Shown piece by piece: positions 1-64,000 of a stretch of 64,000 nt of DNA. The position numbers were made by a program, and so were the translations under genes. How positions within the stretch are numbered: the stretch's first letter is position 1; each line of letters begins with the position of its first letter. Source of the DNA: Enoplosus armatus (Eukaryota > Chordata > Actinopteri > Centrarchiformes > Enoplosidae); contig NC_092183.1 in the NCBI RefSeq assembly GCF_043641665.1, positions 15,028,501-15,092,500 on the forward strand, in the 5' to 3' direction. The notes below the pieces were generated by a model that made no database searches, was not told the origin of the DNA, and saw nothing but the letters and a program-made list of their open reading frames with translations.

Positions 1-41
1 CATAATCTAATTTAATGTTATCTGTTGGTGTATGAGATTAC

Positions 42-1171
42 CTGAATTTCTGGAGCTGTCTTGGGTAATTCTGGGTAGAGTTTGCTCCTAGAAAGTTCAG
101 CTACAGACTCCAAAGGCTGCAGACTTAGAGGGGAAGATTCCTGCTCAGGAAGCGCCAACACTGCAGGTCCCTTTTCCCTATTTTTCACGGCATCCTCACA
201 GAGCTGTATCACGGGGCCCTCCTCCAGTGCTGGGAGAGAGGGGTACAGTGCAGGGGCACTCGGGGCATTTGGGATCTGAAACTGCGTTGAAACACAAGCA
301 GTCTGTGCTGCAACTTTAAGCTCAGCCCCCTGAGCTGCCTCTCCACCATCCTCCTCTTTTGACTCTGTCAGATGCACTGTAGCCTGCGATGTCAGAGTTG
401 ACTGTAAAGTCTTAGTTGACACGGATGTAGATGAAGTATGTGATGAGGAGGTCTGCTGTTTCTCAGAGGACAGATCTGATGGCTGTGCTGTGATACCAGG
501 GAGCTGAACAGGGTCCTGCTGCTCCTCCTCTGGCTCCTGATATGGAAGACTGAGGGGGACATCGGTGAAGCCAGAGATGGAGGCCTCATCACAGACAGCT
601 GAGGGAGCTGTGGTTCTTTTGTCTTCCTCTGGCTGCTTCTGCTTCCTGACCAGCTGAAAACATACAACAATCACAGATAAAATTAATTTCAGTTGTCCAG
701 TCTCCACTGCCGCAGCCTTCTACATGTGAGAAAGGGCATGTGACTAAAGAGCAAACATTATGATGAATGTGGCAAAAATAATAAATGATGATGTCACAGC
801 ACAGTGGCCCAGTTCTGTCATTTAAAATCAAGATTTTTTTTGTATTTTGGAGCCTGGAACTTCATGTGAAGTCTCCATGTTTTGCAGGTTTTCCAGTTTC
901 CTAGCAATTTCTAAAGACATAAAAATATGTTGGATTAGATACTCTAAATTGTCAATAGATGTGAGAAGGAGTGTGTTTGTAACCGTCTTGCTCTGTGATA
1001 GACTGGAGAGACCTGTCCAGTCTAAAGACCAATAGTAGTCGGAATAGGTCCTCCACCTGTGACCTTAAAAAGGAAAGAGCAGAAGAAAGCGAATAATGAC
1101 TGACTGGGTTTAATCACCTGAGATTTTCCGCTGGTTTTTGCCTTGGTCTTCTTTGGTCTTACAGCCTCCAT
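42..1171 (-). CDS. Unidentified gene, first two coding exons (5' part only); disordered protein with PSAP and LYPxL motifs
   Basis: Exon 1 is 1171-1118 (18 codons, start MEAVRPKKTKAK, ending at a CAG|GTGATT donor). Exon 2 is 653-42 (204 codons, TTTTCAG acceptor, CAG|GTAATC donor). Both junctions are phase 0 and the joined frame has no stop for 222 residues; the gene continues to the left of the window. The N-terminus is Lys/Arg-rich, and the rest is rich in Ser, Thr, Pro, Glu and Gln with no predicted fold or membrane segment. Near residues 149-157 a PSAP tetrapeptide is followed almost at once by LYPSL (about 263-235 on this strand), and a second LYPEL lies near the exon end (about 83-67). 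PSAP binds TSG101 and LYPxL binds ALIX in known ESCRT clients; syntenin's N-terminus has a similar LYPSL...VIQ pattern. I do not recognise the family. An ESCRT or ALIX adaptor role is inference only. Confidence 0.65.
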
Positions 1172-1760
1172 CTTTAACGTCTGCTAGCACCCGTTTTTTC
1201 CCCACAACTCGGATCACATAGACAATCAGCTGACTGAGGTGTCTCCTGGTGGAAACGATGCTGATCAACTTTAAATGAACAGTCCTCATACGTAAACTAG
1301 ATACACACAAACAGCAACCATTAGCTGGAATACCTAACGAGGTTTATCCTGTGATAAGCAGCTAGTGGCTGGCTGTGTTGTCAAGATAAAGTCACGGATT
1401 GTAAACAAAACACTCCAGTATGGCCCGTTGAGAAAAGTCGCTGGCGGAGGATAGCAAGGCAACAACTGGCATATCTCTTAGCGTAGACATAATATCCAGA
1501 GAATACATTTTAGGAAAACAAAACCAGCTTATGTTTTCATTTCTGATGAAAGTCCACTTAGCTACACAACTGAAGACGCTCTACCAAGGCTAAGCTAAGC
1601 TAACGCGTAGCTGTTAGCGTGTTACGTTGTATTTCTCTTTAGTAATTTATTCACCAGCAGCTGTACGTTTTCCATTTTGTCGCTAAAATGATCAAAATAA
1701 GATTTTCAACACGTCAAACATGTGACATGGGGTGGTAGCTCCGTCCGATGGTCAGCTGTC
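1172..1760 (-). promoter_or_regulatory. 5' UTR / promoter region of the unidentified gene
   Basis: This is the non-coding stretch directly upstream of the proposed start codon. It holds scattered CpGs and a GCTAAGCTAAGCTAACGCG stretch near 1590-1608. The reading frame is open for some distance upstream of the ATG, so a longer N-terminus cannot be excluded. No TATA box stands out. Confidence 0.35.
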
Positions 1761-2040
1761 ATTTGTTTTGTTTATTCCAGGAACTCGGGGATCACAATCT
1801 TTGACCACGTGACTACTCCACCTCTCTACGGAAAGTCAGAGAGCCCAAACTGCATCATACGCACATACACACGCACACTAAAAGTCACACTGGCGGTTTT
1901 CTGAAAGATTACACGTTACAGATGGATTTCACTCATTGACTCCTGAATGTAATGTGACTGTCTTGATACCTGGATGGAGTAAACACCAGTTTAATCCATC
2001 AATCAAGTTTCAATTCAGATAAAAAAATGTCTGAACACAA

Positions 2041-2310
2041 TATTGTATTTAGTTAGTTAAGCTTTATAGATATACAAGATCAAAACAAGACAAGTCAGTC
2101 ACACAAAAAAGCACACACTAACTAAAGTGCTCACAAATATTATTTCAAATATCAGCAAGTAGAACTTTAAGTTCCCAATGAGGAATGTCTAACTTCAGTT
2201 TGTTTTGCAGATCATTCTAGTAGTGAATTGATGCATGGTATCGTAAAGCAGTCTTCCGCAGTTCAGGGTTGGTATAATGAACCTTAAAAGCTAATCTGTT
2301 GTCATGGTTG
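2041..2310. repeat. Possible decayed dispersed repeat between the left gene and lix1
   Basis: The AT-rich stretch reads like the eroded 3' part of a teleost interspersed repeat (for example the part around 'gttcccaatgaggaatgtc'). This rests on recognition alone; no terminal repeats or target-site duplication were found. The rest of 1761-2490 shows nothing else I can name. Confidence 0.25.
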
Positions 2311-2490
2311 TTCACTCTCATCTCAACTAATGTGATCATACAAGAAACATAGTAATCAAATACAAAAGTAATCTAATTGCTTTATAAGTAATAATTTCTC
2401 AGTCATGTAGTCTGTAATAGATTACACATTTACCATTTCCAGCAGGGTTCACATGAATGCACAAGGCAGGTCATGAGTAACAGAAAAATA

Positions 2491-2496
2491 TTTATT
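2491..2496 (-). terminator. lix1: Candidate poly(A) signal of lix1 (AATAAA on minus strand)
   Basis: TTTATT on the plus strand reads AATAAA on the minus strand, about 930 bases downstream of the lix1 stop codon. It would give a 3' UTR of about 1 kb. Not confirmed by transcripts. Confidence 0.4.
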
Positions 2497-3428
2497 TACA
2501 AATGTATATTACAATGATTCTTTAAAAACATTTTTCCCTTTAAAATGCATTCACTCCCACTGCCCAAGCAAACTTCAGACAATCGAATGCTCTAGGCCTG
2601 TATGCATTTTATCATGAAGAACAAAGTAAGTGCTGGCTCATAGCTGCAGTTTACGTGACCAGCCATGTCACATACTAATCTCTGTGATACACACCAACCA
2701 GATTTTATATCCATCTGCTCTCCGATATTCTCAAATAAATGTGTGTCACACACATAACAGACTGTCTGTCTCAAAGCATTCACCCAACACGTCATCCAAC
2801 ATGTCACACAGTCAGTCAGCATCCTGAATTGCCCTGGCAAGTAATTTCCATTGAGGAAATCGACACGCCAGATGACATGCTAGACAGAGAAGGAGAAAAC
2901 AAGAGTGAGACATTGAGGAGTACTGATTTGCTGGTATGTGAAGCAGTTCATAGGCTAAATAATTTAAATAATTTTAAAATCCTGTTATTGCTATGCTATT
3001 TTAATAAACAGGTGACATTGTGTGTCATACCTCTGAAAAAGACAACATACATAAAAGCTAAGGCTGTAGAGTGCTCTTCATACAAAAATACATAGATAGT
3101 CACTTCTTCTTCTCCTGCTAAGTGATTTAACTCATTTCAATGCTGTATTGCTTGTGGTTAAAGTTGCAAATACACTACACACATATTGAAGTATTAGTTC
3201 CATAGTCACAAAAGAGTGTTAATAAGGTTAGAGCATTATTAATACACAAATATTTCTAACGCTCGTGAATATAGAACTCTTATGCTTACAGAAAACCTGA
3301 AGACACTGACCATGCTTGATATGCTCTGTTCTCCCAAACAGATGTCACATCTGGAGTGGCAGACTTTTAGCTCATTCACAGAGTCAAATCACAACTTTTA
3401 TCGTCCATCCTACACCTTCTGCTTCAGT

Positions 3429-7158
<3,730 letters not shown>

Positions 7159-8399
7159 CCAGCGTTTACTTCCACAGCTGCTTCAAACACGTTCAGTTCA
7201 CTTTTCTCATCAAAATGGTCCATCAAAACAACACACATGACCCTAGAAATGAGCTACCACCACCGTCATCACAGCTCAGGATGGGAACATCATGAGGAAT
7301 AAACTCAAAATCTGAAAGCCCCTCCACTCTTCCTTTCTCCCCTTCTCCTCCTCTCCTGTGTGAACATCTCAACAGGGTCTCTCTTTTGAAGCGGACCACC
7401 TTTGTCACCATCGCTGCCAATTAGCTCAGCGGGCCCCTCACTCTTTCTACACATGCACACACACACACAGAGGTGCAGAGCTGGAATGCTGAGCCCCTCC
7501 CCTCGGGTTGTGCAGCTGGCTAATCCCTGAACAGAATCAGACAGTTAGACCTGCACAAAGTTGCCAAGTAGAACCGCAGACAGCACAACGTACCATCTTG
7601 AGGAAATATATGAAATGTTCTGTGGAAAATCAGGCATATTACTGGATGCTTGTCTTGATATGAAATACCCTCAGTATCCAACACTTACCCAACATGTAGT
7701 GTTTAAGATGTGTGGGGGTGGGATACTTTTGACTTCACTCACTAATTTGAGCCCAGGGAGGCCAGGGTCTGAGCTCCATTCACCCTCTTCAATATGAATA
7801 GCCATTGTTCAAGTCTGAATTCACCCGCTCTCTGAAGGCCTCTCACACATTAATGAACCAAATTCTAAGAACGAAGTGGTTTCTTAGCTCCCAACTCCTC
7901 TACTCTCTCATCTTTTACATGTCATGCCTCACTCTGTATTGAGCCATGTTAGTGTGACAGAGCAAAGGGGTATGCGTGTTTATTTCCTGAACCTTTTCCT
8001 GCTGAATGTATTGGTGTGTTCTGGAGCATGTATGTTTCCACATGCTCGTGTTAAGTCTCTACTTTTCTGATTGGTTGCTGGGAGGGTGGAGGTAGTGATC
8101 TATTCAAATTACCATAACAGTTGGAGACCTTTGAACCGCAGGAGTTAAGCATAAATAAAAGCTCTCCGTGAACTTGCATTCTGTATGAATCTTAAATCCA
8201 CATCCACATTAGTCACTGTCAGCAGCACACACAGACCTAGAATGAACTTGAAACTACAATAATAGCATAAGTTACTGAGTTGGTCTTTTGTAGCCATCTT
8301 GGAAGCTGATATGCGAGTATCAATTAAAAAGAATGTGCCCACTTGATTATCAACATGTTTGGCACAGGTGGATATGATGTCCTGACAGGAACATTTCTT
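7159..8399. other. Intergenic: lix1 upstream region and riok2 downstream region
   Basis: No coding exon is supported. Bases 7159-7440 are the lix1 5' UTR/promoter side. The rest is AT-rich unique-looking sequence without recognisable repeats or RNA genes. Confidence 0.5.
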
Positions 8400-8405
8400 T
8401 TTATT
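8400..8405 (-). terminator. riok2: Candidate poly(A) signal of riok2
   Basis: TTTATT on plus is AATAAA on minus, about 380 bases downstream of the riok2 stop codon. It is the first canonical signal I noticed there. Confidence 0.4.
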
Positions 8406-8782
8406 TTACTCATTTGGTAAATCATTCTTTTGAATAAACAGGAAAAACACACCTCATTAGTAATGTTTATATGGTTTAATTATCAATCATACGGCTTCAT
8501 TATAATAAGTAGTCGATATATACATTAGACTGTATGTTGAACAGGATAGTTCAATGCAGTTCAAATAGAAAAGAAGTTCGAAATTTTATCATTCTTCTTT
8601 TGTGTATTTTCCAAGACAGTGCAGAACAGTTGAGTTGTTGAGAAAGTCTCTTACTGAGTTTTCCCATCAACTATCATGTGTTTTCAACTCTCCAGACGAA
8701 GGAGCAGAGGAACCATGCAGCATGTTGACCAAACAAAAGGCATGTTGACATGAATTCCGTCCATCCATCAATGTAGTCCCAT

Positions 8783-12761
<3,979 letters not shown>

Positions 12762-13000
12762 GTTTGAACCGGTTATTGTGTTTAAAATAGTGTTACTATT
12801 ACTTCTTATGCTCAGTTGTCCACATTTTCAGTAAACACACGTGCAAGGCGGAAGTTCGGGGAACGGAAAGCACGTCACTTTAAGTTTACGTTTCACGTCA
12901 TCTTAACGTACCAATACATGGTACCTAGACTATAACACACAAGATTTGACTTCTCTGTTAACAACGTTTGAGCGGAGGCTATTAATGAAATGGAACAATA
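12762..13000 (-). promoter_or_regulatory. riok2: riok2 5' UTR and promoter region
   Basis: The first ~140 bases upstream of the start include CpGs and a GGCGGAAGTTC stretch at about 12847-12857, an ETS/GABP-type core typical of housekeeping promoters, plus ACGTCA-like sites near 12873 and 12896. No TATA box. Motifs were read by eye only. Confidence 0.4.
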
Positions 13001-13586
13001 AAACATAGCATTAACGTCTTATTTACGGAAGTGAATTATTTACTATCACCCAGTGGTAAAGTGGTGAGGTTAAGTGAAGGTTTTTCAACACAATTTACTT
13101 TTTTAGAGACACTTTAACTTGACACACACATGTGTAACTAATCACATGTTTAATTGCTGCATTGCATTAATTACTGGAGCCATTATTCCACCTGTACTTT
13201 TCCTGCTATGACAAGTCAAAATGTCTATTGTGCTACGTCCTAATTTCATTCTACAAACTAATTGCATGGCCTACAGTATGCACTATACAAGAAAATCCAC
13301 CAACACTGCATCTAAGAGCTGTGAGTTGCTCCTCCATCTCATTTGTGCATTGTATTATGGGACAATAGTGTAAACATATTTGAGGGTGTTTGCATATGTT
13401 TTATACTGTTATTCATTGTGAATGTGTTGGATATTATATATTGGGTGGTGGGTTGATCTATTGACTGTAATCATGATAGATCAGCAGTGCTGTGAGTCCA
13501 AGCAGCTGGATTTTGTGCATTCCACAGCCAGGTAGTGTGTGTTTACTCAGGACTGCCCTGTGACAGACACCACTCTGTTCTGCTCC

Positions 13587-13589
<3 letters not shown>

Positions 13590-13625
<36 letters not shown>
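13590..13625. repeat. (CA)n microsatellite
   Basis: Uninterrupted CA dinucleotide run. Confidence 0.95.
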
Positions 13626-13628
<3 letters not shown>

Positions 13629-13742
13629 TGAGCTCTCCACTTCCACAGGCTGTGTTGACTCAGTGGAATTCCTCCATTGGTTTATTTAACATTCTGTGGT
13701 TCAGCAAGTGCCTGTGTCCAAAGAGAGGCCAGGCATGCTGTG

Positions 13743-13744
<2 letters not shown>

Positions 13745-13782
<38 letters not shown>

Positions 13783-13810
13783 CCTGTGTGTGTGTGTGTG
13801 TGTGTGTGTG
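13745..13810. repeat. (TG)n microsatellite, one interruption
   Basis: Two TG runs split by TATGCC. Confidence 0.95.
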
Positions 13811-14511
13811 CAACAAAATGTACATGTGCACAAATTAAGCAGAGGCGTTTTACTTTGTGTGATGTTACTGTAGACCCTGAATTGAATTGGGTCCTTTATT
13901 AGTAATTAATTTACTCCAAAACATTGTAGGTTTACTACAGATGACACATTTATGTGACAAAAAGTGTACAGAGAGGAAGAGAGAGATAATGACCTCTGTG
14001 TGAGTCACTCAGTGTCTGTAAGTGCTCTGCAGGTCTCATGAATGTTTGTTTCAAACAGTTATTCACACTCTCCGCACTGCGTCATGGTAGTTTTCTGTGT
14101 CTATGACCACTCAGTGCTCCTGTTTGTTAACTTGTGTCCCTACGGTGTGGTGTGTGCATTAACAGCTCCAGTAGGTGTGTCTTGGTTAGTAAAATATACA
14201 TCCATAGCCCACTTTATACACAAGCAGTGAACAAAATAACAGTGACCCGTTACAATATAATGCAGTCTTAGAACAACAACACCACAAACTGGCCTCAAAA
14301 ATCTAGGCTCTACAAAAATTGAACATTAGAAGCCTTAATAAGTTAGTATGTATTACAGGGCTATTTCAGTAGAATGTATTAGATCGTACAGATTTCCACC
14401 CCACTGTATAATGCAACGCTAAAAACTTTAAAATTGTAGGGAACAACATGGCCCTTTGCAGGATTCATCCAAATGTTTCTGCTCTTTACTCTCAAATGTC
14501 AATGCAGTATG

Positions 14512-14775
14512 TCAAGTCAAGTTTATTTTTTATCATACATGACAAAAACATATAAGATATGAAGGTATTACAATAAAAAGGGAATATGATAAGAAGGTAT
14601 CATTATCTTATTATTAAAAAGGGAACAATAATAATACTTGTGAAAAAAAAAAAAAATTTTAGTCTGCTTTTAAAAGAAGACACTGTTGTAGCAGACCTTA
14701 GTTCATGTGGTGAATTCCAGAGAGTAGGACCATAATAACTGAAGGCACCATAGGTTGAAGAATGTATTCTATGTA
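14512..14775. repeat. Probable teleost dispersed repeat
   Basis: It starts with a TCAAGTCAAGTTTATTTTTT-like end. It contains 'agaagacactgttgtagcag' and 'ccagagagtaggaccataat', phrases I recognise from repeats scattered in percomorph genomes. Ends are approximate and the family was not identified. Confidence 0.45.
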
Positions 14776-16066
14776 TAGTGAGGAGATGATGATCTCAGTC
14801 ATCCTGTTTAATTACATTAAGTTATCATTTTCTCATATTTCAATTTTACATTTTAAAAACAAAACATGGAGTGTTTGTTATTAATTTATCAACTGCAGGA
14901 AAATGACTTTGTAATTCTTAATTTGATAGCTAGATGGCACTGTGACACAGGTGGATTACTGTAACCTCCAAGCTGCTGTCTTTTGTCTCGTACACTATTG
15001 TTGCCTCTGGTTTAAGTCAAGTGTTAAAACTGAATAATCTTCTTCTTCTTCCTGTATGTTCACCTGGCCTTTTGTCTGTCTTTGTGGTATTAGGCAGCCA
15101 TGGTGTTTCTAACAGGGTCAGGATGAGTGTAAGATGGCAGTCACATTGTTGGCCGTTAGTGTAAACTGTTAAGTGGATTTGATATTTCACCATGTTGCTC
15201 TGTGCCACATTGTCAAAAATACCATAGATGTTATTCAGCTTGAGGTCTTGACAGCAACTTGACTGCAAAACATGGTTGGAAATTCTCCTATTGACTCTCA
15301 TACAAGCTGATGATATCGTGCAGATTATCTTTTTAATAAATGCAATCAAATCAGTTGACGACCCCCGGACCGTCAAGCTTTCAAAGGCATTGAACTATAT
15401 GGGAAGAATGAACAATGACTTTACTGTATGCTATTTTATTATTCTGCAGAAGCTATTTTGATTCTTAGCAAGATACTTGTCATGAAAGTTATTGGAAGCA
15501 AATTTTTGTGTTTTAACCATACACATCTATTCACCTCATCTTTATTTTTCTCATTACTCATTCCATGCCAACGGCAAATTGGAGCACATGATAACACTCT
15601 ACCTTAATTGGAAACTAGTAATAATAGACCATCTCTGATTTTGGTTAGATTATCATATCATCCCGTAACTCAATTTCTCATAGGAATTATTTTAATAATC
15701 TGCTGCAACAATAGCATGACTACTGTTATATGATGTCAACGTAGAAGTCTGTAGAGATATGACTGATTCAGCTGATAGACTGAATGTGTTTTTTACTGAT
15801 AAAACTTGTGGTTTGCTCCACTGGCTCTCAGCAGCAGCAGATTGAGAGTCTCGAGGCAGAATCTCTTGTTAAACAGCCTATGACAGACAGGCGCAGTCGT
15901 CTGTTTCACTGAGTCTGGACAGTTACACACAAGCACAGACCAGAGTGACCGATGGTGTGTTAGTCGAGCTGGGCTGGGAGTTAAGAGGGAGAGTGTGGAC
16001 CCGCCTGTGTGTGTGGAATTATCTGGAACGTGGCGGAACGGCCATTCCTGCGTGCGTGTGCACATA

Positions 16067-16068
<2 letters not shown>

Positions 16069-16137
<69 letters not shown>
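16069..16137. repeat. (CA)n microsatellite
   Basis: About 34 uninterrupted CA units. Confidence 0.95.
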
Positions 16138-16140
<3 letters not shown>

Positions 16141-17123
16141 CACTAACACACAGTGAGATAGTGTCTTCTTTCCAGATGTGTGTGAGGGAACTTTTTGCCA
16201 TGCTTCAACACAAAGCAGCTCTCTTTTCAGTCTTCATACCATTCCATCTTTTCCTCCCTCATCTCCTTTTTCTTTTCCCCAGTCTTGGCTGCATAGAGTT
16301 TAATACATCTGATTAAAAAAGTGGCCAAAAATGTTGGGAGACAGATTCACCTTCACCTTGTGTGTTTATGTGAGCAGTCATGTGTGACCACTGGTCTTTA
16401 GATGTATTGTTTGAAAATGCGATGACCCCATCCACTTTCTGTGTATAGAGGGCTGAATATCCTCAATGGACCTGCAGTAAATCAGGATCCTTTGATTAGA
16501 AATTAATGAGCCCCTCGTTAGCGTAAGATGAAAGTGAGAGCTGGATAGGTCAAAGTGATGAAAGGACCTTTGCAGTACTGACTGAAGTGAAGTGATCTCT
16601 ACATTTGATGTACACATAGTGTATCAAAGCTATCAGCCCTTCCCCCTATTATTTCATTCACATGAAGAAAGGAATTACACATGATGTTTTAATTATGCAT
16701 GAAAGCTTAAAACATGTATCATGACCATAAAATACTACATATCTTACAAGATGATTGCACAAATTAGGCAACAGAGAAAACCCATCTAACCTCTGAACAG
16801 CAAATGTCAAGGTAATAGTCTTGTTGTAACTACTTCTGTACAAATTTGAACATGTAATGCACGTTTGTAAAAACATGGAGTAATATTTTCAGAGGAGATA
16901 TTTTTAAAAGGTTGTTTGTGTCAGTAGCGTCTCTGGGTGTTGAATTTACTTTACCGTGTTGCTGCAGGGTGAAGGTGGGATCATAGGAGACTTGCCCCCA
17001 TCAGCCCACAGAGGATGTCTGCTCCACAGACAGACATCAACCATTTTGAGGCTAATACACATACACACCTAAGCACACACTCACAGTGTCAGGCCGTTAA
17101 ATTGGTTTCTTGTTGTTTTCCAG

Positions 17124-17177
17124 CATTGAGCTTCAGGGAGAGAATGCTAAATTGAGGCAGGAATTGGAGCAGCTTAG
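17124..17177 (+). CDS. Candidate isolated 54-nt coiled-coil-encoding exon
   Basis: A strong acceptor (TTGTTGTTTTCCAG) and a consensus donor (CTTAG|GTAAGT) bound exactly 54 bases. Read in frame 2 they give IELQGENAKLRQELEQL plus a split Arg/Ser codon, an amphipathic charged helix of the kind found in coiled coils. The length is a multiple of three, so the exon could be skipped without a frame change. No other exon of the same gene was found in the surrounding 41 kb. It may be a small alternative exon of a gene with very long introns, a remnant, or chance. The parent gene is not recognised. Confidence 0.35.
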
Positions 17178-17449
17178 GTAAGTCTCCAACAACAAGCGTG
17201 GGCTTTGTTCCTAAGGCATCATCGCTGTGCCTTTAGCCAGCTGCTGTGTATTTGGAAACATCAAATTTGATTAGATTAGAGCAGAGGAGAGGAGATCTAC
17301 TTACTCTGCCTGTTCTGCTGCAAGTCTCCTAAACAATAATCTGCTCTCAGGTGCTGGGACAAGCAGCGAGTAGACAGGCCTGAGGAGAAATGTGAGGAGG
17401 GAAGGCATAACCTGTTCCAAGCCCAGCTGATATAGCCTGAGAGACACGT

Positions 17450-17474
17450 ACACACACACGCACACACGCACGCA

Positions 17475-17526
<52 letters not shown>
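17450..17526. repeat. (CA)n/(CGCA)n compound microsatellite
   Basis: CA runs flank a block of CGCA tetranucleotide repeats near 17464-17493. The alternating purine-pyrimidine pattern favours Z-DNA. Confidence 0.95.
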
Positions 17527-17528
<2 letters not shown>

Positions 17529-18567
17529 TTGCCTCAATTAGCCAAATAGTTCTCTGTAAATAGTTTTATGTTGCAGTGTGAGTGTGGAGAAAGCCCTGAT
17601 CCCCACTGCCACACAATTATGCATCATAAATACAGTGAATCTTACAGAAGAGAATATTTTGGCCAAAACTGTATGCAGGATGTGTAACTTTGCATATTTG
17701 CAACTAAAATGAGCACTTAGCTACTCACATATAAGATATAAATACAGAGAGAATTTAATATACTGATAAAATGTATGGACACAGATCAGTTTATACAAGG
17801 TTTGCACATAGGTTTCAACTCCATTGTTTATTGAATATATATCATACTGTTTGTGTATATGTGTGTGTGCACTTGCAGTTTATGTGGATGTGTGTGAAGG
17901 TATACAGTAAGTGATTTCTCTCAGGCTTAGCTGACTAGACGCTCAATTGTCAGGCAGGCAGGTTGGCACTGCGTAGAAATAACAAGGTGCTGGAAGGGCA
18001 AGTTTAGAGATAAAGACTACTTGGCAGTACAGTGTGTAAATATAGATACATTCAGTGTAAATGCTATAGGATCCTGTTTCACTGCTATTCTAAAAAGTTT
18101 TTAAATTGTGTGTGTTGCAGTGTGTTTACATCAAGCCCTTCTATATGATGCCTGTAGGGGTCTGTGTGTGCATGACCAGCTAGCTGGACTTCCCTTTTAG
18201 CTTCAGTGGCACATGACCAGCCCCCCAAAATGTTAGTAATTGAGATTTTTTATTTGGCTGAGCTCATAATGTCATTATGTAAAGGGGAAGTGCGCAAGTG
18301 GGTTTGTCCTTCTTGCACTTCTCTTGAGTTTTTGAGCTTCAGAGTCTTTTGACTTGGTTTTAGGGTTTTGATTAGATTCATGTTTAACATTTGTGGTTTT
18401 GCGGGGAGTTACGTGCTGGAACTATTTCTTGGTCGGGTGCAGTGACTTCTTTGAGTCTTGTCATCACTGTGAGGTTGCCAGGCAACCAGCGGAGATTCCA
18501 GGAAGTCACTATGCCTGTCCAAGATGTAGTCCCAGCACATAACTCTATAAACAAATCATGAATTGAA

Positions 18568-18645
18568 GTTTTTATATTTCTGATATCAATCTTCTCTTCC
18601 AACTCTTGGCAAGAAAGCAAATAATGGTATTTCCCAAAATGACAA
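18568..18645 (+). repeat. Dispersed repeat family A, fragment 1
   Basis: Shares with the copy at 22803-23115 the segment '...atcttctc...aactct(t/c)ggcaagaa...gtattt...'. It is a short 3'-part fragment of a repeat common in percomorph genomes. Confidence 0.6.
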
Positions 18646-19073
18646 ATTCAAAGATGAATGTCTTCACCAAAGTATCAAGATAAATCTGTGTTTGTGTGTG
18701 TGTTTGTGCGCGTATGTGCACATATGAGTGATGTAACATAGGACCTAGCCAGATAATAACATGCCACAGTGATAGAGAATGCTGCTAACTAACAGCAGTT
18801 CTCAGATGATCCTCTCCATCTCACACACACAAACACTGACACACACAACCCTCGCTTGTCAGACCCTTGTAATGGGATCACTGAGGGATTGGTCCTGCAT
18901 CAGTCACAGCGCAGGTGCAAATGTGTACTCACACACAAAGGTACAACCACCCACATGCAGTCACACACATATCATCTAGAGGCTGAACATGGCTGTGTAT
19001 CACTGGAACAGGAAAGCTGCTCTTTATCTCAGAGCTTGCCGTTGTTCAGGCCATCAGATAGCAGCTACATTTT

Positions 19074-19095
19074 GTGTGTGTGTGTGTGTGTGTGT
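19074..19095. repeat. (TG)n microsatellite
   Basis: Short TG run. Confidence 0.85.
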
Positions 19096-20225
19096 ACGCA
19101 CATGTTTGAATGTGTGCACATTTGAGTGTATCTGTGGGTCTAGTTTAATAGCATTAACTCCTGCAAGCGTGAAATGAGACAGTCTCCCACTATCTGTCTT
19201 TAAGAGCAGGGCTGAGAGAGCAGATTGGCTGAAATGAACTGATGGATCATGCAGTCAGATGAGCCTGTTAGCTCTAATAGAAACTGCTACTCTCAGTAGA
19301 GAGACATCTCACAGTGAACCACAAAAAGTTGGTACATATTGTACCTGCTATATTCTGTCTTTAATTGTAGGTCAGGTGATAGCTTGATGTGATTTTGTTG
19401 CATATTATTGTCATAGAAAACATTTCTCTCAGCTCATTTTAAAATCTTTAGGCCACTGTGGGAAAATGGCACTAGTAGTCACCAGGGAGTCAGCTAATCA
19501 AATGCATGTCAGCACAGGCAGTTTTATTGTTGTCTTATTACAGCTGGTGTAGATCAATATGTGTTATACTTCAGATTGCTGAAAGGAAGGCATTTTGTGT
19601 GAAGTTGTTTTGCACGTGTAGAAAATGTAAGCACAAGCTTGTTAGATTCCATGAATTCAAACAAATGCTGAAGAAATCTTCTGGATGTCCTGACAGCAAT
19701 CTTGGCAGGCAATCAATGAGATTACTTCATAAAACCCTGAACATGTTGTCTAAGCCTCGCCTGCAGGTCAGTGATCATGGTAAGATAACTGCCAGAGATA
19801 GCAGATATCAGACTATCCCACAGAATCTGAAAAACAGATGTTTTTTTTTCCTGTCTGGTAGTTTTGAACCTCACTTGTTGTGTCCAAATCTGTCTTCCAG
19901 TTCTGCATGAGCTGTTGCCTTGGCAGAAATTAAATAACACACACACTTTACACACAAGCATCAAGACTGTGCATCACAGTAATCACACCGCAAGGGATGC
20001 TGGGTAATTTGGTTAAAGATGTCAGGAACGTAAATCACCTCCAATCAGTCCTGCTCTCTCATTGGTCAATCCTCCCACCTCCAGATGAACTTCATTGGTC
20101 ACTCGTCCACCCGGCTGTCTCTGCAGGTCTCATACTGTTCAGCTGTTGCTCACCAGGACACAGGATCAGGTATGAGACTCAAGCTCCAGAGTGAAAATCA
20201 AAACAGAGATGATATAACTCAATAT

Positions 20226-20460
20226 GACTGACACATTAACTACACTTACAGATTAAACAAATGAGAAATAACATGTTAAATAGTGAGATTTAGAGGTGCT
20301 TGTAGGTGGATTTTGGTGCACAGAGCCAGGCGAGCTGTTTCCACCTTTCCAGTCTCTGAGCTAAGCTAAGCTAACCAGCTGCTGGCTGTAGCTCATTGCC
20401 TGCCGAGCAGTTTTGACCAAGCAGGCAGCAGCAAATTGCAGGGAAACCTACATCAAAATG
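20226..20460 (+). repeat. Dispersed repeat family A, fragment 2
   Basis: Contains in order 'aacatgtta', 'gtaggtggattttg', 'gctgtttccacctttccag' and 'gctaagctaagctaacc', colinear with the copy at 22803-23115. It lacks the 3' segment present in fragment 1. Confidence 0.65.
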
Positions 20461-20798
20461 AATACTGTGTAAGTAAGTATTTCAAATTCACTGTGCATGC
20501 TCGCTATAATTTAATTGCTGTTTCACTTTGGCTGCTGTAAGATGTAGATGTTTATTCAATTTCAAATAAATGTTCACACTCTCATTTTCAAGAACTGCGT
20601 TAACTTTGCAGAGCAGTTCGTCTTACGTAGATGCAAAGATTGAATCAAATATTGAAATGAATTGTACTCTCTGCGATATGTTTCATAGTATAAAACTCAG
20701 GTGGTGGAAAAGTTTCAACCCCCTGACTGTAGTTTTGCTGGAGCATATCTTTCGGTCTCTGCTCTGTAGTGGAATGGTGGAAGAAGGCTTGTCACCTG

Positions 20799-20802
20799 CA
20801 CA

Positions 20803-20857
<55 letters not shown>
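20799..20857. repeat. (CA)n microsatellite
   Basis: About 28 CA units. Confidence 0.95.
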
Positions 20858-20859
<2 letters not shown>

Positions 20860-21499
20860 TTTAGATGTTCAGGGCTTTGATTTTCTCCAGTCTGCACTAC
20901 AGGGCTGACAGCTAGAGATCTTCAAACAATACCTGGATAACACTCTGACACCCTCACTGCATATCTAGTGCTAATGATTACTTGTTAAGCACAACACACA
21001 CACGCACACGCATAGACGCCTGAGCTCAGACATAATGATTCTGTGAACGCTGCACATCTCAGAGAATCTTCCATTTGCTCTCTCTCCCCTCAGGCAAGGA
21101 CCTTCATCACACCACAGACCATTGATTGGGACGATACACAGCATTAATAAATTAAATGAGTGCATGTAGAGAGAAGACACAGACACACACACACACACAC
21201 ACAGGTAGAAATATGTATGACATTTCCAAGTCTGAGAATGAGGAGAATGTCAAACTGTGGCGGTGAGTGTTTGCTTTCGTGGACGGGGGCAGCGGAGGTG
21301 ATGGACAGTGAAAGAAGCATATAAATGAACAGCCACCCACGGGGAAAATCATCCCACCTTGGATGTTTACGGTACAGGGACCGCTCTGTGTGAGACTGCG
21401 GTTCTCAGTAAATATTCCTGGTATGTGTGTATGTGGTGGTGTACACTCCCGGGAGGGGGTGCTATGTGGGGTGGTAGAAACGCAGCAAAAGAAGAGATG

Positions 21500-21500
<1 letters not shown>

Positions 21501-21549
<49 letters not shown>
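21501..21549. repeat. (TG)n microsatellite
   Basis: About 24 TG units. Confidence 0.95.
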
Positions 21550-21555
<6 letters not shown>

Positions 21556-21690
21556 CAGGTGGATGTATTCTAGGTCAGGCTGTTTGTCAGAGCTGAGACC
21601 AGATCGATGTGGCTCTAATCTAAGGCAGTATGATGTGATTGATTACCTCATATTCTGAGGCCCTGCACATAGACCTCCACCGGGTGTGAT

Positions 21691-21692
<2 letters not shown>

Positions 21693-21749
<57 letters not shown>
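21693..21749. repeat. (CA)n microsatellite
   Basis: About 28 CA units. Lies 144 bases from an opposite-strand TG tract (21501-21549), so the two could pair as an inverted repeat. Confidence 0.95.
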
Positions 21750-21751
<2 letters not shown>

Positions 21752-22802
21752 AAGACACACACACTATGGTCAGTTCACCCAAGCAAAAGAATAGATTGGG
21801 ATGAAATGAAATAAGAGCAGATTGGTTTTGCAGGGCACAAGGCTGACAGTCTATCCAAGAGGGTCAGGAAAGATGATGGGAGCAGAAAATGTTCATTGAT
21901 ACCATCTTTCATGTGTGAGATGTTGATGTGTGTTGTGTGTGTGTTTTTTTCTGAAATTGGTTTTCCTTAGCTGCATTAACTGTGCTATTTTTTGTCTGTC
22001 TGGTCCTGTGTTGGTGTGCGTGTGTGTTAATGTAAATGTGACAGTGCACGATGTTGACAAGATGTTTGTTTTCGTAAAGCCGTGGAACACTGACAGATGA
22101 GAAAACGGTTCCGTCTGAGCGGCTGGAGGAGTGTCTTAAATGAGCAGACCGGCTTGCCCCCACAGCGTGGCAGGGTGTTTGCATAATTTTCCTTGTTTGA
22201 AATGTTAATGACACCTGTAGGCTATGTTATAGTGAATCTGCTCGTGAGTGAATGAAATTAGATGATGTGTGCATGTAATTGTGGGTATTTCTGTGAGTTA
22301 CCAGATTTTCTGTGAGTGGGTGTGGGTGTGTTCTTGTTCATTTTCTCTGTTTGTGTGCAGCACACATGTCTGTATTTGGGCTTTAGCCTCTCTCATTGAC
22401 ATGCGTGGTGTCAGGAATCTCATTTGAACTACTGTTAACGGGCTGTGTTGACTGTTAATGCCTCTTTAGAGAACTAAGGTATTGTTTGAGAATTCACTGT
22501 GCCCCTCTCCTCTGAGTCCTCCTCATTTTGACTGAGGATTGAAGTCCTCAAGTTTTCACTACTGGAAGTAAATGCAAACTTTAATTATTAATAACCAAAT
22601 TTATACAAAAAATTGCACATTAAAGTGGGTCTCTAAAGGCCTACGGCCATTTAGGTCTAAGGAGCCTGCTCACTATTACATGATTGCCTTAAAATGAAAT
22701 CCTACAGACAAATGAGAAGATTGACACCACTATTGACTACCACTCACAAAATCAGCCATTTGTTTAATCCATGCAATCTAAAACTTGTGTTGTTTTTTTG
22801 TA

Positions 22803-23115
22803 CGATGATTTTACGGAGGGTTAAATGGACTCCTGGACTCCTGGACATAACCCCTCATAAGACTGCAACTTGTTGCTTAAACAAATGACATATAACATGT
22901 TAGTTGGTAAACTTTGGAGGCTGCGGTAGGTGGATTTTGTTCCCTTTGGACAGAAGTAGGCTACCTGTTTCCAGTTGTTATGCTAAGCTTACTGTCTCTT
23001 GGCTCCAGCTTCATATTGAACGGACAGAGATGAGAGGGGTATGGATCATCTCATCAAACTCTCGGCAAGAACGTGAACAGGCGTATTTCAATGTCAAACT
23101 ATTCCTTGAATGTTC
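22803..23115 (+). repeat. Dispersed repeat family A, longest copy
   Basis: Most complete copy in the window. It runs from the 'aacatgttagttggtaaac' part through 'ggattttgttccctttggac' and 'ctgtttccag' to 'ctctcggcaagaa' and 'caaactattcctt'. I recognise this order from repeats common in percomorph fish. Family class not determined; no coding sequence inside. Confidence 0.65.
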
Positions 23116-24480
23116 ATGTTATAACCTGTATAAATAAGGCCAGTTTGCATTTGTCTTACTTGTGATTGTGTTCAGATGAGCACAGTCCAAGGCCTCATGA
23201 TGCCCTCTGTATTATCTCTACAAAACAGCCAATCACACACTTGGATGTGTGTTAAGGTCGGATGGAGAGCATCAGCCAGCCAGCTGTCAACTGGTTTTGT
23301 TTATGTTCCTTATTAGCCAAATATTTAAAAACGTGAAAAATGTTCTTGACTGGATCACATTCAAGATGCCGCCTTTCATCTTTCCTCATAGAACAACGTG
23401 GAGTCTTTTCTGTGACTGTTATTTAAATATATGCAGGACCTCAAACACAGCACCACAAGAATCAGATCACAGCTCAGGTTCAGTTCCAGCCCTTGAGGTG
23501 GACTATGAGCGCCTCTTGGCCTAAATACATATCTCTCTGTCTGCCTTGTAGCTGTGCAGACCTGCTCACTCAGCCTCACAGGACCACACTCACCACATGC
23601 AAACACACAACTGAACAGATAAGGCCACTCTGCTGGATTTATCACAGCTAGTCACTCTCGCCAAATGTGTGAACCACTCCCTGTCTGTCCCCCACTTTCT
23701 CTCTCCGTCTGCACTCCCCTCTTCCCCCGTTTGGACCTGCCTCCATGGCTCCATATTGTCGTTTTATCTCTCTCCCATTTCTCCCCATCCCATCCGTCAC
23801 TCTGCCTCCATTGCACCATGGGAGGAGGAGGACGGTCCTTCATGTTGTGCCCAGGTTTGCCTCTCTGAAGTAAGTATGTGTGTCTGTGCGCTTGCATGAG
23901 GGCATGAAAGAGGGAGAGGGAGCATCTGAAAACACCATTACAGAGCAGGTGTCTTTCCATCTGTGCTGATCACAGTTAACTTTTTCCTCTCTCTCTGAGT
24001 CTGTCTCTTGCTGTCACACACATCCTGTCCTCACACGACACACATTTACACAAAGACATTTGCTACAGGGCAGCATGACATTACAGAGTGAAAATGAGCA
24101 AATGCAAAAATGAGTGAAAGCAATGGAAAATGGGGGGATAGGGCAGAAAGAGGAGGGGTGGTGTTGAAGAAGAGGAAGAAAAAGGGAAAGCCAGAAGGAG
24201 GGACAGGCTTAGGGGGGCAGAGAGATAAGGAACAAAAGAAAGAACAAGACAAAAAAGGATGCCACGGAGAGAAAAATAACCAGTTTTTACAGGGACTCAG
24301 ATGAAAAGGAACAACAAAGAGGTGTTATGTTGAAGTAGATATTAGTATTTAAATAAAGAAATGATGTGTAAATATTAAGAGAAAGGGGGAGGCTAGGAGA
24401 ATAGAAATGTAGCCGAGCCATTGGTTAGGTCACCGCTGCTGATAAACATGAAATTTTATGCAGTGTTTGATATGTGTTAG

Positions 24481-24517
24481 TGTGTGTGTGTGTGTGTGTG
24501 TTTGTGTGTGTGTGTGC
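24481..24517. repeat. (TG)n microsatellite
   Basis: TG run with one TT interruption. Confidence 0.9.
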
Positions 24518-26739
24518 ATCTCAGGAGAGCCATGGTGAGCCTATATAGTTCAGGCTCACCATTAAAACATGTCTGAGGGCTGCAGGAGGCAGCTGAGCCT
24601 CTCCCGGGGGAGAAAAGCCTCCCGCCTGGACGGATGGACGGATTCTATGAATGTTTACGTGGCGGCTGTATGGATGGATGAATGTTAGTCAGATGTTAAG
24701 ATGGATTGTCAGGTGGACAGACTGATGTATAGATAGAGATGTCTACCTGTAGATGGATGGAGAAACTGGCTGTTTTCTTAATCTTATGCTTCAAAAAGAT
24801 GTCAGTGTGGTGACTTCTCTGGTGTCATAATCATTTTTCAGCCCTGCCAGAAGTTCTGTCATTCGCAATGCTGCAGTTTCAGAACCAAACAACACTGTTC
24901 ACTGTAGAAGCAACAGTCACATGATTCATAACTGAGCATAAAAGTGGCAGTCCATGTTTTGTGGATAAGTGGGCTTTGCCGAGTTGTTTTTGCAATGCAC
25001 TTCCTAGAGATCAATACGTTTTGCTATCAAAAACGCTGCAGTGACTTTTTATGTTTGGTATGTCAGGGTTTTTCTCCGTCTGTCGGTCATGCTGGTCATC
25101 AATAATTAAGCTAAATACCCATCTCTCCCTTTATTTATTCCTGAAAACTGCTGTTTCTGCTGTTACTAAATTACTAATTGAATCTCTTTTTTCAAAGATC
25201 TACCTGTCTAAGGACAGCAGGTACAAACAGCATGATGCACAGGTTGACTCTGGAGTGATACAATAATTGGCAAACAGACCTAGAATTAGTATTTATTATG
25301 GTTTTAGATCTAAGTAGATAAACCAAGGGGTGTTAGCGCTTTGGGGAAGAGGCTTAAATGTTGTATCTCTACCACTTCTCTCACATCTATCCTTTATTAC
25401 TCATGTATTTTGGATCAGGGACATCAATACAACTGTTTTCCTAGACGACTGAACTGATTATGTGCGTGGGTCCGTCTTCCCTGCTCTGTCCAGCAGCCAC
25501 ATGACCTGCTTTGCCGATCATTCTTGCACACCCGCACACATCACATCGCTCTCCCTCATCTATTATAGAATATGACCAAGCATATTGTATTGGCACTAAT
25601 AATGTTGTTTGTAATGACATATTGATGTTGTTCACTTCCACCTCCTCTTATTTGACACTCTGTGTTGTCAGATATTCTCTGATATATGTGTCTCCTCTGA
25701 TTTACTGATGGCCTCTGGTTCAGCTGAGGCGCTTAAAGGCCTCCTGACAGCATTTGAAACAAACCAGTCAGAGAGACTGTTGGTGCTCTGGCTGCATTTC
25801 AGAGCAATGCTGATCCACCTGGAAGCACTGAGATGAGAGAAAAGTGGCACATGCACATTTGCCACACCAGCAACCCCGATTACAGTGACACACTTTCCCC
25901 CAACAATGCCAGCCAGGTACTTGACCCACTTTTTTGCCCATGTGTAAAAGGGTGCAAAAGTCTCTCCTACGACCACCAATCCCAACAATGTTCCTGTAAC
26001 CTCAGAGCATCATGGTACTACACGTGCAGCTCTCCTCAGAATCATGTCTGACATCTCAAGACTCCCAGCAGCTCCGGGTCACCCAGAGGCCAGCCAATCA
26101 GAGGGCTTGTAGTAAAGTCCTCGCCAGACCCCCCTGGCAGAACCAAGCAGCATAACAGTGTATCATCTTAATCAGACAGACATCTGGAGCTCCTACATTC
26201 ATCCGTCCTGCCTCTGTGGTTTTATGAATGGTGTAAATATCTGTTGTAGTTGCCCCTTATGTCTAACACAACACCTTATTTCATCTGAATTAGCACACAC
26301 TCAAGGGAGCAAAGGGGGAAACAAGAGTGAAGTCTCACTGTCTCTCTGTCTTTCTCCCTCAGAGGTGATTTAAGGAAACGAGCAGCACTTAGAAGCTGTG
26401 AGCTCTGGAGTCAGACGTCTGGATGTATCAGCTCAACCATGCATGTGTGTGGTGTGTATTTACGTGTGCGTGTGTCTGTGTGTATGATTGAGTGCGTAAT
26501 ACTGTGCGATGTACTGTAGCAGGCACCTGCTGGTGCACTTTTATGGGATTGACCTCACAGACACACTCTCGCTGCGCTCCAGATGCAGGTTTAGTGCACT
26601 CAGTGTGTTGGTGGTAGTGAGATGGAAAAATGGTCCACACAGAACAGTTTTATTTGCCACCGTTGTGCAAACAGGTTCCCTTGTTCACTGTTACAGACAC
26701 TAGTTCTATTTTTGGTGGTTAAAAAGGCAGTGAGGTGCT

Positions 26740-27215
26740 TTTGAGATATTTGTTTAAATTGTATTATTATTTGAAGGGTTTCTTGAAATAATATACACCA
26801 CCGATTTAGAATTACACTCCTAGAACATTGTCAGACTCATCATGGACAGTTTAAAAAAAATGGACGCATGCATTCTTCTTCCTTGTTCGGTTGGAAATTT
26901 AAGGATGTTATGCTCGTAGTAGCTAATGTAGCCTCGAGCCGCTAGCCTCAAGCAGAGATGAGGAGCAGTCTACAGAGGTCTGGGAAGCTCACTTATTTCT
27001 AACTCCACACCTCCAGATTTGTTCCATTTTCAAACTTGTAATCTTCAGACCCAACTGCTGAAGACCCGACATCACTCAAGGCAATTTCTCAGATTTCACA
27101 CAGCTCTCTCTGGAGCCGCCAAAGCTTTGTACAACTGTTTTCCCACATATGCAGTAGTTCTCCCCAAGACCTGTAACCAGACTTTGATGTGTAAAGTCAG
27201 TTCCCCTTTAATGAA
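26740..27215 (+). repeat. Probable percomorph dispersed repeat
   Basis: The stretch 'gagatgaggagcagtctac' ... 'ccaactgctgaagacc' ... 'ttcacacagctctctctgg' ... 'tgtgtaaagtcagttcccc' matches a repeat I recall from percomorph genomes. Recognition only; ends are approximate and the class is unknown. Confidence 0.45.
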
Positions 27216-27339
27216 AGTTGCATTAGGACATTATTTGGCCTTATTGGTGTTTGACAGTGATTGTGTATTTGATTGCGTTTACCAGTGTTTTAATATGTGG
27301 AGAAACTGTAATAAGAACATTTGTCACGAACATATGCCC

Positions 27340-27700
27340 TGCAGCAGCCACTTGGGACCAATCACTGCAATTAAAAATTCCATTACGGGGGAGAAAAAAT
27401 TAGTTGCTGGAATCTAATGGGAATTTAATTAATTACACATTTTTTATTACAGCAGCTCAAAAAAGCGACAAGATAAGTTTTAAAATAAGCACATTTTAAA
27501 TGCTGCATCAATCCTCCATGTTTCGTAAAAAGCAGGGCCAGTAGTTTTCTAATTAGTGCACAGGTAGAAACAGATCCATCTGTCCCCACTGCTCTATCTG
27601 TGTTGGGCGCAATTAACACATTCAGTGTTTGTAATTGGATAGACACTGTCTTGTTTGCAAGTATTTTTCTCTGCATTTGCATATTAACATGCATTGTGTT
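27340..27700. promoter_or_regulatory. Candidate conserved non-coding element / enhancer
   Basis: AT-rich, low-repeat sequence with a TAATTAATTA homeodomain-type cluster at 27426-27436, a second AATTA core near 27550, and an octamer ATTTGCAT at 27675-27682. Such composition is typical of developmental enhancers, but conservation was not tested. Confidence 0.3.
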
Positions 27701-27879
27701 TGTACGACATTGTTGTTTGTTTATCTCCATTCATCCATCTTCCCAAAGGCTAATAGAGCCAATTTGGTGTCAGTTTCCTTTTCAGTTAGTCAGGCTCTCT
27801 CTCTGTGGATCAGAGAGACAACAGCAACATGTTTCTCCTGCTCTGCTTTCATCCTGAGATGTGGCACCTGGAACATTAC

Positions 27880-28090
27880 ACTGCCCTCATTTAGCCCATC
27901 TGCCTCCCTGAGCCTCCTCTTTACTCCTCCAGTCCTCTCCTATCCCCTCAATCGTTTATCCAACCTCAGTTTACCTCCTCCTCTTCTTTCCCCTCTCTTC
28001 CTCTCCTTTCCTTTCCTTTCCTCTCCTCAAATTCTCCCCCTGTCTGCTTCCCTTTCTTCCCCTGCCTCTCTCCTCTTCCTCTGGTTGTCT
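27880..28090. repeat. Polypyrimidine tract (CT-rich low complexity)
   Basis: About 200 bases almost entirely C/T on the plus strand, including a (CTTTC)n core near 28005-28022. It can form triplex DNA in vitro. Confidence 0.8.
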
Positions 28091-28385
28091 GGGACTCTTT
28101 CAGTCCCTTACATCGCTGTCTTCCATCTGACAGCCTCAGAATGGAAACAAAAGAGAGGGAAGAAGATGGAGGGAGAGAGATAAAACAGCAAAAAGCCAAG
28201 TGAAGTCATACTTTCAGCCTTGCTGCTTTTCTCACCCCTACTCTTCCTTACTTTGCTGTCCTCTCCTTTGCTTAATGTTTGAAAGAGCTTTTATTCTACA
28301 AATTCTCTGCGCTCTCATGAATAACACATGAGCATCAGCAAACTCTCTGCCTTTTGCTTTATACCCACCCCATTCTGCTGTCTCT

Positions 28386-28388
<3 letters not shown>

Positions 28389-28462
<74 letters not shown>
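28389..28462. repeat. (CA)n microsatellite
   Basis: About 37 uninterrupted CA units, among the longest in the window. Confidence 0.95.
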
Positions 28463-28464
<2 letters not shown>

Positions 28465-30239
28465 AGATACACACACTTACCCACACTTCACTCACAGATG
28501 GCCTGGTCCAGGTCATTTCCTCTGTGGATGGTGGATAACTGGATTTACCAGTCTGTTGTGTTCTGTTGCTCTGACAGATCTGTTTATGGACAGAAAAAGG
28601 CAAAAACACAAGCAGCTAATAAACTGCACGGTGTGTGTGTATAAATCCTCGAGGACTTTTACGTCTGCAGCGGCAGAACCCCTGCTGATGAGCACACTGC
28701 CCCTACAGTTCAGTAATAGTGGTAGTAGTTAATAGCATATCAACCACCTTGTGACAGTATAATGTTTAGTTAATGTGTTTAGCAGATTATTCCATTATAG
28801 CCCTCTGTGTTTTGCCGAGAAGGCATAATGGTGTTGTTTCTCATTTCTGTCACTGTGTGTGGTTACCATTTTTTCTTTATGTGCACACAGTCATCCATGC
28901 ACATTATATTACTCTGCTGAAAAAGCTATTTCCCCATCAAGTCTGATAGAGTTTCCAGTGAAACTGCTAGCGCTGTTTAAAACTAAGATATGTCATTTTG
29001 CAGAAAATGTTTCAGCCTCTGAAAAGTAAATTCCACACATGCCTTGGAGCTGAACGAATAAAGTTCCCCAGCAGGATGCTTGTATCCATAAAACACTATT
29101 TGAAGCTAGAAGGGAGCTATTTGGCTGTGTGGTGGTTGTACACTCTTATCATTTTCTGTTGTGTCGGTTTCTTGTCATTTGAACACCTGACGATTACGTG
29201 ACGCCAAAATGTTTAACTACACACAGCATCATAAGCATATTTTTCTTTTGTCAAAGTCAAACATTCAATCAATAGAAAGGACAAAGTTGCAAATGTATAA
29301 AACACAACATAAGCAAAGAGAAGAGGTATCAAAAAATAATACTAAATATGGGCCCTTTAACTAGACTGAGACCAACGAAACAATAATGCAACAGAGGTCT
29401 GTACTGAATAAACCTGACCAAACACAAAAGGGGGAACATAACTCAAGACTCAAAACCCAACAACCAATAATGATAAAGTACTAATACCACCAAAACCCCA
29501 AAGAAATATCCACATGCGGCCATTCTTTAAGAAAGTCTTTTGTAGTTCCCCTGCCCAGCACATGAAGTTCACTTCTTCCACTTCCTATTTTAACATTAAC
29601 ACTGCCTCAGACCAGCTCATCTTTTGACCATGAAATGTTAATCAAAATGTGTGCACTCAAATTGGAAACGAGTGTCATAATGGAAACCAAATTGAAAAAA
29701 TATACTTAACCAGAAATATGTTTGGTAATTGTTTGTTTATGCTTTATGTGCTGAAATGAATAAAAAGTGAATTACTAACACTGTATGGTGTCGACCATCG
29801 ATAGGGCTGTCACACAGGCTTTATTTAGTTTAGATTTAGCTTTTAGCAGGTGTGTGTTTCTATACGTGTGTGTGTGGTAGATTCAGGTCTGCCTGTGGAA
29901 GTTAGTGTTGCACAGAATAAAACCAAGTTGGCCAATTACCTGTGCGTGAAGTCATCAGCCCACATAGCCCCATTGCAATTTAAATGCCACCACACTTCAA
30001 AATAAACCCACACAGGCGCATGCACACACATACACGTCTCCAAACTAAACAAACCATTAAAGTTAACTATCCTTCCCCAGGGTGTCCTCTGTCGGGAGGT
30101 GCTGAAACATAACATATTTCATGTTTTTGACTTAAGCTGTCAGTCAGCTGCCAGCTTTACTGTAAGCTGCACCGTTCCAGTCTGAGATCATGGATCAACC
30201 AACAGGCAGGGAGACACAAAGACAGACGGGCCTGCGCTG

Positions 30240-30440
30240 CTGGAGATTTTCTCTTTTTATAATTCAAACAGGCAAGGTGGCATGCTGTGAAAAACTAATT
30301 TAGACATCATAACGCCACTGCTTAAAATCAGTTTAGCTGTAATTAGAGGGGTGGACACCTAGTTACCACAGCTCCGTTTCCTTTGTTATTTGCATGACAT
30401 GGCTCGATGGATGCTCAAAGAATGACCCATCCTATTCAGG
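30240..30440. promoter_or_regulatory. Candidate enhancer with adjacent SOX and POU sites
   Basis: CTTTGTT followed directly by ATTTGCAT at 30381-30396, plus TAATT cores at 30294-30300 and near 30340, in otherwise unique sequence. Function is inferred from motifs only. Confidence 0.3.
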
Positions 30441-31618
30441 GATGGCTCTCGTGTCGGTGGATATGTTGTGTGCCAGGTGGGGACAGGACTAGTTGAATTC
30501 AGATTGATTACTATTTGTCCTCTGAGCACCTGCTTAAACACACACACACTTGCATGTAGCGGTGGATGAATTCCCAGTCCTATGTTTGAGCTGCATTACA
30601 AATGCATACGTAGTGTTTAGAGTGGCACAGAGCTCCTTTCATATGGAGATGCGTCTGACGAGTCCAGGCTTCGACCTGCCGCTGCCTATCTGGTACAGCA
30701 TTACACCCACAGCTGCCCCCTCTGTCTTTAATATATCTCTTATCCCGCCTCTCTTCCTCCACCGTCTGGCTCTTCCTTTCTGTGCCTGCTCCACATATTA
30801 TATATTCTCACCAATATGCACTGCAGAGGAACTTCTATTAATAGTGATGACAGCGATGCTGTCCCAGTTGTTTGCCTTTGTTGGTAGCCTAGATACTAAA
30901 TTAATGATTCTAAATGCAGGGACTGAATAAAGGACTGAAATGTAAATGCATGGCACAGAGAAAATGAGAAGAAAAGAGCTCTCAGATAGCAGGGGCCACC
31001 GCATTTTTCTAGCCTGCCAGCAGATAAATATGGTGGAGATGAATGTCAGTGAGGCTCATTGTTTGGCTGCCATGGGAGCTGTAGGCGACTCATCATGTAT
31101 GTCAGTGTGTGTGTTAATTATATGCACGCTCTGAGCTCCAGTCTGATTGTCAGTCTGACGTGTGCTCACCTTTGTGTGAGGGAGGAGAAGGGAGGAAGAA
31201 GGAGGAGGAGAGGAGGGAGCGCAGGAGGAGAGCAGCGGGAACCTGAGAGATACAAAGATTTGGAAGAAGTTTAAGGGGATGCAGAAGGCACTGATGGAGC
31301 TTTTGTCAGAGATTTGCATGTGTGTGTGTGTGTGTGTCAGACAGAACTAGGGGAAGAAGCCTTGCCATGACAATATATCCGTTGCTTAGCAGGTGCAGTC
31401 TGACCTGCCACATTCTCCCCCCACCTGCATCTCTCTCTCTTTTTCTTAATCCATCTCTCCCCTCTGCAAAACAAAGGCAAGGAAGTGTTTCTACTGATGT
31501 CAGGCTGAACAAAGACACAGGATGAAACGCTCTTCCGTTGTAGTATTGCCTTTTATGTGCACACTACTTCAAAACACATTTTTACCTCAGTGGCACCCAC
31601 ATCACTGACTATCATTTT

Positions 31619-31621
<3 letters not shown>

Positions 31622-31654
<33 letters not shown>
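31622..31654. repeat. (TA)n microsatellite
   Basis: About 16 TA units, the longest TA run noticed. Confidence 0.95.
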
Positions 31655-31661
<7 letters not shown>

Positions 31662-33005
31662 ATGTAGGGCACACTGTCGTATGCTATGTTTTATGGTGTA
31701 ACTGGGCCAGATTTAACGATGCAAGGTTGTGCTGGCCTCTACTTGACATTTCCACCATCTAAGATGGCAACACCTAAACTGAACATATAGACAGTTGATA
31801 CATATATTTGCCCTCCCACTTCCACCCCTAACCACACACACAAGAACACACACAAACTCGCACAAAGATCAGCCATTGATCTTCTCTTTCTCCCCTGCCT
31901 GGGCAATTATCTCCCTAATTATTCAGAATCCATCTTCTGCTCAGTGTAGGCCATCAACCAGGAAACTACGAGTGTGTGTGTGAGTGTGAGTGTGTGTGTG
32001 TGTGTGTCTGTGTCTAGGTGTGTGAGGATGTGTCGCAGGGTGGGACAGACACTGTTTCCCTAATTGCTTGAAAAAGACAGGGAGCCTGCTCTGGTTGACA
32101 TTTGCTTGCACCCTACAAACAGCAGCCTGCAGTGTAAATCAGGCACCAGTGTATGCACAGGCCTCTCTGCTAGACATGTACACACACACAAGCACAGGAC
32201 CACCACATGGACAATATGTCTAACCTGTCATATTTAGAGAGCCATTAAGGAAGAGTCAGCACCCCAGCTCTTATTAATGATGTCACTGTGGACAGTATGT
32301 CGTATTAATGATGTCACAGCAAGAGGTGAGTTACAGCAGTGGGTGTTCTGTGTGTGTGAGTGTGTGTTTATGTGTGTGTGTAGAGTGGATGGAAGAGGGG
32401 TGGAGCAGTGCTTCATTTGTAACACGGCCCGACCTTGATGCCTAGGAATGAACGATGGGGGAGGGGAGGAGAGTCGGGGGAGGAGGAGGAGGGACAGAGA
32501 GGTGTAACATCTCTTTGTCATCACCCCTCTCCTGTGGTTTTCCACTCGGCCCTGATGCTCTGCTCTGAAGTGCTTATAGTAGCACAACCTCGCTTTGTGT
32601 GCATGTGTCAGAGCTGCTGTCCTTTGCTTTCCATGTGAGGTGTGTGTGTGTTTGTGTATATACAGGCTCAGACACCAGAACAACACCAGAACATTCCTCT
32701 GACCTGACCGGGATTACACCATGCAGTCATGCAGAGAGAGAGAGAGACAGAAAAGTGTGAGAGAGGAGAGTTTAATCAGTGGGTGTGAATATAAGAGCAT
32801 CTTATTACTGGCTGTGATGCTGCGAGTGCGTTGCATCAATAACAGCTGACGCAGAAGAGCAAATATTCTTCCTCTATGAAATGTTTTTAACCAGACACAA
32901 AAGTGGTTTTGGTACATATTCTGGACTCAAAAAGCTGATGTCAGAGCTTTACGTGAAGCTGATGTCACTTCAGAGGAGTTTAGAGAGGACACAGGTCAAG
33001 TTACC

Positions 33006-33031
33006 GTGTGTGTGTGTGTGTGTGTGTGTGT
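33006..33031. repeat. (TG)n microsatellite
   Basis: TG run. Confidence 0.9.
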
Positions 33032-33834
33032 CTGTGTGTTTGAGAGGTTATGTGCACATAGGTGCTGACTGCACTGTTCCACGCCACACCAGGGTTGGAT
33101 TAGTGTGAACAAACACAATTTACAGTGATTTATGCCTTGACTTACGAGGACAAGGTTACAGAGAGGGCTTTTGTGGCTTTGCACGAGTGGGACAATAGAT
33201 GTGTTTTTTTTTCTCCACTCCCCCCTCTCACCTTGCCTCGGCTTTATATTTTGCCACTTTTTAAAAAATGCAATATCCTTCTTTTGAGGTAAAAATGCTG
33301 CTGCTGCTGTGTGTGTGAAAGAAGTGATGTTCTTCCTACTGTGTGTTCAGTGATTGCCTCAGAGTCTCACTGTGGCCCAGAACCCCTACTGGCAATAGTA
33401 TTAGCATCTGGAAAACGGTGTGTGTGTATGTGTGTGTGTATGTGTCCTGCAGCCTCAGACTAATCATGTTTTTGACCTGCTCTTTGTCTTGAAACAAAGA
33501 GGTGCTTGTGGCAATGCTCTTCTTGGTCACACACATAATACACATTTACTGAAGAGACCGCTCTGAGTGTGAGAGTGTGTAATATGTGTGTATGTGTTTT
33601 TGACAGCTGCGTCCATGTTGAGAACTCTTCATTGAGATGCATTGAAATTATTTGGGATGCTAGTGTCTGAAGCAGCTCTTCAAACAGCCCCAGCCTTTGT
33701 CAAATCACCCCTGCTTTAGTGTGTGTGAGAGAGGGTGTGTACACGTATTAATGCGTGAAACTAGTCCCGGGATGACTTGAGAGAGCAGACACATTTTGAG
33801 GTAATTATCTCTATTGGTCAATGCTGCCTTCACA

Positions 33835-33835
<1 letters not shown>

Positions 33836-33867
<32 letters not shown>
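33836..33867. repeat. (CA)n microsatellite
   Basis: CA run. Confidence 0.92.
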
Positions 33868-33870
<3 letters not shown>

Positions 33871-34075
33871 CCTCCATGGGGGTGGGTATATGCGCTTCAA
33901 TTATCACCAAAGTCACAGTGCGCTGAGCTCACACAAACCAGAGCTGGAAATATCACAGCAAACAGCTGTGGACAAACAGAGATGTGGACACACTTCCAGT
34001 CTCATTCACACATTTAGTGAGTGAACAGCCACAAACACACAAGCCTCATTACGCACATGCATTTGCAGACATACG

Positions 34076-34142
<67 letters not shown>
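34076..34142. repeat. (CA)n microsatellite
   Basis: CA run with one CG interruption near 34101. Confidence 0.95.
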
Positions 34143-34143
<1 letters not shown>

Positions 34144-35601
34144 AGCTGACAGTAAAGTAAATACGGCTATATGTAACGTCAGATATGACTTGCTTATCAG
34201 GCGTCAGGCAGTCCACAGACTCTCCACTCTGTCAAGGTGAAACAATATGAATAAAATCAAAATAAAGATTCTTACCAGTTTCACACATCGCTGCGTAAAT
34301 TAATCAGAAACATACACGAGCCAAAGTTAAATACAAATCAATCCTCAATCAATCGTCATAATCAAGCTTCTTTGTAATGATGGGGGGAGGACTTTAATTA
34401 CCCAGAGCTTGTCTTCTCAGGCCCCCAGGGTATGTAAAAGAAAAAGTAAAGTTACTAAAATGCAGCCATTTATAATCTAATACCAAACCTAACCATTTAG
34501 TTTATGGAGCTAGTTGGCAGCACTACACATAATTTTAGGAAGCAATACAGATACAAATGGCTTCATTATGCTATATGGCCTGTAAAATGACTTGGTAATG
34601 ATATATTGTTAATTTAACACACAACACAAAATAGGCACATATAAAACTGTGTATTTATTTCCTGCACAGGGAGACTTTCAGTGTCGCCATCTCCTTTTAC
34701 GCCTTTGAAGCAGGAAAAATACTGTTGGCGGCCTCATGAGTCTGACGCCTCTCTTAAACTGATGAGGCAGGTCTGGATGGTTCTGTTGCAGCTTCTGTTG
34801 TAGCTGATCCAAGGCAGCAACATGTGGAGCGCAGCTGAGATGTAATGAACCCGTTACACACTGAAGTCACAATTTTTGATTGGAGACCATGATGTTGTTA
34901 CTCTTTTCCTGTTGGATTCAACAGTTTGAACTAGAGAGAGATCCAGGGTTTGAACCAGTGCACGGGATCAGACCCACAAATGTGCAAAACTGGGTGTCAC
35001 TGCCGTGCAGCTTGGTGTTCAGAATGATTTGGGCATCATCCATGGTTATTGTTTTGCAATATTTTGGTTTTACCTGTTGCTCCAAACCGTTGATCAACCT
35101 GCACAACTTGCCTGGCTTAACAGGCTGGAAAGTAGCTTGATTATTGAGCAGTATTAAATTATTTTATCAACATCAAAAAGATGAATAAAGTAATTTTAGT
35201 GTTTGGCTTGCCAACCAAGATTTCCAATTGGCCAATCCCTTAAAACTGTTATACGCCTCTAAAATGAGCTGAAGTTGTCTCTCCCTTGTGTTGTGAGTCC
35301 AAAGGCAGTGGACTTTAATTTGTGCTATATTATTTTTTAAATAAAGACAATAGAACTCCGCAGGTTTCTTTTACCTTCATTATGAGATTAATTCATGCTT
35401 CAGAAACCCCCTATTTATTACATGATGAAGTGTGCTGGGTGCTGGTTTGGTGATACAGGGTGCAGGAGGAGCACATATAATCACCCTCTCACACACACAC
35501 ACACACACACTGCACACTGCTGCGTACACTAGTGGGTGGCGAGGGTTATCTTCAGTCCCAGATGGGCAACTAGCTGCCAGACCCTAAAGAATATTATGTA
35601 C

Positions 35602-35604
<3 letters not shown>

Positions 35605-35681
<77 letters not shown>
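35605..35681. repeat. Compound (TG)n-(CT)n microsatellite
   Basis: TG units at 35605-35646 are followed after two bases by CT units to 35681. Confidence 0.95.
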
Positions 35682-35686
<5 letters not shown>

Positions 35687-37132
35687 CTCTGCTGGGGTTG
35701 ACAGAGGACAGAGTGTGTTGCTGAGCTCCGGACTTCAGCAAATGTGTGGAAATCTGTGTGTGTGTGTGTGTCTGTATGTGTAGTCAGGGATAGCTATGGG
35801 AAAGGATTAGGACAGCTTTAGACAGGCTTTGTTTAATAAGCAGCACAACGGCTGCTCCGGATGGGAAACCACCCAACTCCAAATACACACACACACGCAA
35901 AAACACCACAAACACACAGGAAAGATACCAATAGGCTAAAAAAGCTTGGACCCTTGGTTTTGTTATGGTAGAAGATGGGCTGTGGTTAGGTGTGTTGTAT
36001 TTGTGTGTGTGTGTGTGTATCTGTTGAGGTTCTGTTCCAGGGATTGGGGTCCCTGGCTGTGGTAATGGGACCGATGGAGCTGAAAGCGAGGGATGAACCA
36101 GGGGATAAAGGCTGGATAAAGGAAAGGATGGAACTGTGCACATTGCCCAAGGAGCTCTGCACCGATTGGCTGAGAGTGACCGCATGTGTGTGTACACATG
36201 TGTGTTGTGTGTGTGTGCATATATGTGTGTGTGTGTGTATCCCGGCAGATGTGAACAGCTTAGCGATTTTTCTCAGCGGACCAATTAGATGAAGGGAGTT
36301 TGGTCCCCATGTGTGAAAGCCTCCTCCTGGTAATAGGAGCTTGATTAGTGGGTGTATTAACTGTGTTTTAGTCTATGTGAATATGTGTGTGTGCATTTGT
36401 GTGTCCCCATTTTTGTGTGTGTAAGAGAAGGATTAGACTTGGCTTACAGTGATTTGTGCTTTCTTGTGTGGGTATATCTGTATGTCTGAGTCTAGTGATG
36501 CTAATTCAGCTAAGGCAGCCCCAAAGAGGAAGAGCTGAATCCCATTCCTCTTCTTAATACATGCAAATGGATTCCTACTGTGCTCATCATAACAGAGATT
36601 TTACTATCAGAACATTGTTTCTCAACTAGGTCAACAGGATCAGACAGGCAGAGATTTGGAGCTAAAGGCGAGGAAAGACTTAAACTAGCCTATTTTTCGC
36701 AACAGCACTGTTATCCCAAAAGGCATGATGTTAGAACCAACAGCTCCAGTCATGGAGAGAGATGATGAGGGTGTGATGGGGGTGAGCAGGAAAGAGGGGA
36801 AGGAGCAGAAGAGAGCGATAAAGACGGAGAGGGCAAGAGGAGAGAGGTGAGGCCTGCTTCTGAGCGCCACTCCTGGGAGCCTAAATGCTTCCTCATCAGT
36901 AAACAGTGAATAATTCATCTAGTTACCATAGAGCGCACACTCACTCACACACATCTGCATGTGCACAAACACACACACACACACAAGCGCACACATCCAC
37001 AGCAAAAATCATATTCATGTCACAGACAGGCCATTTTTACAGCAGACAGACAGCCCGGTCCAGTGTGGAGCTTTTATTATTCACTAGCTTATGAACTCTG
37101 TGGGACCCTTCACTCTTTGACTGTCTGCACGT

Positions 37133-37138
<6 letters not shown>

Positions 37139-37168
<30 letters not shown>
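37139..37168. repeat. (TG)n microsatellite
   Basis: TG run. Confidence 0.92.
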
Positions 37169-37171
<3 letters not shown>

Positions 37172-37290
37172 TGTACAGTTTGTGTGTATTTGCGCCATGT
37201 AGGAGTTTCATTTTTCTGCATCTGTAAGGGTGAAAAGGAGGACAGAGAAGACAGGCACGCAACATTCCCCTAACCGCAACCCTGAAGCAT

Positions 37291-37342
<52 letters not shown>
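37291..37342. repeat. (CA)n microsatellite
   Basis: About 26 CA units, 123 bases from the TG tract at 37139-37168. Confidence 0.95.
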
Positions 37343-37346
<4 letters not shown>

Positions 37347-37679
37347 ATGGCTCGAACAGATGATGGAGAGTTGACTGCTCTGGTTTTATTCCAGAAACAA
37401 ATATACAGTCCCCCATTTCTCGGGACCTCCTGTGTATATTACAGCGACTACACTATCGATCCCGAGTTGCCTAAGTTACACAAACACACATTTCTCAGAT
37501 TTGCACACACATACACAAACACACCTCTTGCACACACACTGTCATTCACACACAAACAGAGGTGACGTGAGAGGTGTGATTCCTTCCACGCTCACAGACC
37601 TTCCTTCCAGCTCTTTAATTCATATTTGTCATGTATAATAACGGGATGTCTTAGCGGAATACTGCTGCGTGATGCAGAA

Positions 37680-37960
37680 TAAAATAACAATATTTTATTT
37701 CGTTTCCACAACTCCAGCCTGTGAATTATTATTATGCTAATGTTGTTGGGGAGCCACCGCTGCTGTGCGCTAAGGTGCCAGCCTCGCTTCTTTATAAACT
37801 GAAAGGAAAAACACAGTGAAACACAATAAGCGGCGGAATAATCAATGGTAAACTGTTTACAGAAGCGGCTCGCGTTGCCGTTCATTCTCATTATTTGATC
37901 ACAGCAGTATTTCACATTTAAAACGAAACCAAATATGAAGCAGAGGGCTGTGACATTGTA
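37680..37960. promoter_or_regulatory. Candidate conserved non-coding element
   Basis: Low-repeat sequence with unusually many CpGs for the desert. It contains the palindrome GTAAACTGTTTAC at about 37848-37860, a back-to-back pair of forkhead cores. Conservation not tested. Confidence 0.3.
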
Positions 37961-39229
37961 ATGAGGTACAAGAGGAGGAAATGGGTTTTGTCTCTGGGTA
38001 ATTTCAGCCCTGCCTGTGTCTGTTTTGTGTGAGATGACTGATGTGTCTGACCATAACCTCTGCCCCAGAATGCTATGGACACCTGTCTTCCCACGCAAGA
38101 TCCTCCAGGAGCCTCCTGTTCAATGCAGGCCTGATTTATTAGACCCTAAGGGCTCCCTCTCCCTCTCTCTTGCTTTCTCTGTCTGTCTCATACTCTCCCT
38201 CTTTCTCTCTCTCACTCTCTGACACACACTCACAGACAATCCTCATCCTGAAGGGCCATAGAGAGAAAAAGAGAGAAATGGCTCCTGTCATTTTTCCTCT
38301 TTTAACTGGGGCTCTGCAGTGGTCTCTGTCACAGAGCCCCCGAGGGGAGGACATCAAACAAAGGAAAAACCTTTCACACTTTATTGTCTTTTACCACAGA
38401 GAGCTCATATCTCTTTTCTCACTCTCCCGCTCTGTCTTACCTCTTTTTTTTTCTTACACTTCTCTCATATTCCTCCCATTCATCTTCTTTCCCCTCTTCC
38501 TCTTCCTCTGCCGCTGTACATCTCTTTCTATATCTATATTTTATAAAGTTTGACGTTTTGACAATGCCCTTTGAGTGTGCCAGCTTGTCAGAAAATATAG
38601 AGAGGGCAAAGAGGGGGAGTAGAGACTGCAGAGCAGGAGAGAGACATTTTGAGTTCGAGAGGAGGGAGATGGACGGCTGTCTTGAATCTAAACAGCAGTC
38701 TGTCAGATCGGGGGATATTTGAAGAGCCAGGCAGGAAGCCTCACCTGTTCAGAAAAACCACCTAAATTAAAAAAATTAATTCAAAGACACTTCTTTCCAA
38801 AGTTTTCTCACACTCACGTTTTCAGGTGCTTAAATGTCAACGAATGACATGAGAAATGGGTTTCCGGATTGTCATATATGCTCGTCTAGTACATCCAATT
38901 TCTTGGAAGGCCACTGGTGCCCACTTGCGATTTACTGTACATGCTCCCTTCTGAAATGTATGTGTTTATGTGCAGTTTCTCCCAAACTGAAGCTGGCTCA
39001 CCGGAGCCCTGCCTTCAGAGAAGTTCTTACTGTCTGTCCTGCAGAATATTTAACAGACATATCCTGGACTCTGGCATTAGCTTTGTGCTGTTTCTAAGTT
39101 TCTACATATGGGGTTATTTAAAGTATTTCAGTAAAATGAATATTTTATAAGCAGGGATACAGAGGGAAGCTAAATGTGCTGCTAGAAGTTTTCAAGAAAA
39201 CAAAACTTATCCTGTTGTGAGTAAGCGAG

Positions 39230-39710
39230 TGAGCAGTATTGGGCAAGTTACTTGACAAATGTAAATGTGCAAAATGCTTGCAGTTATCTGACTGTTTCCT
39301 ATCCAGGTCGATGGTCGGCTGCCTTCTTTGTCTTGATTCAGAAACAGAGGCGCAGCTTGGGAAATTGATTGAAAATGTTTCTTCATCATTCGTTCAGACA
39401 GTTAGAAGAGTCTTCTAGAAATACCTTCAGAACAATGGTAAGCTTTATAAAAACGACCTCCTGGGTTTTTCAAACAACCCTGCTTAATTATCTTTTAGAG
39501 AAACCGATGGTTGCCTCTGTGACTCGTATGCTAATACATGAGAGGCACAAACTGTGGCTGACCTACATGGAGACCAAACTGATAACCAAACTGTTGAAGT
39601 AATGCAGCGTTAGTAGGAATATTAACTGCAATGCAATTGATGTATGTTAAATTGTAATCCCCCCACACTACTTGTTACTGAAAAAAGTAATCAAATTACT
39701 GTAAAACTGC
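39230..39710. repeat. Possible dispersed repeat
   Basis: The ends 'attgggcaagttacttgac' and 'gaaaaaagtaatcaaattac' resemble the two ends of a common teleost repeat lying in opposite orientation. The internal part is not recognised. Confidence 0.35.
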
Positions 39711-40420
39711 CAGTGAGTGACTAGTTTATTCTACATATTTTACTGACTCATGTTTTTCACCTTTCTGTTTCTTGCAGTTTTACTCATCTGTCAGAGAGGA
39801 TGCTGTTGTTGTTTTTTTAATTTATTTTATAATTGAATGCAAAACTCAAAACTGCAACACCAACTGTAAATCAGACAACTGGGGCTCCTCATCATGCTCT
39901 AGCTCAAACCGCTACATACAACAGTATTTTCATGAGGAAATAATACCGAAAGTAATGTTTGGTTTTGAACAGGAATACCACTGGATTTGAGTCTTCATTA
40001 TTCACTCTGTAGGACAATCTGGTCTTTTCATTTTATCCCGATTTTAGCTGCAGTGTCATAAACTTTTTAGATTAAATCAGACTTTAAAGAGAACAAAAAG
40101 TTTCAGATGGATAGTTCCAGATTTTTGCTTAAAACCACAGACAGAATAGTAATAAACGATCTTTGGCTTGTAGCTTTGGAAAGAAAACTTATTCATGCTT
40201 TTATTAATAATGTAAAATAGCTGCCCTAGGAGAATAAAGTAAAGTGTGTGATTGTCTTTGTGTGTATCTACACGCCAAATGCAAAGATACAGAAAGACTA
40301 GCACACGAGACACACAGTTGGTTGCATTCTTACTGACAGACTAGCTGATCACATAACACACATACCAATCACATGAAACATAAGCCCAAGGAGCAGTTAT
40401 ATACAGTATATCACACACAT

Positions 40421-40422
<2 letters not shown>

Positions 40423-40475
<53 letters not shown>
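40423..40475. repeat. (CA)n microsatellite
   Basis: About 26 CA units. Confidence 0.95.
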
Positions 40476-40476
<1 letters not shown>

Positions 40477-41068
40477 TCAGTAGGACCAGGGCAGAGGTCA
40501 AAAAAATGACTTGCAACGACCTTCACCTGAGGTAACTGTTTCCCTGTGGACTTCCTGCCCTTTTGCAGTTTCTGTTAGAGAAGATGCTCACAGCGTCATT
40601 ATTTCCATCTTCCGTGCAGGAGACGCAGCGCTTCAGGAAGCAAATGGCTTGACACAGCTGGTATCTTCTGATCTGAGTTGGGGGTAGGCAAATCAATACC
40701 ACTGAGGGATCAATCCTGCAGTGTCTCTCTCACACTGTGTGTATGTATGTGTGTGTCATTTCCCCAGTGGTCATACTGTTGTGGCTGTTATAAGACTTAA
40801 TGGGAGACCTCCTGACGACGGCTGTTAGCAGCTACAATCTGCCCAAACGCTGAGTTTGAAACACAATCTGATTGGCTGCTGGAGACTGGACACACATGGT
40901 TTGTGTGTTTGTGTGAGCGTGTAATTGTGTGTTTTTGTCCTTGTGCATTGTGCATATGTACGTGTGGGGGAATGTGTCTATGCACACATTTGTGTATGTG
41001 TGTGTGTGCGTGTGTGTGTGTAAGAGTTGTACCCAGGTGCACTGCCTGAAGGTTGGTGGGGTGAGAGG

Positions 41069-41071
<3 letters not shown>

Positions 41072-41104
<33 letters not shown>
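41072..41104. repeat. (TG)n microsatellite
   Basis: TG run. Confidence 0.92.
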
Positions 41105-41106
<2 letters not shown>

Positions 41107-41970
41107 AAGGGATGACAGGGTGTGTCAAGAGGATTCTTCTCCCAAAATCCCAAAACACGAAATAAGGTCAAATTCAAAATATCGTGTCAGAGGGAAAAAA
41201 AGGAGAAAGAGAGCTGGAAGGTATCTTTATGTAAATTAAGATCTTCCACTGAACGAGAAATGTAGAATTGAAACGGCAAATTTCAGTAAGATTTTAAACA
41301 GCACAAAAACTGTAGTGTTTTTTGTTGACGTGATGGACATACATTGATAATGACGTTGCATAAAGACTTTCCATTGTGCGTTAATTAAGGAAGAATATTT
41401 ATTGTGTATTTACTTGGTTCAACACAAGTTTAGAAAATGCATCTAAACTGCATGTCATTTTTATTTGTTTTCATGGATCAGCAAGAGGGGGAGTCATTAA
41501 CTTACTGTTTACAGGAAATGTTTGTCATATGCTGCAGTTTTTTTGCACAAATGCAACGTGAATCAAATATTAAACTGTTTTTCTGAATACGACTATAAGA
41601 CCTTGTATGTGGGTCTGACTCTTTACATTTTAATGTGTACAGAGCTACACATCTAGACTTAAAGAAACATTTTGTAAACCCTTGCTTTCAAAACATAACT
41701 CTGCTTTTCCTGATATGTATCTTTGTTTTCATTTTCATTTCAAAATCAATTTGCATACAATTTGCTCAACAATTGTCTGAAAGCAGAACTAAAGGGAAAG
41801 GTAGAGAGGATAATGAGACACTATTTAAATGAGACAGAGTAGGGAGACACCTGCGAGGCCCTTTACCTCCCCTGCTCCGTTATTCCGTTTAGCCCTCTGG
41901 TGATTGGGCGTGTGTGTGTGTGGGTGTGAATATGAGCTTGTAAAATAACAAGAGAGCTGCTCCACACACG

Positions 41971-41971
<1 letters not shown>

Positions 41972-42001
<30 letters not shown>
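41972..42001. repeat. (CA)n microsatellite
   Basis: CA run. Confidence 0.9.
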
Positions 42002-42004
<3 letters not shown>

Positions 42005-43762
42005 AACGCATGCAAACACAATGGTGTCTGAATATTTCTCAACACTCAGGCCTTGAGGAAAGCAGGATAAATCACATGTGCAAATATTTGGTTCGCGGCC
42101 TGAGGTTCCATCTGAATAAGCTATCAGTTGGATCTGTGTGTGACGTGTGAACATGTCTGTTTTTGCCTTGTGTCTTGTTTTATTTGCGCAGATATATGAA
42201 CTGCAGCCCTAAGCTTATGTTTTTCCCCAAGCTTGTCATAAAACATAAATATGTTCCTCTTAAATTTTAGAAGCTTTTAAGAAATCTGAGGGAGAGGAAA
42301 GTGTGCTGATAGCATTAACTTTTAGGCTTTTTTCTTTTTAGCTTTTTAGCCATTTCAGCTGGAATAAGTGATAAGAAGTAATAATAAGTGATGGGAAACA
42401 GCGGAAGAAATATGCAAGTTAGGCACGTAATAAAAGTTTCTTTGCTAAATCTGCTGTTGACCCCAGCTGTTAAACTCTCATCTGGCCCAGATTTTACTTC
42501 CTGATATAACATGCGTTACAAATCTGTCTCAATTAATTAGAACTTCTTATTATCATATTGTACCAATGCTTCATGCTGATAAATGGTCAGTCATCAATGC
42601 TAATCTCTGTGGTCTTTTTTTAAACAGAGTTAAATGAGAAAATCAGACATGAAAATTATCCCTGATGGATGATTTCTTTTGAACTTTGCTCGTGGAGCCA
42701 TGTGCTACTTTCATTAAACAGGGCTGCTTTCATCTCTCGTGACATAAACACCAAGCGAGCCTTTTCAATTCAGTGCTGTGGTAGATAAACAAGGTTTTAT
42801 GACTTGGGGTCCCACTCTGTCCCTACTGACCAGTTATTTGTGTCGTTTTTATTCATGTTTTTCCATATTCTGCTGCTGAACCAGTTTTTAATGTATGACA
42901 ATGCATTTTTTATTATGCAAATATTAATCTGAAACATTTTTTTTTATCTCAAGAGGGAACATTGGCCTAGATTATACAACCACTCTTCCATTTCCACATA
43001 TTTTTTGCTCGAACAGGCAGATAGATGTTAAATGCATTTTGGACACTACACCCCACCCTTCACCCGGCCTGGGGTGGGCCTGTCAGCGGGGTGCCAAGCA
43101 GGGTGTCTGTGGCCAGTGATGTGAATTGACATACTGTTTTAAAATGGATCTGTCTAAATTATTCAGTCTGTTATTTTAGTGTCAGCATTCGGCGGCGATG
43201 TCCGGTTGTCACGGAAACATAGTCCCATGATCCCGAGCCCACAGCTGGGTCCCCGGAAGAAAAGAGAGAAAGAGATGCAGTGTGCCAGCCTGATCATTTC
43301 CACAGAAAATGAGGTGAAAGTAAATACTGTCACTCCAAGTCAAAATGAGTATACGACAAAAATGCCTTCCCAGAGTGAGAGACTATTTTTATGTGACCAC
43401 CAGCAGTAAGACAGAGGCCACAAAAATGATATAAAAGGTTTTGTAGCGTATGCTGCCAGTAGGGTGTAGATGAAATACAATACTTGCCTGGAACTGATGA
43501 ATACATACAGGCGGTTCCCTGTGTTTCTCTCTCTTTCAAACACACACACAGGATGAGTCCCAGGCTGTGTCGGTCAGGCTTTATGGATCTCCAGTGAGAC
43601 ATGAACACATGGAACAGTCATCTAGCTTCCAGCTGCTGGTGTGGAGTTTCTCTCCATCTCCCACTGAGGTCCTCTCTGTGATGAGAGGCTGCATCTGGGA
43701 GCTGGCGCTTCACTCATTGGACACTTGTCTGCAAAAGAAAAACTCACTGTCAGTAGGCTCTC

Positions 43763-43765
<3 letters not shown>

Positions 43766-43796
<31 letters not shown>
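43766..43796. repeat. (TG)n microsatellite
   Basis: TG run. Confidence 0.92.
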
Positions 43797-43798
<2 letters not shown>

Positions 43799-43898
43799 CT
43801 GTAAACATTTCTTTGTGAGCGGTCAGGCTGTCGAGGCAGAGAAACGGCTGCAGGAACAGCTGGGGAATCAGACGGTGATTCTCTCTTCCACCTAAACG

Positions 43899-43942
43899 CT
43901 GGGGTTTACACACTAGGCTTTGGGCTAGTGTGTAAACCCCAG
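43899..43942. repeat. Perfect inverted repeat, 18-bp arms, 8-bp loop
   Basis: Left arm CTGGGGTTTACACACTAG (43899-43916) and right arm CTAGTGTGTAAACCCCAG (43925-43942) are exact reverse complements around GCTTTGGG. Each arm carries a TGTAAAC forkhead-type core. No transposon hallmarks were seen. Confidence 0.95.
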
Positions 43943-45517
43943 ACACACAGCGCTCCTGTGCCAAGACGAACATGCATATGCATGCAATCATGCACGCATA
44001 CACACAAAGGACTCTTCCACTTGCACAGATTGCATCATACATTTCAGGTCATTTCATCATCTGTTAGTCATTTTTCATCCTAAGCTCTTCACCTTAAACA
44101 AACATACAAACAAACCACAATACACTCATTGATTTATTCAGAAAGTGAAAGAAGAAGAAGAAGAGAGAGTCTCTTGTGTACAAATTGGTTCCTGTTCAAG
44201 CAGCTTACTGTTGATATAATATGCTACCTACTGTTCAGTACATTACACACTCACTCAGCAGCCTTTTAAGCCCTATTTAACCAGACAAATGGACAAAGCC
44301 AGCACTGATTCTTTCTTCCATAAACAGATATTGTGTACATTCACAGCTGCCCAGTTAAAGCAGTGTACAGCATGTTGAGGTGCTTGTCAAAGCAAGTGGT
44401 GATGTGACACTTTAGTTCCCCTTAACTGTCACAGGACTGAGTGATTCTTAAGTGTTGTACAGCACTAGGAAGCTTGGCTGCTGTGTTTACAGTTCCCAAA
44501 AAACTCATTGAAATTTAAAGCTGAATCAAACTTTCAGTCACATTTGCACAAAATAAATGTTTCACTCATCACTAGGGATGCTGTGTGCCACCAACCACAG
44601 GACTTAATGCCAGTCAGGATATGTTAATTCCCGCAGCAGCCATTTGGAGACACGCAGCCTGCTGTCTTCACAGTGTGACTCCAAATCCCACTGTCCCTAT
44701 CGTGCTTTCATCCCTACCTGTCAGCAGATGAGAGCTCTATACACCTGCAGCAACCTGCGTTGGTGTGTGTATGTTTGCGTGTGTCTGTGCGTGCCCACCG
44801 AGGAGCTTGCTGTGCAAGCATATTCACAGCCAGCATTTCTGACAAGCCTAATGAATCTCTGGAGAGCTGCTACCTGCCAGCTCTCTCTTGTTCTGTCTTG
44901 TCTTCATTGTTCTCTCACTCTGTTTTCTCCTTCTTGTTTTCTTTCCTCCTGCTCTTCCCCCCTCACCATTTGTCTGCCTAAACCAACGCTGCCTCTGTTT
45001 GTACGGTGGGTTTTGCCTCCATCAGCTAACAAGCTTCCTTTATCTGTTCTGGGTGCACATCTCACACGTCCCCATTAACCCCAGAGGAAGTAAATGGTCC
45101 GAGAGAGACCTTGCTGTTATTCATGATGTGGATTAGATGAACTTCTCTCACGACTATGCCGATTGATGCATTGTTGCTCAAACTTCTGCTGTGTGCGAGA
45201 GGAAACCTCCTTCCAGAGAGGACGCTTTAATTATACTTACCCATGCTGTATTAGTTATGCCTCAGCTCAGCTTGTCTACCCAAAATCCATTACCTATGCC
45301 TGAGGAGGCCTTGTTAGTTCACAATTGAGTGCTAATTACACAACATTATGATACATAGGCCTCATCTTGCTGTAATCACAGTAATTTAGGAAATCATGTA
45401 GCTCGGTCTACATGAGCAGGGAGGCAGAAGAACCAGCACTGTGAAGAACAAAAGATTCAAATTCACTCAGCCTAGCATCCACCTTAAACGTCCTTCAAAA
45501 TACACATGCGTGAATGT

Positions 45518-45518
<1 letters not shown>

Positions 45519-45549
<31 letters not shown>
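45519..45549. repeat. (CA)n microsatellite
   Basis: CA run. Confidence 0.92.
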
Positions 45550-45552
<3 letters not shown>

Positions 45553-45772
45553 TATATATGAATCTCACATGTCAGTTAGAAAGTTGTGACTGCATCACTG
45601 ATCTGTTGCCTCGCATGAACCGAGGGGGAGCGTGCACACACACAGAGCATGAGTAATGAAACGCTTCACACTCATTTGGCTTTTGCACTTCAAATGAGAT
45701 TGGCACGGCGCAGCGTCTAAAACACAACCATTAGATCTATAATGACTCCACAGCCTACTCCCCATGGACTGA

Positions 45773-45774
<2 letters not shown>

Positions 45775-45802
<28 letters not shown>
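45775..45802. repeat. (CA)n microsatellite
   Basis: CA run. Confidence 0.9.
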
Positions 45803-45805
<3 letters not shown>

Positions 45806-45963
45806 CAGCACCCTCCCAGCCCCCAAAATAGTCTATGTATTATGCATTCCACCCATCTGCCACTCTGTGAGCACTCTATTCCATGGGGAAGAGAGGGGAG
45901 AGGAGGGGGAGGAGAATAGAGGGAGGCACTCACAGCTGGATGTGGGAGAGAGAGGGGCGGCAA

Positions 45964-45968
<5 letters not shown>

Positions 45969-46007
<39 letters not shown>
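45969..46007. repeat. (CT)n microsatellite
   Basis: About 19 CT units. Confidence 0.95.
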
Positions 46008-46011
<4 letters not shown>

Positions 46012-46279
46012 TGTATATCTGTCAGGTTGCAGGAATGTGAGGGGCTCACCTGTGTTTGGTCTCCTTCCTCACAGACAGGTATGAACATATGGCTCTGGAG
46101 TATGAGTGATTTATAGATGCCCATACCTTTTCTGTGTGTGTGTGTGTATTTACCACTGGAGGATGTGGATGGCCCAGCAGGAGGTGGAAGCTGACCATCT
46201 GTAGCCGCAAGACTCAAAATATCTGTGAAGCTTCAGTGTGTGTAAGCATGTGTGGAAGCACATCAACAAAGTAACCTGC

Positions 46280-46280
<1 letters not shown>

Positions 46281-46331
<51 letters not shown>
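46281..46331. repeat. (TG)n microsatellite
   Basis: About 25 TG units. Confidence 0.95.
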
Positions 46332-46332
<1 letters not shown>

Positions 46333-46593
46333 AAAGAGAGACTGAGAGAAAGGGAGATGTCTGCGTGTGTAATGTGATCACAGTAGATGCACAGAAAGCA
46401 GCAGCAAATTAGATGAACAATTATTAGAAGCATTGCCGTCATGGCTTGAAAATGTGTCCCAGTTTTTGGAAGTAACACACTTGTATTTACACAAAAAGAC
46501 ACCCCAGAGGAAAATGTTGCTGTTTTCTTTGTCTCATCAGAAATAAATCATCTTCTTATTTGGAGAGTACTGAATTCTGACCTATTTCTCCAA

Positions 46594-46615
46594 CCCCCCC
46601 CCCCCCCCCCCCCCC
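46594..46615. repeat. Poly(C) homopolymer
   Basis: A run of about 22 C bases, rare in vertebrate genomes. Its exact length is sensitive to sequencing error. Confidence 0.85.
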
Positions 46616-47757
46616 ATTAAGGAGAAATGCAAAAGAATAAATCAATCTAAGACTAAGTGAACCTGTCCAGTTTGCTCTACAAATAATGCTCTTGTTTAGA
46701 AGGCATTTGAAATGTATTTGTAACAAATCAATAAGAAGTTTATATGTAGATCTTATTTTGATTCTGAAAACAGATAAAATACACAGAGTTGAGACTTGAA
46801 TTTGATCAATCAGAAAACTTTCTTTTATAAGTTTTCTTTTGCATCTCACTGTTACCTCAAGAGCGGATTATTTCAGACAAATAAAAATCAGTACAGTGAG
46901 AGAAAAGAAAAGAACATTTTAAGATCTTCGGGCTGAGACAAAGGGACGGGTATTTCTCAGGTGCTGAATTGAAGAAGTATGAGAAAATGGTCCAAATCTC
47001 ATATTGATGTAAAATTGAGCTCTTTCCTCTGGGACCTCTTATGCCCAAAAGGAGTGTTGGTCGAATCACAAGGCTTCTGTTTATTTACGTCGGTGTTAGC
47101 TGGCAAACTGACTGACAAAACAAGTTTCTCTGCAGAGCGAGCTGGAGGCGAGAAGGGAGCAGTTTTAATAGCGTGTCTTTGTCTCACAGCTGCCAAACAT
47201 TCACCCTGACCCAAACCAAAGTGCAACCCCATGATCCTCATCTGTCCTATTACATCCTTCAGCTGTTTCCTTCTTACTGCTCTGTGTGTGTGCAAGTGTG
47301 TGCGTGTTTGCCCAGAGAAAACAGAGGCTTCGTTGTGTCTGCGCTGTCTGATGCAGCCGTGTGTGCTTCAGAAGTTTTTACACAAAGGATGAAATGATAG
47401 ATGAGGGAAATGAAGGGGGAGAGGGAGAGGGTGAAGACAAAGACGATGACGAGATAGTAGAAAAAATAATGTATGAATTTATCAAATTTGTCGTGTTTGT
47501 ATACTTGTTTACTATGTATGTGTTTTTCCCCCCAAGCAATGATAGTATGTCAGCTAAAAGAGGAGAGTGTCTCTGTGGACCAGTGACACGTTGAGTGGTG
47601 TCTTACTTTCTGTAGATATTCTGCATATTATGTGTCAAGTTTTGATTTGATTGCATCTGCAACTAAAAAACTCTTTTAATTCAAAAAAATCCAAGATATC
47701 CTGGTTTGTGCTCTAGTGAAGACACTCTAAATAGAAACTTATTTTGTGTATATATAA

Positions 47758-48197
47758 ATACGGTGGTGGAAGAAGGATTCATATCCTTTAATTCCTACAT
47801 AAGTCTTACTTAAGTAAAAGTACATAAAGTTGAATCAACACCCCTCTAAAACATCACAACCTTCACGAAGGAAGGATTTATTGTAAGGCTGCATTAGTTT
47901 TAGCTAGGTGTATCTTATAAACTGGCAGTGTATATTGGTGATATGTTTAATCAATAACACAATGCATCATATTTTATTAGGTGATCACAGGTTTACGTAA
48001 AATCTAATCTGTGAGGTAACCAGTGATTATAGATGTCAAATATAAATGTAGTGGAGTAAAAAGTACATATTTACCAGAAGAGGAGGTGTAAAATAGCATA
48101 AAATAGAAATACTCAAGCAAAGTATATAAGTACCTCAAAATTGTTCTGATGTACAGTACTTGAGCTAATGCACTTTGTTACTTTCCACTGATGTGTA
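47758..48197 (-). repeat. Dispersed repeat family B, copy 1
   Basis: Contains 'aagtaaaagtacataaag', 'aatgtagtggagtaaaaagt' and 'gtacagtacttgag', then 'ttactttccactg'. It is the reverse-strand form of a repeat widespread in teleosts, antiparallel to copy 2. Confidence 0.65.
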
Positions 48198-48910
48198 TAT
48201 ATATATATAAAAAAAACAGGCTCTGGTGATAAGAGCAGGAAGAAGAGCACGACTAGAGAGAAAGGAAGTAGAGTGGCAGAAATGAACCAGAACAGAAATC
48301 ACTGTCATGATTATGAGTTCTATTTTCTCTCCTCCTGTTTCTATTTTAAAATGTAGTGTCATGATAGCATTTAGGGTTTGCGTCAGTACTAGTCAATCAA
48401 TACACATCAACAGGCCGCTCTGGGGGAAAAAACAGAGACTGGGGTTGAGAGTGTAAGAAGAGAAGGATCAATGTGATAATCTGCTTCTCTGGCCTTCGTT
48501 AAAGGAATCCTGTCCCACTGATCTGAGCTCTCTGATGACACTACGTTTCTCTTCAGCGTTTCAAAAGATAAACTGACCCCGAGACGAGCGCTCTCGCTTT
48601 CCCCACTCCGGCGCTTTTTGCATAGAAGCACCTGAAAGCAGCCTCAGTCCCTCTCTTCTCTTTGTAACAATGAAGTGAATGTGCAGACACAGGAGGTCTG
48701 ATAAGGCCAAGTCAAGTAAAACACAACATGAGTTTGGGCGGGGAGAGAAACAGCTATCAAACAGTCTATTATAGGATTGAGTTTCCACTCGCGTTACAAG
48801 AGGCTTTGATAGTTGGATTTTATCTTTCATGTTATCATCTCACATCAGCAATATAGGCGCACACACACACCTGCAGTCTCCACTTACCTTTACCACCCAT
48901 CTGTGAATTC

Positions 48911-48937
48911 TGTGTGTGTGTGTGTGTGTGTGTGTGT
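48911..48937. repeat. (TG)n microsatellite
   Basis: TG run. Confidence 0.9.
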
Positions 48938-49001
48938 ACGTTGTGGTGGTGGCTGGCACTGAGAATGAGTGAGAGAGATTAACTTGATATAGTATGTGTG
49001 C

Positions 49002-49689
49002 AGTGGTGGAATGTAACTAAGTACATTTACTCAAGTACTGCACTTCGGGACAATTTTGACTTTCTTGTATATTATTTTCCATTTCAGGCTACTTTATAGT
49101 TGTACTTCCACGACAATTTGAGAGGGAAATATTGTAGTTAATAAGTTAATTTACCAATTACTATCAGATTTTAAATTATGATGCATTTGTTCTCTGCAAA
49201 AATCAAGTAAGTGCATAATTGGCTCCCAACCTCTTATTTTTTCAAAACATGAAAATATCTATGAGTGCAGCAACAATATTCTCGTCCTTTTTTAATGCAA
49301 ATCAATTTGTCTCAAGTTTGATTTTTCATAATTCTAGTGCTGTAATGTGCCATACTTGTTTCAACATGCAGTCAGTTCTTTTAAGTTCATTAGAACTAAA
49401 AACAGCTTTTGTGATTTTTGTTAAAAATCTTTAAAATAAAGTCTTTAAGACTCAATTGTATCCAGAATAGTTTTATGTAAAATAGTACTCACACATTAAT
49501 ACATCAATAATAATTATCCAATAATATAATCCATATATAAAACACTATGAAATGTGTCATTCTGCAGTACTTCTACACTTGATACTAAGTACATTTTGCT
49601 CAAAATACTTCCTTACTTGTACTTAAGTAATGCAGGATTTTTACATGTAACATTAAGTTAAGTACAGACTGTATACTTCTTCCACGACT
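49002..49689 (+). repeat. Dispersed repeat family B, copy 2 (longest)
   Basis: Starts 'gtggtggaatgtaactaagt' with 'acatttactcaagtactgca' and ends with antiparallel-looking 'acttgtacttaagtaatgca' and 'tatacttcttccacgac', so the ends are related in inverted orientation, as in a non-autonomous DNA element. No coding sequence inside. Family B is very common in teleosts; the class is my inference. Confidence 0.65.
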
Positions 49690-49690
49690 T

Positions 49691-49691
<1 letters not shown>

Positions 49692-49748
<57 letters not shown>
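49692..49748. repeat. (TG)n microsatellite
   Basis: About 28 TG units abutting the 3' end of repeat family B copy 2. Confidence 0.95.
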
Positions 49749-49750
<2 letters not shown>

Positions 49751-50082
49751 ACAGATTAGCAGGAACTCATTGCAACATCTTATCTTTCCAACGCAGCCTT
49801 TGACATGTTTGCAACAATTCAAACTCTCAACACTTATACACTCTGGCACACACACTCACACATGCATACACAGGTGTACATGGAGTTGTGAGAGGCATTT
49901 GTTGAATGACGGGCTGTCTGGAGTTGGGGTGGGGTGAGGAGGAGGTGGAGAGAGGTAGAAGTGGAGAAGGGAGGCAGAGGTGTGGAGGTGAAGACAAGCT
50001 GGACGTTCAGAAACAGACTGTCTTTGTGCCTGAAGCGCAGTGAGTGAATGCATGTGTAACCAGGCAGAGCAGCTCTGTAGAG

Positions 50083-50083
<1 letters not shown>

Positions 50084-50114
<31 letters not shown>
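50084..50114. repeat. (TG)n microsatellite
   Basis: TG run. Confidence 0.92.
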
Positions 50115-50116
<2 letters not shown>

Positions 50117-50862
50117 AGGGGGTTGAGTTAGTTTCAGTGTCCCCAGGCCTCAGCTGTGGTGTAATTGATTAAATGAATTAGTATGAAATATAGAATTAAA
50201 CTGCATGAATAAGGTCATATGTTGTCTAGTTTTATGTGTGTGTGTGTCTACGTAGGCGGATGTGTGATTAGAATCAAATATGAAATTAGTCATGATAAAT
50301 AGCACCACATGGACACATGTAATTGAATTAACCACTCTGTGTTCGGAATGTTAGCATAAATGAAATGTTCACCTCGTGTGCTTCATCTTGCAGAGGGGTG
50401 GCAGGTTGGTCAGAGAAGCTGTTGTAAGTGTCAGAATGCTGCTTGTTTAAGTCCCGTCCCAATATTTGGTGTCCAGGATGTACAGCTGGGTGGCAAACTG
50501 AGGGAAGAACAAGCCTAATATGTCTTAGAAAGGTGTAACAGCTTCAATGCTCCTTAGCATAACATGGTGTAGGTGTTATTCAACACCAAAATCTCTGGGT
50601 TTTATGGTGTTTAACTGGGTTGATTTCTGGTGACTGTGAAACTTCGATCATGATTCACATTATTTTGATAGTCATCAACAGTGAAAAAGTACTTTTTAAA
50701 ATACATTTCATGCCTTTCATTTAATAGTCGACAGAGACAACACAGCAAAGTGAGAGAGAGGAGAGAGCAGAGAAATGACATGTAACAATGGACCTGATGT
50801 GATGTCATGTGCACCAGGGACTCCTATAGGCCACCAGGGTGCTTCAAAAAAAATCACATCTT

Positions 50863-51236
50863 TTACTTACTTACTTTACTTAGAAAAGTAGTACAACAAT
50901 GGAAATATTATATTACAAGTAAAAGTCCTGCATTCCAAATTTTACTAAGGTAAAAGTACACAAGTATCATCAGCAAAAATCCAATAACTACTTTTTGTGC
51001 TGTTGGGAAGTTAATTCTAAAACAATGCAAGATATTTCATGAGTTGATCATAGGTTTAATCTGAAAAGTAAGTAGTAACTATAGCTGTCACATAAATGTA
51101 GTGAAGTAGAAAGTGCAACATTTGCCACTAAACTGTAGTGAAGTAGAAGGATAAAATAGCATCAATAAATGAAAATACTTGAGTAAAATGCAAGAACCTT
51201 AAAACTGTGCTCATACATGTAAATGCACATAGTTAC
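50863..51236 (-). repeat. Dispersed repeat family B, copy 3
   Basis: Reverse-strand copy with 'acaagtaaaagtcctgcatt', 'taaaagtacacaagtatcat', 'aatgtagtgaagtagaaagt' and 'aaatacttgagtaaaatgca'. More degraded than copy 2. Confidence 0.6.
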
Positions 51237-51422
51237 TTTAGACCAATGCTCATCAAATCATTCAGTTTGTTTGGTTTCTACATTAATTTATTCAGCTGTT
51301 CCCTTAATTTCTCACCTGTCTGTGTGTTTACCTCTTAAAGGCCCACTCGAAAGGCACACACTATATATACACACTGTACAAATGCACTATAATACAACAT
51401 CTGACAAGATTTCCTGACTCAT

Positions 51423-51465
<43 letters not shown>

Positions 51466-53420
51466 GGCTTCCTCACTGGTGAGATCAGAGGCTTCTGGCA
51501 CAAACAGGAAGCTAATATAATCTAATATCAGAGCCTGTTGGAGTTGCACACATCATCTCTTCTGGACACACTTACTGTCAAATCCTTGTGAGCTTCATAG
51601 TGACTGTGTGTGTTTATTTTACTGACACAATCAGTAGGAAACGAGTCCATGACCAAACTTATGGCCTGGCAGCGATGTGAGTGTGCATACTGATGTTGAG
51701 TCATGTTAGAGTGAAACTACCCGGCTATGACACACAGCACATAAAATATCAGCCACAGAGAAGCTCTGTTTGCTGCAGAGCAGTCAAGCTTATGGAGACA
51801 CACTCACATATATTCACATATATGCACATACACATGCAAACAAGTTAGGCCAGGGTGTCCAAACCTGTCCAACTCCATAACCTTTGGTTGAAAACAGGAG
51901 TTTGGATTAGGTTAAACTTCTTTGCAATCAAACATTTTAAAACGCAACAGCCTCTCTGGAAAGTGGGTGTGAAGTTATTCATTTATGAGTTATAGCTGGA
52001 GGTGCAGAGAACAATAGTGATAGCAAAGGTACAGGCTGTTTTGCATATAAAGCTGTGTATGCAGTGTTCACTGTCTGTCATTTTGGCTGGGGGGTGTTTA
52101 CATTGTCTGCTCACCTTGTACCTTCAGTTTAGTTATTTTGACTGTGCAGATTTACGACTGCTACGGTGTGAACAGCTTGGTGTCTGTGTGTTGTTATGTC
52201 TGGACTGGTTTGTGTCACAGAGGTGCTCCCCTTCACACTGTGTTCTCTTCTATTCTCTATGTTGTGCTTTTTGCCAATAAAGTGAGCAGAGATACAAACT
52301 TATCTTCAGACATCCACAGAGGAAGTTTGGTGCACAACTCCTTCCAACTGCAACATCATTATTTGGAATAAAGATGATAAAGTGTGGTGTTTTAATTCCT
52401 TGAGGGTTTTATCAGAAAACATAAAACAAGAAATCAAACATGGAGTTAGCAACTTGATAGTCAATGCCCACCAATTAGTGACATTTCTCCCACAAAATGC
52501 CCAGCTGGTGTTGGTAAGTAGATCAAAGAAATCAAAGGCTTGATGCAGCAGATTAATATCTTAGCGCTAAAAGCTACGATGAGTATGAGGAGTTGCAAGT
52601 CTACATAAACTATTATTATGGTTTATGTAGACGATTATTTTGGTTTCAATATGTTTATATTTTATTTTTTTGGTGTGACAATTTCAAGCTCAAAATGTGC
52701 ATGCATGGCATCTGAAAAAAAATACAAAAAAGGGTTTAATCTACATAAGTAATAAGAGTTCTTATACACCTGTAGGCTGTGTGTTCTTTGGTTTTATATT
52801 TATATACATTTAGAATGCTAGACTGCATTACATACTATCTTACACACCTAACTTCATCGTCATACAGTCAACATAAATCATGTATACTGATCTGCTCTGG
52901 ACAAAAACATGATTTCATTGGTATTGTGTCTTGGATGATGCAGATATTCTTTATTTCTTCTCTCTCTAACAAATAAATTCTCAAGAAACAGGTTCATGAC
53001 TATGTCATGTTGCTCCCAAACAATTAGGTTTTTATTTATCTGGCTGGGAATGAATGCCATTATGACACCTATCAGGTCTGGGCCTTGTGTCAGTAACAGC
53101 TTGTATATCCAATTTACATATCCACCGCAGGTTCTCACCGCACCCTTTTCACTTTAACAGCTCCCATCTCAGGCAGTTAAGTATGTTTCCTTTTGTTGTT
53201 CTGGTTCAGGATTATTAATAATATTATCAGGCCTATTATTATTATTATTATTATTATATTTAAGGAATTAAAACACGAGAACGAACAAATAAAGAAATGT
53301 GGTGATCTCTTAGAAGCTCTGGTTTGTCTTGATCAGCTTTCACTCTGCCAAATAAAATATCTTGGCAGCTCTACATCGAAAACCCATTATTCTCTTCGGT
53401 GTGCACAGTGATTTAATGGC
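51237..53420. other. Gene-free stretch upstream of rgmb
   Basis: AT-rich unique sequence with a CA tract at 51424 and a short inverted repeat at 52599-52632. No exon supported. Confidence 0.5.
51424..51462. repeat. (CA)n microsatellite
   Basis: About 19 CA units. Confidence 0.93.
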
Positions 53421-53502
53421 ATCTTACCAACGTTTTACAACTTTATCTCCGGCCTCTTCATTATTTTGTAGACTGCTCTCACACTGTGTGTGTGTGTGAG
53501 AC

Positions 53503-53543
<41 letters not shown>

Positions 53544-54053
53544 TGGTAGGCGGGTTTTCCGCCAGCAGGGTTTGGTTGATTCTCTATTGATTTGTTGGAG
53601 GGGCAGAGGAGGAGGAGGAGAAAGTGAAAGGGGAGGAGTGAAGGAGAAAGCCCGGCCTGGTGAGGGAGAGAGGGATGTGATTGTGCGTGTTTTGGACGAG
53701 AGAGGAGAGCACAGAGTGATCACAATCCTGGCAAAAGTCCGACCACGGAGGGAGCGCACTTCAATCACGTGGGGGTGTGGATTTGTACAGGGAGAAAGTA
53801 AAAGTGTCGTCGGAGTGACTTCTGCTTGTACTTTGTTTTCCTCCTCTCTTTGCCTGTCCTCCCCCTCCGCCCTGCATTCCGCGGAGCAGCTGTGTTTTAA
53901 TGCCCCTGCGCACCCGAGGAGGAGAGGAAGGAGAGAAGAGTGAGGAAGAAGAGGCAGAAGAAGAAGAAGAAGAAGTGAGGAGGCCTGGACACCACCCCTC
54001 CTCGCCCCTTGGAGGTCTGTCCACTCTCCCCTCCTGGCCCTGCATGGACGGGG
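53421..54053 (+). promoter_or_regulatory. rgmb: rgmb promoter / 5' UTR region, CpG-rich
   Basis: GC and CpG content rise sharply from about 53550 to the rgmb start, as in CpG-island promoters. A (GA)n tract lies at 53510-53540. The exact transcription start cannot be placed from sequence alone. Confidence 0.5.
53510..53540. repeat. (GA)n microsatellite in rgmb promoter region
   Basis: About 15 GA units about 0.5 kb upstream of the rgmb start codon. GA tracts are binding sites for GAGA-type factors. Confidence 0.93.
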
Positions 54054-54088
54054 ATGGGGAGAGCCGGATGCTGTTGCCGCGGGGCTGA
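53900..54088 (+). other. Upstream ORF overlapping the rgmb start codon
   Basis: A 62-codon frame starting MPLRTRGGEEGEK runs past the rgmb ATG at 54054 in a different frame and stops at 54086-54088. It is Glu-rich and shows no domain. If the transcript starts upstream of 53900, its translation would compete with rgmb initiation. Confidence 0.4.
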
Positions 54089-57000
54089 GCGCCTCGCCTC
54101 CCCGTCTCTGGTGCGCCGCTTCCGGCCACTGCTGCTGCTGATCATCGCTCTCTGCTGCGGTGCTCACTTAGGTAACTAACTACACTTCACTGCAACAACT
54201 AGTCTGTCTCTCCGTCATAATCGCAACTAATCTGTCATTTCACGCGCTTTGTTATCAAATTTCGCACTGATTGTTGTACGCTGCACCATCTACAACCACA
54301 GTGACAACGTGTCTTTTCAGTCTGTTCCATTTAGTTGTGATCAGGGATACTTTTATTAGTTATTAAGCGTGTGTAATCATTGTGTGGCCGATCATTGTGT
54401 TTGGGCCCAGTGCTGCCTGACAATGGCTCTCTCTCCAGCGGCAGTGCAGCAGTCTGAGCACGGATCGAGTTTCTCCTCCTCTCTCCTGGGCCGTCATTCT
54501 CCTGTCTGCCCCTTAATGGCTCATGGAGGAGGGGAAGAGAAGCGAAGAGAGGGTGGCTGCCTCTCCTCATGTCCATATATAACAGATCACAGCTTCACTC
54601 AGAGCAATATCGAAAAGAACAGAATCTATCAGAGTGTAAATCTGACCATAAAAAGTTAGGATCAGGGCAGTACTGTGTTGTAAATGTGACTCAACCTAGT
54701 GTGGAATACAGTTTATGTTCAGCTGCATGGTGCAAATTGATAAAATGCATCATAAGAAATAGTATCAAAGTGATTAAAGTTACTCAAGGTAGCATAAAGT
54801 ATAAACATAATGCTTCTCTAAACCGCAATTTCTGGTATTCCTGGTTGTTTGTCTTCTAATAATCATCAAAAGTAGAAACTAGCACATCACTAAGCCAAAT
54901 ACTGGAGAAGAAGAGTCTGTTCACTGATAGGTTAATAATGTGTTTGTGATGATTATTGACTCAAAAACACAATATGACTAATTTTCTGTAGCGATACAGA
55001 GGTCATGATTTACTAACCTCTTATTTAACACAGTGCTTGATGGTTTTAAATTCATTTGGTTAAGTCTGGTAAAGAAACAGATGCATTTTTCATTTGGTGC
55101 AAAAAGCAGCATAATATCCTCTTTTCCAGAAACCAGCTTTTCTGTGTGTGTTGCTGTGTGTGCAGGGGGTCGGCTGTTGTGGCAGCTGTCTGTTGAGCAG
55201 TCACACCTCCAGTAATTAGTTTAACACGGCTCAGGCAGCGGGACAAAACCGCCTCTGCGAGCAGCCTGGTGGGAACAGAGAGACCCACTTCACGTTAAAG
55301 ACCCTCTTGGCACCTTCTGCTATACATGCGTCACCTGGAAAGAATGTGTATTATTTAGTCTGTTTAGCCAAACAATGTTTTATTTGTTATAACTCGTACA
55401 TTTCAAGGTATTCAGACACATTTCATTGTCACTCTGTCAGCTCCATGAGTGTGTTTAGACGGGGAGGCAGGAATGTCTGAATTGTTGACTATTGTTCGCC
55501 CTCCTGAGTGTCTAGTCGAGAGAGAGAAAGAGTGCATGCTGTAGTGTGCTCCTGTAAAGCTTTGTATCTCTAAGCTCGGAGGGCTGTTTGTGTGATTTGA
55601 GCTCAGTGTGTGAGAGAGAGAGTGCACACAACAAGGTGATCAATAAGCACTTCACAAGCCATTCCCTCGGTTGAGAGATGATCCCAGTAGATCCTCCTCT
55701 GATCTCCGGAGATCAGAGAAGTTGGAGGCTGTCAGATAGGGAGACAAAGAATCGCTGAGCCAAGCCTGAGAGGTTCAGCTGGTGGATCTTTTGACCTCTG
55801 CCTGATGGTGGAGAGGGTTCCTCGGGAAGAGAGATGACCAGGGGGTGAGGAGACCAGCCAGGGAATCAGACTGAGAGGGCTGAAAGCCGAAAACAGAATA
55901 GAGTAGTGATATAACAGAAGAGTGCTGGTGGAGAGACACGATTTGAGCTGGAGAAAAAAAAATGAGGCTTGAGAGATAAGAAGAGATCTGTGAGATGATA
56001 AAGGCAGCTGGGAGAGGTGGGTGAGTGAAAAAAGAGAGGTTACTATATGGTAGAACATGGAAGGAGTGGTGTGGGCATTGCTGGCAGTTTTATTGTGTCT
56101 ATATTAGATATTTACCTCGGGGGATGAAACAAACCAAGCTCTGGATGTGTTGAACGGCCCTCGTGCATCACTTCCTCACACGAGGAGTTCTTTATTCTCT
56201 TCGTAGAAATATTTTCAAGTCAATTCAGTATTCATCACCTCGGCTTGACTTACCATAAATTGCTTATTTATATGCATAGATTGGCTTCTGTTTTTGAAAG
56301 TACAGCTATGCATGCTTAGAAAGGGCGCTTGGGAGGACGGCTGCACAAAAGAGAGATCATGGGGATCCTTGAAGAACAAATATATCTAAATTGTGCTTTA
56401 ATATTGATTCACAATATTGTTAGTCATCATATGAAAGTCCGCTTTTTGCTTGATGCATTCACACGGAGACAAGAGAGCAGGGTCAGCTGTAGAGCAGCAC
56501 AGTGGGAGCTGGTGTGAAACTTCAGCTGATGCTTGTTTGTCAGAAAGGTTTGAACCTTTCTATAAGTCAGTGGTTTGAACCCGAGTCCTTCAGTTACAGG
56601 GTCGACTCCCTTCTCGCTGCATTACCCTGCTGGGAAAATGTCAGTGAATGAGTGCTTTTGTGTGGTTTTTAGAGCAGCTCATGATTCTGATACCCTTCGA
56701 AAGAGAATAAACCCACTCTGATTAGATTGGGAGCAGTATTTAGGTACTACGGGCCAGATAGGAGGGAGAGAAGGAGGCTGTTGGTGCGCCAGTCAAAGAC
56801 ACAATGTGTCCTCAGTACTCTGACCGTCTGTACAGTGGTGGTTGGCATTGAAGGCAGCCTGTGTATGTGTGTGTGTCTGTGGGTTTGTGTCAGTATTTAA
56901 CAGGCAGGAGAGAGATTCTGAAGCGTGGTGAGAGTGGGGGTCTGTACCTGCACCCTGATTTATAAAACTCAGAGCACTACTGCCCCCAAATGGTGGCGCC

Positions 57001-57230
57001 CAACTCCTTCATTCCCCCAAATCAAACAGACGTACAAAGAGGAGCTGGAATGTGCTGTTTGCTTGTGTGTGTTATCGTGTTGGTGTGACATTAAGGGAAT
57101 CTGTTGATTTCAGTAAAAACCATGTACTCTCTGCATTTGCTTGGCTATTAGGAGATCATACCACCATCTGAAGATCACTGACTGTGTGCGTTTAACGGAA
57201 GTACAACCAGCATTCTTTCTAAGACAGCTA

Positions 57231-57277
<47 letters not shown>

Positions 57278-58788
57278 AGCTGCCCATACACTGCAGAGCC
57301 TCTCTCTGGCCTAATCTAATAGGAGCACGCTGTGACTGATGCATTAGGTCTGGTCTCTAATCTCTCTCTCTCTCGCTCCAACTCCCTCTTTCTCTGATGA
57401 TCTATGATAGAAAAGGCTGGTTTGACCCTTGTTACATTCAGAAATGTAGCAATAGATAAAACATTTGGGACAATTTCGGACCAAGAAGTTTGTTCCTAAT
57501 GGCCACAGGAGGACAGAATAATCAGTCTTTTGGATGGATCTCTTCTGGTGCTCATAGTTATAGCTGTAAACAAACACTGCAGTGAAAAATATATTGTAGT
57601 CACAGTGATATTTAATAAATGTACAGTTCTGATTGTATATTTGCTCTGCTAAAGCTACACAGGTACACACATACATACACAAATACCCTCAAAAATGACC
57701 ACAGAATTTCATTATAAGCTTTGTATGCATAGCGCACCTTGTATTGTCTCTCTGTCTGTAATACTTTATGTGTTATGTGCTCCCTGGCTATATAAGCAGT
57801 ATTATCTCACTCCTTGTGGGAAAACATTCTTTATCTTGTCTCTCTGGCTGCTCTTTGGTTTATTACACTTCGGGTTTATTACACTCGCAGAGCGGCAATG
57901 CTGATTGATCAAGACTTTCAACTGACGGCTGGTTCTTTTTCCAATTTTATTAGGTTGGACTGTAACCGTAGTTGTCTTCTGTGTGTTAAATCCACCTCTA
58001 CATACCTACAATATCAGACCTTTGATAATCTTTCAGGCTGTTTTAGCTGGTCACCTATCACTATTACTGCTAATACATACATATATACACTTTGTTAACA
58101 ATATTTTTTCTCTCTGTCCTCTCCAGGTCAGTGCCAGGTGGCCACCCCTCAGTGCCGTATCCAGAAGTGCACCACCGACTTCGTCTCCCTGACCTCCCAC
58201 CTGACGCCGGCCGTGGATGGCTTTCATACTGAGTTTTGCAAGGCTCTACGTGCGTACTCGGCCTGCACCCAGAGGACAGCCAAGTCCTGCCGGGGGAACC
58301 TGGTCTTCCACTCGGCTGTGCTGGGCATCTCTGACCTCATGAGCCAGAGGAATTGCTCCAGAGACGGGCCCACTTCCTCCACGCACCCCGAGGTGGTCCA
58401 CGAGCCCTGCAACTACCACAGTCGCACCCAGCACGCCCACACACACTCCCACGCGCATGCGCACACACACTCCCACGCTCACGGCCACTCTCGGCCTGCA
58501 TACCTGTTCTGCGGGCTGTTTGGGGACCCACACCTGAGGACATTTAAGGACAGCTTCCAGACTTGTAAGGTGGAGGGGGCGTGGCCTCTCATCGATAATG
58601 ACTATCTGTCAGTACAGGTCACTAATGTTCCCGTGGTACCTGGTTCCAGTGCCACAGCAACCAATAAGGTGAGAAAAGAACAGTTATGAAGCGGGAAGCA
58701 GAGAGAAGTGGACTTTTTGGGGTCTAATTTGCTGTTATTAAGGCTGAAAGAGTTTCCTAAGTGAGAGCAGCTGGTGTAATCTGGTTTA

Positions 58789-58843
<55 letters not shown>

Positions 58844-59725
58844 GAAAACATTTCCTATAATGACCTCTAAGTTGCTTTTCTTCGCCTCAGAGTAAGAAAT
58901 CTTATCAATGTGAGGGTGGAAAACTCCCGTACTCCCGCTGCTGTAGTTTTTTCTTTTTCTGCCTCCTTCTCTGTGTCTCTTGCTCCCTCAGTCTCACAAA
59001 TGTGAGGCAAGCAGCCCGATGTTGTGACTATCTCTTGTGACTCAACCAGTGTTGGAAACCTAACTTGGTTAATGGCTGCATATAGGCTGGCCTCTAATAA
59101 CATGGAGTGAGATGTGTGAAAGAACCCACTGTTTACTTATGTGTGTGTTTGCAGGTATGTGTGTGTGTCTATTAAGTGGCACTCCTTACACTCAGCTTAA
59201 AGCACTATGCGTGTTAAAGGTCCTTATCCCTTAATGACAAAAAAGACACACACACACCACCAAATGGATGACGAGCCACACAAGGTGATCTTTGTGGTGT
59301 TAAAGAAGCTATGTTGATGTTTCCCCCGATGATCTGCCCTCTCTAGCTTAGTCGATAGCTTTAATTATTAAAACACATACACACCCATGCAAACACTTAG
59401 TCATGCACACGCTGGCAGAAACACACACACACACATTAAGCAAATAGTAGGGTTGCTACACTGGAGTTGAAGGTTTGACCTTGTGTCAGAGGTGGGGCAA
59501 GTTATTAGTCACGATTATTAGACACACACACACACTCTCTTACAACCACACACACACACATTAACAGCCCTCCAGGTTTAATGGCCTGCCAGGCCTCATT
59601 CCTCACGGCTGTCATGTGAACAAAGCAGCCTTTCACCGGAACTATGATGCTAGTGCTAACCGTAATGCTCACACCACACCCTGTATCCACCACTGCCTCC
59701 ACTCACCACTGGAGCCCTGTGTGTT

Positions 59726-59766
<41 letters not shown>

Positions 59767-60793
59767 ATGTGTCAGCATGTTTGCATAGCTGTGTCAAATT
59801 ACAACTTGTTAAAAAGTAATTTAGTCATTTCTCAAATGTAGTGTGATGAGAGTCTATAACCTGTGTAATGGGTGAATGTTAATATTTGTGAGTGTGTGTG
59901 AGAAAGAGGGAGAGAGGGTCTATATATACAGAAAATAGTGAATGATGAAAGTTGTATTTGTGCAATATCAAATGAATTGACTTTGTAACTGTGAATCAAT
60001 TTTTATTCAATGCTCCCTCTCTCCTTCTCTGTAGATCACCATCATCTTCAAGCCCTATGAGGGTTGTACAGACCAGAGGGTCTACCAGGCTGTCACAGAC
60101 AACCTCCCTGCTGCCTTTGACGATGGAACCGTGAGCAGCGGAGACCCCATCCACACTTCTGCTGGTGCAGACGGTGCAACTGGGAAGGTCCGGGCTCTGT
60201 GGATCTCTGAGCGCAGCCCGGGGTACCACGTAGAGCTGCACGCTGGCTACATTGGTGTAACTGTAATCGTTCGCCAGCTGGGCCGCTACCTGACCCTGGC
60301 AGTGCGGATCCCGGAGGAGCTGGCTCAGGCCTACGATGCCACCCAGGACCTGCAGCTCTGTCTGAACGGCTGCCCCAGCGGAGAACGCATTGACCAAGCG
60401 GGGCATCTTCCCCTGCCCCTCTCCCCTCCTGCGCTCGGCCTACAGCTTCAGCAGCTGCGTCGGCCCAGCTACTCCTCACAGACACAAGCATCCCCCTATG
60501 GTGCCATGCAGGTTTTCGGTGTGGAGGGGGCGAAGGAACGCTGCAGGGAGCAGCTGGAGGTGCAGGACATTTACTTCCACTCCTGTGTGTTTGATCTCCT
60601 GACCACTGGGGATGCTAACTTCACAGTGGCGGCGTACAGCGCCCTGAAGGACATGGAGAGTCTCCACCCGCACCGGGATAGATGGAGGATCTACCCCCGC
60701 GGCTCTGCCACCTCCACCTTACACTCTGATTCTCAACCTATCAAACGGCTCATTCTGCTCCTGCTCTGTGCTCTGAGCGTGGCATTGATGTAA
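54054..60793 (+). CDS. rgmb: Repulsive guidance molecule B (DRAGON), complete, three coding exons
   Basis: Coding exons are 54054-54171, 58127-58668 and 60035-60793; they join in phases 1 and 0 to 472 aa. The start ATG (GGGGATGG context) is the first in frame after a stop at 53976. Residues about 26-39 form the hydrophobic core of a signal peptide. The N-terminal RGM domain begins [18 protein letters not shown], followed by the partial von Willebrand type D domain with [12 protein letters not shown]; the autoproteolytic Asp-Pro is D173-P174. Potential N-glycans are at N115 and N415. A hydrophobic tail (about 458-472) fits a GPI-anchor signal. RGMB is a cell-surface BMP co-receptor and neogenin ligand in neurons. 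RGMB-specific blocks such as [24 protein letters not shown] sequence (here [17 protein letters not shown]) separate it from RGMA. A His-rich insert occupies residues 142-160. Confidence 0.98.
55697..55718. repeat. Perfect 22-bp palindrome in rgmb intron 1
   Basis: The half-site CTCTGATCTCC is followed directly by its reverse complement with no spacer. Confidence 0.95.
57234..57272. repeat. (TG)n microsatellite, rgmb intron 1
   Basis: About 19 TG units. Confidence 0.93.
58794..58838. repeat. (TG)n microsatellite, rgmb intron 2
   Basis: About 21 TG units about 130 bases past the exon 2 donor. Confidence 0.93.
59731..59765. repeat. (TG)n microsatellite, rgmb intron 2
   Basis: About 17 TG units. 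Confidence 0.93.
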
Positions 60794-62321
60794 GAACGGG
60801 AGCGGTAGTCTTTGTGTGTGCCTGCTTTCGTGTGGGCTTGTGTATGTGTGTGCACTAGAAAGAGAGTTTTAGGATTTTTTTTGGCTGAGCACTGATACTG
60901 AGCACTGATTCCTCTCTCATGCAGAGAGGAAACAGCAAGCTGGACAGTTACTGGGAACTAGTGTTTTTGTAGAAGAGGTGGCAGAGCAACATTAACTGCA
61001 TCTTACCTGGCAGAATCAGCCCTCTGAGGAATAACACAGGAGATGTGATGACGGCTTTCACAATCGGTCTTCATCTTGGCATAGGACGCTTGACAATGAC
61101 ACACGTGTACCTGTGTGGGTGAACTGTATGTGTGGATATACACTCCAAACTGTAAATAGCTTGTCTTCAGTGCACAGTGTAATGGCGTAGAGTTTGTTTT
61201 TTGTGTAATTTGATGTGATTTTTCTTTAATACCTCAGACAGAGGATGTTTGTTTTAACAGAAGCACTTTATTTAGATTTTTTTATTTAACAAATCCACAT
61301 CAGTGTTTCTTCCTCTCACTTACTGTCCTCCACCAAAATCTCTAAAAGCTCATGTTTTGGAGACCATCTATAATTAGATTTTTGATCCTTTCAAAGTAAA
61401 AGTCTGTTGAATATAAGGAGCTGCCATTTTTGTTAAAATGCATCATTGTTCCAGAAGCTGATGTGACTCAGCATGTCATTTTAAGTCAGTCAATGTGAGT
61501 CTTTTGAATGTATTATGAATATTGTCACAGCAAATGCCATCAGTACTATTTTGTTCCTGTATGAATTTGTTGTTTTTCCTTCGTCCTGATTTCAAATATG
61601 TGTGTGAGTGTGTGTGAAAATGTGTGTGTGGCTGTGTCAGTTTTTTTAGTTTTTTTTACCAGTTGGTGACATGCTTTAATGTGTTTTTTATTCCCTCTGA
61701 GAATCATGTTGGAGGTATTACCACCTTTTTATCAAGAGGCTGTGACAGTACCGGCTCATGTGTGTTACTCACCGTATTCTTTATTGTGTTAATTTGAGCC
61801 AAAGACAGATAATGTATGTTTTTTATGTACAAAGGAAATCATAACTCACCACCAAACCAGCACCCGTCTCCTCCTCACACTCTCTCCCCTGTTTTTAAAG
61901 TTGCTACTGTAGACTGTTTTACTCCTACTGCCAGAATTTACAAGCTGCTCCTAAACTTAGATTTGTGTAAGATATTGGAGTGTAGACAGAACACTGCAAA
62001 TCACTGAGAAGACTTTACCACACTGTCTGCTGAGACTGTGGAAAATGTTTGCCATTTGATACCTGATAGAAAATAAGACTATGATCCTTTTTAACATGTA
62101 ACATTCTGTATAATTATGCCACATTTGGTTGGCCATATAGGCTTAATCTCAGTTTTTGGCATTGTGATCTCTTACATCATGTGTGAGTGTCAGTTTGGTG
62201 AAGAGTGGCTGGTCAATGTTGAAATACTTAACTTATTTATGAACGTAGTGTCCTGTAGAGGAAGTTATGCTCCATATTCTTGCTGTTGGATAATAATTTA
62301 AAAAATGTCAGATGTGATTGT

Positions 62322-62337
62322 ACTGCCACCTAGTGGT
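62322..62337 (-). promoter_or_regulatory. Candidate CTCF-binding site
   Basis: On the minus strand the sequence reads CCACTAGGTGGCAGT, a close match to the core CTCF consensus. It lies near the boundary between rgmb and the convergent Ig-domain gene. Confidence 0.45.
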
Positions 62338-62428
62338 GCTCTGTTGCTATGTCAGTGTGTTACTCAAGGCGCTCAAAAAAACAAAAAAAACATGAGGAAA
62401 AAACTGTGTGCAAGTGTTTTATTTAAAA

Positions 62429-62434
62429 AATAAA
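62429..62434 (+). terminator. rgmb: Poly(A) signal of rgmb
   Basis: AATAAA 1636 bases after the stop codon, followed by T/GT-rich sequence. Confidence 0.6.
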
Positions 62435-62445
62435 GTCAATATGGT

Positions 62446-63037
62446 TCAAGCTTACTTCCTGTTTATTGATCACATTCACAGGAATATAAAAAAGCAAAAC
62501 AACATACTGAAAAGTGTAAAACTATGTTTATATGTAAACCTTAAGCTAAGGTTTCCCCACAATTCTTTTGGTAATTCAAGAAATTAAGAATTAAAGATGT
62601 GTAAAAATACACGCAGATCTTCTCACAAACACACATACAACATATGTGCACTAACCCATCTGTCTGAGGTGAGGTTAAGATCAGATACCAGGTTTGGCCT
62701 CACAAACACAATCCGTTTTCAACTGCCGCTGTCGGCGACACCTGGGATGTCAATGACAAAAGGCTGAAAAAGGCGCGACAAAAGATTTGCAGCATTTGAA
62801 GCCTGTTACCACTGTGATCCTGACAGTGGATGATTTCCCATTCAATCCATGAGATTCCAATCCAAAACTCAGTGTAGGAACATTATCATAAAGCCAACCA
62901 CAAGGGCAGACCACGCTCAACTTCTTCCAGTGCAGAGATCCTCATTGTGAAGACTTCAAACAAGAAAGACTTCCTCTCCGGGTTAGTTTGCATTTCAAGG
63001 TCACACGGTGCATCAGAAGCCCTCCGTTTCCAACCAT
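62446..63037 (-). other. Probable 3' UTR exon of the Ig-domain gene
   Basis: The transmembrane exon's stop codon overlaps a good donor (AAGTG|GTAAGA at 63180), and a TTTCAG acceptor lies at 63038. If spliced, the junction itself makes TGA, so the protein would end one residue earlier. A terminal UTR exon after the membrane exon is also the layout of mammalian TRAC. Confidence 0.45.
62462..62467 (-). terminator. Candidate poly(A) signal of the convergent Ig-domain gene
   Basis: TTTATT on plus is AATAAA on minus. A second minus-strand AATAAA lies at 62418-62423. Either would place the 3' end within a few tens of bases of the rgmb 3' end. Confidence 0.45.
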
Positions 63038-63176
63038 CTGAAAGGCCAAGGACATTGTTACAATCTTTGAAACAATATACTATGTTAGATAAAACACATT
63101 TTCACACTGTTGGACAACATCATGAAGGTGAGTGAACACCGGATGGCACTATGGTCCAAATAAGGCACACATCCTC

Positions 63177-63860
63177 TTACCACTTAACAACAACGTAAGT
63201 GGTCATCAAAGTGTTAAAGACGATGATCTTCATGAGAAGCAGCCTCATGACCAGGACAACCACTATGTTTGTCCACACACCAACATCTGGAGATCAAACC
63301 ACACAGACCAACATAAGGAACAACATCGGTATGAAGCAACAGGGGCTTTTTTTATTTGTTTGCAAACAATTAAAATGCACCTTCTGTCTCTTCATATCCA
63401 TAGCAGATTTTGTCTTGATGATCTGAAATGAAAAAATGTATTAAAAGTGTAAAATAAAAAGTAATAAAATATATTATTTGAGGGTGGAAATGACAGAAAC
63501 CAAATTCAACATTCTGGTTTCCTCACACAGGATCAGCTACAGTCCTACCTGATGGGGAGGTGAGGTGTCTCCTGTTGACTTTTGGGTGTCGTCTGTGACT
63601 CACTGAGCAACTGTACGATGGCCAGTCACCGGTCGCCACCATGATGATCGCCACGGCACTGTGGCCACGATGCTTCCTGTTTACAGCAAAGCTGTATGGC
63701 AAACTGGACATAAGGCCTTCTGATGGTGACCTCCAACTGACCTCTAGGTGCCCTCTCTTGAAGTCACTCACCATACAGACCAGCAGGGTCCAGCCCAGCC
63801 TCTCCCCTGACAGGTGGACTGGAGTGGCCAGAGATGCCAGCACATCCCCCTCTACCCCTC
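63177..63860 (-). CDS. Pre-TCR alpha / TCR constant-like Ig-superfamily membrane protein, 3' exons only
   Basis: Three exons are read. The C1-type Ig domain is 63860-63549 (phase 1-1), with LLVCMVSDF, Trp 14 residues later in LEVSW, then YSCSVSH; the Cys-Cys spacing is 56. The connecting peptide is 63422-63381 (phase 1-1, 14 codons, DHQDKICYGYEETE plus a shared Gly), with one Cys for an interchain bond. The transmembrane exon is 63286-63177, containing VLVMRLLLMKIIVFNTLMT and ending VVVKW-stop. Arg and Lys five residues apart in the membrane are the CD3-pairing residues of TCR alpha, TCR delta and pre-TCR alpha. The Trp in strand C, a Trp five residues before the second Cys, and the short connecting exon favour pre-TCR alpha over TRAC or TRDC. 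The cytoplasmic tail is only a few residues. A non-coding fourth exon probably starts at 63037. The leader exon lies beyond the right edge, so a V-J-C receptor gene is not excluded. Confidence 0.7.
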
Positions 63861-64000
63861 CTAAAAGATGATGGAGGACAACATGAAGAAAATTACATTT
63901 TGACAAAGATAAGATGTGCATTAGGATCGGGAGAGATTTCTTGGTCTGTGGCAATCTAACAGAAGGTTATGCACTGGTTCAAACACAACAATTAAATGAA

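Follow-up and report, generated by a model that had tools for sequence, protein, structure and literature searches.

Is the small immunoglobulin-type gene that lies tail to tail with rgmb in the fish Enoplosus armatus a pre-TCR alpha gene, as was originally predicted from the letters of the DNA alone? We examined this question in a stretch of 64,000 nucleotides (the window; C7:15028501-15092500, contig NC_092183.1) and in the sequence beyond it (C7:15091001-15151000), the first 1.5 kb of which overlaps the window. The upstream scans cover 58.6 kb upstream of the Ig exon.

The analysis points, with a probability that we put at roughly 0.6, to a germline-invariant, predicted-complete gene that encodes a short, TCR-alpha-class type I membrane protein, most likely a pre-TCR alpha chain. 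The interpretation given in the original prediction is therefore partly supported, and the evidence for and against each part of it is set out below.

Anatomy of the gene

We confirmed the presence of three exons on the minus strand of the window (Table 1). They form the series that had been claimed: a phase 1-1 Ig exon, a 14-codon connector that holds a single Cys, and a membrane exon in which R-x4-K and FNTLMT are found. The Ig exon contains Cys28 and Cys84 (counting from its first complete codon), a Trp in strand C and another Trp five residues ahead of the second Cys, and it matches the Pfam C1-set profile (24.2 bits against a cut-off of 21, E 4.4e-5). It is the only C1-type motif detected in the 64-kb window by a regular-expression scan (run without a positive control), and a scan of the same kind detected no second C1 motif in the 60 kb of C7:15091001-15151000. 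The introns between the window exons are short (126 bp between the Ig and connecting-peptide exons, 94 bp between the latter and the membrane exon), and all junctions are in phase 1 and follow the GT-AG rule, with the connecting-peptide donor, AAG|GTGCAT, as the weakest of their sites. The membrane exon ends with VVVKW-TAA, which leaves almost no cytoplasmic tail.

Table 1. Positions of the features of the gene and of its neighbours (plain numbers are window positions)
Feature	Position	Strand	Remarks
rgmb coding exons	58099-60793	plus	Pfam RGM_N/RGM_C and PDB
Probable 3'UTR exon	62445-63037	minus	predicted splice; low end is an estimate
Membrane exon	63286-63177 (TAA at 63179-63177)	minus	reads ...MRLLLMKIIVFNTLMTTYVVVKW
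Connecting-peptide exon	63422-63381	minus	42 nt, 14 codons, phase 1-1, reads DHQDKICYGYEETE
C1-type immunoglobulin exon	63860-63549	minus	312 nt, phase 1-1
Predicted leader exon	C7:15093141-15093087 (L002:2141-2087)	minus	reads MTEPSRGLFYLPIIYLWT, phase 1
erap1-like exons	L002:3680 onward, L002:4505-4834, L003:6605-7057, L003:8191-8556 (C7:15094680-15109556)	plus	

The coding part of the gene may be followed by one more exon. A strong donor lies within the last Trp codon: the exon would end at 63181 and the intron, GTAAGAGG, would begin at 63180. At a distance of 143 bp from this donor, an acceptor, CTTTCAG|ATGG, would open an exon at 63037. The splice from 63181 to 63037 would keep a stop codon (TGA) and probably gives a separate 3'UTR exon. 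Human TRAC also has a separate 3'UTR exon.

The original prediction had called for a search for a leader exon to the right of the window, and a strong predicted one was identified there, 587-641 bp past the right end of the window and 726 bp upstream of the Ig exon. This exon reads MTEPSRGLFYLPIIYLWT and then the first base of a split codon, and its donor (CAG|GTAAGA) agrees with 8/9 bases of the consensus CAGGTAAGT. When joined to the three window exons in phase 1, it gives an intact reading frame of 172 residues and then a stop. Two leader-like exons in the approximately 18.6 kb upstream passed a loose filter (donor 6/9 or better, hydrophobic core of 1.5 or more), the predicted leader having the better donor and core; a strict filter (donor 8/9, hydrophobic core 2.0) retained two in 242,000 strand-bases of the locus, the predicted leader included. 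Elsewhere in the locus, leader-like exons of this kind occur at about 0.004-0.008 per kb.

We also considered an intron-less reading, in which an in-frame ATG at 63921 runs straight into the Ig exon. It is disfavoured, since this stretch resembles the pyrimidine-rich tract of an acceptor and the predicted leader exon is the stronger candidate. The 809 bp upstream of the leader contain one E-box (CAGGTG), one TATAAA and no CSL/Notch site.

Comparison with TCR and immunoglobulin chains

The sequence of the gene was compared with those of human chains. The letters of human PTCRA (ectodomain), TRAC and TRDC agree with PDB entries 3of6_D, 6jxr_m and 9cq8_A, and those of IGLC2 were partly visible in the PDB matches; the letters of the PTCRA membrane segment, TRBC, TRGC, IGKC and B2M are provisional. 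All z scores are pairwise, against human chains, and should not be read as a tree.

In ungapped six-frame scoring of the 64 kb, the membrane segment came first both for the human TRAC helix (score 46; next 25) and for that of TRDC (38; next 30, containing stops). In a search of 177,635 distinct PDB sequences at E up to 10, the connecting-peptide and membrane piece had one match, 6mf8_A, a TCR alpha chain (E 0.8, 13.8 bits, a match that is weak on its own). A chance resemblance is nevertheless unlikely, because the TCR-alpha helix match comes together with a C1 exon, junctions in phase 1 and a connector that has one Cys. The helix of the fish gene scored z 6.2-7.2 with TRAC, 7.3 with PTCRA (provisional letters) and 3.7-4.1 with TRDC. 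Starting from PTCRA (provisional letters), the fish gene reached 9.2 against 4.5 for TRAC; starting from TRAC, the order was TRDC (9.5), the fish gene (5.7) and PTCRA (3.0, provisional letters).

The Ig domain gave a different order, with Ig lambda at the top (z 14-16), followed by Ig kappa (5.9), TRBC (4.9, slightly ahead of PTCRA over the whole domain), PTCRA (4.1), TRDC (1.7-1.9), B2M (1.3), TRAC (1.2) and TRGC (0.6). When the three-exon protein was compared with PDB, no TCR chain was named among the best 60 of 1012 matches. Human PTCRA, used as a control, behaves in a similar manner: its best non-self PDB matches are Ig light chains and IgA, and its Ig domain scores 7.3 with Ig lambda, 4.5 with the fish gene, 3.3 with TRAC and 2.7 with TRDC. 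Since human PTCRA is also nearest to Ig lambda, the closeness of the fish gene to Ig lambda is no argument against pre-TCR alpha. The Ig lambda constant domain, which shows the highest Ig-domain similarity, has no membrane exon; an Ig light-chain constant region is a single C1 exon, whereas the fish gene adds in-phase connecting-peptide and membrane exons.

The first 18 residues of the Ig exon match PTCRA (score 28, a value reached by 0.4% of 1000 shuffles) and not the seven other chains, for which the corresponding figures were 10-76% (eight comparisons, uncorrected). Among the human TCR-family chains compared, pre-TCR alpha is thus the best match for the start of the Ig exon and the joint best, with TRAC, for the helix. 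The view that the gene matches pre-TCR alpha best holds to this extent and fails over the whole Ig domain, where Ig lambda, Ig kappa and TRBC score higher. A profile match to the PTCRA family did not emerge: at E up to 10, Pfam returned only C1-set and a sub-threshold DUF, and no PTCRA (profile PF15028 in an excerpt of PMC12529555; we assume its presence in the library).

The gene shares with amniote PTCRA (human 3of6_D) a leader and one C1 Ig exon without V-J (here a genomic prediction), a short connecting peptide with one Cys, the R-x4-K membrane helix (provisional letters for the human helix), the two Trp residues (one in strand C, the other five residues ahead of the second Cys) and the way in which the Ig exon starts (GVEGDVLASLATP against GVGGTPFPSLAPP). 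It differs in reading FNTLMT where PTCRA reads FDLLLT (provisional letters). It also lies outside the Pfam PTCRA matches, has other identified neighbours, lacks a tail past the helix and has no N-glycosylation site in the predicted chain, and for these reasons we consider it to be pre-TCR-alpha-like by anatomy and probable mechanism, and make no claim of orthology with amniote PTCRA. The missing tail is a weak criterion against PTCRA, because the pre-TCR alpha tail shows very little conservation of sequence or length, and some mouse studies found the tail dispensable while others found it necessary (both points from an excerpt of PMC10373305, a paper of 2023).

The R-x4-K pair and FNTLMT had both been noted in the original prediction, the charged pair as common to TCR alpha, TCR delta and pre-TCR alpha. 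FNTLMT does not single out pre-TCR alpha: this motif, the absent tail and the probable 3'UTR exon are as much TCR-alpha-like as pre-TCR-alpha-like. TRDC has in common with the gene the R-x4-K helix and a similar stretch around the second Cys (SYSCSVSH against SVTCSVQH); it is set apart by its weak Ig match, by its weaker helix match and by D/J segments, which were not found here. Viral and prokaryote contigs searched with the Ig exon, and viral contigs searched with an rgmb exon, yielded no relatives, which is what one would expect of a gene from a vertebrate.

Proposed function

With the known pre-TCR used as a model for the steps that go beyond anatomy, the following mechanism may be proposed. 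The leader would send the chain to the ER, where its C1 domain would pack against the C-beta domain of a TCR beta chain that has just been rearranged, and the Cys of the connecting peptide would form an interchain disulfide with TCR beta. The Arg and Lys of the helix would recruit the acidic residues of the CD3 and zeta dimers, and the resulting signal would report a usable beta chain at a stage when the thymocyte still has no alpha chain. We regard the splicing of the gene, its expression in the thymus, its pairing with TCR beta and with CD3/zeta, and the checkpoint role as inferences.

The same anatomy would fit a non-rearranging chain of the TCR-alpha class with another job, for example one that pairs with TCR gamma, with a surrogate beta chain or with another copy of itself, or one that serves as a CD3-associated subunit of an innate receptor, and the Arg-x4-Lys pair predicts only assembly with CD3/zeta, not the partner chain. 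We nevertheless consider such a job unlikely, since among known chains it is pre-TCR alpha that comes closest in both anatomy and the beginning of the Ig exon.

In a wider reading, the gene may be the missing pre-TCR alpha of ray-finned fishes, an invariant, non-rearranging chain of the TCR-alpha class that runs a beta-selection checkpoint; for this claim we see about even odds. Were it true, the pre-TCR would either predate amniotes or have arisen twice, and the position of the gene at a locus beyond the reach of synteny searches around CNPY3 would explain why it has been missed. Deletion of one small gene would then be a direct test of the order in which fish rearrange TCR beta and alpha. 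Furthermore, the near-absent cytoplasmic tail would bear on the importance of the tail, which is disputed in mouse work (excerpt of PMC10373305). Among the open-access matches listed, as far as their excerpted text goes, there was no report of a gene for pre-TCR alpha in fish (a scope that leaves out preprints and the majority of subscription journals). Genome databases may already list the gene under an automatic name.

Search for rearranging segments

A different origin would be a dispersed TCR alpha/delta constant gene, or a constant gene of a new TCR class, with rearranging V and J segments located farther off or on the other side. The gene shares with TRAC the series of Ig, connecting-peptide and membrane exons, and a membrane helix (RLLLMKIIVFNTLMT against RILLLKVAGFNLLMT) in which R-x4-K and FNxLMT are both present. 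The helix is as TCR-alpha-like as it is pre-TCR-alpha-like, and the short tail and probable 3'UTR exon would also suit such an origin.

However, the rearranging segments themselves were not detected. A regular-expression scan (without a positive control) revealed no V-type domain in the 64-kb window or in the 60 kb of C7:15091001-15151000. Recombination signal sequences (RSS) were scanned for with a heptamer of at least 6/7, a nonamer of at least 7/9 and spacers of 12 and 23. One RSS-like site was found in the window (55610) and one upstream (C7:15133325; 13/16, approximately 41 kb from the gene, in the orientation that a J segment would need); these two isolated sites, in about 122 kb read on both strands, look like chance occurrences. 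There was no J-like RSS array in the 58.6 kb upstream or in the 64-kb window, and no D/J segments with RSS, of the kind that TRDC would have upstream, in the 58.6 kb upstream (RSS scans without a positive control; V and RSS motif scans can miss degenerate segments). Recombination signals with J segments just upstream, which the original prediction had named as evidence that would count against it, are thus represented by nothing nearer than the single site approximately 41 kb away. For comparison, catfish TRAC lies 1.4 kb from the nearest J, a pseudogene (excerpt of PMC8656973).

Other differences from TRAC concern the chain itself. The fish gene has its own strong predicted leader in frame 726 bp upstream, occupies another locus, and encodes a complete C1 domain with a strand-C Trp, whereas human TRAC has no strand-C Trp. 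The connecting-peptide motif of TRAC, FETDxxLN (excerpt of PMC12529555), is absent from its connecting peptide, where YEETEDVGVW is found instead, and the chain is longer than salmon TRAC, which comprises 110 residues in three exons (excerpt of PMC8559430), compared with 153 here. Taken together, these data make a rearranging TCR gene a quite improbable source of the exons.

Because of the predicted in-frame leader and the lack of a V-type domain and of a J-like RSS array upstream, the gene looks like a stand-alone, germline-invariant unit of leader, Ig, connector and membrane exons, as in pre-TCR alpha. The proposal that it stands alone, with a leader and one Ig exon and no V-J, has thus gained a predicted leader and motif scans that show no V-type domain and no J-like RSS array over 58.6 kb. 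That the gene is merely a decaying, unexpressed relic of a TCR constant gene, open by chance, is very improbable: the weak connecting-peptide donor would fit decay, but the four exons, the GT-AG sites, the frame and the polyadenylation signal are all intact.

Genomic neighbourhood

The gene tail to tail with the Ig gene, on the opposite strand, was verified as rgmb by both Pfam and PDB; all four PDB matches at E up to 0.001 are named RGMB, one of them RGMC as well. The 3' ends of the two genes abut, as judged from the polyadenylation signals AATAAA at 62467 (minus strand) for the Ig gene and at 62429 (plus strand) for rgmb. Within 62423-62467 the AATAAA of the plus strand (62429) and those of the minus strand (62467 and 62423) interlock, and the 3'UTRs of rgmb and the Ig gene therefore probably overlap.

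Downstream of the Ig gene lie rgmb, riok2 and lix1. The amniote PTCRA neighbours named in an excerpt of PMC9614664 (CNPY3, RPL7L1 and POLR1B) are absent among the identified neighbours (the ORFs of 122.5 kb were scanned in part). The teleost TR loci, as described in excerpts, look different as well. The TRA/TRD locus has smg7 on its TRD side (PMC8656973, PMC5972329), with V genes in inverted orientation downstream of TRAC (PMC8656973, PMC8559430). In catfish, TRG is flanked by amph and stard3nl, and TRB is next to papilin and an ARID gene (PMC8656973). The present locus differs from these in its downstream genes and in having no V-type motif in the window.

Upstream, an erap1-like M1 aminopeptidase gene is arranged head to head with the Ig gene. 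The M1 aminopeptidase erap1 acts in the trimming of MHC class I peptides. The probable first ATG of the erap1-like gene (in an exon whose link to the M1 exons is predicted) and the leader ATG are 1.5 kb apart. The erap1-like exons probably represent two tandem genes, since one part of the M1 N-domain is present twice. An ISRE-like sequence, GAAAGTGAAACT, was noted at L002:2871 (L002:2141 being C7:15093141), between the leader and the erap1-like gene and approximately 0.8 kb before the probable erap1-like ATG.

Farther upstream of the Ig gene, ORF fragments that by eye resemble Ty3-type gag and reverse transcriptase are present on the plus strand (L005:1976-3359, C7:15122976-15124359). On the minus strand, C7:15137334-15139924 (L006) contains a 647-codon open frame with an adjoining 229-codon zinc-finger-like frame, both of which are perhaps derived from a transposon.
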